DNA of 64,000 nucleotides from contig NZ_CP117180.1 in NCBI RefSeq assembly GCF_033971325.1, positions 254,041-318,040 on the forward strand, in the 5' to 3' direction. Position numbers and translations under genes: made by a program. Shown in pieces: positions 1 through 64,000 of the stretch (the stretch's first letter is position 1; each line of letters opens with the position of its first letter). The notes below the pieces were generated by a model. The model was not told the origin of the DNA, made no database searches, and worked only from the letters and a program-made list of their open reading frames with translations. The DNA comes from Hydrogenobacter sp. T-2. GTDB taxonomy: Bacteria; Aquificota; Aquificia; Aquificales; Aquificaceae.

Positions 1-1243
1 ACTCCTTAATACCATTATAACTTAAAATCACAGATTCCACATCCTCAGGAAAAACGTTTATAGCACCCACTTTATAGAGGAACTTTTTCCTACCTTTGTA
101 ATAAAGAAATCCGTCCTCATCCATATAGCCCAAGTCTCCAGTAAGGAAATAGTCTCCCAGAAAGGCTCTTTTTGTCTCTTGCTCCATATTGAGATAACCG
201 CTAAATATAAGTGGTGTTTTTACCGCTATCTCTCCAACTTCCTTAGGTTTCAATTTGTTTCCTTGATGGTCAATTATAGCTACTTCAACATTTTTCAATG
301 GATAGCCTACGCTTTCAATTTTTGCTCTAAATTCTCGTAAGTTTATATCAGAAACAGTAGAAGTCTCGGATGTTCCATACATTTCATGAAAATCACAGCT
401 TAATAGGTTTAAGATTTCTTCTTTTTCAACTTTGCTTAAACTGGATGAAGAGGATACTAAACACCTGAGACTGCTAAGGTCATATTCTCCTTTCCTTATG
501 TAAGGTAGTATACTTCTTATCTGCGAAGACACCAATATAGAAAGGCTTACCTTTTTAATTGAAACTGTATATAACCAGTCTTGAGGTTCAAACTTGTCAA
601 TTATTACAGCTTTACATCCAGAATAGATTGGAATTAATGAAAGTCTAAATCCAAGCGTATGATACATAGGAGTTGAAACTATTAACACATCTTCATCTTT
701 TACCTTGTAGAGGTCTATAACAGTTTCAAAAGCTCTTTTAATCTTTGTGCTTGTGGATAACACTATGGGCTTAGGTTTGCTCGTTGAGCCCGATGTTGTT
801 GAGATAAGAAAAGGTTCATCGGGACTGCATTTTTGAATGTCCACTTGTTTTAAGTATCCCTCTTTTATAGTTTCTAAGTCAAGGTGTATCAACTCTGTAT
901 CTGTGGAAGTTAACTGAATGCTTAGGTTTGTAAGCAGAAATTTAGGTTTTAATTCTTCAAGTATTTGTAAGATCTGCTCTTTAGATAGTTTAGTATTTAT
1001 TGGTATAGTTCTTAGGCAGAGAACATCAGATGCGAGGACACTTAATATAAACTCAGGCGAGTTATCAAACAAAAGTGCGATGGTATCCTTTGGCTTGATG
1101 CCCTTGCTTAAAAGGATATTAGCTGTCTTTATAGTTAAGTTGTAAATCTCATTAAAAGAAAATGTTTTATTACCAAATTCGTAAGCAACCGCTTTTGAAT
1201 GTTTTTTGTCTAAAAGAAAGTCAAAGATTCTGATTTCTTTCAT
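1..1243 (-). CDS. AMP-dependent acyl-CoA synthetase/ligase, partial (3' end outside window)
   Basis: The ATG is at 1243 and the frame stays open to the window edge, giving about 414 codons; the C-terminal lid domain is mostly missing. Visible ANL-family landmarks are the Ser/Thr/Gly phosphate loop (STTSGSTSKPK, about residues 148-158), the YGTSE adenine motif (289-293) and the LTGD motif (367-370) that contacts ribose. Such enzymes activate a carboxylate as an acyl-AMP and usually pass it to CoA or a carrier protein. It overlaps the upstream glycosidase-like gene by 4 bp (ATGA), so it is the distal member of the glycan operon. I infer that it supplies an acyl group for sugar modification, but a fatty-acid or carrier-loading role is equally possible. 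The substrate cannot be read from sequence. Confidence 0.85.
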   Translation of the reverse strand, partial: MKEIRIFDFLLDKKHSKAVAYEFGNKTFSFNEIYNLTIKTANILLSKGIKPKDTIALLFDNSPEFILSVLASDVLCLRTIPINTKLSKEQILQILEELKPKFLLTNLSIQLTSTDTELIHLDLETIKEGYLKQVDIQKCSPDEPFLISTTSGSTSKPKPIVLSTSTKIKRAFETVIDLYKVKDEDVLIVSTPMYHTLGFRLSLIPIYSGCKAVIIDKFEPQDWLYTVSIKKVSLSILVSSQIRSILPYIRKGEYDLSSLRCLVSSSSSLSKVEKEEILNLLSCDFHEMYGTSETSTVSDINLREFRAKIESVGYPLKNVEVAIIDHQGNKLKPKEVGEIAVKTPLIFSGYLNMEQETKRAFLGDYFLTGDLGYMDEDGFLYYKGRKKFLYKVGAINVFPEDVESVILSYNGIKE

Positions 1244-2310
1244 AACAATATCTCCGCAAAGCCTATACACGCCCTATATTCTTTATCGTAAGGTTTTTCG
1301 TATTCTCCACATCCGTGGCTACCATTACCACCTGAGTAATATATGATTAACCTATCTTGTCCAGAAAGTGGTTGATTTGCTGTGCTCAATGTTCCACTAT
1401 CCCACTCACCCTCCTTTCCAAGTGGTATTATAGGCTCATCTGAAACAAGCTCCCATTTTCTGCAGTCCTTACTGTAGGCTAAATAAACCTCTATTTTCCC
1501 ATCGTGCGTTCCTTTTTTAAACTCATGGTCTATCATAAAAAGCCACAAAAAGCCAAGATAATGGTCTTTGTAGTTAAAGGGACACAAGCCATAAAAGTCT
1601 GCCCAGTTAAAGCCTCTTTCTTGTGCTATTCTGTCTTCCCTTTCAGATGGTATCCATACTGTTTTTGGCTTGCTCCAGTTTATAAAATCCTTACTTATTG
1701 ACATTCCCACACAGCGTCTTGTCCTGCCTTGCTTGTCTATCTTATAGGTTTTTACCATAGCCCTGTAAACCCTTTTCCTTTTATCGTAAAAAACTGGTGC
1801 AACATCGCTATACCATATCTTCTTCGTCTTTTTGTTTGGAAATTTTAGCAGAGGAATTACAGGGTTGTTTTCGTATTCCACGAAATTTATACCATCCTTT
1901 GAAAAGGCAACGCAATAGCCTTTGTCTGTGTAGCCAAAGAGTTTGTATGGATACTCATCCTCTGGATTGTGTATAACAGATGGAATGTGATAGCTTGCTA
2001 CCACGTTGCTCATACATTCAAGATGTTGAGTTTTGTGGTAAAAGTCCAATACCCTGCCTTCTACTTCCACAGTAGGATAAATATGAGGGATGCTTTCCTT
2101 GAGAGGTCTTATGAGAGGTTTCTTCCAGTTTATGCCATCTTCTGACTCCGCAAGGCACACAAAAAAGCCAATCCCATCCACATAACTTTGATAATACATC
2201 CTCAACTTGTCCTGTAGCTCTATAACAGAACCATAAAGGTATGTATGCTTTTCTTCCCAAGGATACTCAGGGCAAAGAACAGGTTTTGGATGCTTTATAG
2301 ATTTAAACAT
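1240..2310 (-). CDS. Five-bladed beta-propeller glycosidase-like protein (GH32/GH43/GH130-type fold)
   Basis: 356 residues without a signal peptide. It carries repeated blade signatures of the type S-x-D-G-x-N-W (SEDGINW, FSKDGINF, SISKDFINW, YSKDCRKW), spaced as in five-bladed propeller glycoside hydrolases and phosphorylases. Cytoplasmic location and its place between nonulosonate genes and an acyl-CoA ligase suggest it acts on an activated or free sugar intermediate, not on a polymer. I cannot assign the catalytic acid and base with certainty, so enzymatic activity is inferred. The start overlaps the end of the upstream coiled-coil gene by 8 bp. Proteins of this shape turn up in polysaccharide and nonulosonate clusters and their roles are mostly undefined. 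Confidence 0.65.
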   Translation of the reverse strand: MFKSIKHPKPVLCPEYPWEEKHTYLYGSVIELQDKLRMYYQSYVDGIGFFVCLAESEDGINWKKPLIRPLKESIPHIYPTVEVEGRVLDFYHKTQHLECMSNVVASYHIPSVIHNPEDEYPYKLFGYTDKGYCVAFSKDGINFVEYENNPVIPLLKFPNKKTKKIWYSDVAPVFYDKRKRVYRAMVKTYKIDKQGRTRRCVGMSISKDFINWSKPKTVWIPSEREDRIAQERGFNWADFYGLCPFNYKDHYLGFLWLFMIDHEFKKGTHDGKIEVYLAYSKDCRKWELVSDEPIIPLGKEGEWDSGTLSTANQPLSGQDRLIIYYSGGNGSHGCGEYEKPYDKEYRACIGFAEILL

Positions 2311-2977
2311 TTACCTCCTCAAAGTTCAAAATATCCATATACTCCCACTCTCTGTAAGCCATAGCGTATATATTAGCCTTAGACAATTGCTTGACAAAGC
2401 CCTCATTAAAGCTAAGGCTCGCCATGATAAGAATTAACTTCTTTCCTGCAAACTCAGGAAAGTATTCCAGAAACCTCTTGGCTTTTTCTTTAAACTCCTC
2501 TATGTGCTTTTCCCTTGGAGTGGACTTTACCTCAAGCAAAAACACCTTGTCCTCACACACTGCCACCGCATCAAACTCTTCGTATATGCCCTTTTGACGA
2601 TTAGTATACTCAAGCCTCATAAAGGTTTTCTCTGGCTCACATCCAAAGTATTTCCTTACCACAGGTCTAAAGGCTGGATATATGATGTCTTCCACTATAG
2701 TTCCTAACTTGTTGGCAAGCTCGCCCCAGCGTTTGTTGTTTTCTTGCTTGTATTCCCTTATTTGTTTGTCTGTCTCAGCCCTATACTCTGCTATCTTCCT
2801 GTCAGTCTCTTCCTTGTATTCTCTTATCTGTCTGTCTGTCTCTCGCTTGTATTCTTCCAATCTCCTCTCACCTTCTGCTATCATCCTACTTGCCCAGAGT
2901 TTAAAGTCCAGCATCTCTCTGACAAGTAATTCTCCGAGTTTTTCCAGTCTTTCTACTCTGTCCTCAAGTCTCTCCAT
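2303..2977 (-). CDS. Coiled-coil protein with C-terminal PD-(D/E)XK nuclease-like domain (DUF3782-like)
   Basis: 224 residues. The N-terminal third is helical and contains four near-perfect 11-residue repeats (residues 42-85, consensus E-Y-K-x-E-T-D-R-x-I-x), the hendecad periodicity of a right-handed coiled coil. The C-terminal part has the pattern of the restriction-endonuclease-like fold: EFDAVAV supplies the Asp and LLEVKS the E-x-K. Proteins of this design are common in thermophiles and are labelled DUF3782; whether they cut DNA is unknown. No nuclease partner or methylase is nearby. It stands alone between sugar genes, and a -10-like hexamer just before its start hints at its own transcript. 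A paralogue lies at 7541-8734. Confidence 0.7.
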   Translation of the reverse strand: MERLEDRVERLEKLGELLVREMLDFKLWASRMIAEGERRLEEYKRETDRQIREYKEETDRKIAEYRAETDKQIREYKQENNKRWGELANKLGTIVEDIIYPAFRPVVRKYFGCEPEKTFMRLEYTNRQKGIYEEFDAVAVCEDKVFLLEVKSTPREKHIEEFKEKAKRFLEYFPEFAGKKLILIMASLSFNEGFVKQLSKANIYAMAYREWEYMDILNFEEVNV

Positions 2978-2984
2978 AGATTTA

Positions 2985-2990
2985 AATATA
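2985..2990 (-). promoter_or_regulatory. Candidate -10 element for a leaderless transcript of the 2303-2977 gene
   Basis: TATATT on the minus strand, its last base 8 nt from the ATG at 2977, and no Shine-Dalgarno between. Transcription would start at or next to the A of the start codon. The -35 region is not convincing. Confidence 0.35.
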
Positions 2991-2992
2991 AA

Positions 2993-5029
2993 TCACATCT
3001 TTCTAAACACAGGCTGTAGTATTTGTCCCTCTATCAATTCATCTACCATATCGTATTCCATTGCAAACTTTACAATATCAAGCACCTCGTCGTATACTTC
3101 AAGAGTTTTTTCAATTATCTTATCATCATGAGGTAGAGCCATGTTATGAGAACCTGTGAAAAGAATTCCTCTTTTTGCACATTCTTGTTGGAAAAGAGTT
3201 TTTAACTTTAGACTGTTGTCTCCTACAAAATCCAGTAAAAACCTAACATCATAGCCCTTTACAAAGGCTATATCCTCCATTTCTTTATCTTCTATTAGCT
3301 TTTGAATGCCTTGTTTTAGCTTTTTTCCTTGCTCCCAAAGGTAGGGTATTACCTTTTTGTCTCTTAGATATTGTATGGTTGCGATGGCGGATGCTATGCT
3401 TGCGGTTTCTCCCCCAAAGGTAAAAGAGAAAAAGACCTCCTCAAAAAGCTCCATAATCTCCGACCTTCCAACTATGGCGGATATAGGTATGCCATTGCCC
3501 ATGGCTTTGCCAAAGCAGGCAAGGTCTGGAACTACTCCAAAATATTCTTGTGCACCTCCCAAGGAAAAGCGAAAGCCACTAACCACCTCATCAAATATCA
3601 ATAAAGCACCACGTTTCTGTGTAAGCTCTCTGACCTTTTGTAAAAAGTCTTCCTTTGGCTCTTCTACGCCCATAGGCTCCATTATTACGCAGGCTATCTG
3701 GTTTTTGTATTCCTCAAAAAGCCTTTCAAGACTTTGTATATTGTTATACTCAAAGGTAAGGGTAAGGCTTTTTACCTCTTCTGGAATTCCCCTATCCCTC
3801 GTGGTTGTCCCTATATACCAATCTTGCCAGCCGTGATATCCACAACAAGCTATGTATTTCCTGCCCGTGTATGCCCTTGCAAGCCTAACGCCCGCAGAGG
3901 TCACGTCAGAACCATTCTTCCCAAAACGCGCCATCTCACAGCATGGTATGGTCTCTCTCAAAAGCTCCGCAAGCTCTGTCTCAAGATAGCTCGGCAAGGT
4001 AAAAACTGTTCCCCTTCTTAGCTCCTTTTCCACTCTTTCAATAACAGGCTCAAAGGCATAGCCTAATATACAAGCACCAAGCCCCATAGTGTAGTCTATA
4101 TAGGTATTCTCGTCAAGGTCTGTAAGATAACAACCTTTTCCTTCTTTCACAAAAAGTGGAACCGCCCCCACAGAAAACTGTAGGTACGATTTGCTAAAGG
4201 TTTGTGAACAGTTAGGTATTAGGGTTTTGGTTTTCTCAAAATGCCTTAGGCTGTTTTCAAGTTTTAAAGGCTTTGCCCTTAGAGACCTTATAAAATCCCT
4301 ATCTTGCCTTAGGGACTTGAGATATCCCTCGTTTACAGGAATTTCTTTCTCCCTTTTCAAGATTTCTGGCTTTTCCTTTATAAGTTTTACCACCTCTTCG
4401 TAGGTAAAGTCTTCCTTTCCAAGAGCTTTTATTATTCTTTCTATAATCACCAAATCCTCTGGATAGTCAAGGCTAAGATGTATGTGCGAGAGGTCTTCTT
4501 CATGTATTCTGTAAAAGAGCTTTTTAGCTTTCTTTGACTTTCTTATGTATGGGCTTACATGCTCTCTTTCTGACGGAAGTTTAGCCCTTTGATAAGCCCT
4601 TAGTATCCATTCTCCCTTTATAACTTCCACATCAAAACCGTCTATTATGCCAGTAAGCACGAGATAGTCTACATTTTCTTCAAGTGCTTTACTAAGAGCC
4701 TTTTGGACAAGTTCAGGGTCTATTAGAGGACAATCTCCAGTTATTCTCACTACTAAGTCAAGGGAAAAATCTTCTACCGCCTTTGCATATCTACTGAGGA
4801 CATCAGTTGGATGCCCTGCTAAAGCATACCAAACAAACCTTTTTGCTATATTTATAAGCTCTTTGTCTTCTTCAAGTATAGAAGTAGCCAAAACTTTAAC
4901 ATCTACTTTTAGCTTGCTTAGTCTTGTAAAAACCCACTCTATTGCCTTTTTACCAACAAGGTCTGCCATCATCTTTTTAGGGAATCTTGTAGAGCCATTC
5001 CTTGCCTGTACCACTAAGCCTGTCCTCAT
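2993..5029 (-). CDS. Fused SpsF-type cytidylyltransferase + class III (GSA-like) aminotransferase
   Basis: 678 residues in two domains. Residues 1 to about 240 match the SpsF/CMP-sugar cytidylyltransferase type: the nucleotide-binding motif QARNGSTRFPKK (8-19) and the acidic RITGDCPLID (95-104). Residues about 265-678 are a fold-type I PLP aminotransferase like glutamate-1-semialdehyde mutase: IFDEV (478-482) and the Schiff-base lysine in FGKAMGNG (Lys508). The predicted job is to make a CMP-activated nonulosonate and to transfer an amino group onto (or isomerise) a sugar intermediate. The linker is short and there is no internal stop, so the fusion is genuine. It overlaps the upstream acetyltransferase gene by 4 bp. 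In Pse pathways CMP activation is done by PseF; this N-terminal domain is the only cytidylyltransferase in the island. Confidence 0.85.
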   Translation of the reverse strand: MRTGLVVQARNGSTRFPKKMMADLVGKKAIEWVFTRLSKLKVDVKVLATSILEEDKELINIAKRFVWYALAGHPTDVLSRYAKAVEDFSLDLVVRITGDCPLIDPELVQKALSKALEENVDYLVLTGIIDGFDVEVIKGEWILRAYQRAKLPSEREHVSPYIRKSKKAKKLFYRIHEEDLSHIHLSLDYPEDLVIIERIIKALGKEDFTYEEVVKLIKEKPEILKREKEIPVNEGYLKSLRQDRDFIRSLRAKPLKLENSLRHFEKTKTLIPNCSQTFSKSYLQFSVGAVPLFVKEGKGCYLTDLDENTYIDYTMGLGACILGYAFEPVIERVEKELRRGTVFTLPSYLETELAELLRETIPCCEMARFGKNGSDVTSAGVRLARAYTGRKYIACCGYHGWQDWYIGTTTRDRGIPEEVKSLTLTFEYNNIQSLERLFEEYKNQIACVIMEPMGVEEPKEDFLQKVRELTQKRGALLIFDEVVSGFRFSLGGAQEYFGVVPDLACFGKAMGNGIPISAIVGRSEIMELFEEVFFSFTFGGETASIASAIATIQYLRDKKVIPYLWEQGKKLKQGIQKLIEDKEMEDIAFVKGYDVRFLLDFVGDNSLKLKTLFQQECAKRGILFTGSHNMALPHDDKIIEKTLEVYDEVLDIVKFAMEYDMVDELIEGQILQPVFRKM

Positions 5030-5526
5030 GTTTTGACCTTTTCCATAATTATTTCATCAACATAATTACCTTTGTAAAACCTCCTTTTGGTAAACCTACC
5101 TACCTCTCTGTAGCCAGCTTTTAAAAATGCTTTGTAGGATGCTATATTGTTTGCGTAAATACCTGCCATTATGTGTTTTAAATTTAGCTCTGTAAAAGCA
5201 TATTCTGTAGCAAGTTCTATGGCTTTTGTTCCATAACCTTTCCCCCAACAACTCTTGTCTCCTATTATTATGCCAATATCTGCATACCTATGAATCCAAT
5301 TTATATTACCTAATTTTACATTTCCTATATGCTTACTATCTTGCAAGAATATTCCAAATAGGAAATTATTTGAGTTATTAACAGACTTTACATAGTTCCG
5401 CAAATCTTCCAGAGTATATGAGCTCCATCTTGACTCTAAATACTGGTTTATATCAGGATCACTCAACCATTCAAGATACTCAGGCGTCACATCATCTGGT
5501 GTTAAGAGTTTTAGTTTTATATTCAT
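5026..5526 (-). CDS. GNAT-family N-acetyltransferase (PseH/RimJ-like)
   Basis: 166 residues of the RimJ/RimL-type GNAT fold. The acetyl-CoA pyrophosphate loop is seen in GKGYGTKAIELA (about residues 94-105) and is followed by the usual alpha-helix and the N-x-x-S-Y-K-A-F-x-K-x-G-Y motif near 125-138. In the pseudaminic acid route PseH acetylates the 4-amino group of the sugar nucleotide made by PseC, and the position of this gene fits that step. The start has a strong Shine-Dalgarno (AAAGGAGAT) and its own -10 element at 5544-5549. It overlaps the downstream fusion gene by 4 bp. It could act on a different amino sugar. Confidence 0.8.
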   Translation of the reverse strand: MNIKLKLLTPDDVTPEYLEWLSDPDINQYLESRWSSYTLEDLRNYVKSVNNSNNFLFGIFLQDSKHIGNVKLGNINWIHRYADIGIIIGDKSCWGKGYGTKAIELATEYAFTELNLKHIMAGIYANNIASYKAFLKAGYREVGRFTKRRFYKGNYVDEIIMEKVKT

Positions 5527-5543
5527 ACCTATATCTCCTTTAT

Positions 5544-5549
5544 ATTATA
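5544..5549 (-). promoter_or_regulatory. -10 element (TATAAT) ahead of the acetyltransferase gene
   Basis: Minus-strand TATAAT lies 18 nt before the ATG at 5526, with the ribosome binding site between. A 22-bp near-palindrome (5556-5577) sits immediately upstream, where a -35 or operator would be. It suggests that the distal half of the island can be transcribed separately. Confidence 0.45.
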
Positions 5550-5555
5550 CAACAT

Positions 5556-5577
5556 CATGACATTATATAATATCATG
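5556..5577. repeat. 22-bp AT-rich near-palindrome between the reductase and acetyltransferase genes
   Basis: The 22 bases beginning CATGACATTA and ending AATATCATG are palindromic except for one symmetric pair, which becomes a G-U wobble in minus-strand RNA. It starts at the stop codon of the reductase and ends upstream of a TATAAT element. It could be an operator or a weak hairpin; no U-tract follows, so it is not a classical terminator. Confidence 0.5.
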
Positions 5578-6442
5578 TAGGCTTTGTCCACATATACGGC
5601 AGGATTATATTTTCATCCTCCACTCGCATACCCCGCCAATCCACCGATAACTCAGGTGCATGTCTTGTGCAGTTAACTATTTCTTCTAATTGCTCTCTAC
5701 TATCCACACCTATGACTATATAGTCCACTGGTTGTTTAATAGCAAAGAGAAGACAAAGGCAGGGAAGTGTAAGCCCTTTCTCTAAGGATAGCTCTCTAAG
5801 TTCTTTTATCTTATCCTTCACTTTTTCAAACGCACCCACAAGTTTATGTTCCTCTATAAAAAATAGCCCTTGTAGAAATATGGACCTTGCAATAATTTTT
5901 ATGCCTTTAGACTTCCATTCATTAATATGAGAGGTAAATCTTTGGTCAAAAATGTTAAGCGGCAATTCCACAGTAAAATATCCTCCTAACGCCTCAATAA
6001 ATTCTAAAAATTCATACGGATGATATACAGAGATGCCAAAATTATCTATCAAGCCTTCTGTTTTTAGTAGTTCAAGTGATTCTATTGTTAGATTTTTATT
6101 TCTTTTAAATGTGTCGAAAGAATGAATAAGAAGATAGTCTATTCTATCTACTCTAAGATTTTCTATGCTTTTAATAGTAGCCATTTTAAAATCTTCATAG
6201 CACTCATATTCCTTATTTGGTAATTTTGTCACTATCCTTAAAGACCTTCCTTTTTTCCAAAAATATTCACCTAATATCTTCTCTGCTGTACCATAAGCTT
6301 GAGCAGTATCTACTCCATAAAAACCTTCCTCCACCGCAAGGTCAAGTATCCTGAAAACCTCCTCTTTAGGAACTTGTCTACCAAAGGCAATGCCGTAATT
6401 CATGCCAAAGTTTGCAGTGCCAAGTATAAGTTTGTTAACCAT
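5573..6442 (-). CDS. Aldo-keto reductase of the nonulosonate island
   Basis: 289 residues with the AKR (beta/alpha)8 barrel signature. The catalytic tetrad can be placed: Asp and Tyr in GVDTAQAYG, Lys in RIVTKLPN and His in YLLIHSFD. NAD(P)H-dependent reduction or oxidation of a sugar carbonyl is the family reaction. AKR-type and other oxidoreductases are frequent accessory genes in legionaminic and pseudaminic acid clusters, where they alter the side chain or C-2/C-3 chemistry; the exact step here is inference. The gene starts 8 bp inside the end of pseC, so the two are translationally coupled. Confidence 0.8.
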   Translation of the reverse strand: MVNKLILGTANFGMNYGIAFGRQVPKEEVFRILDLAVEEGFYGVDTAQAYGTAEKILGEYFWKKGRSLRIVTKLPNKEYECYEDFKMATIKSIENLRVDRIDYLLIHSFDTFKRNKNLTIESLELLKTEGLIDNFGISVYHPYEFLEFIEALGGYFTVELPLNIFDQRFTSHINEWKSKGIKIIARSIFLQGLFFIEEHKLVGAFEKVKDKIKELRELSLEKGLTLPCLCLLFAIKQPVDYIVIGVDSREQLEEIVNCTRHAPELSVDWRGMRVEDENIILPYMWTKPT

Positions 6443-7544
6443 CTATCAAGCTCCTCAACCTTTTCACCACCAACTCAAGCTCCTCTTCCTTTAGTGCAGG
6501 ATACATGGGCAGGCTTATCTCTCTTTGGTAAAAGTCCTCCGCAGTAGGGCAAAGTCCCTTTTTGTATCCAAGTTTTTCCATAAAGGGATGCCAGTAGATG
6601 GGAATGTAGTGAACCTGAACTCCTATGCCTTGTGCCCTGAGGTTTTTGAAAACTTCCCTCCTCCTTTCTTTGTCAGTTAGCTTTATAGGATAGAGATGAT
6701 AGGAATGGTATGCGTATGGCTTTTCTACCAAAAGACTTAGGCTTTCTAAAGCTCCAAGTTTTTCTTTGTATAGCTCCGCTAAATGTCTTCTCCTCTGGAC
6801 AAAGTGGTTGAGTTTTTTTAGCTGTGAAATCCCCAAGGCACACTGAATATCCGTTATTCGGAAGTTAAAGGATGGAAACTCTATAGCATACTCCCAGTCT
6901 TCACCTCTTACCATTCCGTGATTTCTGCACCTTAACATCTTTTCGTAGAGTTCATAACTTTTAGTTAGCACCGCACCCCCTTCTCCTGTGGTTATGTGCT
7001 TTACCGGATGAAAGCTGAAAACCGTAGCGTGCGAATACTTGCAAGAGCCCGTTTTATGACCCTTATAATCAGAACCAAGAGCGTGGCAGGCATCTTCCAC
7101 CACATAAAGCCCGTATTTCTCAGCCACCTGCCAGACCCTTTCCATATCCACAGGATGCCCAGCGTAGTGAACAGACACTATGAGCTTTGTCCTTTCTGTT
7201 ATCAGACTCTCCAATAGGTTTACATCCATGTTTCCCGTATCTGGTTCTATATCACAAAAGACTGGCTTTGCACCAAGCATAACCCCCATAGAGACCGTAG
7301 CAGTAAAGGTTATAGGAGTAGTTATAAACTCATCCCCCTCCTTTAGCCCTAAGGCTTTGTAAATGCAATACAAGGCAGAAGTGCCAGAGTTAAAGGCTAC
7401 CGCATAGTCCACACCGCAATAGCTTGCCAAAGCCCTCTCAAAGGCTTCTATCCTTGGACCCTGCGTGATATAGTCAGACCTCAGAACCTCCACAACCGCC
7501 TCTATGTCCTCTTGGTCTATATACTGCCTACCGTAAGGAATCAT
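6435..7544 (-). CDS. pseC: PseC-type UDP-4-keto-6-deoxy-sugar aminotransferase
   Basis: 369 residues of the DegT/DnrJ/EryC1/StrS family. The GTSAL cofactor-phosphate motif is at 54-58, the EDACHALG motif at 150-157 and the PLP lysine at Lys182 in HPVKHITTGEGG. PseC converts the 4-keto product of PseB to the 4-amino-4,6-dideoxy-altrose sugar nucleotide with glutamate as amino donor. The N-terminus (IPYGRQYIDQEDI) is typical of PseC. It follows the coiled-coil gene with a 4-bp overlap and overlaps the reductase by 8 bp. The specific assignment rests on co-occurrence with pseB and pseI; other sugar aminotransferases of this family look similar. Confidence 0.9.
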   Translation of the reverse strand: MIPYGRQYIDQEDIEAVVEVLRSDYITQGPRIEAFERALASYCGVDYAVAFNSGTSALYCIYKALGLKEGDEFITTPITFTATVSMGVMLGAKPVFCDIEPDTGNMDVNLLESLITERTKLIVSVHYAGHPVDMERVWQVAEKYGLYVVEDACHALGSDYKGHKTGSCKYSHATVFSFHPVKHITTGEGGAVLTKSYELYEKMLRCRNHGMVRGEDWEYAIEFPSFNFRITDIQCALGISQLKKLNHFVQRRRHLAELYKEKLGALESLSLLVEKPYAYHSYHLYPIKLTDKERRREVFKNLRAQGIGVQVHYIPIYWHPFMEKLGYKKGLCPTAEDFYQREISLPMYPALKEEELELVVKRLRSLIDG

Positions 7545-8734
7545 TCTTCAAAGTCATAGCTAAAGTAAATTCTTACACCCTTTTGTTTTGCATATCTTTC
7601 TGTATGTGGTGATGCAACCATGTGGGTTACCATAACAGGTATAACAGGTGCGTTAAGGTATTCTTGCACTCTTTGCAGTTTTCTAAGAAATTCATCTATA
7701 TGTTTTTTGTTAAGTTGAGTTTTTGACTCACCTATTATGAAAACCTCTGAGCCATCTACTTTTGCCTTGCCAAATATGTTAACTTCGTCATAGCTAAACT
7801 CGGAATATTCTATGAAGCCTCTTTTTAGTCTTCCTATAACTTCTATGTTTTCCTCTTTCATAAGTCTTGGCAGGTGTTTGTAAGCCTTGTTTTCCAGTAT
7901 ATACCCTACAGTGTGTGAGAGGCCTCCTAATTGTTCTCTTGTTTTCTTGTGGTCTTCTTGTAGTTTTTTCACAGATTCCGCTAAACTCTCAACTACCTTT
8001 GATAGCTCTGCAACTGTAGCTCTGAGATCCTCTTGATCCTTGGCAAGCTTAGCTACTGTGTTCTTCAGTTCAATCATCTCTTGAGATAGCTGAGCCACAG
8101 TGTTTTTTAGCTCAATCATCTCTTGAGATAGCTGAGCCACGGTATTTTTCAGTTCAATCATCTCTCGAGAGAGCTGAGCGACAGTTTTCTTAAGCTCCTC
8201 TTGGTCTTTTGAAAGCTGAGCTACAGTGTTTTTCAGTTCAATCATCTCTCGAGAGAGCTGAGCGACAGTTTTCTTGAGTTCCTCTTGGTCTTTTGATAGC
8301 TGGGCTACTGTATTCTTTAGCTCAATCATCTCTTGAGATAGCTGGGCTACAGTTTTCTTAAGTTCCTGCTGGTCTCTTATAAGCTCTGCAACAATTTTCT
8401 TAAGTTCCTCTTGGTCTTTTGAAAGCTGGGCTACAGTGTTCTTCAGCTCAATCATTTCTTGAGATAGCTGTGCCACTGTTTTCCTAAGCTCCTCTTGTCC
8501 TTTAGCAAGCTCCGCAACTATTTTTCTTAGCTCCTCTTGATTTTCTGAAAGCCTATGGACAGACTCTGAAAGGGCGTTTAGCTTTTCTGTAAGAGCTTGC
8601 AGATTAGTCCATATCTTTTTACGCTCTTCTGTATCCCACATTTGCATGAGGGCGAGGGCAAACTCCATTATGGAAGCAACCTGCTCTGGCTCAAACTTCC
8701 CTTCAAGTAGACTTTTTAGCTCTCCAAACTGCAT
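7541..8734 (-). CDS. Long tandem-repeat coiled-coil protein with C-terminal PD-(D/E)XK-like domain
   Basis: 397 residues. After a 60-residue helical head come about 14 contiguous 14-residue units (roughly residues 61-256) of two alternating types, QLSxEMIELKNTVA and QLSKDQEELKKTVA, which make two-heptad steps of a left-handed coiled coil. The C-terminal 120 residues carry YDEVNIFG and IIGESKTQ, the D...E-x-K layout of the restriction-endonuclease-like fold, as in the shorter paralogue at 2303-2977. Function is unknown. The gene splits pseB from pseC, has no Shine-Dalgarno but a -10-like element 10 nt before its ATG, and its stop overlaps the start of pseC by 4 bp. Confidence 0.75.
   Translation of the reverse strand: MQFGELKSLLEGKFEPEQVASIMEFALALMQMWDTEERKKIWTNLQALTEKLNALSESVHRLSENQEELRKIVAELAKGQEELRKTVAQLSQEMIELKNTVAQLSKDQEELKKIVAELIRDQQELKKTVAQLSQEMIELKNTVAQLSKDQEELKKTVAQLSREMIELKNTVAQLSKDQEELKKTVAQLSREMIELKNTVAQLSQEMIELKNTVAQLSQEMIELKNTVAKLAKDQEDLRATVAELSKVVESLAESVKKLQEDHKKTREQLGGLSHTVGYILENKAYKHLPRLMKEENIEVIGRLKRGFIEYSEFSYDEVNIFGKAKVDGSEVFIIGESKTQLNKKHIDEFLRKLQRVQEYLNAPVIPVMVTHMVASPHTERYAKQKGVRIYFSYDFEE
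8009..8554 (-). repeat. About 13 tandem 42-bp coding repeats
   Basis: The stretch encoding residues 61-242 of the coiled-coil protein is built from 42-base units, many nearly identical (for example the unit ending in the sense of IELKNTVA occurs six times). Two unit types alternate in the order A B B' A B A B A A A. This is an in-frame minisatellite that can change length by slippage or unequal recombination without breaking the frame. Confidence 0.85.
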
Positions 8735-8743
8735 AGTTTAAAT

Positions 8744-8749
8744 TTTATA
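8744..8749 (-). promoter_or_regulatory. Candidate -10 element for a leaderless transcript of the 7541-8734 gene
   Basis: Minus-strand TATAAA ends 10 nt before the ATG at 8734 and no Shine-Dalgarno lies between. pseB ends at 8759, so this short gap may hold a separate start site for the repeat protein and pseC. Confidence 0.4.
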
Positions 8750-8758
8750 CCCTTTATA

Positions 8759-9784
8759 TTACATTTCCACGTCTTTCATAGCCTTCTGTATAAAGACCTT
8801 TAGCTCCTCTCCTTCAAGCCACCAGTCGTTTTTATCGCTTCTGTAGAAAAAGCCTTCTTGCATCTTTGGATAGTCTTTCCAAACCTCCAAAGCCCTTGCT
8901 TCAAAGCTGAACTGAGGAAGGATAACAAAATACTCTTTTTCTTTGTGCTTTACCAGTCTTACATCCCGTGCTTCGTCTTCTGCTATTAGGCTCTCATGGA
9001 GTTTTTCTCCTGGTCTTATGCCTATTATCTTGTAGCTACAGTCTGGGCATAGGGCTTTTGCCAAGTCAACCACTCTAACGCTGGGTATCTTTGGCACAAA
9101 AACCTCACCACCTTCTGACCTTTCAAGGGCAAAAAGCACAAGCTGGACACCTTCTTCAAGAGTTATCCAAAAACGCGTCATCCTTTTGTCTGTTATAGGA
9201 AGCTCCTTACAACCTTCAGAGATTAGCTTGAGGAATAACTGCACAACGCTCCCTCTACTTCCTACCACATTACCATATCTAACTATGGCAAAAGATGTAT
9301 CCTTTGCACCTGCATAGGCGTTGCCTGCAATAAAGAGTTTTTCCATAGTTAGCTTAGTAGCACCGTAGAGGTTAACTGGATTTACCGCCTTGTCGGTAGA
9401 AAGGGCTATTACCTTTTTCACTCCCTTCTCTATAGCGGTCTCAATGATGTTTTGAGCTCCTATGATGTTGGTCTTTACTGCTTCAAAGGGATTGTATTCA
9501 AGGATTGGCACATGCTTGAGGGCTGCAGCATGCACCACATAGTCCACACCGTCAAAGGCAAGCCTTAGCCTGTCTTTATCCCTTATGTCTCCAAGGAAAA
9601 ACCTAAGCTGTGGAAACCTATCCTCTGGAAACTCCTTGCTCATCTGCCACTGCTTGAACTCATCTCTGCTGAGGATTATTACCTTTTTTGGCTTGTAATG
9701 GCTAAGCACATACCTCACAAAGGTTTTTCCAAAAGAACCCGTGCCACCAGTAATAAGTATGGTTTTGTTATCCAAAAAGCTCAT
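8759..9784 (-). CDS. pseB: PseB UDP-N-acetylglucosamine 4,6-dehydratase (inverting)
   Basis: 341 residues from the ATG at 9784. That start is preferred over an ATG 15 bases further upstream because it forms ATGA with the pseI stop and has GGGAG at the right distance. The extended SDR signatures are present: GGTGSFG for NADP (13-19), STDKA (129-133) and the catalytic Tyr140/Lys144 in YGATK. PseB removes the C4/C6 water and inverts C5 of UDP-GlcNAc, the first committed step to pseudaminic acid; the similar WbpM/FlaA1 dehydratases are longer membrane proteins. The C-terminal extension after residue 250 (RPGEKLHESL) is characteristic of this group. Confidence 0.93.
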   Translation of the reverse strand: MSFLDNKTILITGGTGSFGKTFVRYVLSHYKPKKVIILSRDEFKQWQMSKEFPEDRFPQLRFFLGDIRDKDRLRLAFDGVDYVVHAAALKHVPILEYNPFEAVKTNIIGAQNIIETAIEKGVKKVIALSTDKAVNPVNLYGATKLTMEKLFIAGNAYAGAKDTSFAIVRYGNVVGSRGSVVQLFLKLISEGCKELPITDKRMTRFWITLEEGVQLVLFALERSEGGEVFVPKIPSVRVVDLAKALCPDCSYKIIGIRPGEKLHESLIAEDEARDVRLVKHKEKEYFVILPQFSFEARALEVWKDYPKMQEGFFYRSDKNDWWLEGEELKVFIQKAMKDVEM

Positions 9785-10824
9785 TCTACAAGCTCCCAAG
9801 AAAGTGGAGTTCCAGCCTTTATGTCAAACCTTGCCCTTCTACCAAGGATATCCCTTAAATACTTGGGATGCAAACCCACTGCCGGTCTTACGCTTCTTAC
9901 AATTTCCTCTGTAAATACCTCGCCTTCTTTTATGTCCTTGGCAACAAAAAGACTTCTTGAAAACTTTCTCATGGCTTTTTGCCTTTCTGTTAGCTCGTAG
10001 CTCACTTTTCCAAGTGCCTTTTCCACCTGTCTTATGGCAGAGACCATAGCCTTGAACTCCTCTGGTTCAAGAGAAAAGGCACTGTCTGGTCCTCCAAGAT
10101 TTCTGTCAAGTATAAAATGCTTTTCCACCATAACCGCACCCAAAGCCACAGAGGCAATAGGCACTGCTATACCAAGGGTGTGGTCAGAAAGACCCACTAA
10201 CACTCCAAAGGTTTCTCTCATGTTGGGTATTGTCCTTAGGTTGGCATCCTCATAGGGTGTAGGATACTCAGAAACACACTTTAGAAGTATTATCTGCTCA
10301 TTTCCTACCCTTTTGCAGGCCTTTATGGCTTCTTCTATGTCAGAAAGGGTGGCAATGCCCGTGGAGATTATAACTGGCTTTCCCTTACTGGCTATATACT
10401 CTATTAGAGGAATGTCCACTATTTCAAAGGATGCAACCTTATAAGCTGGTGTTCCAAGCCCTTCCAAAAAGTCAACCGCAGTTTTGTCAAAGGGAGAAGA
10501 AAAACACACAAGCCCAAGCTCTCTGGCAAAGTTAAAAAGCTTCTCGTGCCACTCCCAAGGTGTGTAGGCTTTTTTATAAAGGTCATACAGATACTGACCA
10601 TCCCAAAGCGTGCCCTCTCTTATCATAAAGTGTTCGTTTTTTACATTTAAGGTTATAGTGTCTGGTGTGTAGGTTTGGAGCTTTACCGCATCCGCGCCAG
10701 ATTCTTTTATTGCCTCTATGGTTTTCAGTGCAAGGTCAAGGTCTTGCAAATGGTTAGCGGAAAGCTCAGCCACCACAAAGACAGGCTCACCCTCTCCTAT
10801 CCTTCTCCCACCTATTTCTATCAT
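9781..10824 (-). CDS. pseI: PseI/NeuB-type nonulosonate synthase
   Basis: 347 residues: an N-terminal NeuB TIM barrel (about 1-280) and a C-terminal SAF/antifreeze-like domain (about 285-347, KFSRSLFVAKDIKEGEVF). The family condenses phosphoenolpyruvate with a six-carbon amino sugar to give the nine-carbon acid using a metal ion. VVAELSANH near residue 16, KLQTYTPDT and STGIAT are recognisable barrel motifs, and they resemble PseI more than NeuB or LegI. The start ATG overlaps the Maf stop by 4 bp, and pseB follows with another 4-bp overlap, so the three form one translationally coupled unit. Confidence 0.92.
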   Translation of the reverse strand: MIEIGGRRIGEGEPVFVVAELSANHLQDLDLALKTIEAIKESGADAVKLQTYTPDTITLNVKNEHFMIREGTLWDGQYLYDLYKKAYTPWEWHEKLFNFARELGLVCFSSPFDKTAVDFLEGLGTPAYKVASFEIVDIPLIEYIASKGKPVIISTGIATLSDIEEAIKACKRVGNEQIILLKCVSEYPTPYEDANLRTIPNMRETFGVLVGLSDHTLGIAVPIASVALGAVMVEKHFILDRNLGGPDSAFSLEPEEFKAMVSAIRQVEKALGKVSYELTERQKAMRKFSRSLFVAKDIKEGEVFTEEIVRSVRPAVGLHPKYLRDILGRRARFDIKAGTPLSWELVE

Positions 10825-12752
10825 CCAAAGTCCTCCAAAAGCTCTCTTATCTCCTTAACAGCATCCTTAAGAAAGTTATGGTATAAACCATAAAACTCCC
10901 TTAGGAATTCCTTCCTTTCCTCATCTTCCAAACTCAAAGCATGCCCGAGGGCTATCTGACTCCAACGATGGGTATTGTGGTAGAGGAGGTTATACAGGAG
11001 AGGGTTTTTAAAGGAGACGAGCTTTCTAACCAAGTCTTGAAAACTGTAGACAGCGTGGTTTAGCTTTGAAAAGTCATAGTTCTTTGGATAATCCCGTATG
11101 TATTCAGAAAGGGTTTCAAAGTCTGTCTGTAGTCTTTTGAGGACTTCTGGGACGTTTACCATGTTTATATATCTTGTATCAAAGTTTTCTTCTATGGATG
11201 CTATGACTTCTTCCTTGTTTGCGGAGTTTTCCAGTCTAAAGAACTCTATGGGTAAAGGTATGGCACCTTCTATTTTTGCACCGTCAGAGGTGTTGCAGAC
11301 CTTTATACCCTTCTTTTTTATGGTCTGCTCTATGCCGTATTTGGTATTTAGAAACCATAAATGGGTCTTTACCTCACCTCCAAAGTTTCCCGGCACGGTA
11401 ATGTCAAAGTCTATTTTTGACCTATAGAGCGAGCTTTTAGGGTTGTAATAGTTTGTTAGTTTTGAGTGATGACTCTCCACATTTTTTGAGCCAAGGTCTA
11501 CACCAAAGAGGTATACCTCCTCAAAGCCAAACTCTCCTGCAAGGGCAACGCCTGCTGCGGTCACAGTGGGTCCCGTGTGCCATATGATGGGTGAGCCAGT
11601 AGGTTCTAAAAGAAGTGCACCAGTGTCGTTTAGCTTTAGAAACATGTATCCTCTCTTGAAGAGCTTAAAACAATCTGTCCATAGAGGGTTGTTGGCTATA
11701 AGCCTTGTCTGCTTGAGATAGTTTCTGTCAAGCTCTATAAGTGTGTCGTAAGTATACTTTGTCCTTTCTATCTCCACATGAAAGTCTGGCACTATGCCTG
11801 CCCTTTGCAGTGCGGATATAGCTGTTCCGCAGGAGAATATGACCGCCTTGTCCTTATATTCCTTTATCTTATCTATGGCGTAGTCCAAAGAGGGACCTGC
11901 ACCCACCACAAAGGCGACCGAACCCTTTGGCACTTTTTTCTTAGGATAATAGAGTGGTATCTTCTTCTTAAACTTTTCAAGGGTCCACCTCAAAGACCAA
12001 AGCTCATCGTCAAAGTATCCATGAAAAAGCTCCTGAAAGGCAGGAGAAGAAGAAAACCACTCTATAAGCCTCATGGGTGGGTTATATTCAAGATGCTGGA
12101 AGTAATAGCCCCAGTAGAAAACCCCTGGGTTTAGCTGTTGAGCAGTCCTCAAAAGCTCTTCAAAAGCTATATTAAGGTCTTGCTCCAATATGAGCTTATC
12201 ATGGACTATGAAGTTTAGGCTTCTGCCCGGCTTTGAGTAATACTCAAAGAGCTTTTCCCAGTCAAGGTAATAAAGGCTTAGCCTAAAAAAGGCAGGCACA
12301 TCAAGTATTATGAGGTTCTGTATTTCATACTTTTGGAGCAAAAGCTCAAGATGTATGCCAAAGCCAAGACCCACCATAAGGAGAAGCGGTATATGCCTTG
12401 TATCTCTGATGGGCTTGGGTTCTACCTTGTTGCCTATAAGACTTTGTATCTTGTAATCATACCTATGAGCTATAACATCCGTTTGAGTGGAAACCTCTAA
12501 AAGGTTGATATCTGGAAACAGCCTCATAGGTTTTTCCTCAAAAGCCTGTACTTGAGATAGGCTGAGCTGGTAGGCATCGCCCTTATATATGCCACCACCC
12601 CCAAAATCCGCATCCAGCTTTCCATCCTTGACTATCACACTAAAATTGGGAGGTAGGCTTGATATGAGCTGGAGTATACCCGGTGCTTTTTTGCGGAGAA
12701 ATTCGTGGTTTTTGTATACCCTCTCTTTAAGAAACTCCTCTTTTATTTCCAT
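10821..12752 (-). CDS. maf: Motility accessory factor (Maf) family glycosyltransferase, DUF115/MptE-like
   Basis: 643 residues. The central domain has the DUF115 features: VAFVVGAGPSLDYAID near residue 280, VEIERTKYTYDTL and LFGVDLGSKNVESHHS. Maf proteins are thought to transfer CMP-activated nonulosonates to Ser/Thr of flagellin in the cytoplasm before export. The next gene upstream, in the opposite direction, is flagellin, which supports that role. It is first in the island and has no Shine-Dalgarno; TTGTCA-N18-TAAAAT ends 11 nt before the ATG. Acceptor sites on flagellin cannot be read from sequence. Confidence 0.9.
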   Translation of the reverse strand: MEIKEEFLKERVYKNHEFLRKKAPGILQLISSLPPNFSVIVKDGKLDADFGGGGIYKGDAYQLSLSQVQAFEEKPMRLFPDINLLEVSTQTDVIAHRYDYKIQSLIGNKVEPKPIRDTRHIPLLLMVGLGFGIHLELLLQKYEIQNLIILDVPAFFRLSLYYLDWEKLFEYYSKPGRSLNFIVHDKLILEQDLNIAFEELLRTAQQLNPGVFYWGYYFQHLEYNPPMRLIEWFSSSPAFQELFHGYFDDELWSLRWTLEKFKKKIPLYYPKKKVPKGSVAFVVGAGPSLDYAIDKIKEYKDKAVIFSCGTAISALQRAGIVPDFHVEIERTKYTYDTLIELDRNYLKQTRLIANNPLWTDCFKLFKRGYMFLKLNDTGALLLEPTGSPIIWHTGPTVTAAGVALAGEFGFEEVYLFGVDLGSKNVESHHSKLTNYYNPKSSLYRSKIDFDITVPGNFGGEVKTHLWFLNTKYGIEQTIKKKGIKVCNTSDGAKIEGAIPLPIEFFRLENSANKEEVIASIEENFDTRYINMVNVPEVLKRLQTDFETLSEYIRDYPKNYDFSKLNHAVYSFQDLVRKLVSFKNPLLYNLLYHNTHRWSQIALGHALSLEDEERKEFLREFYGLYHNFLKDAVKEIRELLEDFG

Positions 12753-12762
12753 GTTCTATAAA

Positions 12763-12792
12763 ATTTTACCACCATCCATAAAAAGCTGACAA
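12763..12792 (-). promoter_or_regulatory. Promoter of the glycan island (TTGTCA-N18-TAAAAT)
   Basis: On the minus strand TTGTCA (12787-12792) and TAAAAT (12763-12768) are 18 bp apart. The predicted start is about 4 nt before the maf ATG at 12752, so the transcript would be nearly leaderless. It is divergent from the flagellin promoter 70 bp away. Confidence 0.5.
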
Positions 12793-12831
12793 GCTATCAA
12801 CCGTTGGCAGAGGGTGTAAGTTTAGGTGTCT

Positions 12832-12857
12832 TAAAAAATTTTTCCACTATCCGATAA
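12832..12857 (+). promoter_or_regulatory. Sigma-28 (FliA) type promoter of flagellin
   Basis: TAAA at 12832-12835 is followed 15 bases later by CCGATAA (12851-12857), matching the flagellar sigma-28 pattern TAAA-N15-GCCGATAA apart from the first base of the -10. It sits 35 bp before the flagellin ATG, which has a strong AAGGAGGT site at 12877-12884. Confidence 0.8.
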
Positions 12858-12891
12858 AAACATACAAGAAACTTCAAAGGAGGTACAAACC

Positions 12892-14496
12892 ATGGCACTA
12901 AGAGTGAACTTCAACTTTGAAGCGGCGGCGACACACACTGCCATCCTCTCCAATGAGAGGGATATGAACAAATCTTTGCTTAGGCTCTCAACGGGTCTGA
13001 GGATACTTAATGCTGCAGACGACTCTGCAGGTCTCTTTATTGCAGACCAGCTCATGGTGGTTGGGTCTGGCTTAGAAGAGGGCAACAGGAACATCCAAAC
13101 TGGTCTTTCTGCCCTTAGGATTGCGGAAAGCTCCGCAGGTCAGATATTCAATAGGCTAAACGAAATATATAAAAGGACGATCCGCGCAGCAAACGACATA
13201 AACGACCCCAACGCAAGGGCGAGCCTTCAGAGAGAGATAGACAATTTCATTGACGCTATTAAGAAGATAGGCACAGATACAGAATATAACGGTATAAAAC
13301 TTCTTGATGGAACCTTTGCGGGCAAGGCAATCCACTACGGAGCAAGAAAAGACCAGATACTAGAAGTGGACATAAAGAGCGTTCTCCCTAACGACATAGG
13401 TGCCTACATGGTAAAGGCACAGGGTGCAAGGTTTACATCAGGAAATACTGCAGTAAGCGCAGGAACCTTTGCTGCACATCTTAGCACCACATCCTACTGG
13501 CTTGTAGATTCGGGAGATTATGTAGATATAGCTGGCATAAGAGTGTTGTCTTATGACGGAACCCAAAGATTTGTGGACGCTGCAACTCTTGCTAAAAACA
13601 TAAACAGTGATAAGGACCTTCAGGCTCTTGGTATTGAGGCTGTAGCAAAGAACACAAACCACGCGAGCGCTACATATACTGGTTTTGCTAACTTTGCTAG
13701 CATTGTTAATGATACTACTGGGACAGCAACTCTTAGCTCTGTTACACTTGACTTTTATATCGGTAACGCCAACGCAGGCGGTCCTGCAAGCTTCTCTATC
13801 ACTATAAACAGCAGTATAACCAGTTTGCAACAGCTCGCGGATGCTATAAACACAGCAGCTTCTGGAGCGGGTTCTCCTATAAGTGCAAAGGTTGTGGATG
13901 GCAGACTTTTCCTTGAAACTAACAATGGAGAAACTATAGCGGTGAGGACGAGCATAACTGCTACCTTGGCTGGTAATGCTACTGTCGACGTAAGGCTCGG
14001 ACAGATATTAGAGGGGGCTGGCACGGTTAACTTTACAACAGCATCTAACTATTCTTACTACATAGACGTAGGCACAGTGGACATAGCAGGTATAGACACC
14101 TATAAACTTGAATACAGTGGTGTTTCTGCTTCTAACCAAGGCTTTAACTTCAATGTAGCCAACGGTTCTGACGCTACCGCCAAAAACCTATATGCGGTGA
14201 GCGTGCTTACCAACGAAAGGGCAGAAGAATCCATGCTCATAGTCAAGAAAGCCCTCCAACGCGTTGATACTGTGAGAGCCCAGATAGGTGCGGTTATGAA
14301 CAACCTCCAGTCCATATACGACTCTCAGAGGGTAGCCCTCGACAACACAAGAGAAGCTGAGAACGTCATACGCAACACAGACTACGCAGAAGAGATGACC
14401 AACTTTACCAAGCTCCAGATTAAGATGCAGGCTTCTATGGCAATGCTGGCACAGGCAAACCAGCTACCTCAATTGGTGCTTCAGCTCCTCAGATAA
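12892..14496 (+). CDS. fliC: Flagellin (filament subunit)
   Basis: 534 residues. The conserved N-terminal D0/D1 (about 1-170) has the LRLSTGLRILNAADDSAG and IQTGLSALRIAESSAGQIF helices; the C-terminal D1/D0 (about 430-534) has VRAQIGAVMNNLQS and ends in QANQLPQLVLQLLR. The middle 260 residues are Ser/Thr/Ala-rich and variable, typical of the surface-exposed part, and offer many possible O-glycosylation sites for the adjacent Maf/Pse system. There is no signal peptide, as expected for type III export. It is preceded by a sigma-28 promoter and followed by a strong terminator, so it is mainly a monocistron. Length is near the usual 500. Confidence 0.95.
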   Translation: MALRVNFNFEAAATHTAILSNERDMNKSLLRLSTGLRILNAADDSAGLFIADQLMVVGSGLEEGNRNIQTGLSALRIAESSAGQIFNRLNEIYKRTIRAANDINDPNARASLQREIDNFIDAIKKIGTDTEYNGIKLLDGTFAGKAIHYGARKDQILEVDIKSVLPNDIGAYMVKAQGARFTSGNTAVSAGTFAAHLSTTSYWLVDSGDYVDIAGIRVLSYDGTQRFVDAATLAKNINSDKDLQALGIEAVAKNTNHASATYTGFANFASIVNDTTGTATLSSVTLDFYIGNANAGGPASFSITINSSITSLQQLADAINTAASGAGSPISAKVVDGRLFLETNNGETIAVRTSITATLAGNATVDVRLGQILEGAGTVNFTTASNYSYYIDVGTVDIAGIDTYKLEYSGVSASNQGFNFNVANGSDATAKNLYAVSVLTNERAEESMLIVKKALQRVDTVRAQIGAVMNNLQSIYDSQRVALDNTREAENVIRNTDYAEEMTNFTKLQIKMQASMAMLAQANQLPQLVLQLLR

Positions 14497-14506
14497 TAGA
14501 TTAGTA

Positions 14507-14531
14507 GGGGAGGTTCCACCTCCCCTTTTTT
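14507..14531 (+). terminator. Intrinsic terminator after flagellin
   Basis: GGGGAGGT-TCC-ACCTCCCC hairpin (8-bp stem, 14507-14525) followed by six T. It should separate the abundant flagellin mRNA from the low-level flaG-fliD-fliS transcript. Confidence 0.9.
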
Positions 14532-14545
14532 AAGTGAGGGGAGAT

Positions 14546-14923
14546 ATGAAGATAGGACCTGTTGGACACGATGTTAATGTTGAACAGCAGAGGTCAATTC
14601 AAAAGCAGGTTAAGAATGGAGCACTTGAAGGGATGAGAAAACAGGTGGAGAGGGAGATACAGCAAGCTCAGCAGGAAGCCCAAGAAAATAGAAGTGTTAA
14701 GTCAGAGGAGCTTCAAAAGCTACTTGAAGAACTTAAAAGGAAGTTTGATATGCTTAGCAAGTATCTGAAAATAGAAATAGACACAGAGCTTGAAATACCG
14801 GTTGCTAAAATTATAGAAAAGGATACAAATAGGGTTATTCGCCAGATACCGCCTGATTACCTTCTTGACCTTATGAAAAGAATTGACCAGATGCTTGGTA
14901 TACTTTTACAGAAGGAGGTATAA
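14546..14923 (+). CDS. flaG: FlaG family protein
   Basis: 125 residues from the ATG at 14546; a GTG 12 bases earlier is in frame but the GAGGGGAG site points to the ATG. The N-terminus is polar and helical; the C-terminal FlaG domain is recognisable from DTELEIPVAKIIEKDTNRVIRQIPPDYLLDL. FlaG is associated with polar flagellar filament length and its exact role is unresolved. It lies directly before fliD, three bases from its TTG start, as in many polar flagellates. Confidence 0.85.
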   Translation: MKIGPVGHDVNVEQQRSIQKQVKNGALEGMRKQVEREIQQAQQEAQENRSVKSEELQKLLEELKRKFDMLSKYLKIEIDTELEIPVAKIIEKDTNRVIRQIPPDYLLDLMKRIDQMLGILLQKEV

Positions 14924-14926
14924 GCC

Positions 14927-16252
14927 TTGGCTGGAGAAATATACTTCAACAACCTTACTGGTAGGTTTGACTGGGGCTCAATAATAGACCAGATAATAAG
15001 GCTTAAATCTATTCCCATACAGAGGCTTTCCCAGGAAGCCCAGCAGGTGCAGGCAAGGCAGTCCGCCCTTCAGGGTCTTACTAATGCTGTGGGAGACCTT
15101 TCAAAGCTCTTTGAAAACCTCAACGTGGATGACCTCTTTAGAGGTAAGAGGGCTAACTCCTCAGATAGTTCTGTGCTTACAGCTACCTCCACAGAAAACA
15201 CTCCCAACGTAACTATTAACCTTTCTGTCTCAAAGCTCGCTCAAAAGGAGGTTCTCGTTACGAACGAAGGTATATCTGACATAAATTCTTCCATAAGCTG
15301 GAGTGCTTTTCAGATAGCATACAACACCGGGAACTCTTTCCTCTATTTTGATGTTCAGGCAGGTTCTGGCAAACTTTCGGACCTTGTAAGTGCCATAAAC
15401 AGTGCCGCTGGTGGCAAGATAGTTGCCAGCACCTTCTACGATGGAAGCCAATACAAGCTAATGCTTTCTGAAAGGGATGAGGCTTCTTCTACTGCAGAAA
15501 CAGGTGAAGGAAACACAGTCATATCCTTCAATCTTCCACCAGTTATAAACGGAAACACATGGAACTTAGATACCACCAATCCCCTTCAAAGCGCTCAGAA
15601 CGCACAAATAAGCATAGGCTCAAACACCCTCACGAGCCCCAGCAACAGGTTTGAAAACATAATAGATGGTCTTAGTGTTGAGGTAAAAAAGCAAGGAAAT
15701 GCCACGATTACAGTAAATGAAGACTACTCTGCAGTCTCAAAGTTTCTGGGAGATTTTGTAAGGAGCTACAATGCGGTTATATCTCAGGTAAATCAGCTTA
15801 CAGGTAGGGGTGCACTCTTTCAGGGTGACTATACTATAACAGGTATAAAGACTGAACTCTCAAGAATGTTAGACAAACTCTTTGCCAATGACCTTGTAAA
15901 CGTAAAAGAGGATGGCACCCTTGAAATAAACAGCTCTGCGGTCAATTCCTTAGCCAGCTCAAACCCTCAAAGGCTAAGGGAGGTTATTACGAACCTAAAG
16001 GATACCATGGGAGGCTATTCTCTCAGAACTAATACTACGCTCCAGACTTTCAGTAACGACCTTCAAAACAGGTTCGATGCAATAAATAGAAGGGCTCAAG
16101 ACTTAGGGCAACAACTAATAAGAGAAGAGGAAAGGCTAAGACTTGAATATGCAAGAGTTGAAGCCTTTATAAACAAGGCACAGGAAACAATGGCGAGGTT
16201 ACAAGCTTTTATAGTAAGCCTGTCAGAAATGCAAGGAGGTAATAGAAGATGA
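14927..16252 (+). CDS. fliD: FliD filament cap (hook-associated protein 2)
   Basis: 441 residues. The start is TTG at 14927, eight bases after GGAGG and right after the flaG stop. FliD_N is seen in GRFDWGSIIDQIIRLKSIPIQRL (written here only as its position, residues 9-31) and the C-terminal coiled coil occupies about 370-435. FliD caps the growing filament and guides flagellin folding outside the cell. The central part is Ser/Asn-rich like flagellin. The stop overlaps the fliS start as ATGA, so the cap and the flagellin chaperone are coupled. Confidence 0.92.
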   Translation: MAGEIYFNNLTGRFDWGSIIDQIIRLKSIPIQRLSQEAQQVQARQSALQGLTNAVGDLSKLFENLNVDDLFRGKRANSSDSSVLTATSTENTPNVTINLSVSKLAQKEVLVTNEGISDINSSISWSAFQIAYNTGNSFLYFDVQAGSGKLSDLVSAINSAAGGKIVASTFYDGSQYKLMLSERDEASSTAETGEGNTVISFNLPPVINGNTWNLDTTNPLQSAQNAQISIGSNTLTSPSNRFENIIDGLSVEVKKQGNATITVNEDYSAVSKFLGDFVRSYNAVISQVNQLTGRGALFQGDYTITGIKTELSRMLDKLFANDLVNVKEDGTLEINSSAVNSLASSNPQRLREVITNLKDTMGGYSLRTNTTLQTFSNDLQNRFDAINRRAQDLGQQLIREEERLRLEYARVEAFINKAQETMARLQAFIVSLSEMQGGNRR

Positions 16253-16656
16253 ACGCATATCTTGAAAACATGGTTCTTACCGCAAATCCAGTAAGGCAGG
16301 TAATACTTCTGTATGAAAAAGCTATTTCATGCCTTGATGAAGCGGTAGAACTTATGGAGAAGGGTTCAGTAGAAACAGAAGAAATAAGAAGAAAGTATGA
16401 AGCTATGGGTAGAGCAACGGAGATACTCACAGTGCTTGATACCACTCTTAATATGGATCAGGGCGGAGAAATAGCGAAGACTCTACGTGAAGTGTATCAA
16501 GCTCTTATAAATGACCTAATAAGGATTACGGTGGAAGGTGATGAGCCACAAACGCTTCGTAAAGTGGTAAGAATCCTTACCGAGCTAAAAGAAAGCTGGG
16601 AAGAGGTGGAGAAGAAGATCTATGGAAGACCTGAAGCAACTGCTCCTGCGGTGTGA
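16249..16656 (+). CDS. fliS: FliS flagellin export chaperone
   Basis: 135 residues, all helical. It has the FliS pattern MNAYLENMVLTANPVRQVILLYEKAISCLDEA (residues 1-32) in which the segment after position 12 matches the conserved P-x-x-L-I-x-x-L-Y-x-x-A. FliS binds the C-terminal D0 helix of flagellin in the cytoplasm to prevent premature polymerisation. The first codon overlaps the fliD stop by 4 bp. The last 35 bp are shared in another frame with the small gene that follows. Confidence 0.92.
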   Translation: MNAYLENMVLTANPVRQVILLYEKAISCLDEAVELMEKGSVETEEIRRKYEAMGRATEILTVLDTTLNMDQGGEIAKTLREVYQALINDLIRITVEGDEPQTLRKVVRILTELKESWEEVEKKIYGRPEATAPAV

Positions 16657-16864
16657 GATATATTTGCAACAGGAAGATTGGGACAAGCTTATAGAAACCT
16701 TGAGTGGTATAAAAGAAGAACATATAAACAACCTTGACGCTCAGAGTGCTCAGGAATGCTTAAGAATTCTTGAGTATCTTATAACACAAGGAGAAGAGGT
16801 CAGAAATAGATTGTCAGAGGCTCTGGTGAACATTAAGAGGTTCAGAGGAGGCTACGGAACTTAA
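16622..16864 (+). CDS. Small helical protein of the flagellar operon, unrecognised
   Basis: 80 residues, predicted mostly helical and acidic, starting 35 bp inside the end of fliS behind a GGAGAAG site. Position after fliD-fliS is where fliT or another short chaperone often lies, and the size fits, but I see no convincing FliT signature. Its stop overlaps by 4 bp the end of the convergent polyprenyl synthase. It could be a FliD chaperone or simply a lineage-specific gene. Confidence 0.65.
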   Translation: MEDLKQLLLRCEIYLQQEDWDKLIETLSGIKEEHINNLDAQSAQECLRILEYLITQGEEVRNRLSEALVNIKRFRGGYGT

Positions 16865-17760
16865 CTTTCTCTGTATATCAGCCTTGTCATAAGGTTCTCT
16901 ATAGCACCAGTTCTGTCCCAGCCCTTTAAGAACCGCAAAACCCTTTCAAGCTCCCCTCTGGCTTTTTCTTGAGTCTTCTCTACACCACCGTATTTCAAAA
17001 CGAGACTCCTGAGATTTTCATGTTCCCCTTTGTAAAAGAGCTGTTTTTCTTCCTCAGTTAGTTTATCAAGCACGCTAAGAAGGGGGTAGGTGCACTTTCC
17101 TTCCGCAAGGTCAGAACCTACGGGCTTGCCTATTTTTTCCTCAGTGCCTGCATAGTCCAGAGCATCATCAATAAGTTGAAAGGCTCTACCCGCAAGAAGA
17201 CCCATTTGATAAAAATCCCAATGGTCTTTCCTTTCAGCCATAAGAGCTCCGACAGCCATACAAGCTCCAAAGAGTGCACCCGTTTTATAGTCTATTATTC
17301 TAAAGTAGGTTTCCTGATCAATAATTTTCCCAAGACTTTTAAGTTCAAGAAGCTGTCCCTGAGACATTTTCATCACCGCATCACTAAGGACCTGTATGCT
17401 TTCAAGGTTTCCATACTGTGCGTACAGAGAGAGTGCCTTTGCATACATATAATCGCCTGTTAGCACGCATGCCTGATTGCCAAAGACAAGGTTAGCACTT
17501 TTTTTGCCCCTTCTCCTCTGTGCACCATCCACCACATCGTCATGAAGCAAGGAGGCTATATGCACGTATTCTATGCCAACCGCCAAGGGGATAACCCTTT
17601 CCACATCACCACCCAAGGCTTCGCATACCATAATGGTAAGAAGCGGTCTTACACCCTTACCTCCAGAGGATATTATGTATGCTCCTATGTCGTAAACTTC
17701 TCTTACCTCTGGGTCAAGATAAGATACTATCCTTTCTCTTATATCCTGAGTGTTTACCAT
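16861..17760 (-). CDS. Long-chain polyprenyl diphosphate synthase
   Basis: 299 residues. It carries GGKGVRP (33-39), the first aspartate-rich motif LLHDDVVD and the second IDDALDY, both intact, with the RRRGKKSAN sequence that follows the first in the long-chain (C35-C40) enzymes. It should elongate farnesyl diphosphate with isopentenyl diphosphate to make the menaquinone side chain, matching mqnD elsewhere in the window. The ATG has no Shine-Dalgarno; a TATACT element ends 11 nt before it. Chain length cannot be fixed from sequence. Confidence 0.9.
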   Translation of the reverse strand: MVNTQDIRERIVSYLDPEVREVYDIGAYIISSGGKGVRPLLTIMVCEALGGDVERVIPLAVGIEYVHIASLLHDDVVDGAQRRRGKKSANLVFGNQACVLTGDYMYAKALSLYAQYGNLESIQVLSDAVMKMSQGQLLELKSLGKIIDQETYFRIIDYKTGALFGACMAVGALMAERKDHWDFYQMGLLAGRAFQLIDDALDYAGTEEKIGKPVGSDLAEGKCTYPLLSVLDKLTEEEKQLFYKGEHENLRSLVLKYGGVEKTQEKARGELERVLRFLKGWDRTGAIENLMTRLIYRES

Positions 17761-17770
17761 AGGGTAAAAT

Positions 17771-17776
17771 AGTATA
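17771..17776 (-). promoter_or_regulatory. Candidate -10 element for the polyprenyl synthase gene
   Basis: Minus-strand TATACT with its last base 11 nt from the ATG at 17760 and no ribosome binding site in between; a possible leaderless start. No clear -35. Confidence 0.4.
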
Positions 17777-17784
17777 AAACAGCT

Positions 17785-18756
17785 TTACCACTGGGCGGTA
17801 ATCTTTGCTTTTTTGTTAAGGTATTTGTCCACCGCAAGGGCAGCCTTTACTCCATCCGCAGCAGCTATCACAGCCTGCTTTATGTTAGTGCAGAGCACAT
17901 CGCCTGCAGCAAAAACGCCCGGAACGGAGGTCATCATTTCCTCGTTAACTACTATGCAGTGGTCTCCTGTCATTTCCACTTGGTTCATCAAAAAGTCCAC
18001 AGAAGGCTTGTTGCCACCCAGAAAGATAAAAACCCCATCCACCTGTAAAAGTTTTCTCTCCTTTGTATTTACATTCTGAACCCATAAGCCTTCCACAAGA
18101 GATGTGCCAACTATCTCCAAAACCCTGTGATGCAAAAGAATTTCTACCTTTGGGTTAAATTGTATCTCGGAGACCATTTCGTGAGGAGCTTTTATCCTGC
18201 TTGAGGGCACAACCAAGTAAATTTTATTTGCAAAGCGGGCTATAAACTCAGCCTCCTCAAGGGCATAGTCATCCTCTCCTATAACCGCCACAGGTCTATC
18301 TTTGAAAAAGGCAGCGTCGCAGACTCCACAGTAGGATACACCCTTGCCAAGAAACTCTTCCTCACCCTTATACTTGTTTGTTCTCTCCATAGCACCAGAT
18401 GCTATTATTACCGCTTTTCCCTTAAACTCTCTTCCATCTATGGTATAGACCTTTTTTATTTCACCGAGAAGGTCTGTGGCTATCACCTTGCCCCTTACAA
18501 ACTCCGCACCAAAGGCTTTGGCATGCTCGCGGATGAGCTTTAGAAGTTCATAACCAGATAAGGGACCTCTTATGCCTGGGTAATTCTCTATCTGCTGCGT
18601 CACTCCTAACGCTCCATCTGCCTCAGCTCTGTATAGCACCAGTGTGGAGAGCCCAGCTCTTGCGGTATATATAGCCGCAGAGGCACCAGCAGGACCACCA
18701 CCAATGATGACAACATCGTAAATCTTATCCGTGCTAAAGTCCAAAGTCAGCTCCAT
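17785..18756 (-). CDS. trxB: Thioredoxin reductase-type FAD/NAD(P)H disulfide oxidoreductase
   Basis: 323 residues. The FAD fingerprint GGGPAGASAAIYTARAG begins near residue 19, the redox pair is CGVC in VSYCGVCDAAFF, and the second GxGxx nucleotide site is degenerate (AVIGEDDYALEEAEF instead of GGGxSA). The C-terminal FAD motif is VFAAGDVL. It should pass electrons from NAD(P)H to thioredoxin or directly to the peroxiredoxin encoded just upstream. A strong AGGAGGAT site precedes the ATG. Lack of the usual NADPH-binding glycine pattern leaves donor preference open; an AhpF-like or ferredoxin-linked partner is possible. Confidence 0.88.
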   Translation of the reverse strand: MELTLDFSTDKIYDVVIIGGGPAGASAAIYTARAGLSTLVLYRAEADGALGVTQQIENYPGIRGPLSGYELLKLIREHAKAFGAEFVRGKVIATDLLGEIKKVYTIDGREFKGKAVIIASGAMERTNKYKGEEEFLGKGVSYCGVCDAAFFKDRPVAVIGEDDYALEEAEFIARFANKIYLVVPSSRIKAPHEMVSEIQFNPKVEILLHHRVLEIVGTSLVEGLWVQNVNTKERKLLQVDGVFIFLGGNKPSVDFLMNQVEMTGDHCIVVNEEMMTSVPGVFAAGDVLCTNIKQAVIAAADGVKAALAVDKYLNKKAKITAQW

Positions 18757-18790
18757 TTTTTTATCCTCCTAAGGAATAATAAAAATATAT

Positions 18791-18806
18791 CCCCCCGAAG
18801 GGGGGG
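18791..18806 (-). terminator. Intrinsic hairpin between ahpC and trxB
   Basis: In minus-strand RNA a CCCCCC stem closes on a UUCG loop with GGGGGG and is followed by an AU-rich run ending in UUUUU. It should stop most transcripts after the peroxiredoxin while letting some read through into trxB. Confidence 0.85.
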
Positions 18807-18811
18807 AGCTC

Positions 18812-19405
18812 TCAAGTTTGGAGAGCTTCGTAAACCCTACCCACAATTTCCTGAGAAGGCTTGAGGGTCTTATCTCCCTCTTTCCACCTTGCCGGGCATG
18901 CCTCATCTGGGTGGCTCATAAGGTAGGCGTTTGCCTTCATTTTCCGCACAAGTTCCTCTGCGTTCCTTCCCACATTGTAGAAGTTTACTTCAGAGCCAAC
19001 AAGAATACCGTCAGGGTTTATTATAAAAGTTCCCCTGAGAGCTAGCCCCGTATCTTCGTCATAAACACCAAAAAGCCTCGAAACCTTTCCCGTAGGGTCC
19101 GCACCCATAAGGTATTTCACCTTTTCCAAGAGCTTTTCTGTCCTTTGCCAAGCAAGGTGGGTATACTTGGTATCTGTGGAGACGGATATTACCTCCACAC
19201 CCATCCTTTGAAGCTCTTCGTAATGCTCCGCAAGGTCTGCAAGCTCTGTGGGACATACAAAGGTAAAGTCCGCAGGGTAGAAAAATAGCACTACCCATTT
19301 TCTTTCTCTGAGAAGGTCCTCCAAAGAAACTTTCCCAAAGCCAAGGGTTTTGGGGTCATAGACCTCCATCTCAAAGTTTGGAACCTTTTGCCCAACTCTT
19401 AGCAT
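18812..19405 (-). CDS. ahpC: 2-Cys peroxiredoxin (AhpC/Prx1 type)
   Basis: 197 residues. The peroxidatic cysteine is Cys51 in FTFVCPTEL and the resolving one lies in the C-terminal HPDEACPARW; together they mark a typical 2-Cys enzyme that reduces hydrogen and alkyl peroxides. The GTFIINPDG strand is also conserved. The gene has a consensus-like promoter and an excellent GGAGGTTG site, and is separated from trxB by a terminator, suggesting high expression of the peroxidase over its reductase. This is the main visible oxygen-defence locus of the window. Confidence 0.95.
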   Translation of the reverse strand: MLRVGQKVPNFEMEVYDPKTLGFGKVSLEDLLRERKWVVLFFYPADFTFVCPTELADLAEHYEELQRMGVEVISVSTDTKYTHLAWQRTEKLLEKVKYLMGADPTGKVSRLFGVYDEDTGLALRGTFIINPDGILVGSEVNFYNVGRNAEELVRKMKANAYLMSHPDEACPARWKEGDKTLKPSQEIVGRVYEALQT

Positions 19406-19439
19406 CTTACAACCTCCTTTCCAAGTTTTGTTATTGAGT

Positions 19440-19467
19440 ATTATAACCTATTGAGAAAAATTTGCAA
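19440..19467 (-). promoter_or_regulatory. ahpC promoter with flanking direct repeats
   Basis: TTGCAA (19462-19467) and TATAAT (19440-19445) are 16 bp apart on the minus strand. Two exact copies of TATTGAG on the plus strand (19432-19438 and 19449-19455), 17 bases apart, bracket the -10, where a repressor or activator could bind. Confidence 0.65.
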
Positions 19468-19512
19468 TATGATTTGGGTCATATTTATATATTCCCCCTT
19501 CCATCTCCTCCA

Positions 19513-20313
19513 TTACTTGAAGAGGCTGTAGGACCACCTTCTTATCATCTCTTCGTCACTATCGGATATGTCTTCAAACTGTAAGCCTATACAGGTTTTG
19601 TCTTCGGTTATGTAAAGGTTTCTTACAGTAGAAGGTATACGCAAAGTATGTTTACCAAGAGAAAACTCCACAGTAAGACTTGCCCCTGGGAAAAGGTGTA
19701 TAGCCTCATCGATGCATATTCTTACACCTCTTGTGCTTATATCGGTAATCCTTCCCTCATATACCCTATCTTCCTTTAAATGGCATTTCCCTGGGAGGTT
19801 TGCCTTCCATCTTGGTGTCTCCCTTAGATCTATCCTTTTCAGTGGCTCAATATGTGAAAGCCTGAGTATTTTGTGCCCTGCCTCCTCCGAAACCTCATCT
19901 ATTAGCTGGTAAAACTTGTATTTACCGTCATCTTCTCTAAAAACTTGAAACTCAAGCCTTGAACCGGGCACTATATCCGCGGGAATGTTGTCAAAGACCA
20001 TAACAGAAAAGCTATCCTTATCCTTTTTCCACAGGATGGCTTTGTATTCTTTTCCTCCTAAGATTAGAGATATGGGTTGATAAACATCTAAGTCCCTCGT
20101 GCTGTGAAGTGGCAGAAACTTGGGAACAAGCTCAAATCCAAGTTTTTTCCTTATACTATAGAGCTTGTTTGCCACTTCATAGGAAGTATCTTTTCTGATA
20201 AGCTTTTCTATGCAGTTTTCAAAGGAGCTTCTGCTCCAAAAAACATTCTCCTCACCGCATCCCTCTAAGAAACTCTTCTCCTCTTGTGTAAGTGGGTTTT
20301 CAGTCCAATTCAT
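19513..20313 (-). CDS. PilZ-domain c-di-GMP receptor with N-terminal YcgR-like domain
   Basis: 266 residues. The C-terminal PilZ domain (about 155-262) has the c-di-GMP signature RETPR followed by DISTRG. The preceding part (about 70-150) resembles the YcgR_2/PilZN domain, and the first 60 residues are helical and unassigned. YcgR-type proteins slow or stop flagellar rotation, or alter adhesion, when c-di-GMP rises. It diverges from a diguanylate cyclase gene 71 bp away, so signal producer and receptor are side by side. The start lacks a Shine-Dalgarno and is about 5 nt from the predicted transcription start. Confidence 0.85.
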   Translation of the reverse strand: MNWTENPLTQEEKSFLEGCGEENVFWSRSSFENCIEKLIRKDTSYEVANKLYSIRKKLGFELVPKFLPLHSTRDLDVYQPISLILGGKEYKAILWKKDKDSFSVMVFDNIPADIVPGSRLEFQVFREDDGKYKFYQLIDEVSEEAGHKILRLSHIEPLKRIDLRETPRWKANLPGKCHLKEDRVYEGRITDISTRGVRICIDEAIHLFPGASLTVEFSLGKHTLRIPSTVRNLYITEDKTCIGLQFEDISDSDEEMIRRWSYSLFK

Positions 20314-20324
20314 GACACACTACC

Positions 20325-20354
20325 AGTATAATTTAATATCTTGGAGATTGTCAA
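20325..20354 (-). promoter_or_regulatory. Promoter of the PilZ gene (TTGACA-N18-TATACT)
   Basis: Consensus -35 TTGACA at 20349-20354 and TATACT at 20325-20330, 18 bp apart. The -10 ends 12 nt before the ATG. It overlaps the divergent cyclase promoter. Confidence 0.7.
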
Positions 20355-20367
20355 GAACCTTTATAAT
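20341..20367 (+). promoter_or_regulatory. Promoter of the diguanylate cyclase gene
   Basis: TTGGAG (20341-20346) and TATAAT (20362-20367), 15 bp apart, ahead of a GGGAGGG ribosome binding site. It interlocks with the divergent PilZ promoter. Confidence 0.5.
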
Positions 20368-20384
20368 ATTATCGGGAGGGTACA

Positions 20385-22232
20385 ATGAAAAGAGCAATAC
20401 TTGTAAGACTATTTGTTGTTCTAACAGTGGTCTTCCTCGTAATACTTGCGGTAGCCCTATATACCTTTAGGTCTCAGGCTCTTGGAGACTCAAAGCAGAA
20501 GGCTTACATCATATCGGAGCTTGTCAGGGATACACTTACCTCCTATATGGTCATGGGGGTAATGGATAGGAGAGACGAGTTTTTGAGCAGAATAAAGGAA
20601 ATAAAAGGTGTAGAAGAGATAAGGGTTATAAGGGCAAAAAGTGTAGTAGAACAGTTTGGCACAGGCACAAGGTTTGAAGTGCCGAAGGATGAGTTGGAAA
20701 GGGCTGTTCTTGAAAGTGGTAAGGCTATGGAAAGGCTTGATGAGTCTTTAACAAGCGTAGTATATAAAATTGTAATACCCTATAAGGCAGTGCCGATAAA
20801 AGGGATAGACTGTCTTCAATGTCATAAGGCTCAGCCAGGAGAAACATTGGGTGCCATAAGCCTGACTATGGACCTCACCCACATAAGAAAAAACTCTGCG
20901 GAGGTTTTTTTCTGGCTAACCGTTGTGTTTATGCTGTCTCTTGGGGGTGTTGCCTTCTTTGTAAATCTGTTTATAACAAGAATATCTAACTTTATAAGAG
21001 AGCTTGCCTGCGCCATGAAGTCCGCAAGTGAGGGGACTTTTACCTGTGATGTGAAAACAGACCCAGGTTATGAAGCAAGCTTTCTAAAAAACACTCTTCA
21101 AAGTTCCTTTTCAACCCTCCAAAGCACGCTTAGCTCAATAGAAGAAAAGGTGAGAACCATGATAGGTTATGGTGTTCTCAAGACGGGCAATGTGCTATCG
21201 GACACATCCAAAATAGTGGATGAGCTCTTGAATATATACAAGTTCAAGAGGGTCATTGAGAAAGATAAGCGTAAAAAGGATGTTTATACGAGAATAAGGG
21301 AAGTGCTTGAAGACTATATGAGTCTTGATAGATATTCTTTATATGAGGTAGACCAGGGCAGGAACAGGATTAGCATAGTTTATGTAAAAGGTCAGGACTG
21401 TTGGTGCAATGAGGTTATCTTTGAAAACGCAGACGAATGTAGAGCAAAGAGGACTGGTGTGGATGTGGACTCAAGAGAGTTTCCCTGCGTGTGTCCCAAT
21501 TTTTCAGATAACACTGCCTGCAAAGAAGGCAGTCTGCATTACTACTGTATGCCTGTCTATGTGGGTGGTGCAGTTGGCAATGTGGTGCAGTTGGTTTATG
21601 AACCAGAGATGGAGCCTTTTATAAACCTCATCATTCCCTACATAAAGGGCTATCTAAACGAGGCAGCACCAGTGCTTGAAGCCAGAACCTATATGGACAT
21701 TTTGAGGGAGCAGTCTCTAAAAGACCAGCTAACAGGTCTTTACAATAGAAGGTTCCTTGAGGAAACAATTGATAAACTATCCGCTCAGATAAAGAGACGC
21801 GGGTCTACGCTCGGAATACTTATGATAGACGTGGATTACTTCAAACAGGTAAACGACACTTACGGACACGATATGGGAGATAAGGTTCTCAGGGAGGTGG
21901 CGAACATTCTTATAAAGTCTGTAAGGGAAGCGGACATGGTTATAAGGTATGGTGGTGAGGAGTTTATGGTGCTTCTTATGGATGTGCAGGCGGGCAAATC
22001 GGAGGAGGTGGCAGAGAAGATAAGAAAGGCTATGGAAAACCATACCATAGAGGCACCGGGTGTTGTTCTTAAAAAGACAGTAAGCATAGGTGTTTCAGAG
22101 TTTCCCGTAGACAGTGATAGAATATGGCAATGCATAAAGTTTGCGGACGTTGCTCTTTACAAGGCTAAAGAGATGGGCAGGAACAGGGTTGTAAGATTTA
22201 GACCTGAATTTTGGCAAGAGGAGAGTTACTAA
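20385..22232 (+). CDS. Membrane diguanylate cyclase with periplasmic c-type haem sensor and Cys-rich GAF-like domain
   Basis: 615 residues. TM1 is about residues 8-27; the periplasmic part to about 172 ends in the covalent haem motif CLQCH (143-147), as in DUF3365/Tll0287-type haem sensors; TM2 is about 173-196. A cytoplasmic region about 300-430 is GAF-like and carries eight or so cysteines (DCWC, ADEC, FPCVC, TACKEG, YYC) near CRAKRTG. The GGDEF domain is complete: YGGEEF at the active site and an upstream RxxD inhibitory site (READ, five residues before GG). It should make c-di-GMP in response to redox potential, oxygen or a gas ligand. The PilZ neighbour is a likely effector. Confidence 0.9.
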   Translation: MKRAILVRLFVVLTVVFLVILAVALYTFRSQALGDSKQKAYIISELVRDTLTSYMVMGVMDRRDEFLSRIKEIKGVEEIRVIRAKSVVEQFGTGTRFEVPKDELERAVLESGKAMERLDESLTSVVYKIVIPYKAVPIKGIDCLQCHKAQPGETLGAISLTMDLTHIRKNSAEVFFWLTVVFMLSLGGVAFFVNLFITRISNFIRELACAMKSASEGTFTCDVKTDPGYEASFLKNTLQSSFSTLQSTLSSIEEKVRTMIGYGVLKTGNVLSDTSKIVDELLNIYKFKRVIEKDKRKKDVYTRIREVLEDYMSLDRYSLYEVDQGRNRISIVYVKGQDCWCNEVIFENADECRAKRTGVDVDSREFPCVCPNFSDNTACKEGSLHYYCMPVYVGGAVGNVVQLVYEPEMEPFINLIIPYIKGYLNEAAPVLEARTYMDILREQSLKDQLTGLYNRRFLEETIDKLSAQIKRRGSTLGILMIDVDYFKQVNDTYGHDMGDKVLREVANILIKSVREADMVIRYGGEEFMVLLMDVQAGKSEEVAEKIRKAMENHTIEAPGVVLKKTVSIGVSEFPVDSDRIWQCIKFADVALYKAKEMGRNRVVRFRPEFWQEESY

Positions 22233-22235
22233 AAT
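22230..22235 (+). promoter_or_regulatory. Candidate -10 element for mutS2
   Basis: TAAAAT ends 10 nt before the mutS2 ATG at 22245, overlapping the stop codon of the cyclase gene. No Shine-Dalgarno is present. Could be leaderless, or mutS2 may be read through from upstream. Confidence 0.3.
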
Positions 22236-22244
22236 ATTTTACTG

Positions 22245-24506
22245 ATGAGAGAAAGAGACCTCATAAGGCTTGAGTTTTTTCAGGTTTTGGAGAGGATAAA
22301 GACCTATGCCAATTCAAAGGCAACAGAACGTTTCATTGACCAAATAAGACCTATAAAAGACCCAACACTTCTCAAAGAGAACATCACCCTTGTTGAAAAT
22401 TTCCTTAAAGTTTCAGACAGGCTTTTGCTATACCCCTTTGAGGATGTAGAAGACCTTATAAAGAAGACCACTATAAGAGATTACGCCCTTAGCGTAGAAG
22501 AGGCTCTTTCCCTTTTGAAGGTTATAAAACTTATCAAAGAAGTCAAACGCTCTCTTGGTGAGGTGGTGCAAAACTACAAGACTCTTATCCCCCTCGTGAA
22601 GGGCTTACATCTTTTTAATAGCCTTGAAACCCTTATTGAATCTACCATAGACTTAAGAGGCTTTGTGAAGGACTCTGCCAGCGAAAGCCTTAGAGAAATA
22701 AGGCAGAAGATAAGAGAAACAGAAAAGGAGGTGCTAAAGAGATTAGAGGCGGTCTTTTCAAGACCCGATGCTGACAGGGTATTCTCTGATAAGTTTGTAG
22801 CCTACAAAAACGGCAGGTATGTCCTGCCAGTAAAGACTACAGAAGTTAAAAAGATTATAGGTGTGGTTCATGGAACTTCCTCTTCTGGCTTTACCACCTA
22901 TGTGGAGCCTCAGAGTATTATAGAGCTTAACAATAGGCTCATCACTCTGCGAGAGGAGGAGGAGGAAGAAGTAAAAAGAATACTAAGGAAATTATCTTCC
23001 ATGATAGGTGAACAGGCACAGAGGCTCATGGAAGCCTTCAAAACCCTTATAAAGGTGGACTATCTAAAGGCGGTAGCACAGTTTTCTGAGTCTTACGGAG
23101 GTAAGTTTCCAAAAGTTGGAAACCACGTAGAGCTTCTGGAAGTGAAGCATCCTCTTTTGGTGTTTCTAAAGGAAGAGGTAGCCCCCCTTGATATAGTGAT
23201 AAAGGATAAAAAGGGTCTTGTGTTGACAGGACCCAACACGGGGGGTAAGACGGTAACTCTCAAGACTCTTGGGCTTTGCTCTCTTCTCTTCCAGTCAGCT
23301 ATACCCATACCTGTGCAGGAAGGCACGCTACCGGTTTTTGAAAATATCTTCGTAGACATAGGAGACGAGCAAAGTATAGAGCAGAGCCTTTCTACCTTTT
23401 CTTCTCATATCACAAACATAGCTGAGTTTTTGCCACATGTAAACACCAAAAGCCTTGTGCTTCTTGACGAGCTCGGTGCAGGCACGGACCCAGTGGAAGG
23501 CTCAGCCCTTGGGATTGCTCTTCTTGAATACCTTAAGGAAAAGGGTTCCTTCGTGCTTGTAAACACCCATCACACACCCATAAAGGTCTACGCTCTAAAC
23601 TCCGACTACTACACACCGGCTACTACCCTCTTTGACAGAGAAAGCCTTAGACCCCTTTACAAAATAGTCTACGACGCAGTAGGTGAAAGTATGGCTCTTT
23701 TTGTGGCACAGAGATGTGGTTTGCCACAAGAACTCGTAGAAAAGGCGAAAAGGTTTCTACCCGCTGGCTTTGAGGAATATTTCACCGCAAGGGAAACCCT
23801 TGAGGGTTATATAAAGGAGTATAATGAGAGGCTAAGAGAACTGCAGGAGGAAAAAGAAAGGCTTGAAAGATTAACTATGGAACAAGAAGCTATGTTAAAA
23901 GAGCTTGAAAGTAGAAAAAGAGAGGAAATAAAAAGAGCGGTGGAGGAAGTAAGAGAGCGTTTTGAAGAGCTTCTATTTGAAGCGGAAAAGCATATGAGAA
24001 GTCTCAAGGATAGGCAAAAGCTGAGAGAACTCTTTAGAGAGAAGATAGAAAGCGTATACCTGAGAGAACAAGAAGAGGGTATAAAGGTTGGTGATTGGGT
24101 GGATATGCTTGGCTCAAAGGGTAAGGTGCTTGAGATAAAAGATGATAGGGCATGTGTTTTGTCTGGAGGTGTAAAGGCTTGGGTAAGGCTTTCAGAGCTA
24201 AAAAAGATAGAGCAACCATCAAAAGAGGAGCAACCTGAGAAGATCTTTGAGATAAGGAAAAGTTCACCATCGGAGATAAACCTTATAGGCTTTAGCGTCC
24301 AAGAAGCCCTTACAAAGCTTGAGCTATTCCTCCAAGAAGCTCACAGCATGGGACTAAAGGCGGTAAAGGTTATCCATGGGTATGGAACTCTAAAGAAGGC
24401 GGTTCAGGAATTCCTTTCCTCCTCACCCCTTGTGGTTTTTCACAGAGAGGGATACCCAAAGGAGGGAGGTGCTGGGACCTCCCTCGTATACCTAAGCAGG
24501 GATTAA
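22245..24506 (+). CDS. mutS2: MutS2 DNA-binding ATPase with Smr domain
   Basis: 753 residues. MutS core and clamp come first, then Walker A GPNTGGKTV near residue 328, the Walker B LVLLDELGAGTDP and the THH switch. A coiled coil (about 515-610) leads to the C-terminal Smr endonuclease domain (about 675-753), which retains HGYGTLKKAVQEF. The usual LDLRG at the start of Smr is changed to INLIG. MutS2 suppresses recombination and, in some bacteria, rescues collided ribosomes. Its stop codon overlaps the convergent sqr stop. Confidence 0.93.
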   Translation: MRERDLIRLEFFQVLERIKTYANSKATERFIDQIRPIKDPTLLKENITLVENFLKVSDRLLLYPFEDVEDLIKKTTIRDYALSVEEALSLLKVIKLIKEVKRSLGEVVQNYKTLIPLVKGLHLFNSLETLIESTIDLRGFVKDSASESLREIRQKIRETEKEVLKRLEAVFSRPDADRVFSDKFVAYKNGRYVLPVKTTEVKKIIGVVHGTSSSGFTTYVEPQSIIELNNRLITLREEEEEEVKRILRKLSSMIGEQAQRLMEAFKTLIKVDYLKAVAQFSESYGGKFPKVGNHVELLEVKHPLLVFLKEEVAPLDIVIKDKKGLVLTGPNTGGKTVTLKTLGLCSLLFQSAIPIPVQEGTLPVFENIFVDIGDEQSIEQSLSTFSSHITNIAEFLPHVNTKSLVLLDELGAGTDPVEGSALGIALLEYLKEKGSFVLVNTHHTPIKVYALNSDYYTPATTLFDRESLRPLYKIVYDAVGESMALFVAQRCGLPQELVEKAKRFLPAGFEEYFTARETLEGYIKEYNERLRELQEEKERLERLTMEQEAMLKELESRKREEIKRAVEEVRERFEELLFEAEKHMRSLKDRQKLRELFREKIESVYLREQEEGIKVGDWVDMLGSKGKVLEIKDDRACVLSGGVKAWVRLSELKKIEQPSKEEQPEKIFEIRKSSPSEINLIGFSVQEALTKLELFLQEAHSMGLKAVKVIHGYGTLKKAVQEFLSSSPLVVFHREGYPKEGGAGTSLVYLSRD

Positions 24507-25795
24507 CATGCACTTCCTGGTGAACCTGAGCAGTCAGAGCAAAGATGTATGGGATGCACCTTTAGGAGAAACTCAAGCCCTTTCTCCTCAAACCACGGCG
24601 CCACATCTCCATGTTTTACCTTCCACATAAAGTATTTTTCAAAGGCGGACTTTATGTAGTGCATTATTGCACCCTTTCTATACAACACTGTTGACCTCGG
24701 TGGAAGCACGGGAGAGGCAAAAAAGCCCATGGCATCTCCACCCATATCTGCAATGCATATGGCGGATAGCTCTGGTGCATATCTGTCTGGGTTGTTTCTA
24801 ATGTCGTTAACTATATTATGGGCAACCGCCATTGCCATCTGCTCTATCATCATACCCGTCTTTGGTGCACCTGTTGGTATGGGTGTTTGCTCTACCGGAG
24901 GTATGGCGGTAACCACTCCAACTCCAAAGATGTTTTTATAGGTCGGGTTTTGGAAGCACCTGTTTACTATAACCATCTTATTAGCAGGGTTTGCCACCTT
25001 TTCCCCTGCGGATTGAACTACTTCTGGTCCCATAAACCTTGGCATAATCATGGAGAGCTTTGCAGGTGCCTCGTAGGTCTTACCCTCCAAGTCCTCGTAT
25101 ATTACCTTATCTGGCTCAACCTTTGTTATCTTTACGTTTGCTGCCCACTTTATGCTCCTTTCCGCCATCAGGTCTTCCATAATCCTTCTTGAGGGTCCTA
25201 CACCACCAAGACCCATATGTCCTACGTAGGGCTCAGATGTTACGTATGTTATAGGCACCTTGTGTCTTATGCCCCTTTTCCTGAGCTCATAGTGGAGCAT
25301 GAAAGCGAACTCATAAGCTGGTCCAAAACAGCTAACACCGGGTATGGCACCAACTACCACCGGTCCAGGATTTCTGTAAAATTCTTCAAGTTTCTTGTTT
25401 AGCTCCATAGCGTGCTCTGCAGTGCAGACAGAGGTGGAGTTTTGTTCTTGACCCTCCGCACCAAAGACCAGCTTGGGACCTGTTGCTATCACAAGGTAGT
25501 CATATTCTATAGTCTTGCCTCCCTTTGTCTTTACCTTGTTGGCTTCTGGGTCAATGCTTTCCGCATCCTCGTTTATGAAGTCTATACCATGCTTTGGAAG
25601 CAAGCCTGCCAGCGGGACGCTTATGTCCTCAAACTTTCTCCATCCCAAGGCAAGGTGAGGCCAAGAAGGAGTAAAACCAAAATAGGGTCTTCCTGATATA
25701 ACAGTGACCTTAAGGCTTTTGTCCAACTTCTTAAGGTCGTAGGCAGTGGCTATTCCTCCTATACCGCCACCAATTATTACCACGTGCTTGCTCAT
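24503..25795 (-). CDS. sqr: Sulfide:quinone oxidoreductase, type I
   Basis: 430 residues. FAD-binding GGGIGGIA is at the N-terminus. The three cysteines essential in the Aquifex aeolicus enzyme are found at the same numbers: Cys124 (SVCTAEH), Cys156 (SCFGPAYEF) and Cys347 (AICIAD). The C-terminal amphipathic helices that anchor the protein in the membrane lie around 380-420, and the tail CSDCSGSPGSAC adds three cysteines. It oxidises sulfide to polysulfur and reduces menaquinone; the divergently encoded bc1 complex would re-oxidise the quinol. A good promoter with a palindrome over the -10 precedes it, and the ribosome binding site is AGGAGGTTG. Confidence 0.95.
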   Translation of the reverse strand: MSKHVVIIGGGIGGIATAYDLKKLDKSLKVTVISGRPYFGFTPSWPHLALGWRKFEDISVPLAGLLPKHGIDFINEDAESIDPEANKVKTKGGKTIEYDYLVIATGPKLVFGAEGQEQNSTSVCTAEHAMELNKKLEEFYRNPGPVVVGAIPGVSCFGPAYEFAFMLHYELRKRGIRHKVPITYVTSEPYVGHMGLGGVGPSRRIMEDLMAERSIKWAANVKITKVEPDKVIYEDLEGKTYEAPAKLSMIMPRFMGPEVVQSAGEKVANPANKMVIVNRCFQNPTYKNIFGVGVVTAIPPVEQTPIPTGAPKTGMMIEQMAMAVAHNIVNDIRNNPDRYAPELSAICIADMGGDAMGFFASPVLPPRSTVLYRKGAIMHYIKSAFEKYFMWKVKHGDVAPWFEEKGLEFLLKVHPIHLCSDCSGSPGSAC

Positions 25796-25814
25796 AACAC
25801 AACCTCCTGAGTTT

Positions 25815-25843
25815 TATAAGCAGTAGCTTATAATTATATAAGC
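25815..25843. promoter_or_regulatory. Operator-like palindrome over the sqr -10, with an extra half-site
   Basis: GCTTATA-ATTA-TATAAGC occupies 25826-25843 (7-bp arms) and covers the -10 of sqr. A third copy of the arm (TATAAGC, 25815-25821) follows downstream. This arrangement suits a dimeric winged-helix repressor; the binding protein is unknown. Confidence 0.5.
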
Positions 25844-25862
25844 AAAATGTTGTATGGGTCAA
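25833..25862 (-). promoter_or_regulatory. sqr promoter (TTGACC-N18-TATAAT)
   Basis: TTGACC at 25857-25862 and TATAAT at 25833-25838 on the minus strand, 18 bp apart, upstream of a strong ribosome binding site. Confidence 0.7.
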
Positions 25863-25913
25863 ATAAGAATGCAAGGAAGGTTTGTATGCTACATTCCCAA
25901 AAAGCATTTCTGA

Positions 25914-25919
25914 TATAAT
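25914..25919 (+). promoter_or_regulatory. Extended -10 promoter of petABC
   Basis: TGATATAAT gives a TG-n-TATAAT extended -10, 35 bp upstream of the Rieske start and divergent from the sqr promoter. The -35 is weak. Confidence 0.5.
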
Positions 25920-25953
25920 TAAAAAGTTATGAACTATGTCAGGAGGTAATGTC

Positions 25954-26472
25954 ATGGAGACCTCAAGAAGGGACCTTATGGGTCTCGCCATAGGTGGTTT
26001 AGGAGTGGTAGGAGTCCTTGGGGTTCTATACCCGATTGTCAAGACCCTTGCACCAAGTGCAGCTTCTCTTGCGGGTGCTATGGTGGAGGTGGATGTGGCT
26101 TCAATTCCTGAAGGACAGGTAAGGGTCGTATCTTGGAAGGGTAAGCCCGTTTTCGTTATTAAGCTCCCGCAAGGCTTTCAATGGACTGGTAGGGCGAAAG
26201 AGGAAAGCAACTCAAAGCTCCTTCAGGGACAAGAAGCATACGCCCTTATAGCGGTTTGCACCCATCTTGGCTGTGTTCCTTTATGGAAACCACAAGGTGA
26301 AGCAGGGTTTAACTATCCTGTTTTTCATTGTCCCTGTCATGGTGGGTTCTATTCTCCGTGGGGTGATGTTATAGCTGGACCTCCTCCAAGACCCCTATAC
26401 GTGCCTCCACAGAAGAAGGAAAACGGCAAGTTAATTATAGGTGAGCCTGGGTTCGTTAAGGAACTTACATAA
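25954..26472 (+). CDS. petA: Rieske iron-sulfur subunit of the bc1 complex
   Basis: 172 residues from the ATG at 25954, six bases after AGGAGGT; an earlier ATG at 25936 would place that site inside the gene. The N-terminus has a twin-arginine motif (SRRDLMG) and a single membrane anchor, so the folded protein is moved by Tat. The cluster-binding boxes are CTHLGC and CPCHGG, each with the Cys and His ligands of the [2Fe-2S] centre. It takes electrons from menaquinol and hands them to cytochrome c1. First gene of petABC. Confidence 0.95.
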   Translation: METSRRDLMGLAIGGLGVVGVLGVLYPIVKTLAPSAASLAGAMVEVDVASIPEGQVRVVSWKGKPVFVIKLPQGFQWTGRAKEESNSKLLQGQEAYALIAVCTHLGCVPLWKPQGEAGFNYPVFHCPCHGGFYSPWGDVIAGPPPRPLYVPPQKKENGKLIIGEPGFVKELT

Positions 26473-26484
26473 GGAGGTATAGAC

Positions 26485-27696
26485 ATGCTTGGAAGGATTG
26501 GCAGATGGATCGATGAAAGGGCAAACCTCTCTGAGCTATGGCAGGCTCAGATGGTGGACTATAAAGTCCCCAAAAACCTTACATTCCCCTATGCCTTTGG
26601 TATAATGGCACTTGTTGCCTTTGCTATTCAGATAATCTCTGGCATATTCCTCACCATGTATTATCAACCAAACGTTCATACCGCCTTTGACAGTGCCAAC
26701 TACACCATAATGAAGGAAGTTCCCTTCATGTGGCTTATAAGACACGTGCACGCCGCAGGAGCTAACTTCTTCCTTGCTATTGTATACCTACATATATTCA
26801 CTGGCATATACTACAATGCTTACAAAAAGCCAAGAGAGCTAACCTGGATAGTAGGTTGGCTCATATACTTTGTTCTGCTCACTACAGCCCTTACGGGATA
26901 TCTCTTGCCTTGGGGACAGCTTTCCTATTGGGGCATGGTGGTCACAGCAGAAATACCTACATCCATAGACTCTGCTCCCCTGATAGGTAGTCTAAAGATA
27001 GGAGAGACTATTTCCATATGGATGAAAGGCGGATATGAAATAGGGCAGATAACCCTTGGAAGGTTCTTTGGTCTTCACATATGGCTTTTACCACTCATAC
27101 TTCTGCTTCTTGTGAGCGTTCACCTCTACTTAGTGCGTGCCGCGGGTATATCCAACCCAGAGGGAAGAGAGATAGACAAGAAAAAGGAAGGTGTTCCTTT
27201 CCATCCTTACATGACCCTCAAGGAAGGTGCATATGTGATGGGATACCTTGCGGTGTTCTTCTTCTTTGTCTTTTTCTACATGCATCACTTTTTGCCAGCG
27301 GACAACTACGACCCTGCAGACCCCTTCAAGACACCGGAGCACATAGCCCCCGAATGGTATCTGCTCGCCTACTACACCATATTTAGGTCCATACCAGACA
27401 AGTTCCTTGGTTTTGTAGCCTTTAACCTTAGCCTTGTTTTCCTTCTTATACTACCCTTACTTGACTTTTCTCCTCTAAAGAGTGCAAGAAACAGACCTCT
27501 CTTCTTTATAATGTTTATAGTGCTTGTAATTTCTTCTATGGCTCTTACCATACTTGGCACTATGCCACCTACACCCACAAATGCAACGCTCGGTCTTATA
27601 TTTACTGGAGGTGTTTTTGCCTTTTTCCTTTCTCTTCCCATAATCTCCATAATAGAGTGGAGCCTGTATAAAGCAAGAGGAGGTGAAAAGCAATGA
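26485..27696 (+). CDS. petB: Cytochrome b subunit of the bc1 complex
   Basis: 403 residues, full length with eight predicted membrane helices, i.e. not split into b6 and subunit IV. Haem-ligand histidine pairs lie in RHVHAAG/YLHIF and FGLHIW/SVHLYLVRA, and the quinol-oxidation PEWY motif is present (APEWYLLAYY). It forms the quinone reactive sites and low/high-potential haem b. GGAGGT precedes the start, and the stop overlaps the cytochrome c1 start as ATGA. Confidence 0.95.
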   Translation: MLGRIGRWIDERANLSELWQAQMVDYKVPKNLTFPYAFGIMALVAFAIQIISGIFLTMYYQPNVHTAFDSANYTIMKEVPFMWLIRHVHAAGANFFLAIVYLHIFTGIYYNAYKKPRELTWIVGWLIYFVLLTTALTGYLLPWGQLSYWGMVVTAEIPTSIDSAPLIGSLKIGETISIWMKGGYEIGQITLGRFFGLHIWLLPLILLLLVSVHLYLVRAAGISNPEGREIDKKKEGVPFHPYMTLKEGAYVMGYLAVFFFFVFFYMHHFLPADNYDPADPFKTPEHIAPEWYLLAYYTIFRSIPDKFLGFVAFNLSLVFLLILPLLDFSPLKSARNRPLFFIMFIVLVISSMALTILGTMPPTPTNATLGLIFTGGVFAFFLSLPIISIIEWSLYKARGGEKQ

Positions 27697-28325
27697 TAAA
27701 GACTGTGTTTTTTACGGTTATCACAGTTCTCTTTTTCTACATAATATGGATAAATAACATTTTTGCACCTCACGAGAGTTATGAAATGCCTGTCCAGCAT
27801 GCAAGGATAGCGGATGATGTGAAAAGTTATGCAAAAGAAGGTAAACAGCTCTTTGAGCAAAACTGTCAGGCATGCCACTCTGTTAGGTATGATGCGGTGT
27901 ATATAAGCTCTGTGCAGGCAAATCCGAAGCTTCAAACACTGCAAGAAAAATATGGAAAGGTGCTTCCAAGAGATGTATACGAAGCAGTGTTTCATGAAGA
28001 CCTTATGGCTCTAAAGGAAGCCTTTGGTAAAGTCCCACCAGACCTATCTACCGCGTATTTGGTTAAAGGTAAGGAATACCTTTATGTTTTTACTCTTGAA
28101 CCTCAGAAGGTTTTACCTGGTACATCCATGCCAGCGGTTATGACAGAAAGACCAGAAGAAACCGCAAAGATAGTAGCTTACCTTAAATCTGTGGCTGAGC
28201 CTCCTCCAGAGGAGAAAAACAAGAGGGTTCTTATGGGTGTTGGAACCATAGCCTATCTTGTGGTTATGGGTGTTCTCCTCTGGATATGGAGAGGCAGAAT
28301 ACTCAAGAGGATGGGCTTGCACTAA
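27693..28325 (+). CDS. petC: Cytochrome c1 subunit of the bc1 complex
   Basis: 210 residues. An N-terminal membrane segment (about 5-22) is followed by the haem c motif CQACH (near 56-60) and the axial methionine in LPGTSMPAVM. A second membrane helix lies at about 181-200 as the C-terminal anchor, typical of cytochrome c1. At 210 residues it is short, as in other Aquificota and Epsilonproteobacteria mono-haem forms. The last 23 bp overlap the convergent DNA glycosylase gene. Confidence 0.92.
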   Translation: MIKTVFFTVITVLFFYIIWINNIFAPHESYEMPVQHARIADDVKSYAKEGKQLFEQNCQACHSVRYDAVYISSVQANPKLQTLQEKYGKVLPRDVYEAVFHEDLMALKEAFGKVPPDLSTAYLVKGKEYLYVFTLEPQKVLPGTSMPAVMTERPEETAKIVAYLKSVAEPPPEEKNKRVLMGVGTIAYLVVMGVLLWIWRGRILKRMGLH

Positions 28326-28953
28326 TACAAAAGCTCCTTAAAGGGCACTCTTCACATAGGGGAGTGCTCCTGCAGTATCTTTTTGCGTGCTCGTCTATCA
28401 ATGCATGGAGTTCCTTGTAGATTTCAAGTTCTTTAGGTAGGTTTTCTTCAAAAAAGTCTTTTAGTTCATCATAGTTCATATCAATTCCCATAAATCTCTT
28501 CATAAATCTTTGAGTGTATTTGTCTATAACGAAGCTTAGCCCGCCGCCCGCATAGAGGAGTATGGCGTCTGCCGTTTCTGTTCCTATACCTTTGACTCTT
28601 AACAGTTCTTCCCTTGATAAGGTTTTTACCTTGTCCGTAGGCTTTATAAACTCAGCCACTGTTTTTAATCTGATAGCTTTCCGATTGTAAAAGCCAGAAG
28701 GTCTAATGAGCTCCTTCAACCTTTCCAAGCTGACCTTTCTAACAAATTCAAGAGATAACTCACCTTCCCTCTTTAGATTCTCTAAGGCTTTCTCCACATT
28801 TTTCCAGCTTGTGTTCTGGGTAAGTACCGTACCTATTATGACCTCATCCCTTGGGTCTGTTCCCATTCGGTTATGGTATTGAGTATCTACCGGCCACCAC
28901 TCTTGAAAGCCATAAAGGTCAAGCAAAAGCTCGTATAACCTCAACAACTTCAT
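28303..28953 (-). CDS. Endonuclease III-like HhH-GPD DNA glycosylase with [4Fe-4S] loop, Lys-less (MagIII-like)
   Basis: 216 residues. The helix-hairpin-helix is VKGIGTETADAIL and the catalytic Asp is in FVIDKYTQRF. The lysine that gives EndoIII its lyase activity (GVGRKTA) is replaced by Glu, so it should be a monofunctional glycosylase like 3-methyladenine DNA glycosylase III. The C-terminal cysteines (CRSTPLCEECPLRSFC) would hold an iron-sulfur cluster with spacing 5-2-5. Substrate is inferred. Its start lies 35 bp inside the kinase-like gene. Confidence 0.82.
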   Translation of the reverse strand: MKLLRLYELLLDLYGFQEWWPVDTQYHNRMGTDPRDEVIIGTVLTQNTSWKNVEKALENLKREGELSLEFVRKVSLERLKELIRPSGFYNRKAIRLKTVAEFIKPTDKVKTLSREELLRVKGIGTETADAILLYAGGGLSFVIDKYTQRFMKRFMGIDMNYDELKDFFEENLPKELEIYKELHALIDEHAKRYCRSTPLCEECPLRSFCISASPSS

Positions 28954-29506
28954 CGTATACCTCTTCTCCTCTTGAGTATCTTCTACCCAAATCTATCGCC
29001 CTTTCCCTTTCAAGAAAGCCTTCCCTTACCAGCAATTGGAGAAACTGTGTAAGATTATGTAGCTTTTGGGATTTTTGGCTACCCCTTTCAAAGTCAAGCA
29101 TATAGACTTCTCCATCCTCGCCTAAAAGAGTGTTTTTATCAAGTCTTTGAAGTTCGTCCTTGTTTATACCAAGATAGTCCAAAACTTTAATAAGCTCTAA
29201 TACCTTCAGAAAAACCCTCGCCTTTTCCTCAAGGGACAGCCTTTTCTTCTCCAAAGGGACACCTTCAATAAAGGGATACACTATAAAGTCCTTTCCGCAC
29301 AAAAGAACCTGTGGAAAGCCTCCATGTCCCAAAAGCCTTTTTAATATCTTGTATTCCTTCTGTATGGCGTATACTCTCTCCTGGTCTTTGGCTACTTTTA
29401 TGGCTACCTTTTGCCCTTTCCAAATGCCTCTGTAGATATATCCCCTCCATCCCTTGCTAAAAAGCTCAAGTCCTTCCACTTCCTTTTTAAACTCCTCAAA
29501 CTTCAC
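28919..29506 (-). CDS. Small atypical protein kinase-like protein
   Basis: 195 residues if begun at the GTG at 29506, which overlaps the metal-chaperone stop by 11 bp; an ATG at 29581 is possible but would overlap that gene by 86 bp. Kinase landmarks: glycine-rich loop near SKGWRGYIYRG, VAIK lysine, LDKNTLL in the catalytic-loop position and LDFERG in place of DFG. The usual HRD is absent, as in RIO and small archaeal-type kinases. The protein ends after the N-lobe and a short C-lobe. Substrate unknown; it is nested among DNA-repair and molybdenum genes with no apparent partner. Confidence 0.65.
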   Translation of the reverse strand: MKFEEFKKEVEGLELFSKGWRGYIYRGIWKGQKVAIKVAKDQERVYAIQKEYKILKRLLGHGGFPQVLLCGKDFIVYPFIEGVPLEKKRLSLEEKARVFLKVLELIKVLDYLGINKDELQRLDKNTLLGEDGEVYMLDFERGSQKSQKLHNLTQFLQLLVREGFLERERAIDLGRRYSRGEEVYDEVVEVIRAFA

Positions 29507-29708
29507 CAACCAACCTATAGCCCCACTCTTCCACTGCGGACTTAAGGACATGAAAAGGTATTTCCTCTTCCATGTGGACATGCACTTTACCTTCTTGAAG
29601 ACTGACTTCTACGTGGGAAACCCCTTCAATGGAATATATCGCCCTTTTTATAGTTTCTACACAGTGAGGACAAGTCATACCTTCAATCTTTAGCGTCTTT
29701 CTCATCAT
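29496..29708 (-). CDS. Heavy-metal-associated (HMA) metallochaperone
   Basis: 70 residues, one ferredoxin-like HMA domain with the metal motif GMTCPHC. Such CopZ-type proteins carry Cu(I), or sometimes other soft metals, to P-type ATPases or regulators; no such ATPase is in the window. Either of two adjacent ATG codons (29708, 29705) may start it; both lie within the end of mobA. Three histidines in the second half (VHVHM) are unusual but not diagnostic. Confidence 0.88.
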   Translation of the reverse strand: MMRKTLKIEGMTCPHCVETIKRAIYSIEGVSHVEVSLQEGKVHVHMEEEIPFHVLKSAVEEWGYRLVGEV

Positions 29709-30324
29709 ACTTTCTAATATAAGACATCTCGTATGTATCTGAGTAGCCTATAACTTTTACTATATAGTCAGCATCCGCCCTTGTGTTCATGTTCAGAAAG
29801 GACAAAAGCATAGGGTCATACTCTAAAACCTCCCTTTCAGCAATTTCCTCATATGTAAACCTCTTTACAAAATCTAACACCCTTTCACCACCCGATTCAA
29901 TATATAGCTTTAACTCTGGCAAGACTTGTTTATAATAAACTGCAAAAAGAGGATAGAGCCTTCCGTCTATATTAAAGAGGGTTATAGGTGGCTTCGCCTT
30001 TTCTAACAGTAGATTTACTACTTCCTTCTTTATAAGTGGCATGTCCCCAGCTACGATAAGGACTCTATCTACTCTTAAGTTTTCCAATGCTGTATAAACG
30101 CCTGCAAGAGCAAATTGTTTTTCAATTGTGTCCTTTAGAATTTCTACTCCCTTTAGAAAGGAAAACTTTTCTTCGTCCTTTACCACAAGACACAGTCTTC
30201 CACATACGCTTTTCAAGGCTTCAAGCGTATACTCTATAACCCTCTTTCCGCCTATCTGATAGAGAAGTTTGTCTTCACCAAAGCGTCTACTAAGACCGCC
30301 TGCAAGCACAAAGCATTCTATCAT
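29683..30324 (-). CDS. mobA: Molybdenum cofactor guanylyltransferase
   Basis: 213 residues with the nucleotidyltransferase motif LAGGLSRRFGEDK near the N-terminus and VAGDMPLI (about 100-107), both typical of MobA. It attaches GMP to molybdopterin to make the bis-MGD form used by DMSO-reductase family enzymes. A molybdopterin enzyme of another family is cut by the right edge of the window, but that type does not need GMP. It overlaps the lytic transglycosylase gene by 4 bp. Confidence 0.9.
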   Translation of the reverse strand: MIECFVLAGGLSRRFGEDKLLYQIGGKRVIEYTLEALKSVCGRLCLVVKDEEKFSFLKGVEILKDTIEKQFALAGVYTALENLRVDRVLIVAGDMPLIKKEVVNLLLEKAKPPITLFNIDGRLYPLFAVYYKQVLPELKLYIESGGERVLDFVKRFTYEEIAEREVLEYDPMLLSFLNMNTRADADYIVKVIGYSDTYEMSYIRKYDEKDAKD

Positions 30325-31259
30325 TCCCTTATTATAAGTTTTGCACCGTTTGGAAGTCTTTCAACCCTCTCTTCCATGTTATGCTCTCTTGGTATGTATA
30401 CATATGTCCCTGCAGGTATGACTTCACTTCTTATGTGAGGGTTTAGGTCTCTAAAGGTGCTTACTCTTAAGTTTTTTTCTGTGAGTATCTCCTCAACCAA
30501 CGTATCCCTTTCCACAAGCCTTCTGTCCACACTTAAACCCTCAACCCTAACAGACAGGCCATATTTCTCAGGGTCTCTTGCAAGAAGTAATACAGCAAAA
30601 AAGGCAGGAACATAGTTTCTTGTTTCCTCTGGCAAGAACCTTTGCGTTGCCCAAAAATCTACACCACCTGTCCTCCTTGCCACACAACCCTCACCACAAT
30701 TATAGCTGGCAAGGGCAAGCTCCCAGTTTCCAAACATGCCGTATAGGTCTTTTAGATACCTCATAGCTGCATCTGTAGCCTTAAGGACATCAAACCTCTC
30801 ATCCACAAACTGGTCAACTCTTAGCCCATACCGTCTTGCGGTAGAGGGAATAAACTGCCAAAGCCCTGCTGCACCAGACCTTGAAACTGCGAAGTTGTTA
30901 AAGGCACTCTCTATAACAGGCAATAATGCAAGCTCTTCAGGAAGACCATGTTTTTGCACTATGGGTTTTATTAAAGGCATGTAGTAGTTTGCCCTTTGCA
31001 GGGTGAGCTCAAAAGACCTTTTATTGCTAAGGTAGTAATCTATAAACCTCTTTATCTCTTCTCTATCCGGTATGGGTATACCAAGAGCTCTTGCCTCTTC
31101 CCTTATGAACCTTTCTTCCTCCTCTGTAAAGTAAAAACTTCCTTTTTGTACAAAACTCACTTGGTGCTCCGCCTTGGGCATTACCGCTTGTCTTACAGCG
31201 GGAGTACAGGAGCTCAACAATGCTGATAACAGCCCAAAGAGTAAAGCTCCCTTCTTCAT
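30321..31259 (-). CDS. Lipoprotein lytic transglycosylase (MltD-like)
   Basis: 312 residues. The N-terminus is a lipoprotein signal with lipobox LLSSC (Cys18). The SLT catalytic domain (about 95-220) shows the essential Glu117 in VIESAFNNFAVS, followed by GAAGLWQFIPSTARRYGL. The C-terminal 50 residues look like one LysM repeat (NLRVSTFRDLNPHI... and AGTYVYIPRE). It should cut glycan strands in the periplasm from the outer membrane. A TATAAT at 31279-31284 on this strand is a possible promoter. Confidence 0.88.
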   Translation of the reverse strand: MKKGALLFGLLSALLSSCTPAVRQAVMPKAEHQVSFVQKGSFYFTEEEERFIREEARALGIPIPDREEIKRFIDYYLSNKRSFELTLQRANYYMPLIKPIVQKHGLPEELALLPVIESAFNNFAVSRSGAAGLWQFIPSTARRYGLRVDQFVDERFDVLKATDAAMRYLKDLYGMFGNWELALASYNCGEGCVARRTGGVDFWATQRFLPEETRNYVPAFFAVLLLARDPEKYGLSVRVEGLSVDRRLVERDTLVEEILTEKNLRVSTFRDLNPHIRSEVIPAGTYVYIPREHNMEERVERLPNGAKLIIRE

Positions 31260-31303
31260 ATTTTACCCCTAAATATGTATTATACAACTATCGCAATCAA
31301 GGT

Positions 31304-31309
31304 TATAAA
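31304..31309 (+). promoter_or_regulatory. Candidate -10 element for leaderless rlmN
   Basis: TATAAA ends 11 nt before the ATG at 31320 and there is no Shine-Dalgarno. Confidence 0.35.
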
Positions 31310-31319
31310 TTTATACACT

Positions 31320-32363
31320 ATGCGTGTGCTTACCTCTTTTAATCTAACGGAGCTAAGGGATATCTTTAAGGAGCTTGGACTTGAACCATACAGAACAGGT
31401 CAGGTCCTTGACTGGGTTTACAAAAAGTTTGAAACAGACTTCCAAAATATGACAAACCTATCAAAGACACACAGGAGCATGCTTTCTGAGCATTTTAAAG
31501 TGCATACCCTTGAGCTTGTCAGTAAAGTGCCTGCGGAAGACTCGGTAAAGTATATATTCAGGACTGAGGATGGTCATCTCATAGAAACGGTTCTTATATT
31601 TGAAAGAGACCATTTAACGCTGTGTGTATCCTCTCAAGTTGGTTGCGCGGTGGGTTGCAAGTTCTGTGCCACTGCAAAAGATGGACTTTTGAGAAACCTA
31701 ACAACCTCTGAGATAATTGACCAGTATCTCCTTGTGCAGAAAGAGGCACCAAACAGGATAAGGAACGTGGTCTTTATGGGTATGGGTGAGCCTTTGGCAA
31801 ACTACGAAGCGGTCAGGAAAGCTGTGGAGATAATGGTAAGCTCCTGGGGCATAGACCTCTCTAAGAGAAGGGTGAGCATATCTACGAGCGGTCTTGTAGC
31901 TCAGATAAGAAGAATGGCACAGGACCCCCTCATGAAAGAGCTAAACCTTGCGGTCTCCATAAACGCACCCTCTCAAGCTCTTAGAGAAACCCTCATGCCC
32001 ATAAGCAAAACCAACAACCTTGAGGAAATACTTCAGGCTCTTATAGAATTCCCTTATCCACCAGACAGAAGAATAATGCTTGAGTATGTTTTGATAAAAG
32101 ACCTCAATGACTCACCCAAACAGGCACAAGCCTTAGCCAAACTCATAGCTCCCTATAGAAGGAAATTTAAGGTAAACCTAATCCCCTACAACCCAGACCC
32201 CTCTATCCCCTTTGAAAGACCATCCATGGAGGGTGTATACGCTTTTCAAGAAGTGCTAAGGAAATACAACATATCCACCTTTATAAGACTGAGCAAGGGT
32301 ATTGAGGTTTTCGGAGCTTGTGGACAACTAAGGAGCAAAAGGCTTGAGCTTATGGTAAAATAA
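31320..32363 (+). CDS. rlmN: 23S rRNA (adenine-2503-C2)/tRNA methyltransferase RlmN
   Basis: 347 residues from the ATG at 31320 (MRVLTSFNL aligns with the usual start; an ATG 45 bases earlier adds an unlikely tail). The radical SAM motif CAVGCKFC binds the [4Fe-4S] cluster, and the two catalytic cysteines are this region's partner Cys in the C-terminal FGACGQLR and one in the conserved block. It methylates A2503 of 23S rRNA and A37 of some tRNAs by a ping-pong mechanism. Only one RlmN-type gene is seen. lepB follows after 4 bases. Confidence 0.93.
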   Translation: MRVLTSFNLTELRDIFKELGLEPYRTGQVLDWVYKKFETDFQNMTNLSKTHRSMLSEHFKVHTLELVSKVPAEDSVKYIFRTEDGHLIETVLIFERDHLTLCVSSQVGCAVGCKFCATAKDGLLRNLTTSEIIDQYLLVQKEAPNRIRNVVFMGMGEPLANYEAVRKAVEIMVSSWGIDLSKRRVSISTSGLVAQIRRMAQDPLMKELNLAVSINAPSQALRETLMPISKTNNLEEILQALIEFPYPPDRRIMLEYVLIKDLNDSPKQAQALAKLIAPYRRKFKVNLIPYNPDPSIPFERPSMEGVYAFQEVLRKYNISTFIRLSKGIEVFGACGQLRSKRLELMVK

Positions 32364-32367
32364 AAGG

Positions 32368-33051
32368 GTGCAGGCAGTTCCTAAATGGCTCAGGGAGCTT
32401 ATAGTAGTTATAATAGTGGTTCTATTTATTAGGGCTTTTCTCCTACAAGCTTACAACATACCTTCAGGCTCTATGAAGCCCACCCTTCTCGTAGGCGACT
32501 TTATACTTGTAAACAAGCTCGTTTACAAGATTTCTGAGCCCCAGAGAGGGGATATAGTAGTTTTCAAGTGGCCCATAAACCCGCAGATAGACTTCATAAA
32601 GAGGATAATAGGTATGCCCGGAGATACTCTCGAGATAAAGGGTGAAAGTGTATCTATAAATGGTCAAGAATTGCCCTTGAGATTTGTGGGAGAGGTTTTG
32701 GAGGATGGAAACCTAAAGCTTATCTACGAAGAAACACTTCCCAATGGGGTGAAGCACAAAATAGCTCTATACCAAAGCCCTTTTATACAAAGAAAAGACG
32801 TTTATTATGCTAAGATACCTGAAGGGTACTACTTTGTGATGGGAGATAACAGAGACAATAGTGAGGACAGCAGATACTGGGGGCTTTTGCCAAGGGAAAA
32901 TATAGTGGGGAAGGCTTTTGTGATTTACTTTTCTGGAGATATACCTCCCCTTGACAGCACAGATGTAAGTATATTTACTGGTTTTAAACAACTCTTCCTC
33001 GCCCTGCTGAACCCAAGATTTGAAAGAATAGGCAAGCCACTTATATGGTGA
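32368..33051 (+). CDS. lepB: Signal peptidase I
   Basis: 227 residues with a GTG start. One N-terminal membrane helix (about 9-24), then the catalytic Ser35 in PSGSMKPTL, the general base Lys78 in DFIKRIIGMPGD and the conserved GDNRDNSEDSRYWG. It removes signal peptides from secreted proteins outside the membrane. A single N-terminal anchor makes it a simple type. The final 11 bp overlap the convergent sensor gene. Confidence 0.94.
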   Translation: MQAVPKWLRELIVVIIVVLFIRAFLLQAYNIPSGSMKPTLLVGDFILVNKLVYKISEPQRGDIVVFKWPINPQIDFIKRIIGMPGDTLEIKGESVSINGQELPLRFVGEVLEDGNLKLIYEETLPNGVKHKIALYQSPFIQRKDVYYAKIPEGYYFVMGDNRDNSEDSRYWGLLPRENIVGKAFVIYFSGDIPPLDSTDVSIFTGFKQLFLALLNPRFERIGKPLIW

Positions 33052-34747
33052 TGGAAACACCCGCCATATAAAAGTGTGTTATTGCTTTTTTTATAGTAGC
33101 GGGGGTTATATTTTTTGCATACATGAGGCTTAATATAAGAGAGGGTATATTTTCTGGGTCTATAAAAGACTCTACTATTTTGTTGTCTTCCATGTACACA
33201 AAGCTACCCAATTCCTCAAGGAAATTCTGAAATTCCTGTGCTTCCAAAGTGTCTCTAAGATAAGCCAGAATGCTGTTGCAGGTTTCTAACACCACCTGGC
33301 TATCTATAACCTCAGGAACAGCTAAAAATCCGCTCTCCAGTCTATCAAATATCTCTCTTATTTTGTCTTTTGAGTATACTGGGTTGCCCAACATTGGTAG
33401 TATGGCATTTATTTCTTCCTTATTTACCTGCCTCAGAGACCTATTAAGGGTATCCTGCGAGGGTATTATGAGGTTTGTGTATATAAGCACATCCTCTGGG
33501 TCTCCATCCTCTAAGGGCTTAAGGTCTTCGTAAATGCAGAGAGAACTTAGAAAGCCTCCTGTAAACAGAAAACCAGTGCTTTCCTCCAATACTGCAAAAC
33601 TACCTCTCTCAGGGAGAAAGGGTAAGTGTATAAACCTTAGAACATCTCCAGTGGCTAACCTAAGCCTTTTGTTGGGAAAGGTTTCAAAAGCCTTTATTCT
33701 TGCCTGCGGAATACCAAGAGCCCTTAATCGCTGAGCAATGCTAAGAGAAGTTATCACAAAGGCCTTTTGGTTTGACTGCAAGAAACTTACAATTCCTGAA
33801 CAATCATCCACCCCAGAGCTGAGCACTACTACCGCCTTCACCGCTTCTATGGTGCCAACCACTTGTTCCAGCTTTGACCTTATAAGAACATAATCTTGCA
33901 CCGTGCCTATGTTTATAAGCATTGGGACTTTTATGTTATCCTTTTCGTATATACGCAGGTATGCGTTCCTTTGAACTAGCCCATGCCTCTGAGGTGACCC
34001 TATCCAGAAGAACCCATGAGATATTTCTATAGGTTGGCTTAAATCAAGAGCAGGCTTTGGAGCGGTAGTCTCTTCTACTCTTGAAACAGGTGGTGAAACA
34101 GTTTGCGGTGGGGTATAACCATGGACGAGACTGGAGAAAAATTCCCAGTTGTCCTTATACATGCAGTTATTAACAGCCTTCCCCTCCTGGTAGATATCAA
34201 GTCTGATTTTGACATCTTTTGAGATCAAATTAAACAATTCCTCTTTTCCACAACTACAACCCTTTATAATGCCCTTATGTATGTATATGCTGCAGGATTT
34301 CTCTTCATCTTCTATTATGAGAGCTGAAGTAGCCCCTTTACGCAAGAGTTTAATTAACAAATTTATAGGACCTATTATTGACAGGGATGCTGAATCTTGA
34401 GGGTCCCTACTTAGGCTGACTAATTTGGTTAAAAGCTCCATTGGATTGAAAGGAAGAACCTCGTAGTTAACTTCCCTAAGCCCGTATTTCGCTAAAGTCT
34501 CCGCGTCTTCATAGCTTCCTACGAACAGAATGGGCATTATATATCTTTCAATTTCCAGTAGCTTAAACCAGAAACCCAGATCCTCCGCAGGCATTATTAT
34601 TACCTCAGGCTCTGATACTTTTAAGAGTTCTAAGGCTTTTTCCTCATCAAAGGCTATGAGGAGTTTATGTCCGGTTATGTTAAATATGTCCGCAAGAAGA
34701 GAAAAGTATTGTTTCTTTTTGTCTAAGAGCATGCAGAGAACACTCAT
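33041..34747 (-). CDS. Pseudo-receiver + PATAN-like + ODP-like sensor protein, unrecognised function
   Basis: 568 residues. Residues 1-115 have the shape of a response-regulator receiver but no phospho-acceptor: the strand EVIIMPAEDL has Pro where the Asp should be. Residues about 125-205 (IYIHKGIIKGCSC...) resemble a DUF4388/PATAN module. Residues about 235-430 match the ODP/flavodiiron metallo-beta-lactamase-like fold (FWIGSPQRHGLVQRNAYLRIY, LFTGG), but the metal ligands H-x-H/E-D are missing (VVLSSGVDDCSG). The last 100 residues are helical. It should be a cytoplasmic signal-transducing adaptor without catalytic activity. It is the last gene after two small unknowns with a 1-bp TGATG junction. 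Confidence 0.7.
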   Translation of the reverse strand: MSVLCMLLDKKKQYFSLLADIFNITGHKLLIAFDEEKALELLKVSEPEVIIMPAEDLGFWFKLLEIERYIMPILFVGSYEDAETLAKYGLREVNYEVLPFNPMELLTKLVSLSRDPQDSASLSIIGPINLLIKLLRKGATSALIIEDEEKSCSIYIHKGIIKGCSCGKEELFNLISKDVKIRLDIYQEGKAVNNCMYKDNWEFFSSLVHGYTPPQTVSPPVSRVEETTAPKPALDLSQPIEISHGFFWIGSPQRHGLVQRNAYLRIYEKDNIKVPMLINIGTVQDYVLIRSKLEQVVGTIEAVKAVVVLSSGVDDCSGIVSFLQSNQKAFVITSLSIAQRLRALGIPQARIKAFETFPNKRLRLATGDVLRFIHLPFLPERGSFAVLEESTGFLFTGGFLSSLCIYEDLKPLEDGDPEDVLIYTNLIIPSQDTLNRSLRQVNKEEINAILPMLGNPVYSKDKIREIFDRLESGFLAVPEVIDSQVVLETCNSILAYLRDTLEAQEFQNFLEELGSFVYMEDNKIVESFIDPENIPSLILSLMYAKNITPATIKKAITHFYMAGVSITI

Positions 34748-34995
34748 CAGTAAACCTCCCCTTTTTGAACTGCTACTCTTAAGAGCGTTAACTGTTCTCT
34801 GAGTATGTTCATTGATTGCACTAACATGAAAAAGGCGTGTTCCACATTTAAAAGCGCGGACTGGAAGGATAGATCATCCTCAAGAAGCCTGAGCTCTCTA
34901 AACCTTCTGTAAAATTCATCCACCTCGGTACCAAAACTCAGGAGAGCTTTAATGGTTTCCTCTGAAAGGTCTAAAGCGGGTTTTTTTGTATCCAT
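34747..34995 (-). CDS. Small helical protein, unrecognised
   Basis: 82 residues, entirely helical by pattern, acidic N-terminus. It begins 25 bp inside the previous gene and its stop shares one base with the start of the sensor-like gene (TGATG), so the products are made in concert. Size and helices recall a small adaptor or coiled-coil dimer, but I recognise no domain. Confidence 0.7.
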   Translation of the reverse strand: MDTKKPALDLSEETIKALLSFGTEVDEFYRRFRELRLLEDDLSFQSALLNVEHAFFMLVQSMNILREQLTLLRVAVQKGEVY

Positions 34996-35339
34996 ATATT
35001 ACCTACCTCCTCTCCTTCTGACCTTGGCATATTATATCTACTAAAGAGTATAGATTCAACCATTTTAAGCTCATAGTCTTGTAGGTTTTCTATCCATAGC
35101 CTTGCCTTACCTTCCTCAATAGTGTGTCTTAGAATTATATCACCATCCTCTTGCGTGTATACATCTCCGCCACCTGTCATAAAGCCCACCGCTACAGAAA
35201 GGGTAATAAAGTTCAGAGTATCTACCTTCATCTTAGGTTTTTCAATGTTCTTGCTTATTTTAATGTAAGTGCACAGTGCAAGACCTATCCTCATGAGGTT
35301 TTCCGTGGTAAAAGGAAACAATCCAACTTTTCCCTGCAT
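34971..35339 (-). CDS. Small protein of the sensor operon, unrecognised
   Basis: 122 residues from the ATG at 35339, five bases after GAAGAG; a GTG at 35372 would extend it 11 residues into tlyA. Mixed alpha/beta with a hydrophobic first half (LMRIGLALCTYIKI, LNFITLSVAVGFMTGGG) and a charged second half. No signal peptide or known motif. It overlaps the next small gene by 25 bp. Together with the 82-residue and 568-residue proteins it forms a three-gene unit at the tail of the ribosomal operon. Confidence 0.65.
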   Translation of the reverse strand: MQGKVGLFPFTTENLMRIGLALCTYIKISKNIEKPKMKVDTLNFITLSVAVGFMTGGGDVYTQEDGDIILRHTIEEGKARLWIENLQDYELKMVESILFSRYNMPRSEGEEVGNIWIQKNPL

Positions 35340-35349
35340 GCAGTTCTCT

Positions 35350-36126
35350 TCAAACAACTTCCTTGAGTGCACCTTCTACAACCTCCTCCATGTTTTCTAA
35401 GGCTTTTAGGTGCTTGCCCGAGAGGAGAAAAAACTCTTCGTTGCCTTTCGCTCCCTTTGGTTTTGACTTTACTACCCCAGCTATATTAAAACCCAAGGAA
35501 ATTAAGAAGTCTGCAACCTTTAGCACGGCCTTTTTTTTCTCCTCTTCTTCTCTAACTATTCCTTTTCTTGCTTTCTCAGGACCAACTTCAAACTGTGGCT
35601 TTACTAACACTAACAAAACTCCTTCCTCCTTTAGGAATTTTATCACGTGGGGAATTAACTTTGTTGTTGATATGAAGGAGACATCCATCACTATGAGGTC
35701 TACAGACTCTGGTACATGCTTGTCTGTAAGCTCTCTTGCATCCGTTTTCTCATAAAGCACTACTCTTGGGTCTGATCTTAGCTTTGGGTCCATTTGACCC
35801 TTTCCCACGTCCACCGCATACACCTTTTTTGCACCATGCATAAGAAGACACTGGGTAAAACCACCGGTAGAAGAACCAACATCAAGTGCTATCAGGTCTT
35901 TTACATCAAGCCCGAACCTTTGGATAGCCCACTCTAACTTATAACCACCTCTGGATACATACTTAGGAGGTTCTTTGAGCTCTATAGTCTGCCCTTCTTT
36001 TATCTTCGTCCCTGGCTTTGTAATAGGTTTACCGTCCACATACACAAGCCCCGCCATTATTATGGCTTGAGCTTTTTCTCTACTGGAGACATAGCACTTC
36101 TCAACCAGATACTGGTCAAGCCTCAA
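35350..36126 (-). CDS. tlyA: TlyA family rRNA 2'-O-methyltransferase
   Basis: 258 residues: an N-terminal S4 RNA-binding domain (1-60, [19 protein letters not shown]) and an FtsJ-type Rossmann methyltransferase with the SAM loop LDVGSSTGGFTQCLL (about 81-95). It methylates ribose of C1409 in 16S and, in the long form, C1920 in 23S rRNA. The family is often misnamed haemolysin. It starts with a 4-bp overlap to yggT and belongs to the translation operon by position. Confidence 0.9.
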   Translation of the reverse strand: MRLDQYLVEKCYVSSREKAQAIIMAGLVYVDGKPITKPGTKIKEGQTIELKEPPKYVSRGGYKLEWAIQRFGLDVKDLIALDVGSSTGGFTQCLLMHGAKKVYAVDVGKGQMDPKLRSDPRVVLYEKTDARELTDKHVPESVDLIVMDVSFISTTKLIPHVIKFLKEEGVLLVLVKPQFEVGPEKARKGIVREEEEKKKAVLKVADFLISLGFNIAGVVKSKPKGAKGNEEFFLLSGKHLKALENMEEVVEGALKEVV

Positions 36127-36362
36127 AGTCTAAGAAGATGCTTTATGAGGTAGAGTATAAAAAGAAGGACGAGAGGAGAGAAGTCAAACCCTCCAGTTGA
36201 CGGAAGAACCCTCCTTATAGGGTTAAGAATGGGCGATATAAGGCTGTCTAATACTTCGTATAACTTGCTTTCTCTAACCTTGGGTATCCATGAACCTATT
36301 GCATGTATAAAAATCAGGAGTATAAGTAGGTTTATGAGGAGCGATAAAATTCCCTTTATCAT
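36123..36362 (-). CDS. YggT family membrane protein
   Basis: 79 residues with two hydrophobic helices (about 4-24 and 57-76) around a polar loop containing the family signature [21 protein letters not shown]. YggT proteins are small integral membrane proteins linked to division and osmotic shock in some bacteria, with no settled function. It is wedged between rplQ and tlyA with 4-bp overlaps at each side. Confidence 0.85.
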
Positions 36363-36715
36363 TCTACAAGCTCAAGGATAGCAAGCTCGCACCCGTCGCC
36401 TTTTCTTCTTTCAGGCAGTCTTATTATCCTTGTGTAACCTCCGTTCCTGTTTTCAAACCTTGGAGCCACATCCTCAAAGAGCCTTTTAACTACTCTTCTG
36501 TCAGGCAGGAGAGAAAGGGCAAGCCTTCTAGAAGATAGGTCTCCCTTCTTGCCGAGGTTTATAAGCTTTTCCACAAACGGTCTTACCGCCTTAGCCTTCT
36601 GAAGTGAGGTCTCTATTCTTTCTTCCATTATGAGTGCTCTTGCAAGAGACCTATAAAGTGCAAGCCTTTGCTCTTTTGTTCTATCAAAGTGTTTTTTCTT
36701 TACCCTGTGCCTCAT
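36359..36715 (-). CDS. rplQ: Ribosomal protein L17
   Basis: 118 residues with the family N-terminus [13 protein letters not shown] and the [19 protein letters not shown] tail. Large-subunit protein; follows rpoA as in most bacteria, with a GGAGGTAAAGGAG site and a 4-bp overlap with yggT. Confidence 0.96.
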
Positions 36716-36720
36716 CTCCT

Positions 36721-37674
36721 TTACCTCCTACTTTCCATGTCCATGCCTAAATGAAGTCCCATCTGTTTGAGGGCTTCTTTAATCTCGTTTATCGCCTTCC
36801 TGCCCACGTTCTTTGTCCCCTTTAGGTCTTCCTCTGTGAGCCTTACCAAGTCTCCTATGGTGGATATACCCATCCTCTTTATAGAATTGAGTGCCCTTTG
36901 GGAAACGTCGAGCTCTTCTATAGGAAGACTGAGCTTCTCTACAAACTCCTCTACCATGCCAACAGGCTCTTCTACAACTGGCACTTCAAAGGATATGTTT
37001 TCAAGAAGTGTGAAGTTTTTCACTATTAGACCTACCGCTTCCTTTATAATCTCGTCAGGTGTTCTTGTGCCATCTGTGTAAACTTCCATTATAAGCCTAT
37101 CGTAGTCGCTCCTTTTTTCTACTCTTGTTTTTTCCACCCTAAAGGCAACTTGGCGAACTGGTGAAAAGTCCGCATCCACCAGTATCCATCCAACCTCTCC
37201 GAGAACCTCCATTTCCTCAGTAGGCACATAACCAAAACCTCTTTCTATCCTTAGCTCTATGTTTATCTCCTTATCCGGGCTTGTTATAGTGAGTATCTTT
37301 TGGTCAGGGTTTACTATCTCTACACTGGGAGGAAGGCTTATATCCCTTGCGTAAACTGCACCCTCTCCCCTTTTTTTCAAGTAAAGAACTTCCACATCAG
37401 ACTCGTGGAGTTTAAACCTCACCCTTTTAAGGTTTGCTATGATTTCAAGGGTATCTTCCTGAACGCCCTCAATAGAGGAAAACTCATGATAAACACCGTA
37501 TATCTTTACAGCAGTTAGGGCAACCCCTTGTATGGAAGAAAGCAGTGTCCTTCTAAGAGAATTTCCTATAGTTATACCAAACCCTCTTTCTAAGGGCTCT
37601 GCAACAAAACGACCGTAGGTCTTTGTTCTTTCTTCCCAGTAGACCTTTGAAGGAAAAAGAAATTCTCTAAGCAT
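36721..37674 (-). CDS. rpoA: RNA polymerase alpha subunit
   Basis: 317 residues. N-terminal dimerisation and assembly domain (about 1-228, [20 protein letters not shown]), linker with an acidic Val/Glu-rich stretch, and C-terminal alpha-CTD (about 245-317) with [15 protein letters not shown] and [15 protein letters not shown], the DNA/UP-element and activator contact surface. Good AAGGAGGT site. Part of the rpsM-rpsK-rpsD-rpoA-rplQ block. Confidence 0.97.
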
Positions 37675-37687
37675 ACTTTGAACCTCC

Positions 37688-38317
37688 TTAAACCCTTGAG
37701 TAGAACTCTATTATGTATTGGAGATTTATAGGGACCTCTAACTGAATTTCCCTTGGTAGGTCTACAACCTTTCCTCTAAAGTTCTCCTTGTCTAATTCAA
37801 GCCAAGGTGGTATGCTTCTTGGGTCTATGTTTTGCAGGTTTTCCAGGATCTGTGGTATGTCTCTTGAAGAAGGTTTTAACTCTATTATGTCTCCCACCTC
37901 AACCCTGTAAGAGGGTATGTCCACTTTTCTACCGTTTACCAAAAAGTGTCCGTGCACTATCCACTGCCTTGCCTGTCTTCTGGTACTAGCAAAACCCAAC
38001 CTGTAGACCACATTATCAAGCCTTCTTTCCAGTAGCTGAAGAAGCACTTGTCCAGTGTTTCCTTTGGAGCGAGATGCTTCATCAAAGTATCTCTTGAACT
38101 GTTTTTCCCTTAGACCTCCGTAGAGGAATTTAAGTTTTTGCTTTTCCATAAGCCTTATGCCGTATTCTGTGAGCTTTTTTCTTCTACCTTTTATCCTTCC
38201 ATGCTGACCGGGTGGAAAGTTCCTTCTGGCTAAGGTTTTTGGTGCGCTCTTTTTGCCTGAAACAACCGCACCGAGTTTTCTGTCAATCTTTACCTGAGGT
38301 CCTATATACCTACCCAT
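37688..38317 (-). CDS. rpsD: Ribosomal protein S4
   Basis: 209 residues. The S4 RNA-binding domain (RRLDNVVYRLGFASTRRQA, about 94-112) and the N-terminal MGRYIGPQVKIDRKLG are recognisable. It lacks the N-terminal zinc-finger cysteines seen in some bacteria. Binds the 5' domain of 16S rRNA early in assembly and, in E. coli, represses the alpha operon. Confidence 0.97.
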   Translation of the reverse strand: MGRYIGPQVKIDRKLGAVVSGKKSAPKTLARRNFPPGQHGRIKGRRKKLTEYGIRLMEKQKLKFLYGGLREKQFKRYFDEASRSKGNTGQVLLQLLERRLDNVVYRLGFASTRRQARQWIVHGHFLVNGRKVDIPSYRVEVGDIIELKPSSRDIPQILENLQNIDPRSIPPWLELDKENFRGKVVDLPREIQLEVPINLQYIIEFYSRV

Positions 38318-38320
38318 GCC

Positions 38321-38710
38321 TTAAACCCTCCTCTTGGCTGGTGGTCTGCATCCGTTGTGGGGTATGGGTGTTATATCCCTTATTGACTTTATCTTTATAC
38401 CAGCGGCGTATATGGCTCTCAGTGCGGACTCTCTTCCTGCACCTGCTCCTTTTACCCTAACCTCCGCTTCCTGAAGTCCATACTCCTGCACCGCTCTTTT
38501 TGCTGCCTTTTGTGCTGCAAGCTGTGCTGCGTAGGGCGTGCTCTTTCTTGTTCCCTTAAAACCTACAGTGCCACCGCTTTCCCAAACGAGAAGGTTGCCC
38601 TGTTTGTCTGTTATGCTTACTATGGTATTGTTGAAAGTGCTAAGTATGTGAACTATGCCTTCCGTTACGGTCTTTTTTTGCTTTTTAGGTTGTTGTTGTC
38701 TTCTTGCCAT
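38321..38710 (-). CDS. rpsK: Ribosomal protein S11
   Basis: 129 residues from the ATG at 38710, which is preceded by GGAGGTAATTG. Contains [16 protein letters not shown] and the C-terminal [17 protein letters not shown]. Platform protein of the 30S subunit, between rpsM and rpsD. Confidence 0.97.
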
Positions 38711-38721
38711 CAATTACCTCC

Positions 38722-39102
38722 TTACTTTACTATCTTTTTCTTTGTCCCACCCACAGTTTTTCTCTTACCCTTTCTGGTTCTTGAGTTGGTCTTTGTCTGT
38801 TGACCTCTTACGGGTAGACCCTTCACATGCCTCATGCCTCTATAACATCCCATATCTACGAGTTTCTTAATATTCATCTGAACTTCTCTTCTAAGGTCGC
38901 CTTCCACGGTATAGCTTTGCTCTATAAACTTTCTTATGGTGTTTAGCTCTTCTGGCGTTAGCTCTCCAAGCCTTTTTGTGCCCGGTATGCCAGTTTTTTC
39001 ACATATCTCCTTTGCCCTTGCCCAACCTATACCGTAAAGGTATGTGAGGGCTACTTCTAACTTCTTGCCGTCAGGAAGGTCTACACCAGCTATCCTTGCC
39101 AT
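38722..39102 (-). CDS. rpsM: Ribosomal protein S13
   Basis: 126 residues, [26 protein letters not shown] at the start (positions 1-26) and the basic [19 protein letters not shown] near 92-110. Head protein of the 30S subunit that contacts the P-site tRNA and L5. Follows rpmJ. Confidence 0.97.
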
Positions 39103-39113
39103 CTTTTACCTCC

Positions 39114-39230
39114 TTAACTGCCCTGTCTTTGTTTATGCTTTGGGTTTTCACATATGACCATAACTCTTCCCTTTCTCCTTATCACCTTACACTTATCACA
39201 TATGGGCTTAACAGAGGGTTTTACCTTCAT
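39114..39230 (-). CDS. rpmJ: Ribosomal protein L36
   Basis: 38 residues. [19 protein letters not shown] and [13 protein letters not shown] show the zinc ligands C-x2-C-x(12)-C-x4-H of the cysteine-bearing form. It lies between infA and rpsM with a GGAGGCAAGT site. A possible internal promoter (39254-39259) precedes it. Confidence 0.95.
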
Positions 39231-39253
39231 ACTTGCCTCCTTGTAAGCTAAAA

Positions 39254-39259
39254 ATTATA
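39254..39259 (-). promoter_or_regulatory. Internal extended -10 between infA and rpmJ
   Basis: Minus-strand TGCTATAAT (TG-n-TATAAT) in the 37-bp gap after infA. It would allow the rpmJ-rpsM-rpsK-rpsD-rpoA-rplQ block to be transcribed independently of the upstream half. Confidence 0.5.
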
Positions 39260-39267
39260 GCACAAAA

Positions 39268-39499
39268 TCATCCTCTGTATACTATCCTTCCTCTCGTGAG
39301 GTCATAAGGAGATAGCTCCACCTTTACCTTATCGCCGGGTAATATCCTGATGAAGTGTATTCTCATCTTACCAGATACGTGTGCAAGCACTTCGTGCCCT
39401 GTCTCTAACTTTACCCTAAACATGGCATTGGGCAGAGCTTCCAAGACCTCACCCTCAAGCACTATACCCTTTTCCTTTTGTTTTTCTTCTCCCTTCTTT

Positions 39500-39507
<8 letters not shown>
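39268..39507 (-). CDS. infA: Translation initiation factor IF-1
   Basis: 79 residues, one S1/OB fold ([44 protein letters not shown]). It carries a short lysine/glutamate-rich N-terminal extension ([14 protein letters not shown]) relative to the usual 72. Starts 8 bp inside map. Confidence 0.95.
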
Positions 39508-42210
<2,703 letters not shown>

Positions 42211-42214
<4 letters not shown>

Positions 42215-42657
42215 CTTATCTCCTCGCAGGTTCCACCGAGGGATTCAATCTTCTGCCTTGCGGAGCCTGAAAAGGCGTGAGCCCTTACCCTGAGAGGCTT
42301 TGTGAGCTCGCCATCTCCCAGAACTTTGACGGGCATGCCCTTCCTTACAAGCCCCTTTTGGAGAAGGGTCTCTGGGCTCACTTCTTGACCTGCCTCAAAG
42401 TATCTTTCAAGGGTTTTCAGGTTTACTACCGCATACTCCACCCTGTTTATGGGTCTGAAGCCTCTCTTTGGCACTCTCTTGTGGAGTGGTGTCTGACCAC
42501 CCTCAAACCATGAGGGAAGCCTTCTATCCCCAGACCTTGTCTTTTGACCCTTGTGTCCCTTCCCGCAGGTCTTACCAAGTCCAGAGCCTATACCTCTTCC
42601 TACTCTTCTTTTCTCCTTTACCGCTCCTTCATTGGGTGTGAGCTCGTGCAGTTTCAT
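42211..42657 (-). CDS. rplO: Ribosomal protein L15
   Basis: 148 residues from the ATG at 42657 ([22 protein letters not shown]), after AGGAGGTAAAGGA; a frame extension 14 residues upstream is in the rpmD gene and rejected. It overlaps rpmD by 4 bp. Confidence 0.97.
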
Positions 42658-42839
42658 TCCTTTACCTCCTCTACCTGAAGAAGATGAACCGCTTTGCATA
42701 TGTTCCCCCTTACCATGGGGTTGTCCTCAAGCAACACTTCTTGACCCAACTTCTTAAGCCCAAGGCTCTTTACCGCTTTTATTTGAGCCTCAGACTTCCC
42801 CGCAAGACCTCTAACAAGCTTTACTCTAAGCTTTGCCAT
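42654..42839 (-). CDS. rpmD: Ribosomal protein L30
   Basis: 61 residues, bacterial-length L30 ([30 protein letters not shown]). Between rpsE and rplO. Confidence 0.95.
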
Positions 42840-42850
42840 GCTATGCCTCC

Positions 42851-43438
42851 TTATGGAATACGCAGATCTCTTGCGTAAATGTTGTAACGCTTTTTCAGAA
42901 CCTCCGAGTCTATTCCCCGCTCTCTTGCCACTTCTTCCATAGACCTAAGTTTAAGGAGAGCGTCAAAGACTGCTCTTACCACGTTGTTGGGGTTTGTGCT
43001 TCCTTGTAGCTTGGTAAGCACATCCGTATAGCCTGCTAATTCAAAGATGGGTTTTGCAGCACCACCAGCCACTATACCTGTTCCACGCCTTGCGGGTATA
43101 ACCTTTATCATGGTAGGACCATAATGCCCTATCGCGTCATGTGGGACAGTGCCGTTTTCTATTGGCACTCTTATTATGTGCTTTCTTCCGTCTTCTATAG
43201 CTTTGGCTATGGCTATTGGCACTTCTCTTGCCTTTCCAAGTCCAAAACCCACAAAACCTCTCTTGTCGCCCACTATCACCAGAGCACTAAAAGAAAACCT
43301 CTTTCCACCCTTTGTGACTCTTGTGGTTCTCTTTGCATAAATTAGTCTTTCTTCTATCTGGAGCTGGTCTTCAAGCTCTGCTATACCTTGCTCTTTCCTT
43401 TTCCTGTCGATTAAACTTTCAATAGACACACCACCCAT
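42851..43438 (-). CDS. rpsE: Ribosomal protein S5
   Basis: 195 residues with the double-stranded-RNA-binding part (ERLIYAKRTTRVTKGGKRFSF) and ribosomal S5 C-domain (ARRGTGIVAGGAAKPIFELAG). Needed for decoding fidelity and 30S assembly. Confidence 0.97.
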   Translation of the reverse strand: MGGVSIESLIDRKRKEQGIAELEDQLQIEERLIYAKRTTRVTKGGKRFSFSALVIVGDKRGFVGFGLGKAREVPIAIAKAIEDGRKHIIRVPIENGTVPHDAIGHYGPTMIKVIPARRGTGIVAGGAAKPIFELAGYTDVLTKLQGSTNPNNVVRAVFDALLKLRSMEEVARERGIDSEVLKKRYNIYARDLRIP

Positions 43439-43449
43439 CTTTTCCTCCT

Positions 43450-43827
43450 TTAGAATTCAAAACCAAGTTCTCTACATTTATCTGCAAAAGCTTTTATCTT
43501 TCCGTGGTAAAGGAAACCACCTCTGTCAAAGACCACTTTTCTTATGCCCCTTTCTGTTGCCCTTTTGACAAGAAGCTCTGCAACCTTTTGCACATCCTCT
43601 ATGGACTTTCCACCCCTCTTACCCGCAAGCTGGACAAATTCAGGGTCAACGGAAGAGGCGGAAACTAAGGTTTTTGACTGACCATTAGAATCGTCTATTA
43701 TCTGCGCATAAAAGGCATTTACGCTTCTGTATACACTGAGCCTCGGTCTTTCTGGAGTCCCTACGATCTTCTTTCTTATCCTTTTGTGTCTTCTTTCCCT
43801 CTTTTCATGTCTGCTTAACTTTGCCAT
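43450..43827 (-). CDS. rplR: Ribosomal protein L18
   Basis: 125 residues (HKRIRKKIVGTPERPRLSVYRS, RKVVFDRGGFLYHGKIKAFAD). Binds 5S rRNA with L5. Confidence 0.97.
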   Translation of the reverse strand: MAKLSRHEKRERRHKRIRKKIVGTPERPRLSVYRSVNAFYAQIIDDSNGQSKTLVSASSVDPEFVQLAGKRGGKSIEDVQKVAELLVKRATERGIRKVVFDRGGFLYHGKIKAFADKCRELGFEF

Positions 43828-43838
43828 AGTTTACCTCC

Positions 43839-44393
43839 TTACTTCTTACCACCCTTGCCCTTTCCAGCGGACTTACCTGCCTTAAGTCTGAGCACCTCAC
43901 CTTCGTATCTTATACCCTTACCCTTGTATACGTTAGGTTTTCTAAAGGCTCTTATCTGAGCACACACCTGACCAACCCTGTCCTTGTCTATTCCACTGAC
44001 GTATATCTTGTTTTCCTTCACCTCTATTTTCACATCTGAAGGTATTTGGTACACCACAGGATGAGAGAGCCCAAGGCTAAGTTCTAAGTTATTACCCTTG
44101 ACCGCAGCCCTATAACCGAGCCCTACCACCTCAAGTACCTTAGTAAAGCCTTCGGTAACTCCCTTTATCATGTTCCTTATAAGTGCCGCTGTGGTCCCAT
44201 GCATTGCCCTATGAAAGGGTTGGTCTGTGGGTCTTTCTACCCTTATAGTGTTGCTTTCAAGATTTACTTTTATGTCTGGATGAACTCTCATGGAGAGCTT
44301 ACCCTTTGGTCCTTCCACCCTTAGCTCTCCATTTTGAAGGCTTACCTTAACTCCCTGAGGAATTTCAATGGGTTTTTTACCTATCCTTGACAT
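43839..44393 (-). CDS. rplF: Ribosomal protein L6
   Basis: 184 residues, duplicated L6 fold ([29 protein letters not shown]). The lysine/glycine tail ([14 protein letters not shown]) is basic. Confidence 0.97.
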
Positions 44394-44402
44394 GTTTGCA
44401 CC

Positions 44403-44807
44403 TCACCATACATAGGCTATTATCTCTCCACCCTTGCCGAGTTTTCTGGCATCGTGGTCTGTTATAAGACCAGCATCGGTGGAGAGGATGGCTATACCAA
44501 AACCCCTCTGCACATAAGGAATCCTATGCTTTGGAGTGTATATCCTCCTTCCTGGCTTAGAAACCTTCTGAAGTTCAGATATGGCATTCCTTTCCTTTTT
44601 AGGGTCAAGGTATTTGAGGTGAATCCTTAAGGTATACTGAGTGCCCTTTTTGCCTTCTTCCATCCTTTCCCAGTCTCTTATGTAGCCCTCTTTTTTGAGA
44701 AGGTCCAATATGGACTCCTTTAGTTTTGAAGAGGACACATCTACATAATCCATCCTTCTCCCTATGGCGTTTTTTATCGCAGAAAACATGTCTGCTACTG
44801 GGTCCAT
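44403..44807 (-). CDS. rpsH: Ribosomal protein S8
   Basis: 134 residues (DPVADMFSAIKNA, LSTDAGLITDHDARKLGKGGEIIAYVW). Primary 16S-binding protein; represses the spc operon in E. coli. Confidence 0.97.
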   Translation of the reverse strand: MDPVADMFSAIKNAIGRRMDYVDVSSSKLKESILDLLKKEGYIRDWERMEEGKKGTQYTLRIHLKYLDPKKERNAISELQKVSKPGRRIYTPKHRIPYVQRGFGIAILSTDAGLITDHDARKLGKGGEIIAYVW

Positions 44808-44818
44808 CTTCTACCTCC

Positions 44819-45007
44819 TTACCAACTTGCTTTTCTAATACCTGGAATTTCACCCCTGAGGGCGAGCTCTCTAAAGCAAAGCCTACACATGCCAAACTGT
44901 CTTATAAAACCTCTCGGTCTGCCACATATAGGGCATCTATTTTTCTGCCTTACCTCATACTTGGGAAAATGAAGAACATCCTTTGCAACCTTTGCCTTTC
45001 TTGCCAT
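44819..45007 (-). CDS. rpsN: Ribosomal protein S14, zinc type
   Basis: 62 residues, the short type Z with zinc ligands CPIC and CRLC and the [17 protein letters not shown] helix. Zinc-bearing S14 is the ancestral form; no zinc-free paralogue is visible here. Confidence 0.96.
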
Positions 45008-45008
45008 A

Positions 45009-45578
45009 TTAACCTCCTACACTCCTTATGGGAAGCCCCAGCAGGGACAAAAGCCAGAAGGCTTCCTCGTCTGTTTCTGCAGTGGTATGGATTATAACAT
45101 CCATGCCCCTTATGGCATCCACCTTTTCGTAGTCTATCTCCGGAAAGACTATCTGCTCCGCAATACCGAAGGCGTAGTTTCCTCTCCCATCAAAGGACCT
45201 GGGGTTAAGACCCTTAAAGTCCTTCACCCTTGGCAGTGCAACACATATTAGTTTATCCAAAAAGTCCCACATCCTTTCCTTTCTAAGGGTCACCTTAAGA
45301 CCCACAGGCATACCCTTTCTGAGCTTAAAACCTGCCTCGGACTTCTTTGCCCTTCTGACTGTGGGATGTTGACCGGTTATCGCCCTGAGGTCTTCCATTG
45401 CTTTTTCAAGCTGTTTTATATCGCCAACTGCCTCACCTACACCCATGTTGACCACCACCTTAACTATCCTTGGCACTTCCATTGGGTTTTTGTAGCCAAA
45501 GCGGTTCACAAGCTGGGGAACGACCTCATCCTTATACTTGTTATAAAGTCTTGGGACATACTTAGTTTCCACGCTCAT
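45009..45578 (-). CDS. rplE: Ribosomal protein L5
   Basis: 189 residues ([40 protein letters not shown]). Contacts 5S rRNA and, through S13, the 30S head. Two bases from rpsN and 4-bp overlap with rplX. Confidence 0.97.
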
Positions 45579-45931
45579 GCTCTAACCCTCGCTTTTTCTC
45601 TTATGAGGTCTATGTTTTCATTACACTTCTTGCAATATCTGTATTTCCTTATAGTATCGCCTTCTACCACTGTCCTTATTCCAACCCTTGTGGGTTTTTC
45701 ACACTTGGGACAGATGAGCATTACATTGCTAATATGTATAGGAGCTTCCATTTCGTATATTCCACCCTCTCTCACGTTGGGTATCTCCTTTATGTGTTTT
45801 TTTACAAGGTTAACGTCCTTTACTATAACCCTGTTTTCTTCTCTGAGAATCCTTATAACCTCTCCCGTTTTGCCCTTTTCCTTTCCTCTCAGGACAACCA
45901 CTGTATCACCCTTCTTTATTCTCTGAGCCAT
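45575..45931 (-). CDS. rplX: Ribosomal protein L24
   Basis: 118 residues from the ATG at 45931, which shares one base with the rplN stop (TGATG). KOW motif [21 protein letters not shown] late-helix insert with CPKC and CKKC suggests zinc binding at the C-terminus, which is uncommon but present in some thermophiles. Confidence 0.96.
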
Positions 45932-46296
45932 CACACTACCTCCGGAGCAAGAGATGCCAATTTGGTAAAGCCCCTGTTTCTGACCTCTCTTGCAATGGGC
46001 CCAAGTATACGAGTGCCAAGAGGCTCTCCGTATTGATTGAGAAGAACCACCGCATTGTCATCAAACTTTATATAGCTACCATCTGGACGCCTCACTTCCT
46101 TTTTTGTCCTTACCACCACAGCCCTGTATACCTTACCCTTCTTTGCAGGGCTATTGGGTGCTGCAATCTTTACGGTAACAGTAACCACATCACCCACGGT
46201 GGCATAGTCTCTGGGTGCATAGGGTATGCCTATTATCTGAACCTTTTTAGCTCCCGAGTTATCTGCAACATTCGCATAACCTTGCCTTTGTATCAT
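45931..46296 (-). CDS. rplN: Ribosomal protein L14
   Basis: 121 residues ([23 protein letters not shown], positions 1-23; [24 protein letters not shown] near 75-98). First gene of this ribosomal block, which begins mid-spc order: rpsQ, rpmC and rplP are not upstream. An extended -10 promoter lies 29-34 bp before it. Confidence 0.96.
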
Positions 46297-46324
46297 GACT
46301 ATTCACCTCTACAACAAGCTATAA

Positions 46325-46330
46325 ATTATA
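46325..46330 (-). promoter_or_regulatory. Extended -10 promoter of the rplN-rpoA operon
   Basis: TGTTATAAT (TG-n-TATAAT) on the minus strand, 28 nt before the rplN ATG, next to an inverted repeat in the -35 region. Confidence 0.55.
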
Positions 46331-46339
46331 ACACAGGTT

Positions 46340-46358
46340 AGTCCCTATTTGTGGGACT
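46340..46358. repeat. Inverted repeat in the ribosomal-operon promoter
   Basis: AGTCCC-N7-GGGACT (6-bp arms) sits where a -35 would be expected. Could be a repressor or activator site for the ribosomal operon; no function is known. Confidence 0.4.
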
Positions 46359-46463
46359 TCCAGTCAAGGCTAACCATTTTAACCTAAGCATTATCTCTTT
46401 GTCAAGAGGTAAAATAAAAAGGTGAGTAGCTAAGAAAAAGCTCAAAAGATTTCTGCCAAGCAT

Positions 46464-46469
46464 TATACT
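46464..46469 (+). promoter_or_regulatory. Candidate -10 element for leaderless Get3/ArsA gene
   Basis: TATACT ends 10 nt before the ATG at 46479, with no Shine-Dalgarno between. Confidence 0.4.
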
Positions 46470-46478
46470 TTTTAAGCC

Positions 46479-47669
46479 ATGAGAGTTATACTCTTTTCCG
46501 GCAAAGGCGGAGTAGGCAAGACCACGATTTCTGCAGCCACTGCCTACAGGCTATCAAATCTTGGCTACAAGACCATAGTGGTTTCTCTTGACCCGGCTCA
46601 CAGCCTCGGAGATGCCTTTGATATTCCAGAAGAGGAAAAGACCAAGGCGAAGGGATTGCCCATAAGGATATCTGAAAAGCTCTACATACAGGAAATAGAC
46701 ATACAAGAAGAATTGGACAGATATTGGGGAGATGTCTACAGGTTTTTGGAGCTTCTTTTCAACACCACCGGGCTTGACCAAGTAGTATCCGAGGAGCTTG
46801 CCATACTGCCGGGTATGGAAGAGGTCACCAGCCTTCTGTATGTTAACAAATACTACAGAGATGGAGAGTTTGACGCTTTGGTGCTTGACCTTCCACCCAC
46901 TGGCGAATCCCTACGCTTTGTGTCCATGCCCACAGTGCTTAAGTGGTATATGAGAAAGATATTTAATGTGGAGAGAACCATACTCAAAGTGGCAAGACCT
47001 GTAGCGAGACGCCTTACCGATGTCCCCATACCCGATGACGAATACTTCAAAGCCCTTGAGAACTTCTACGAAAAGCTAAAGGGAGTGGACGAGCTTCTTG
47101 TTGATCCTGACATAACCTCTGTGAGGCTTGTGGCAAACCCAGAAAAGATGGTTCTCAAAGAAAGCCAGAGAGCTTTTATGTATTTTAACCTGTTTGGAGT
47201 AAACGTGGATGCGGTTGTGGTCAACAAGGTCTTACCACCTTTTGTGGAAGACTGCGAGCACTTTTCAAAATGGGTGCTAACACAGAAAAAACATCTTGAG
47301 GATATGCAAGCCCTTTTTTACCCAGTGCCAGTTTTCAAGGTCCCTCTTATGGAGGATGAAGTGGTTGGTGAGGAGAAGTTAAAGGTTCTTTCAGACCTAA
47401 TATACGGCGACACAGACCCTATAAGAGTTTTCCACAAGGAAAAGCCCTACGAGTTTATAGAGCAAAATGGAGATTATATGGTAAAACTCAAAGCACCCTT
47501 CTTAACAAAGGACGGTCTATCTGTTCTTAAAAGTGAAGGCGAGATAGTTATCCGGTGGAAAAACTTTAAGAGCCACATACTCCTACCAAGAAAGCTCAAA
47601 GACTACGAGCCAGTGGGTGCAAAGATTGAGGAAGGCTATTTGAAGGTCTTTCTCTCAAAGGCTACTTAG
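46479..47669 (+). CDS. Get3/ArsA-type ATPase
   Basis: 396 residues. P-loop SGKGGVGKTT and SLDPAHSLGDAF mark the deviant-Walker ArsA/Get3 family; a C-terminal beta-sandwich like the ArsA_HSP20 domain (about 325-396) is appended. In bacteria of this group these proteins are found without arsenite pumps, so tail-anchored-protein or metallochaperone roles are as likely as arsenical export. No arsB or arsC in the window. The catalytic Asp-rich switch regions are intact. Confidence 0.9.
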   Translation: MRVILFSGKGGVGKTTISAATAYRLSNLGYKTIVVSLDPAHSLGDAFDIPEEEKTKAKGLPIRISEKLYIQEIDIQEELDRYWGDVYRFLELLFNTTGLDQVVSEELAILPGMEEVTSLLYVNKYYRDGEFDALVLDLPPTGESLRFVSMPTVLKWYMRKIFNVERTILKVARPVARRLTDVPIPDDEYFKALENFYEKLKGVDELLVDPDITSVRLVANPEKMVLKESQRAFMYFNLFGVNVDAVVVNKVLPPFVEDCEHFSKWVLTQKKHLEDMQALFYPVPVFKVPLMEDEVVGEEKLKVLSDLIYGDTDPIRVFHKEKPYEFIEQNGDYMVKLKAPFLTKDGLSVLKSEGEIVIRWKNFKSHILLPRKLKDYEPVGAKIEEGYLKVFLSKAT

Positions 47670-48344
47670 AAATTCCTTTATCCTCCTTAGGTCCGCCACA
47701 AACTCCTTTTCTCCACCGGGATTTCTAAGGATGTAAGCGGGATGATAGGTAAGGAAGACCTTTATTTTTCTGTCGTAAGGATATTCAAGAAATTGACCTC
47801 TGTGTTTGGTTATGGAAAGAGATTTTCCCAATATTCCCTCAATGGCTGTTGCACCAAGACAAACTATCAGCTTTGGGTTTATTATCTCTATCTCCTTTCT
47901 GAGATAGGGCAGGCAGGTCTGCATTTCTTTTGGGGTAGGCTTTCTGTTGCCGGGTGGTCTGGACTTTACCACGTTGGTTATGTATACCTCCTCTCGCCTT
48001 AGACCTACCTCTTGGAGTTTTTGATTTAAATACCTTCCCGCTCTACCCACAAAGGGTCTTTTCTGTTGGTCTTCTTCTTCTCCCGGCGCTTCGCCTACAA
48101 ATACCACAGGCGAATAGGGATTCCCTTCCCCAAAGACATAACCGCTTGCCCCCTCGTAGAGGATGCACTTTCTCTCTTCCTCAAGTTTTCTATACAAAGC
48201 CTTCAAGATTTCTTCTTTGCTCTGAGTAGGTTCTTTGACCTTTTGTGAAGGCTCTACCTGACTTTGCAGAGCTTCTTTTTCTATATACAAAGCGTCAAAG
48301 CCAATTTCTATAAGAGACCTTATGGTATGCTTCAAGGTCTTCAT
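47655..48344 (-). CDS. Family 4 uracil-DNA glycosylase
   Basis: 229 residues. UDG-4 motifs GEAPGEEEDQQKRPFVGRAG (about 98-117) and the C-terminal HPAYILRNP are present. Of the four cluster cysteines, three are seen (in ERKCILY, QTCLPYL and IVCLG); the first of the N-terminal C-x2-C is Glu. The first 45 residues are a linker unlike the core. Excises uracil from deaminated cytosine, a heat-accelerated lesion in thermophiles. It is the last gene of the operon that starts at the tRNA. Confidence 0.88.
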   Translation of the reverse strand: MKTLKHTIRSLIEIGFDALYIEKEALQSQVEPSQKVKEPTQSKEEILKALYRKLEEERKCILYEGASGYVFGEGNPYSPVVFVGEAPGEEEDQQKRPFVGRAGRYLNQKLQEVGLRREEVYITNVVKSRPPGNRKPTPKEMQTCLPYLRKEIEIINPKLIVCLGATAIEGILGKSLSITKHRGQFLEYPYDRKIKVFLTYHPAYILRNPGGEKEFVADLRRIKEFLSSL

Positions 48345-48580
48345 CTTTTAAAGAGATCTTCAAGCCAAGACCTTTCAAAGCACTTTACGCCTTCTTCATA
48401 ACTTTGGCTCTTTTCTAAACAGCTTCTTATACCATCAAGCCTCTTTAAACCAAGATTTTTGCATATACTCCAAAAATATCTACAGTATTCCTTATCCTTT
48501 AGAGGATTGCTTTCGCACTTTTGCCCTTCTGAAGCGTAAGCAAGGTAAACCGCAAAGAAAGACAAGAGAAAAAGCCTCAT
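48341..48580 (-). CDS. Small exported Cys-rich protein, unrecognised
   Basis: 79 residues with a signal peptide (MRLFLLSFFAVYLAYA, cleavage near 16-18) and five cysteines over the remaining 60. No family recognised. It overlaps nuoF at one end and the glycosylase at the other by 4 bp. Four Cys could form two disulfides in the periplasm. Confidence 0.6.
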   Translation of the reverse strand: MRLFLLSFFAVYLAYASEGQKCESNPLKDKEYCRYFWSICKNLGLKRLDGIRSCLEKSQSYEEGVKCFERSWLEDLFKR

Positions 48581-49854
48581 ACTCCTAATTTTACTTGCTT
48601 TCTATATTTCTCCCACTCTTGTGGAAACTTCTGCATAGCTTGACGAATTAGTCTACCTGCAACTGCACCAAGACCGCAGATAGAAGTGGGCTGTATGTGT
48701 GAGTTCACAAACTCAAAGCCTACCCATTCTCCTTCGTCAGCTTCATGGTGCAGTATTCTCTCAAGTAGATTAGCCTGCTCGCGAGTGCCAACTCTACAGG
48801 GCGTGCATTGACCACAGCTCTCATGAGCATAGAACTCTGCTACCCATAGACAAGTTTGGACTATGTCATCTTCTTCTGTCAAAACTATAACCGTTCCCGT
48901 CCCGCCAAAGCCAAAGGGCGAGTAGTCCATGGGTGTGTCTAACTCCTCTGCGGAAAAACAGTCAAGGGCTCCAGAAAATACCGCTTTAACCTTCCTGTTT
49001 CCAATAGTTCCTCCCGCATACTTGAAGATGACCTCTCTGAGGGTGGTGTTCATGGGAAGTTCGTAAACCCCCGGCTTTTTCACTTTTCCACTTACAGGAA
49101 AGAGCTTGGGACCCGGATAGTCGCTTGGTCCTATGTAGCGATACTCTTCCCAACCCATACCCACTATGAGAGGAATGTTGCAAAGGGTTTCCACGTTGTT
49201 TACCACAGTAGGTCTTCCCCAAAGACCATATTGGACAGGAAAGGGTGGTTTTATCCTTGGAAAGCCTCTCTTACCTTCAAGAGATTCAATGAGTGCACTC
49301 TCTTCTCCGCATATGTAGGCACCTGCACCTCTTGCCACATAAATCTCAAGGTCAAAGCCAGAGCCAAGTATGTTTTTCCCAAGAAAACCCTTCTTCTTTG
49401 CCTCCTCTATGGCATCCCTGAGGATATAGTATCCCGCAGGATACTCACCCCTTATGTATATGAAAGCCTCATTCGCCCCTATGGCATATGCGGATATTAT
49501 CATTCCCTCTATAAGAAGATGCGTGTCTCTCTCTATGAGTATTCTGTCTTTAAAGGTCCCAGGTTCGGATTCATCCGCATTGCATATGAGATACCTCGGT
49601 GCTGGGTTTTGAACCGCAAACTTCCACTTTCTACCCGTGGGAAAGCCTGCACCTCCTCTGCCCCTGAGCTGGCTTTTGTCCACCCAGTCTATTATCTCCT
49701 CAGGCTTCATGTTAAGGGCTTTTTCCAATGCCTGATAGCCACCGTCTTTGATATACTCCTCTATTGTATGAACTTTGGGCTTTTTAGCCCTTTTCAACAA
49801 AAGGTTCAATGCTGTCTCTGCGTATATTTCAGGTATAACGGGATAGGACCTCAT
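48577..49854 (-). CDS. nuoF: NADH-quinone oxidoreductase subunit F
   Basis: 425 residues from the ATG at 49854 with AAGGAG before it; 24 upstream in-frame residues belong to nuoE. FMN/NADH sites RGRGGAGFPTGRKW and GAGAYICGEESAL, and the N3 [4Fe-4S] ligands SCGQCTPCRVG plus a distant Cys. It is the flavin entry subunit of complex I; without nuoG and the membrane arm nearby it may instead serve a formate or hydrogen dehydrogenase. Overlaps nuoE by 26 bp. Confidence 0.93.
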   Translation of the reverse strand: MRSYPVIPEIYAETALNLLLKRAKKPKVHTIEEYIKDGGYQALEKALNMKPEEIIDWVDKSQLRGRGGAGFPTGRKWKFAVQNPAPRYLICNADESEPGTFKDRILIERDTHLLIEGMIISAYAIGANEAFIYIRGEYPAGYYILRDAIEEAKKKGFLGKNILGSGFDLEIYVARGAGAYICGEESALIESLEGKRGFPRIKPPFPVQYGLWGRPTVVNNVETLCNIPLIVGMGWEEYRYIGPSDYPGPKLFPVSGKVKKPGVYELPMNTTLREVIFKYAGGTIGNRKVKAVFSGALDCFSAEELDTPMDYSPFGFGGTGTVIVLTEEDDIVQTCLWVAEFYAHESCGQCTPCRVGTREQANLLERILHHEADEGEWVGFEFVNSHIQPTSICGLGAVAGRLIRQAMQKFPQEWEKYRKQVKLGV

Positions 49855-50299
49855 GGAGCTTCTCCTTTGACTCAAATTTATAGGCGTCGTTATCCACCAT
49901 GAAACAAGGTGCTTCTGAACATGCACCTATGCATTGCACCCCTATTAATTTAAACCTTCCATCCCTTGTGGTCTCACCTAAGGAGATGCCAAGTAGCTCC
50001 CTTAAGGCATTTAGCACCTTGTTAGAGTTCATAAGATTACACACAACGCTTACACAAACCCTTATCCTATGTCTTGCAGGTTCTCCCCTGTCAAACATAT
50101 CGTAGAAGGAAACCACATTTTCCACGTGGCTTAGTGGCACTTCCAAGAGTTTTGCCACTTCCTCCAAGGCAAAAAAGGGTATATGTCCGTAGTGGTCTTG
50201 GACTTCGTGGAGACAAAGCAACACAGCCTGTTCCTTTCTTGGAAAATACTCCACATGTTCCCTTAGCTTTTCCATTAGTTCCTGTGGCAAGACACCCAT
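49829..50299 (-). CDS. nuoE: NADH-quinone oxidoreductase subunit E
   Basis: 156 residues; [2Fe-2S] ligands in VCVSVVC and CIGACSE (C-x4-C and C-x3-C). N-terminal helical bundle EEVAKLLEVPLSHVENVVSFY. Partner of NuoF. Confidence 0.93.
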   Translation of the reverse strand: MGVLPQELMEKLREHVEYFPRKEQAVLLCLHEVQDHYGHIPFFALEEVAKLLEVPLSHVENVVSFYDMFDRGEPARHRIRVCVSVVCNLMNSNKVLNALRELLGISLGETTRDGRFKLIGVQCIGACSEAPCFMVDNDAYKFESKEKLHEVLSRYT

Positions 50300-51141
50300 C
50301 AGTCTTTCACCTCGTCGCTGAATATAACCTCTGGCATATTAGCTTCTATTATATTCCCTTCTATTCCCATCTGTAGCAAAAGTCTTACCGCACGCCTGCC
50401 ATCTTCTCCATAATCTAAGGTTCTGTGGTTTACATACATGCTTACAAACCTGTTGGTTCTTTCTGTGTCTTCTTTTATATCCCTTGCATACTCTCTGGCA
50501 AAGCTTAGGGCTTCTTCCCTATGCTGTAATGCATACTCTATACTCCTTCTCATTAGCCTCTCCATCTTCCTTATTATCTCAACACCGAGGTCTTTTCTTA
50601 TGATATTGCCACCAAGAGGAAGCACAAGATTGGTCTTCTCCATCCACCATTGACCCAGGTCAACAACCTTTTTTAGCCCTCTATCTTGATAGCTTAGCTG
50701 TCCCTCATGTATAACAAGCCCTGCGTCCACTATACCATCAACCACAGCATCTAAGACCTTGTCAAAGGGGAAAAGGACTTCCTCAAAGTCTAGTTCGTAG
50801 AGCTTTAGGACAAGATATGCAGTGGTAAGCCTTCCTGGAATTGCGACCCTTTTGCCCTTTAAGTCTTCTAAATCCTCCTTGGCGACCACTATAGGTCCGT
50901 AGCCTTCTCCCACGCTTCCACCACTGGGTAGCACCAGATATCTGTGTGCCACATAAGGATAGGCGTGAAAGGATATAGCGGAGACCTCATAAGTTCCCTT
51001 CAGGGCTTCCCTATTGAGGGTTTCTATGTCCGCAAGCACATGCTCTATCTGAAGACCCTCCGTATCTATCTTGCCTGCGGTTAAGGCATAAAACATAAAG
51101 GCATCATCTGAATCAGGACTGTGAGCTATCCTTATCCTCAT
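50299..51141 (-). CDS. mqnD: 1,4-dihydroxy-6-naphthoate synthase (futalosine pathway)
   Basis: 280 residues of the periplasmic-binding-protein-like MqnD/MqnA family; the start [22 protein letters not shown] and [20 protein letters not shown] resemble MqnD more than MqnA. It makes dihydroxynaphthoate for menaquinone. Its stop shares one base with the nuoE start and its start lies 29 bp inside lpxD. Confidence 0.82.
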
Positions 51142-52111
51142 GTCTTTTCTCCTTAAAGAGCTCTGGAAGTTTTAAAATATAGGCATAAATCCTTTTCCAT
51201 TTGGACCACTCCATAGCTGAAATAGCCCCTCCGTAAACCTTGCCACCTTCAAGGCTCTTTGACACCCCAGCCTTTGCAGATACAATAGCCCCATCTCCTA
51301 TTTCCACATGGTCTGCCACGCCTACCTGCCCTGCCAAGATTACTCCCTTGCCCGTCCTTACACTGCCAGAAAGCCCTACTTGAGACACTATAAGGTTACT
51401 CTCACCTATCTTGCAATTGTGTCCTACCTGCACCAAGTTATCTATCTTGGTATTTTCGCCTATCACCGTCTGGTCTATAAGAGCCCTATCTACGCAAGTG
51501 TTTGCACCTATCTCCACATTGTCTTGGATGACCACCCTGCCTACGTGGTTTAGCTTGAAGATGCCCTCTGGACCCACATAGTAGCCAAAACCATCCGCAC
51601 CTATAACAGAACCGCTATGAATCCTCACACCTTCACCTATCACGCAGTAAGGATACACGTGAACTCCGCTGAAAAGCACGCTGTTTTTACCTATCCTCAC
51701 ACCTTCCCCTATGTAGCAAAAGGGATAAACCTTTACCCCATCCTCAAGCACCACATTCTTTCCCAAATAAACGAAGGGTGCCACATACACATCCTTCCCT
51801 ATCTTTACACCCTCTTCTATGTAAGCCTTATCGGATATGCCAGAGGGATGTCTCTCTGGGTAGAAGTGAGACAAAAAGCGTGCAAGGGCAAGCCTCACGT
51901 TTTTAACCCTTATGTATGTGGGAAAGTCAATGTTCTGAGTTACCACTGGGACTATTTGCATACCCTTTAAATTCTCCAAAACCTTTACATCTTGCAGAAA
52001 GACAGGCGTCCCCTTTTTTGGATTTTCTGGTGATGATATACCCTCTACCTCCATATGAGGGTTTCCAACAACTTCACCCTCTAAAAGCTTTGCAAGGTCT
52101 ATGAGCTTCAT
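51113..52111 (-). CDS. lpxD: UDP-3-O-acylglucosamine N-acyltransferase
   Basis: 332 residues: N-terminal uridine-binding domain, then a left-handed beta-helix of hexapeptide repeats (about 100-300) with the catalytic His in QVGHNCKIG. Third step of lipid A synthesis. Shows a diderm outer membrane. ATGA overlap with skp. Confidence 0.94.
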
Positions 52112-52593
52112 TTTTGCTGATCTAACCTTTGGATTACCTCCGCAGTTATGTCTATCTCCGCAGACATGTATATGAATACAGTGCAGTCAATAACCCCCGT
52201 AAAGCCTTCTCTCTTTGCTATGTCTTCGGATATTTTCCTTACTGTTGATACTATGTCTCCTTCTAACTTTTCCCTCATCTCCGCAATTTCTCTTTGTGCC
52301 TTTTGCTGTAGTTCTATTCCTTCAGCTTCCACCCTCTGATATTCTCTTATCCTCTGTTCTCTTACATTTTGAGCTATTCCCCTGCTTTCTATCTGTTTTC
52401 GAAGGTCTTCAAGCCTCTTGTTTATCTGGTCAAGCTGTTTTTGATACTCTTCCACTTTGGCTCTTAGCTGGGATTCCTTCCCTTTTACAAGCTGGGATTC
52501 TGAAAGAATCCTATTTGGGTCAATACAAGCAAACTTTTGCTGGGCAAAGCTAAAACCAGAAAAGAGGGCAACTACAAGAAGAGCTTTTTTCAT
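52108..52593 (-). CDS. skp: Skp/OmpH outer-membrane protein chaperone
   Basis: 161 residues from the ATG at 52593 (AAGGAGGT, 7 bases); two earlier ATGs are rejected. Signal peptide [17 protein letters not shown], then long coiled coil. Holds unfolded outer-membrane proteins. Commonly next to lpxD. Confidence 0.9.
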
Positions 52594-52629
52594 AACCATA
52601 ACCTCCTTACTAAAAAGCATACCACTAAA

Positions 52630-52875
52630 TTAGACAGGCGTGTGAAGTTTTAAATGAAACTCTCCGTATCTCTTGTCAACTCTACCCACATGTCCATAAA
52701 GCCATCCTGTAAGTATTGCTAAGGCTTGTCTTGTCTGCTTTTTATCCTGCATCTCCTCACCCAGTTTGGTAAAAAGGTTCGCAAGAGTGTTTATCCTGTC
52801 CACTATGCCTTGATGCTGATCGTCCATATCCTTTATGCCCGTATACAAGTCTGGAGTGAGCTCCATATACCTCAT
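52630..52875 (-). CDS. Shortened haemerythrin-like protein
   Basis: 81 residues. The front matches helix A of bacteriohaemerythrin (YTGIKDMDDQHQGIVDRIN) and the end matches helix D (LTGWLYGHVGRVDKRYGEF), but the middle helices with the H-x3-E and H-x3-H ligands are absent. A di-iron centre is therefore unlikely; it may be a pseudo-haemerythrin or a decayed gene. It has a good AAGGAGAT site and no frameshift. Confidence 0.7.
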   Translation of the reverse strand: MRYMELTPDLYTGIKDMDDQHQGIVDRINTLANLFTKLGEEMQDKKQTRQALAILTGWLYGHVGRVDKRYGEFHLKLHTPV

Positions 52876-52887
52876 GACTCATCTCCT

Positions 52888-54126
52888 TTATACCGCTTCT
52901 TTCATTATGTATATGGGCTTTAGCTTGTTTTTTACCACTTCTGCACTTACAATGACCTTCTTCACATCGGGTAGAGAGGGTATTTCAAACATCACATCAA
53001 GCATTATCTCTTCCATGATAGCCCTAAGACCTCTTGCACCCGTTTTCCTTCTTATAGATTCTCTTGCTATTTCCACCAGTGCATCCTCTGTAAACTCAAG
53101 CTCTACACTTTCCATTTCGAAGAGCTTCTTATACTGCTTAACAAGTGCATTTCTTGGTTCAACAAGCACCTTTATGAGCTCTTCTTCTGTAAGCTCATCA
53201 AGGACCGCAATTACAGGAATCCTTCCCACAAACTCTGGTATAAGCCCATAGTGTATAAGGTCATCCACTTCCACAAAGTGGAGCGGGTTTTCTCCCTTGT
53301 CAAACTTTCTTATCTCCGCCTCAAAGCCTACCACAGACTTTCCAAGTCTTCTTTTTATTATGTCTTCAAGCCCTACAAAGGCACCACCGCAGATAAAGAG
53401 GATGTCTGTGGTGTCTACCTGTATGAACTCTTGGTGAGGGTGCTTTCTTCCTCCCTGTGGTGGCACGTTAGAAACCGTCCCCTCTATTATCTTCAAAAGG
53501 GCTTGTTGAACACCTTCACCAGAGACGTCTCTCGTTATGGAAGGGTTTATACCAGCTTTTTTGGCTATCTTGTCTATTTCGTCTATGTATACAATTCCCT
53601 TCTGTGCAGCTTTTACGTCGTATCCGCAGTTCTGCAAAAGCCTTACGAGGACGTTTTCCACATCCTCACCCACATAGCCTGCCTCTGTAAGCGTGGTTGC
53701 ATCTGATATGGCAAAGGGGACATCTAAGATTTTTGCCAGAGTTTTCGCCAAAAGGGTTTTACCAGAACCCGTAGGACCTATTAGTAATATATTGCTCTTT
53801 TCCACCTCTACGTCGTCAAGATTGAGACCGAGCTCCTTCGCCCTTATTCTCTTGTAGTGATTGTATACCGCCACAGAAAGCACCTTCTTTGCCCTTTCTT
53901 GTCCTATCACATACTGGTCAAGCTGTCTCTTTATTTCCTCAGGCGTGGGAATTTCCTTAGAAAGGCTATAGCTAATGTGTTTTTTCTGGTCTTTTATTAT
54001 GTTGTTGCATACTTCTACACATCTATCGCATATAAAGGTATCGTTTGGTCCTGCTATTAGCACCAAAACCTCGCTCTGAGACCTTCCACAAAAAGAGCAA
54101 TGGTTTTCCTGTTTTTTCCTTGACAT
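52888..54126 (-). CDS. clpX: ClpX unfoldase
   Basis: 412 residues; zinc-binding N-domain CSFCGRS...CDRCVEVC, Walker [10 protein letters not shown], Walker [18 protein letters not shown] sensor II. ATP-driven partner of ClpP, 1 bp gap to clpP. Confidence 0.96.
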
Positions 54127-54127
54127 A

Positions 54128-54724
54128 TTAGCTCCTTTTTTCTATAACTTTGTCTACTATACCGTATTCCATAGCTTCCTGAGCAGACATAAAATAATCC
54201 CTTTCCACATCCTTTTCAATCTTCTCTAAGGGCTGTCCAGTGTGCTTGGAGAGGATTTCATTTAACATATGTCTTATCCTTCTTATCTCCTCCGCATGGA
54301 TTATTATGTCTGTTGCCTGACCTGATATGCCTCCAAGGGGTTGGTGTATCATTATCCTTGAATGGGGCAGCGCATACCTTTTACCCTTTGCACCAGCAGA
54401 GAGCAAAACCGCACCCATGGATGCTGCCTGACCAAGGCATATGGTAACCACGTCAGGCTTTATGTATTGCATGGTGTCGTATATTGCCATGCCCGCGGTG
54501 ACAGACCCACCAGGTGAGTTTATATACATGTATATATCTTTTTCTGGGTCCTGAGCTTCAAGGAAAAGAAGCTGAGCGACAATAAGGTTAGCTATGTGGT
54601 CATCTATGGGAAAACCAAGCAAGACTATTCTATCTTGTAGAAGCCTTGAGTATATGTCGTAAGCTCTTTCACCTCTTGGGGTTTGCTCAATTACTATGGG
54701 GACAAGTTGGTCAAGTATTTTCAT
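54128..54724 (-). CDS. clpP: ClpP protease subunit
   Basis: 198 residues. Catalytic Ser102 in [11 protein letters not shown] and His127 in [13 protein letters not shown]; Asp in the C-terminal region. Tetradecameric protease for ClpX. Starts 14 bp inside tig. Confidence 0.96.
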
Positions 54725-56006
54725 TTTTCTCCTCCTTTTTATCTTCTGTCTCCTTTACTACAGCTTTTGAAACTATGTCCTCAAGAGCCTTTTCTCTCTT
54801 TATGTCCTCTTCAAGGACTGGTAGCAGGTTTTCCCTTTCCAAAAACTCCCTCATCTCCTCCACTGTGCGTTCATAAGCCCGTGCCAGAGTTTCTATCCTT
54901 TGCTGGATTTCTTCAATGCTGACTTCTATGTTCTTTTGTTGGGCATATTTCTCTAATACGTATCTGAGCTTTATGTTAAAGACCGCCTGTGGTGTAAGCT
55001 CTTGGGCTATAGCCTTGTAGTCCAGATACTTGGGGTCTATTCCCCATTGAGATAGTTCCCTTACCTTTCTTTCCACAAGATGTGATAGCTCCCTCTGGAG
55101 CAGTGTTTGAGGCACTTCAAACTGGTGGAGCTGAACCAACTTTACAGCTACCGCATCTGATATCATAGCCTTTCTCAAGTTTTCTAAGCTGGCTTTTACC
55201 TCTTCTCTTATCTTCTCTTCCGCTTCCGCCCAAGTCTCACCAAGCCCGAGTTCCTTCGCAAAGTCGTCGTTTAGCTCTGGAAGCAGTTTTTCCTTTATAC
55301 TCTTCACGGTAATTTCTACCCTTGCCTTTCCAGCGGGTTTACCTTCCACATCATAAAGGGTCAGGTCATCAAGCACGAAGCTATCGCCTTCCTTTTTGCC
55401 TATCAGCTCTTTCTCTATTTCTTCTCTGAAGGTCCTTGTGCCAATAACTCCAGATGTCTCCCCTTCTGTGGTCTCCCCGCTCTCTAACTCTTGAACCTTG
55501 TAGTCCACAACCACTAAATCTCCTTCCTTGACTTCCCTTTCCACAGGCTCCCAAACCGCGTGCTCTTGTCTTATCTCCTCTATCCTCTGCTTTACCAGGT
55601 CTTCATTAAACTCAACCTTTTTTATCTCCACCTCAAGCCCTTCCACATTTTGCAGTTCAAACTCAGGGGGCACTTCAAAGGATATGCTATAGCTTAGCTT
55701 TTGTCCTTGCTCTTCTAACTCTACATTCTCAAGGTATATGTCCGCAACAGGTTTCAGACCACTTTCTTGTATTGCACTTGACAGAGTAGCGTTTGCAACC
55801 CTTTTGCCTACTTCTTCCCTTATGTATTCTTTGAACTTGGCTCTTATAATCCACAGAGGTGCCTTACCCTTCCTAAAGCCTTCCACTTCTGCATTCTGTC
55901 TGAGGTAATTGTATACCTCATCAAGAGCGGACCTTACCACATCACCTTCCACCTCAACTTTAAGACTTTTGAATAGCCCCTGCTTGTCTTCTACACTAAT
56001 CCTCAT
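54711..56006 (-). CDS. tig: Trigger factor
   Basis: 431 residues: ribosome-binding domain with [16 protein letters not shown] (residues 41-56; the usual P-x5-K signature), PPIase-like domain about 150-230, helical C-domain. Nascent-chain chaperone at the ribosome exit. Strong AGGAGGT. Confidence 0.95.
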
Positions 56007-56022
56007 GCAAACCTCCTATTCT

Positions 56023-56108
56023 TGGTGCGGGTGGAGGGAGTCGAACCCTCACGGGTTATCCCCACAGGATCCTAAGTCCTGCGCGTCTGCCAGTTCCGCC
56101 ACACCCGC
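56023..56108 (-). tRNA. tRNA-Leu (anticodon UAG), CCA encoded
   Basis: Cloverleaf with 7-bp acceptor GCGGGTG/CACCCGC, anticodon loop CTTAGGA (UAG), long variable arm of class II and GGTTCGACTCC T-loop, then A and CCA encoded in DNA. 17 bp before tig, so probably cotranscribed with tig-clpP-clpX. Confidence 0.93.
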
Positions 56109-56121
56109 TTAAGAATAGAAA

Positions 56122-56127
56122 ATTATA
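56122..56127 (-). promoter_or_regulatory. -10 element of the tRNA-Leu/tig operon
   Basis: Minus-strand GGTTATAAT with TATAAT 13 nt before the tRNA 5' end; a TTGAAT-like -35 lies 15 bp upstream. Confidence 0.5.
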
Positions 56128-56164
56128 ACCTGCTTTTGGTCAATTCAACCTCTTACAAAAGCCC

Positions 56165-56170
56165 TATATT
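56165..56170 (+). promoter_or_regulatory. Candidate -10 element for leaderless CCG iron-sulfur gene
   Basis: TATATT ends 11 nt before the ATG at 56181, no Shine-Dalgarno. Confidence 0.3.
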
Positions 56171-56180
56171 TACATAGACT

Positions 56181-57374
56181 ATGGAGAAGTTTATAGAGAT
56201 ACCTCTTGACCTTGCCCAAAAGTGCGTAAAATGTGGACTTTGTAAGTCCGTATGCCCCACATACCCATACATACAAGAGGAGGCTGGCTTTGCACGTGGC
56301 AGGCTTGCCCTTGCGGAGATGGTGGTAAAGGGAGAGCTACCCCTCTCTGAAGAGGTTGCCAAGCAATGGGACCAGTGTGCCATGTGTAGAAGATGTGAAT
56401 GGATATGTCCCAACAACGTGGAATACAAGGAGATTTTGGTCCATGCAAGGGATATGCAAAGGGATAATCTGGGACAGGGAATGGTAAAAAGTCTTGGTCT
56501 AAAGTCCTTGGAGTTTTTGCAGTCAAAGGCAGGTAGAAAGGTGGTAAAGTTAGCTGGAAAACTTTTTAGCCCCTTGCCTTTTGGAGAGATAAAAACGCCC
56601 TTTCCCACCGGTGCGGTGAAGTTTATGCCAAAGCCTACTGCAGAGGCTTTTGGACTAAGAGGTAAGGTCTTTAAGGCTCAGGAAGAGAAGGGAAAGCTCC
56701 TTTTTTTCACAGGCTGTATGATAGATGCCTTTTATGGAAAGACGGGTGAGAACGTTATAAAGCTTATAAACAAAGCAGGCTACACGGTGGTTGTCCCAGA
56801 GGATATAAAGTGCTGTGGTGCACCCCATTACTACTCTGGAAACCTTCCTGCCTTTGAGAGATTAAGAGACCATAACCTCAAGGAGATGGAAAAGTATGAG
56901 TTTGACGCAGTGGTGGTTGCCTGTCCCACCTGCGGTGGAGCTTTGCAGGAAGACTATAAACTGCAAAAACCCGTCTACGACTTTGCGGAAATAGTCTTCA
57001 AAAGCCCTTTGAAATTCAAAGGCTCTGGAAAAGTCCTCACCTTCCACGTGCCATGCCACTCCTACAGTGCCATGAAGGTAAGCGACAAGGTCTTCTACGG
57101 TGTCATGGAGAGGATTGAAGGCGATGAGGTAAGAAAGGCGGAAAAGGACAAGTCTTGCTGTGGCTTTGCAGGGCTCTTTTCCATAACAAACCCCAAAATG
57201 TCAGACCAAATACAAAAGGAAAAGGTCCAAGACCTTCAGAAAACTCAAGCGGATGTGGTGCTTACCACCTGCCCAGGCTGTGTGCTTAATTTAAAGGATG
57301 GAGTTAAAAAACATAAAACGGGACAGGAGGTCTTGCACTTGGCGGACTATCTGGCACAAAACCTTGAGGATTGA
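56181..57374 (+). CDS. CCG-domain iron-sulfur protein (GlcF/GlpC/HdrD-like)
   Basis: 397 residues. Two [4Fe-4S] sites near the N-terminus (CVKCGLCKSVCP and CAMCRRCEWICP) and two Cys-rich CCG boxes (CCGAPHYYSG, CCGFAGLFS). This is the electron-transfer subunit of glycolate, lactate or glycerol-3-phosphate oxidases or of heterodisulfide-reductase-like complexes; no flavin partner is adjacent, so the substrate is open. Followed directly by galE. Confidence 0.85.
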   Translation: MEKFIEIPLDLAQKCVKCGLCKSVCPTYPYIQEEAGFARGRLALAEMVVKGELPLSEEVAKQWDQCAMCRRCEWICPNNVEYKEILVHARDMQRDNLGQGMVKSLGLKSLEFLQSKAGRKVVKLAGKLFSPLPFGEIKTPFPTGAVKFMPKPTAEAFGLRGKVFKAQEEKGKLLFFTGCMIDAFYGKTGENVIKLINKAGYTVVVPEDIKCCGAPHYYSGNLPAFERLRDHNLKEMEKYEFDAVVVACPTCGGALQEDYKLQKPVYDFAEIVFKSPLKFKGSGKVLTFHVPCHSYSAMKVSDKVFYGVMERIEGDEVRKAEKDKSCCGFAGLFSITNPKMSDQIQKEKVQDLQKTQADVVLTTCPGCVLNLKDGVKKHKTGQEVLHLADYLAQNLED

Positions 57375-57376
57375 TA

Positions 57377-57382
57377 TATAAT
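57377..57382 (+). promoter_or_regulatory. Candidate -10 element for leaderless galE
   Basis: TATAAT ends 7 nt before the galE ATG at 57389, so the expected start of transcription coincides with the start codon. Confidence 0.4.
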
Positions 57383-57388
57383 TGCACT

Positions 57389-58375
57389 ATGCGAATATTA
57401 GTAACGGGAGGGGCAGGCTATATAGGCTCTCATATGGTAAAGCTCTTAGGTGAGAGAGGATACCAAGTCCTTACTGTAGACAACCTCTCAGATGGCAACC
57501 CTTGGGCGGTGCTATACGGAGACCTCAAGGTGGTAGACCTTCTCAACTACAAAGCCCTTGAGGAAGTCCTGCTTGAGTTTAAGCCAGAAGCGGTTATTCA
57601 CTTTGCTGCAAAGGTAAAAGTCCCAGAAAGCGTTAGAAAGCCACTGCTATACTACGAGAATAACTTCATGGGAACTCTCAACCTTCTTCAGGCTATGCAA
57701 AGAGCTGGGACGCAGTATCTCATATTCTCCTCCACCGCTGCAGTTTATGGCATACCAGATAAAGTCCCAGTAAAAGAGGATGACCCAACAAAGCCTATTA
57801 ATCCCTACGGCTGGAGCAAGCTATTTACAGAGCAGGCAATAAAAGACTTCTCCTATACCACAGGCTTAAAGTATGCCATTCTCAGGTATTTCAACGTAGC
57901 GGGTGCAGACCCAGAAGGAAGAATAGGACAAGTAAGCAAAGAACCAACACATCTCATCCTAAGAGCAGTAAAGACTGCAATCGGTCAGTTTCCCCACATG
58001 GAGGTCTTTGGAACAGATTATCCAACACCTGACGGGACGTGCATAAGAGACTACGTGCATGTTATGGACCTATGCGAGGCTCACTTAAAGGCTTTAGACT
58101 ACCTAATGGGCGGAGGGCAAAGCGATGTCTTTAACGTGGGATATGGCAGAGGATACTCGGTGCTTGAGGTGGTGCAAAAGGTGAAAGAGGTCTCTGGTAT
58201 AGACTTTGAAGTAAGATACGCACCAAGACGCGAAGGAGACCCACCCATGCTCGTGGCAGATAACCAGAAGGCAAAGCAAATACTTGGCTGGAAACCTCAA
58301 TATGACAGCTTAGAGTTTATCATAAAAACCGCCTTAGACTGGGAAAAATCCTATATTTATTCCAATGGAACTTGA
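57389..58375 (+). CDS. galE: UDP-glucose 4-epimerase
   Basis: 328 residues from the ATG at 57389 (MRILVTGGAGYIGSH); an ATG 18 bases earlier lies over the previous stop. NAD fingerprint GGAGYIG, STAAVYG and catalytic Tyr/Lys in YGWSK. Interconverts UDP-glucose and UDP-galactose for surface glycans. Overlaps the SufT-like gene by 11 bp. Confidence 0.92.
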   Translation: MRILVTGGAGYIGSHMVKLLGERGYQVLTVDNLSDGNPWAVLYGDLKVVDLLNYKALEEVLLEFKPEAVIHFAAKVKVPESVRKPLLYYENNFMGTLNLLQAMQRAGTQYLIFSSTAAVYGIPDKVPVKEDDPTKPINPYGWSKLFTEQAIKDFSYTTGLKYAILRYFNVAGADPEGRIGQVSKEPTHLILRAVKTAIGQFPHMEVFGTDYPTPDGTCIRDYVHVMDLCEAHLKALDYLMGGGQSDVFNVGYGRGYSVLEVVQKVKEVSGIDFEVRYAPRREGDPPMLVADNQKAKQILGWKPQYDSLEFIIKTALDWEKSYIYSNGT

Positions 58376-58673
58376 AATCCTGGAAAAGCTAAAGGAGATA
58401 AGAGACCCAGAGATACCTATAGACATAGTGAACCTTGGGCTTATCTACGGCGTGCAGGTAAAAGACAGAATAGCCTATGTGGATATGACTTTAACAGTTC
58501 CTTCTTGTCCTGCAAAGGGATTTTTTGCAGAACATATAAGGGAACATCTGCTTAGAAACTTTCCCCAGTTGGAGGATGTTGTGATAAACTTTGTATTTGA
58601 ACCTGCTTGGAATAGGGATAAAATATCTGAAGAAGGATTGCAAAAACTTAGGAGTATGGGATGGAATATCTAA
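58365..58673 (+). CDS. MIP18/SufT-type iron-sulfur assembly protein (DUF59)
   Basis: 102 residues: EIRDPEIPIDIVNLGLIYGV and the conserved Cys in TVPSCPAKGF. Helps mature Fe-S proteins, which are many here. Starts within galE. Confidence 0.82.
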   Translation: MELEILEKLKEIRDPEIPIDIVNLGLIYGVQVKDRIAYVDMTLTVPSCPAKGFFAEHIREHLLRNFPQLEDVVINFVFEPAWNRDKISEEGLQKLRSMGWNI

Positions 58674-59146
58674 AGGATAAGTTCAGAGCACTGGCAGAAG
58701 CCATAGAGAGGGAATCTGTCCTTGTCCACCGTGCTGCCCTGGTGGATGGCTATAGGGACATACACAAACTGAGCAAATTGGGAATAGACAAGGTGATAAA
58801 GAAGGCAACCAATTATGGAGGGAAAAAGGGAGCAAAGATATTAAAGGAGAGGTATGGCATATACACAGATAGGTTGGATGAAGCCCTTGACATTCTAACG
58901 GTCATAGCAGAGTCCTCCAGGCTTTTGGATGTTTTTGAGTATGACCTTGACAAAATGGAAATAAGGGTTGACGGCTCAATACTGGTAGAAGCAGTGGGAA
59001 GTAGCAAAAGCCCTGTTTGTGAACCCATGGCCGGCTTCTTTGAGGGTTTTCTTAGTGAGTTACTTGACAAAAAGATAAGCGTTAAAGAAGTTGCATGTAG
59101 AGCACAAGGTCATGAAAGGTGTATATTTAAGATAAACCTTAAGTAA
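58661..59146 (+). CDS. V4R-domain protein
   Basis: 161 residues, C-terminal 4-vinyl-reductase (V4R) small-molecule-binding domain (EPMAGFFEGFLSELL, CRAQGHERCIFKI); N-terminal half helical. V4R binds hydrophobic ligands in XylR-type regulators and methanogen/bacteriochlorophyll enzymes; the ligand here is unknown. TTAGGAG site. Confidence 0.75.
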   Translation: MEYLKDKFRALAEAIERESVLVHRAALVDGYRDIHKLSKLGIDKVIKKATNYGGKKGAKILKERYGIYTDRLDEALDILTVIAESSRLLDVFEYDLDKMEIRVDGSILVEAVGSSKSPVCEPMAGFFEGFLSELLDKKISVKEVACRAQGHERCIFKINLK

Positions 59147-59147
59147 T

Positions 59148-59543
59148 ATGGCGGTCATAAGGGTTAGGACAACCAAGCATACCAGCTTTGTAAACATAAC
59201 CAATCAGGTCAAAGAAATAGTGAAAAATTCAGGTGTCAAGTCTGGCATATGCATTGTATACGTTCCTCATACTACCGCCTGTGTCTTTATAAACGAAGGT
59301 GCAGACCCAGACGTAATAAGGGACATCGCCTACTCTATAGAGAAGCTCATACCATGGAGGGATAACTACGCCCACTCAGAAGGAAACTCTGCAGCACATA
59401 TAAGAAGTGCCATAATAGGCAACTCAAGGGTAATACCTATAGAAGATGGAGACCTTGTCCTTGGCACTTGGGAAGCGATTTTTCTTGCAGAGTTTGACGG
59501 ACCCAGAGAAAGGAAGGTTATAGTTAAGGTCATAGAAGACTAA
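59148..59543 (+). CDS. YjbQ/UPF0047 family protein
   Basis: 131 residues with VYVPHTTACVFINEGADPDV and HSEGNSAAHIRSAIIG. YjbQ folds as a small trimer with a metal site; thiamine-phosphate synthase activity has been shown in some members but its biological role is open. No Shine-Dalgarno; adjoins the V4R gene by 1 base. Confidence 0.88.
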   Translation: MAVIRVRTTKHTSFVNITNQVKEIVKNSGVKSGICIVYVPHTTACVFINEGADPDVIRDIAYSIEKLIPWRDNYAHSEGNSAAHIRSAIIGNSRVIPIEDGDLVLGTWEAIFLAEFDGPRERKVIVKVIED

Positions 59544-59555
59544 GTGAGGAGTAGT

Positions 59556-59885
59556 ATGAAACTTTTCCTGCTGTTGACTTTGTTCTTTAGCATTGCACTG
59601 CCAAAGGAAGTGCCTTTTACACAAGAGGATAGAGACAGGATTATAAGGCTGGAAGAAGGTCAAAAACACTTACGAAAGCAGATAGACGAACTTAAAAGAG
59701 ACACGCAAAGACAGTTTGACGAATTAAGAACCTTTCTTTATTGGGGTTTTGGCATATTATTTGGAGGTATGGGTATTCTCATAGGTTTTGTCATATGGGA
59801 CAGAAGAATTGCGGTTGAGCCTATGGCAAGAAAGCTAAGAGAAATTAAGGAAAAGGAAATTCTAAAAAAGGAGGGCTTGATTTGA
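59556..59885 (+). CDS. One-TM coiled-coil protein, tandem paralogue 1
   Basis: 109 residues from the ATG at 59556 after GAGGAG. Signal-like hydrophobic start, the block KEVPFTQEDRDRI, a short coiled coil with QFDELRTFLYWG, then a membrane helix (about 70-88, GFGILFGGMGILIGFVIW) and a basic/acidic tail. The hydrophobic N-terminus looks cleavable, giving a small membrane protein with a periplasmic coiled coil. No known function. Confidence 0.8.
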   Translation: MKLFLLLTLFFSIALPKEVPFTQEDRDRIIRLEEGQKHLRKQIDELKRDTQRQFDELRTFLYWGFGILFGGMGILIGFVIWDRRIAVEPMARKLREIKEKEILKKEGLI

Positions 59886-60557
59886 GATTGGTTGCTCTTG
59901 TCCTAATGCTTTTTGCTATCGCTTTGGCAAAGGAAGTTCCTTTTACTCAGGAAGATAGGGATAGAATTATAAGGCTGGAAGAAGGGCAAAAATATCTCCA
60001 AAAACAGATAGATGACCTTAAAAAACAGATAGATGACCTAAAAAAAGATACGCAAAGGCAGTTTGACGAATTAAGAACCTTTCTTTATTGGGGTTTTGGC
60101 ATATTATTTGGAGGTATGGGTATTCTCATAGGTTTTGTCATATGGGACAGAAGGACTGCAGTTGAGCCTGTGGCAAGAAAGCTAAGAGAAATTGAGGAAA
60201 AGGAAGAGAAGATAGAAAGATTTATAAAAGAGCTTGCACGAAAAGACCCTGAGATAAAGGAAATTGCAAAAAAGGAGGGTTTGATTTGAGAGTGGTTGCT
60301 CTTGTCCTAATGCTTTTTGTTATCACATTAGCTAAAGAAGTGCCATTCACACAAGAGGATAGGGATAGAATTAGAAACGTGGAACTCAAGGTAGAAAGGT
60401 TAGAAGAAGGGCAAAAGCACTTACAAAAGCAGATAGAAGAACTTAAAAGAGACACACAAAGGCAGTTTGACGAATTAAGAACCTTTCTTTATTGGGGTTT
60501 TGGCATATTATTTGGAGGTATGGGTATTCTCATAGGTTTTGTCATATGGGACAGAAG
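59712..60557 (+). repeat. Triplicated 95-bp identical block
   Basis: The 95 bases at 59712-59806, 60059-60153 and 60463-60557 are identical, coding from QFDEL to the WDR after the membrane helix, while flanks differ. Confidence 0.9.
59882..60289 (+). CDS. One-TM coiled-coil protein, tandem paralogue 2
   Basis: 135 residues, TTG start overlapping the previous stop by 4 bp. Same design as paralogue 1, with one extra heptad-like repeat (KKQIDDLKKQIDDLKKD) and a longer tail ending KEIAKKEGLI. Shares a 95-bp identical DNA block with both neighbours. Confidence 0.8.
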   Translation: MRLVALVLMLFAIALAKEVPFTQEDRDRIIRLEEGQKYLQKQIDDLKKQIDDLKKDTQRQFDELRTFLYWGFGILFGGMGILIGFVIWDRRTAVEPVARKLREIEEKEEKIERFIKELARKDPEIKEIAKKEGLI

Positions 60558-60693
60558 GACTGCAGTTGAGCCTGTGGCAAGAAAAATTAAAGAAATAGAA
60601 GAAGGGGAAGAGAAGTTAGAAAAGGTTATGAAAAAACTTGCCAAAAGGGACCCTGAGATAGAAAAAATATTAAAAGAAGAAGGACTTGCATAG
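60286..60693 (+). CDS. One-TM coiled-coil protein, tandem paralogue 3
   Basis: 135 residues, TTG start overlapping paralogue 2 by 4 bp. The coiled coil differs most (RNVELKVERLEEGQKHLQ) while the TM block is identical at DNA level. The tail ends DPEIEKILKEEGLA. Confidence 0.8.
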   Translation: MRVVALVLMLFVITLAKEVPFTQEDRDRIRNVELKVERLEEGQKHLQKQIEELKRDTQRQFDELRTFLYWGFGILFGGMGILIGFVIWDRRTAVEPVARKIKEIEEGEEKLEKVMKKLAKRDPEIEKILKEEGLA

Positions 60694-60702
60694 GAGGTAA
60701 AC

Positions 60703-61998
60703 ATGGAGTACGTGTTGGCTTTTCTTGTTCTTATAGGTGTGCTTATATGGTTTCATGAGCTTGGTCACTTTCTTATGGCTAAGCTATTTGGTGTTAAGGT
60801 GGAGATATTCTCCATTGGTTTTGGTCCAGTGCTTATTAGCAAAAAGGTGGGAGAGACAGAATACAGACTGTCCGCACTTCCTCTTGGTGGCTTTGTAAAG
60901 CTATACGGCGAAGAAGAACAGATTGAAGACAAAAGAGCCTTTTCTTCAAAGCCCAACTGGCAGAAAATCCTCATAGCTTTTGGTGGTCCACTATTTAACT
61001 TTATACTTGCAATCTTGCTCTTTGCCCTAATAGCCATGGTTGGCAGACAGGTGCCAAAGTATCTCTACGAAGAACCTCTTGTGGGTCATGTAGTAGAGGA
61101 CAGCATAGCTTATAAACTTGGTATAAAGGAGAGGGATATAATACTGGAGATAAACTCAAAGAAGGTGCAAAACTGGAAGGAGCTTGAAAACGCTATCTTT
61201 GAAAACATACTTGCCAAAGAGTGGAGCGTCAAAGTGCTAAGAAATGGAGAAGAAGTAAGCCTTTTCCTTAAAGATAGCGTTAGCAAGTCTGCTGGCTTTG
61301 GAGCTGAGCCGTGGCTTCCTGCAGTGTTGGGAAGGGTTGTAGAGGATAGCCCGGCATCTCAAGTAGGATTGCAAGCTGGAGATAAAATACTCAAGGTTAA
61401 CGGTAAAGAGATAAATGGATGGTATGAGCTTGTGAAACATGTGAGAGAGTCAAAAGACAGACCTGTCCTGTTAACTATACAAAGAGGAGACTCCATTGAA
61501 GAAAAAATGGTTATTCCTAAGGTTGACCCAAGAACTGGAATGCCCATATTGGGAATAGCTCCCTATGTGGAGAAGGTTGAGACCAGAGAACCTCCTTTGC
61601 AGGCTATTTTGGAAGGTTTTCAAAGGACATACATGCTGAGCATACTATCTCTCAAGGCTTTATGGAGTCTTATAACCGGCGGTCTTTCCATAAAAACCCT
61701 GGGTGGGCCCATAGCCATAGCTCAGCTGGCTGGCGAATCCGCACAACATGGTCTAATTCCCTTTATAGGTATGATGGCTTTTATATCTGTTCAACTTGCC
61801 ATATTTAACCTAATACCCCTTCCCATTCTTGATGGTGGGCTTATACTTCTTTTCCTTATGGAATCCATAAGAAGAAAACCCTTCTCTCCCAAATTCAAGG
61901 AAGTATGGGTGAAAGCAGGCTATGCCATAATTATAGTCCTCGCAGGTTTTGTGATATTGAACGATATAATGAGAATTCTAAGCGGGGGAAGGTTCTAA
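60703..61998 (+). CDS. rseP: RseP-type site-2 intramembrane metalloprotease
   Basis: 431 residues: HELGH zinc motif in TM1 (His18, Glu19, His22), two PDZ domains (about 120-190 and 205-285) and the LDGG membrane motif near residue 373. Cuts signal-peptide or anti-sigma remnants in the membrane. Strong AGGAGGT site. Confidence 0.93.
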
Positions 61999-62651
61999 AA
62001 GGGTCTTCCCGGAACCTTTTCCCAATCTTTTAGGAATAGCTCTATACCCTTGTCTGTAAGAGGGTGTTGGAAAAGCTTTTTCATAACCTCAAAGGGCATG
62101 GTGCATATGTCCGCACCAATGAGTGCAGCTTCCACCACATGCATGGGATGTCTTACGCTTGCGACTATTATTTCTGTATCTACGATGTCGTAGTTATCAA
62201 ATATCTGTTTTACCTCTCTTATAAGCTTCATGCCATCGCTTGAGACATCGTCTATCCTACCTATAAAAGGAGAGACAAAACTTGCTCCTGCCTTTGCTGC
62301 AATAAGAGCTTGAGCGGGTGAGAATATGAGAGTGACGTTGGTAGGTATACCTTCAGATTCCAAAGCCTGAACCGCCTTCATGCCTTCTGGGGTCATGGGA
62401 ATCTTTACCACCACGTTGTCTCCAAGCTCCGCTAACATCTTTCCTTCCCTTATCATGCCCTCTGCATCCTTTGAGACAGTTTCCAGGCTTACAGGACCAT
62501 CTACCAGCTGGAGTATCTCTTTTGCTACCTCTAAGAAAGGTCTTCCTGTCTTGGCTATAAGGCTTGGGTTTGTGGTTACTCCGTCAAGTATGCCCCAATC
62601 AATGGCTTGCTTTATCTCATCCACCATCCCCGTGTCAAGAAAGAACTGCAT
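61995..62651 (-). CDS. tal: Transaldolase (family 3B)
   Basis: 218 residues: [18 protein letters not shown] and catalytic Lys in [11 protein letters not shown]. Small decameric form of the pentose phosphate pathway; the fructose-6-phosphate aldolase variant is similar. Good AGGAGGTG site; its end overlaps the rseP end. Confidence 0.9.
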
Positions 62652-62654
62652 AGC

Positions 62655-63023
62655 CTACACCTCCTGAAGTATTCTCTGGTGCTTTACAACACCTACAAAA
62701 GCTCTTTTAATTATACCATCTTTAACCACAAGGGTAGTGGGTGTTGCCATAATACCCAAATTCTGTGCATTCTTGAATCCTTCTGGCTTTGCCACATCAA
62801 TCTCCAAAACCTCTACCTTTTCTTTTAGCTTTTCTATCTCGGGCTTCATTAGCTTACAAGCTCCGCACCTCTCAGAGTAAAAGTAAACCACTCCATCTGT
62901 AATAAGGTCAATTTTTCTGCCTTGCATCTTTTTGCTCCTTAGGCTGGCATAAAACCTCAAACCTAGCATAAACCCAAAAAACAAAACAAGAAAAAGAGTA
63001 GCCAGTTTTAGGATATTTTCCAT
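62655..63023 (-). CDS. Membrane-anchored thioredoxin-like protein
   Basis: 122 residues: one N-terminal membrane helix (about 7-28) then a thioredoxin fold with CGAC in SERCGACKLMKPEIE and the cis-Pro ATPTT. Likely faces the periplasm for cytochrome or disulfide chemistry; no partner visible. Confidence 0.8.
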   Translation of the reverse strand: MENILKLATLFLVLFFGFMLGLRFYASLRSKKMQGRKIDLITDGVVYFYSERCGACKLMKPEIEKLKEKVEVLEIDVAKPEGFKNAQNLGIMATPTTLVVKDGIIKRAFVGVVKHQRILQEV

Positions 63024-63025
63024 GT

Positions 63026-63763
63026 CTATCTCCTCCCTACAGGCTTAATGTATAGGGCTTTGTGGAGGCTGTCTATCTCTTCCTTTGTCATATCTCTCCA
63101 CTCTCCAGATTTTAGACTTCCCAGTTTTATTGGACCTATTGCAGTCCTTTTGAGCCTTATAACCTTGTGTCCAAAATGAGATACAAACCTTTTGACTATG
63201 TGCTTTCTACCTTCGTGAAAGACTATCTCTAACAGACTTGCATCCCTTAGATGCTTTATCAGCTTTACGCTGTCTGGTTTGGCAAAGCCATCTTCAAGGT
63301 TCGCACCTCTTTTCATAGCGTCAAGGGTTTCCTTGCTTACTTTCCCAGAAGCCCAGACTAAATAGACCTTTGGAAGTTTATGTCTTGGATGCATTATTCT
63401 GTTTGCAAGTTCTCCGTCGTTGGTAAGTATAAGAAGCCCCTCTGCGTTGTAGTCAAGTCTTCCTGCTGGGTAGACCATCTCTGGGATGTCCTTGATAAGC
63501 TCCTTTATGGTTTTTTTGCCGTCCTTAGCATCACCAAGTGAAGTAAGATAACAGCAAGGCTTGTATAGGATTATATATCTGTGCCTTAATGGCTTTACTT
63601 CTTTTCCATCTACCTCCACCACATCCCTTTCTGGGTCTACCCTCCATCCCAGTTCCTTTACAACAAGCCCGTTTACTTTGACTTTCCCTTCTAGGATAAG
63701 CTCATCTGCCTTTCTCCTTGAAGCAACCCCACACATGGAAAGATATCTGTTTAACCTTACCAA
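63026..63763 (-). CDS. RsuA/RluB-family pseudouridine synthase
   Basis: 245 residues from a TTG at 63763 after AAGGAGG; the ATG at 63781 overlaps that site. S4 domain, then catalytic Asp in GRLDYNAEGLL. Modifies 23S (RluB-like) or 16S rRNA. The start lies 7 bp inside the upstream gene's end. Confidence 0.88.
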   Translation of the reverse strand: MVRLNRYLSMCGVASRRKADELILEGKVKVNGLVVKELGWRVDPERDVVEVDGKEVKPLRHRYIILYKPCCYLTSLGDAKDGKKTIKELIKDIPEMVYPAGRLDYNAEGLLILTNDGELANRIMHPRHKLPKVYLVWASGKVSKETLDAMKRGANLEDGFAKPDSVKLIKHLRDASLLEIVFHEGRKHIVKRFVSHFGHKVIRLKRTAIGPIKLGSLKSGEWRDMTKEEIDSLHKALYIKPVGRR

Positions 63764-64000
63764 TAACGCTCCTCCTTCCATGGGTCTCCTCTCATGTTAT
63801 AGCCCCTCTGCTCCCAGAAGCCAGGGACATCTTCTTGTAAAAGCTCTATACCCCAAACATACTTGGCACTTTTCCATGCGTATAGCTTTGGAACTACAAG
63901 CCTAAGGGGGTAGCCGTGTCTTAGTGGTATGGGTTTTCCATACATCTTGTATGCCAGTATGCTGTCTTCTTCGTAAAGATATTCAAGAGGTAGGTTGGTG
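63757..64000 (-). CDS. Molybdopterin-dependent oxidoreductase (MsrP/sulfite-oxidase fold), C-terminal part
   Basis: Partial: 80 codons to the TAA at 63757-63759; the N-terminus lies beyond the right edge. The segment HGYPLRLVVPKLYAWKSAKY and GFWEQRGYNMRGDPWKEERY is typical of the oxidoreductase molybdopterin domain. Such enzymes repair methionine sulfoxide or oxidise sulfite in the periplasm. Confidence 0.85.
   Translation of the reverse strand, partial: TNLPLEYLYEEDSILAYKMYGKPIPLRHGYPLRLVVPKLYAWKSAKYVWGIELLQEDVPGFWEQRGYNMRGDPWKEERYW

Follow-up and report, generated by a model that had tools for sequence, protein, structure and literature searches.

A CMP-sugar synthetase fused to a class III aminotransferase in Hydrogenobacter sp. 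T-2, a probable enzyme of 8-amino pseudaminic acid synthesis

The stretch of 64,000 nucleotides of Hydrogenobacter sp. T-2 that was analysed (the window) encodes a protein of 678 amino acids (aa) in which a CMP-sugar synthetase is joined to a class III aminotransferase. This fusion probably performs the last two cytoplasmic steps in the synthesis of a variant of pseudaminic acid (Pse), namely the amination of carbon 8 followed by activation with CMP. With somewhat less confidence, we lean towards a broader reading, in which the aminotransferase family provides the transaminase for 8-amino nonulosonic acids. A ketone-making reductase would then be combined either with an SDR, yielding the 8-epimer, or with an aminotransferase, yielding the 8-amine, fusions of each with the CMP synthetase having arisen repeatedly, and the window would specify a triamino Pse on the flagellin of a thermophilic Aquificales bacterium. 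8-Amino nonulosonic acids have been described in structural studies, and the literature searched yielded no paper that assigns their biosynthesis; if the reading is right, the fusion supplies the missing biosynthetic step. It also offers a gene-to-bond hypothesis (an aldo/keto reductase, AKR, plus a class III aminotransferase at C8) and a simple rule (an SDR partner for the 8-epimer, an aminotransferase partner for the 8-amine), and it would provide a genomic marker by which flagellins, O-antigens and capsules with triamino nonulosonic acids could be predicted in many phyla.

The fused protein and its two halves

The open reading frame of the fusion starts with ATG and contains 678 amino acid codons and no internal stop (Table 1). 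Pfam assigned residues 6-192 to CTP_transf_3 (PF02348; E 1.9e-21, 77.3 bits with a cut-off of 22.6) and residues 288-629 to Aminotran_3 (PF00202; E 2.3e-47, 162 bits with a cut-off of 30.5). The original prediction held that both halves are catalytically intact, and the alignments agree, as no loss of catalytic residues was found in either. The ARNGSTRFP motif claimed for the CMP half is present at residues 9-17, and the putative nucleotide- and metal-binding residues Arg10, Arg15, Lys19, Asp99, Asp188 and Asp192 are invariant in 82 of 82 aligned relatives; Lys508 indeed lies within FGKAMGNG in the aminotransferase half, where it is invariant in 89 of 89 aligned relatives, together with the pyridine-N aspartate Asp480 and with Tyr398, His399, Asn512 and Thr537. 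An AlphaFold2 model built from 21 fused sequences contained two folded domains (pLDDT 91.9, pTM 0.87), with a weaker stretch at residues 221-240 (pLDDT 77 and 67). The fusion was recovered in nine of the 61 genomes of the order, and in a tenth (G052) the two enzymes are encoded by adjoining genes. A chance or assembly fusion could be ruled out on the basis of the eight further genomes of the order that carry a fused frame of the same length (70-92% identity); because of this recurrence and a model that is confident throughout, the fusion is not considered an artefact.

Table 1. Features of the fusion and its operon in the window
Feature	Position	Strand	Basis or remark
Bifunctional CMP-nonulosonate synthetase / class III aminotransferase (predicted), 678 aa	2993..5029	-	ORF, Pfam, relatives, AlphaFold2 model
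N-terminal SpsF-type CTP_transf_3 domain, residues 1-245	4295..5029	-	motifs QARNGSTRFPKK, RITGDCPLID, EREHV, LSLDYPED
Inter-domain segment, residues about 225-255	4265..4357	-	lowest model confidence between domains
C-terminal class III aminotransferase domain, residues 250-678	2996..4282	-	Pfam, tree, fold matches
Codon of Lys508, predicted PLP Schiff-base lysine	3506..3508	-	aligns with GSAM lysine; 89/89
GNAT N-acetyltransferase	5026..5526	-	overlaps fusion start by 4 bases; 55 bits, PseH cut-off 93.1
Aldo/keto reductase (AKR), predicted C8 oxidase of Pse	5573..6442	-	tetrad Asp45, Tyr50, Lys73, His107 conserved
PseC, UDP-4-amino sugar transaminase (first amination)	6435..7544	-	TIGR03588, 488.6 bits, cut-off 423.5
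PseB, UDP-GlcNAc 4,6-dehydratase (inverting)	8759..9799	-	TIGR03589, 495.4 bits, above cut-off
PseI, pseudaminic acid synthase	9781..10824	-	TIGR03586, 532.3 bits, above cut-off
Maf-type flagellin glycosyltransferase	10821..12752	-	PF20157 and PF01973
Flagellin, likely acceptor, divergent from operon	12892..14496	+	sequence; homologues at same place in relatives
GH32/43-like protein	1240..2310	-	conserved beside fusion in Aquificales

In a profile search with the N half, the top solved relative was the uncharacterised cytidylyltransferase 6OEW (E 1e-63), followed by KdsB and NeuA enzymes. The isolated CMP domain gave no match to PseF (TIGR03584, cut-off 205.7 bits) up to an E-value of 0.001; it can nevertheless take over the function of PseF, for which orthology is not needed. 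The other CTP_transf_3 matches of the genome are a strong one in a 262-aa, KdsB-like protein and a weak one in a 464-aa frame with the size of GlmU, both identities being putative. The fusion thus appears to be the sole CTP_transf_3 protein of the genome that is neither KdsB- nor GlmU-like, and hence the only PseF candidate. Given family, context and this position as sole candidate, the N half is predicted to be a CMP-Pse synthetase of the SpsF type.

The label 'GSA-type' that was attached to the aminotransferase half holds for fold and superfamily, the best PDB matches of the model being GSA aminomutases and other class III aminotransferases, but it does not extend to an identity with HemL (glutamate-1-semialdehyde aminomutase, GSAM), with which the half shares fold and PLP chemistry. 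The domain scored 282.2 bits, far below the cut-off of 527.3 for TIGR00713, the GSAM substrate motif SPVR is missing and replaced by QTFSK, HemL falls outside the aminotransferase clade with a support of 100, and a separate HemL is encoded elsewhere in the genome (C1:817250). The cut-off of PRK06209 (NF004856, 486 bits) was not reached by the fusion either (429.8 bits).

The operon and the proposed pathway

From the flagellin gene outward, the minus-strand operon reads Maf, PseI, PseB, a coiled-coil protein, PseC, AKR, GNAT, the fusion, a second coiled-coil protein and a GH32-like protein, and several of these genes, GNAT and the fusion among them, overlap by 4-19 bases. The predicted presence of PseC in this island was confirmed by its score (Table 1). 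PseG is found 8 kb outside the window (G000:C1:245495-246274, above the NCBI cut-off) and a true PseH lies near it, likewise outside the window (180.6 bits with a cut-off of 93.1). PseB, C, H, G and I all score above their equivalog cut-offs, and make up a complete Pse set in the genome. The idea that the fusion stands in for an absent PseG or PseH was rejected, as the genome encodes both of them at 6-9 kb from the window. If the N half is a CMP-Pse synthetase, all classical steps towards CMP-Pse are covered, which leaves the aminotransferase, the AKR and the GNAT as surplus. The score of this GNAT, which lies below the PseH cut-off, suggests that it is probably an additional N-acyltransferase that acts on the extra amine. 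With a surplus aminotransferase beside a complete Pse set, a new amino sugar, as was originally suggested, is the likely outcome, and most probably this is 8-amino Pse.

In the pathway that we propose, PseB, PseC, PseH, PseG and PseI would, by family membership, produce 5,7-diacylamino Pse, of which the C8 hydroxyl would be oxidised to a ketone (8-keto-Pse) by the neighbouring AKR. The C-terminal PLP domain would transaminate this ketone to 8-amino-8-deoxy-Pse, a 5,7,8-triamino-3,5,7,8,9-pentadeoxy sugar, and the N-terminal domain, considering its family and its standing as sole PseF candidate, would use CTP to form the CMP-sugar. The overlapping GNAT may then acetylate the new amine (in relatives a methyltransferase may methylate it) and Maf, judging from the neighbourhood, may move the sugar onto flagellin. 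We thus infer the order AKR, aminotransferase, CMP transfer; substrate channelling between the two halves would be made possible by such a fusion of consecutive steps. In Aquificales loci a GNAT or a SAM methyltransferase gene usually precedes the fusion directly, which is what one would expect if some organisms acetylate the new amine and others methylate it. The fact that aldo/keto reductases usually reduce counts against the AKR as C8 oxidase, and the hydroxyl that is also present at C4 of Pse counts against a fixed C8 assignment.

Some other features of the locus can be mentioned. The coiled-coil protein between pseC and pseB has 397 aa and 42-base tandem repeats (7541-8734); a shorter related gene is located at 2303-2977, and PseG also has a similar neighbour. 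The GH32/43-like protein has weak Pfam support and its gene adjoins the fusion in most Aquificales loci, but it is also found in two loci that lack the aminotransferase (L045, L046). In the sister genome, PseH is fused to a formyltransferase-like domain. In the present genome (L035:12675-13782, G000:C1 about 247174-248281) the frame changes at 9 consecutive G, where the sister has 7, which makes this a candidate phase-variable or frameshifted tract.

Fused and split relatives and their gene context

A comparison of fused and split homologs and of their neighbours had been suggested along with the original prediction. In a scan of 85,000 species genomes, the best 80 loci with relatives of the aminotransferase included 20 in which the two enzymes are fused and 25 in which the two genes are adjacent, and their phyla include Nitrospirota, Acidobacteriota, Chloroflexota, Planctomycetota, Bacillota, Pseudomonadota and Bacteroidota. 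The architecture is thus not new, rare or unique, but widespread across many phyla; a characterised example was not encountered in the literature searched. A maximum-likelihood tree of 94 aminotransferase domains and 7 HemL sequences requires eight changes between the fused and the split state, at least five of which are forced by well-supported branches; that the same two enzymes were fused repeatedly is good evidence that both act in sequence. Within the tree, two types of aminotransferase (A and B) form separate clades with a shared gene context. In Aquificales the two types are swapped within the same context (L044 and L036), and this speaks for a common role, perhaps combined with a different stereochemistry. 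We regard the fusion as a variant of nonulosonic-acid tailoring and not as a separate category. Other arrangements encountered include a triple fusion of Gfo/Idh/MocA, CMP transferase and aminotransferase of 1028 aa (L058:8951-12034), a PseC-AKR fusion of 733 aa (L059:6959-9157) and a NeuB-CMP fusion of 607 aa (L176:4993-6813). On a plasmid of the haloarchaeal Halorussus aquaticus (L049), a CMP transferase gene is adjacent to that of a type A aminotransferase, with Gfo/Idh/MocA, NeuB, DegT, SDR and GNAT.

As controls, we used 41 PseI-anchored loci of at least 12 kb, which were picked regardless of the aminotransferase from the classes of a Janthinobacterium and an Anoxybacillus genome. An SpsF-type CMP enzyme was present in 33 of them, 30 of which lacked the aminotransferase, and therefore the CMP half alone would be the usual Pse activator there. 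The aminotransferase was found in only three of the 41, in all cases with SpsF and AKR. PseC was present in 30 of the 32 aminotransferase-anchored loci that have PseB and PseI; the fused enzyme is therefore no replacement for PseC, and the earlier claim of two different aminations is upheld. Furthermore, an AKR was present in 23 of these 32 loci against 4 of 38 controls (Fisher 1.2e-7, a descriptive value, as the loci are not phylogenetically independent). In five AKR-less loci (L056, L058, L064, L074, L090) a Gfo/Idh/MocA oxidoreductase was located nearby, and a ketone-making enzyme is therefore usual beside the aminotransferase. It counts against the proposed pathway that no AKR was found near the fusion in L037, nor in three other loci (L041-L043). 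Two GNATs were found in 11 of 36 loci against 2 of 38 controls, which is weakly positive (Fisher 0.005, but Mann-Whitney 0.26). Published surveys are in agreement with this. In Vibrio, a Pse cluster contains an SpsF-AKR fusion (PMC7371886), and in Legionella pneumophila serogroup 6/12 the genes GNAT-PseG-aminotransferase-cytidylyltransferase are accompanied by DegT and by one that is AKR-like (PMC3694923).

A second context, lacking PseB and PseC, was observed in Bacteroidota and Ignavibacteriota (L065, L075, L091-L093, L097-L104, L106, L112, L114, L115, L117, L119-L122, L126, L129, L130, L132 and plasmid L051). It comprises a CMP transferase, a split transketolase (N half; pyr/C half), a type B aminotransferase, an EpaB-like SDR, a HAD phosphatase and a short NeuB. 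These genes resemble a ulosonic-acid pathway of a kind not yet described, with the transketolase as a possible source of the ketone.

The site of amination and alternative explanations

Apart from the anomeric one, the free secondary hydroxyls of Pse are those at C4 and C8. Neither is present until the pathway has left the UDP-sugar stage, in keeping with tailoring close to the CMP activation step. A guide to the choice between them comes from Acinetobacter baumannii prophages, in which the CTP_transf_3-AKR fusion protein EpaA and the SDR EpaB convert Pse to 8-epi-Pse according to NMR of the capsule (PMC12053666). EpaA shares the CMP Pfam domain with the N half of the fusion and the AKR family with the neighbouring AKR, and in both systems the CMP transferase is fused to a tailoring enzyme, that of EpaA acting at C8 of Pse. 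The differences are that the C-terminal domain of EpaA is an AKR and not an aminotransferase, its partner an SDR and its product an epimer and not an amine; in the window the second domain of the fusion is PF00202 and the AKR is a separate gene. An EpaA/EpaB-like pair (545 and 263 aa) is present in Pse locus L136, where the AKR half is 31% identical to the AKR of the window; the catalytic tetrad is conserved in the family. Among Pse loci with an AKR, the EpaB-like SDR was found in 0 of 33 with the aminotransferase against 3 of 4 that lack it (only four loci are aminotransferase-negative, and shared phylogeny makes the loci non-independent), so that the two exclude each other in this set. This is most simply explained by a single 8-keto intermediate that is either reduced to the epimer or transaminated to the amine. 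A Priestia plasmid carries SpsF-AKR-SDR-PseG-PseH-PseI. EpaA-like CMP-AKR fusions also occur on plasmids of Marinovum algicola (L189, pMaD10) and Maritalea (H49), the former near a pseudaminic acid synthase and a dehydrogenase that is 48% identical to the SDR of L136. A search of a phage collection for EpaA homologs returned nothing useful.

The O-antigen of Flexibacter (now Tenacibaculum) maritimus contains 8-amino-5,7-diacylamino-3,5,7,8,9-pentadeoxynonulosonic acid (PMC3210612). It was predicted beforehand that T. maritimum carries the module, and one such species could be checked. Genome G923 was identified as T. maritimum by exact 16S matches to the MAR1, MAR2 and Bader-Shotts Mar1 and Mar2 primers (for species-specific 16S primers see PMC9853564). 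It encodes, contiguously and on one strand, PseB-PseC-AKR-CMP transferase-aminotransferase-GNAT-GNAT-PseI, with a type A aminotransferase, the genome and the O-antigen structure being matched by species only and not by strain or serotype; an EpaB-like SDR was not found in the locus. Since the aminotransferase occurs in only 3 of the 41 sampled Pse loci, its presence here, in the one species checked and as type A, is unlikely to be luck. The order PseB-PseC-AKR-CMP transferase-aminotransferase-PseI resembles that of the window; the differences are that the CMP transferase and aminotransferase genes are split (one base apart), that the aminotransferase is of type A, and that the sugar belongs to an O-antigen and not to flagellin. 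The G923 aminotransferase is 60% identical to the fused SMR1 domain but only 32% to the type B domain of the window, and as the two fall in separate clades, the site or the stereochemistry may differ.

One alternative is that the aminotransferase and the AKR act on the nonulosonic acid, or on its free hexose precursor, at another carbon (C4, or some other one prior to ring closure), so that the triamino sugar would be a different one. C4 and C8 are both secondary hydroxyls of Pse by established chemistry, type A and type B domains differ, and the context without PseB and PseC pairs type B aminotransferases with the split transketolase, SDR, HAD phosphatase and NeuB, so that this subfamily is not tied to Pse. 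We nevertheless regard this alternative as unlikely, as the site of action of EpaA/EpaB, in which the same CMP and AKR families occur, is C8 (PMC12053666) and the one producer with a known structure has its amine at C8 and carries the module. Lower still is the probability that the aminotransferase builds a small amino-containing block (e.g. an acyl substituent for N5 or N7) or works as an aminomutase, the sugar itself not being aminated: the enzyme is fused or adjacent to a sugar-activating enzyme, it tracks with ketone-making sugar enzymes and the GSAM substrate motif has been replaced. What speaks for such a role is that GSA aminomutases are the solved structures closest to it in fold, and that Pse derivatives with unusual acyl groups are known.

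Two further explanations concern the halves separately. The CMP half could activate a sugar that is not a nonulosonate, such as Kdo, and be part of the Pse locus by position alone. Its best NCBI model scores are indeed with KdsB models, yet far below cut-off, the genome has a separate KdsB-like protein, the SpsF-type domain accompanies PseI in most PseI-anchored loci (33/41) and spsF of B. subtilis is part of the legionaminic acid pathway (PMC7439481), all of which makes this option very improbable. Least credible is a role of the aminotransferase half as a redundant or alternative PseC, with only a single amination, considering that PseC is retained in nearly all aminotransferase-bearing Pse loci (30/32) and that of the window scores above cut-off. 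Fusion locus L040, on a 12-kb contig, has no PseC nearby, which would be in line with such a role, and PseC-like chemistry is PLP-dependent as well.

Amination of Pse at C8 followed by CMP transfer, the reading that we prefer, has parallels elsewhere. KdnA and KdnB of Shewanella make 8-amino-Kdo, the terminal carbon of the ulosonic acid being oxidised and then transaminated before CMP activation. Oxidation and transamination thus precede the CMP step as in our proposal, although the enzymes belong to other families and the carbon is a primary one of Kdo. A precedent for the joining of an aminotransferase to the cytidylyltransferase of the next step is the PntC-AEP transaminase fusion Tde1415 of Treponema denticola (PMC6697681); it differs in that it belongs to a phosphonate pathway and combines an unrelated nucleotidyltransferase (PF12804) with another class of aminotransferase. 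A similar architecture and context are seen in WP_089422657.1 of Pseudosulfitobacter pseudonitzschiae (pSMR1-1), a fused CMP transferase-aminotransferase in a cluster that reads pseB-pseC-AKR-GNAT-(444-aa protein)-fusion-pseG-pseI; its aminotransferase half is of type A, and overall it is 34% identical to the fusion of the window.
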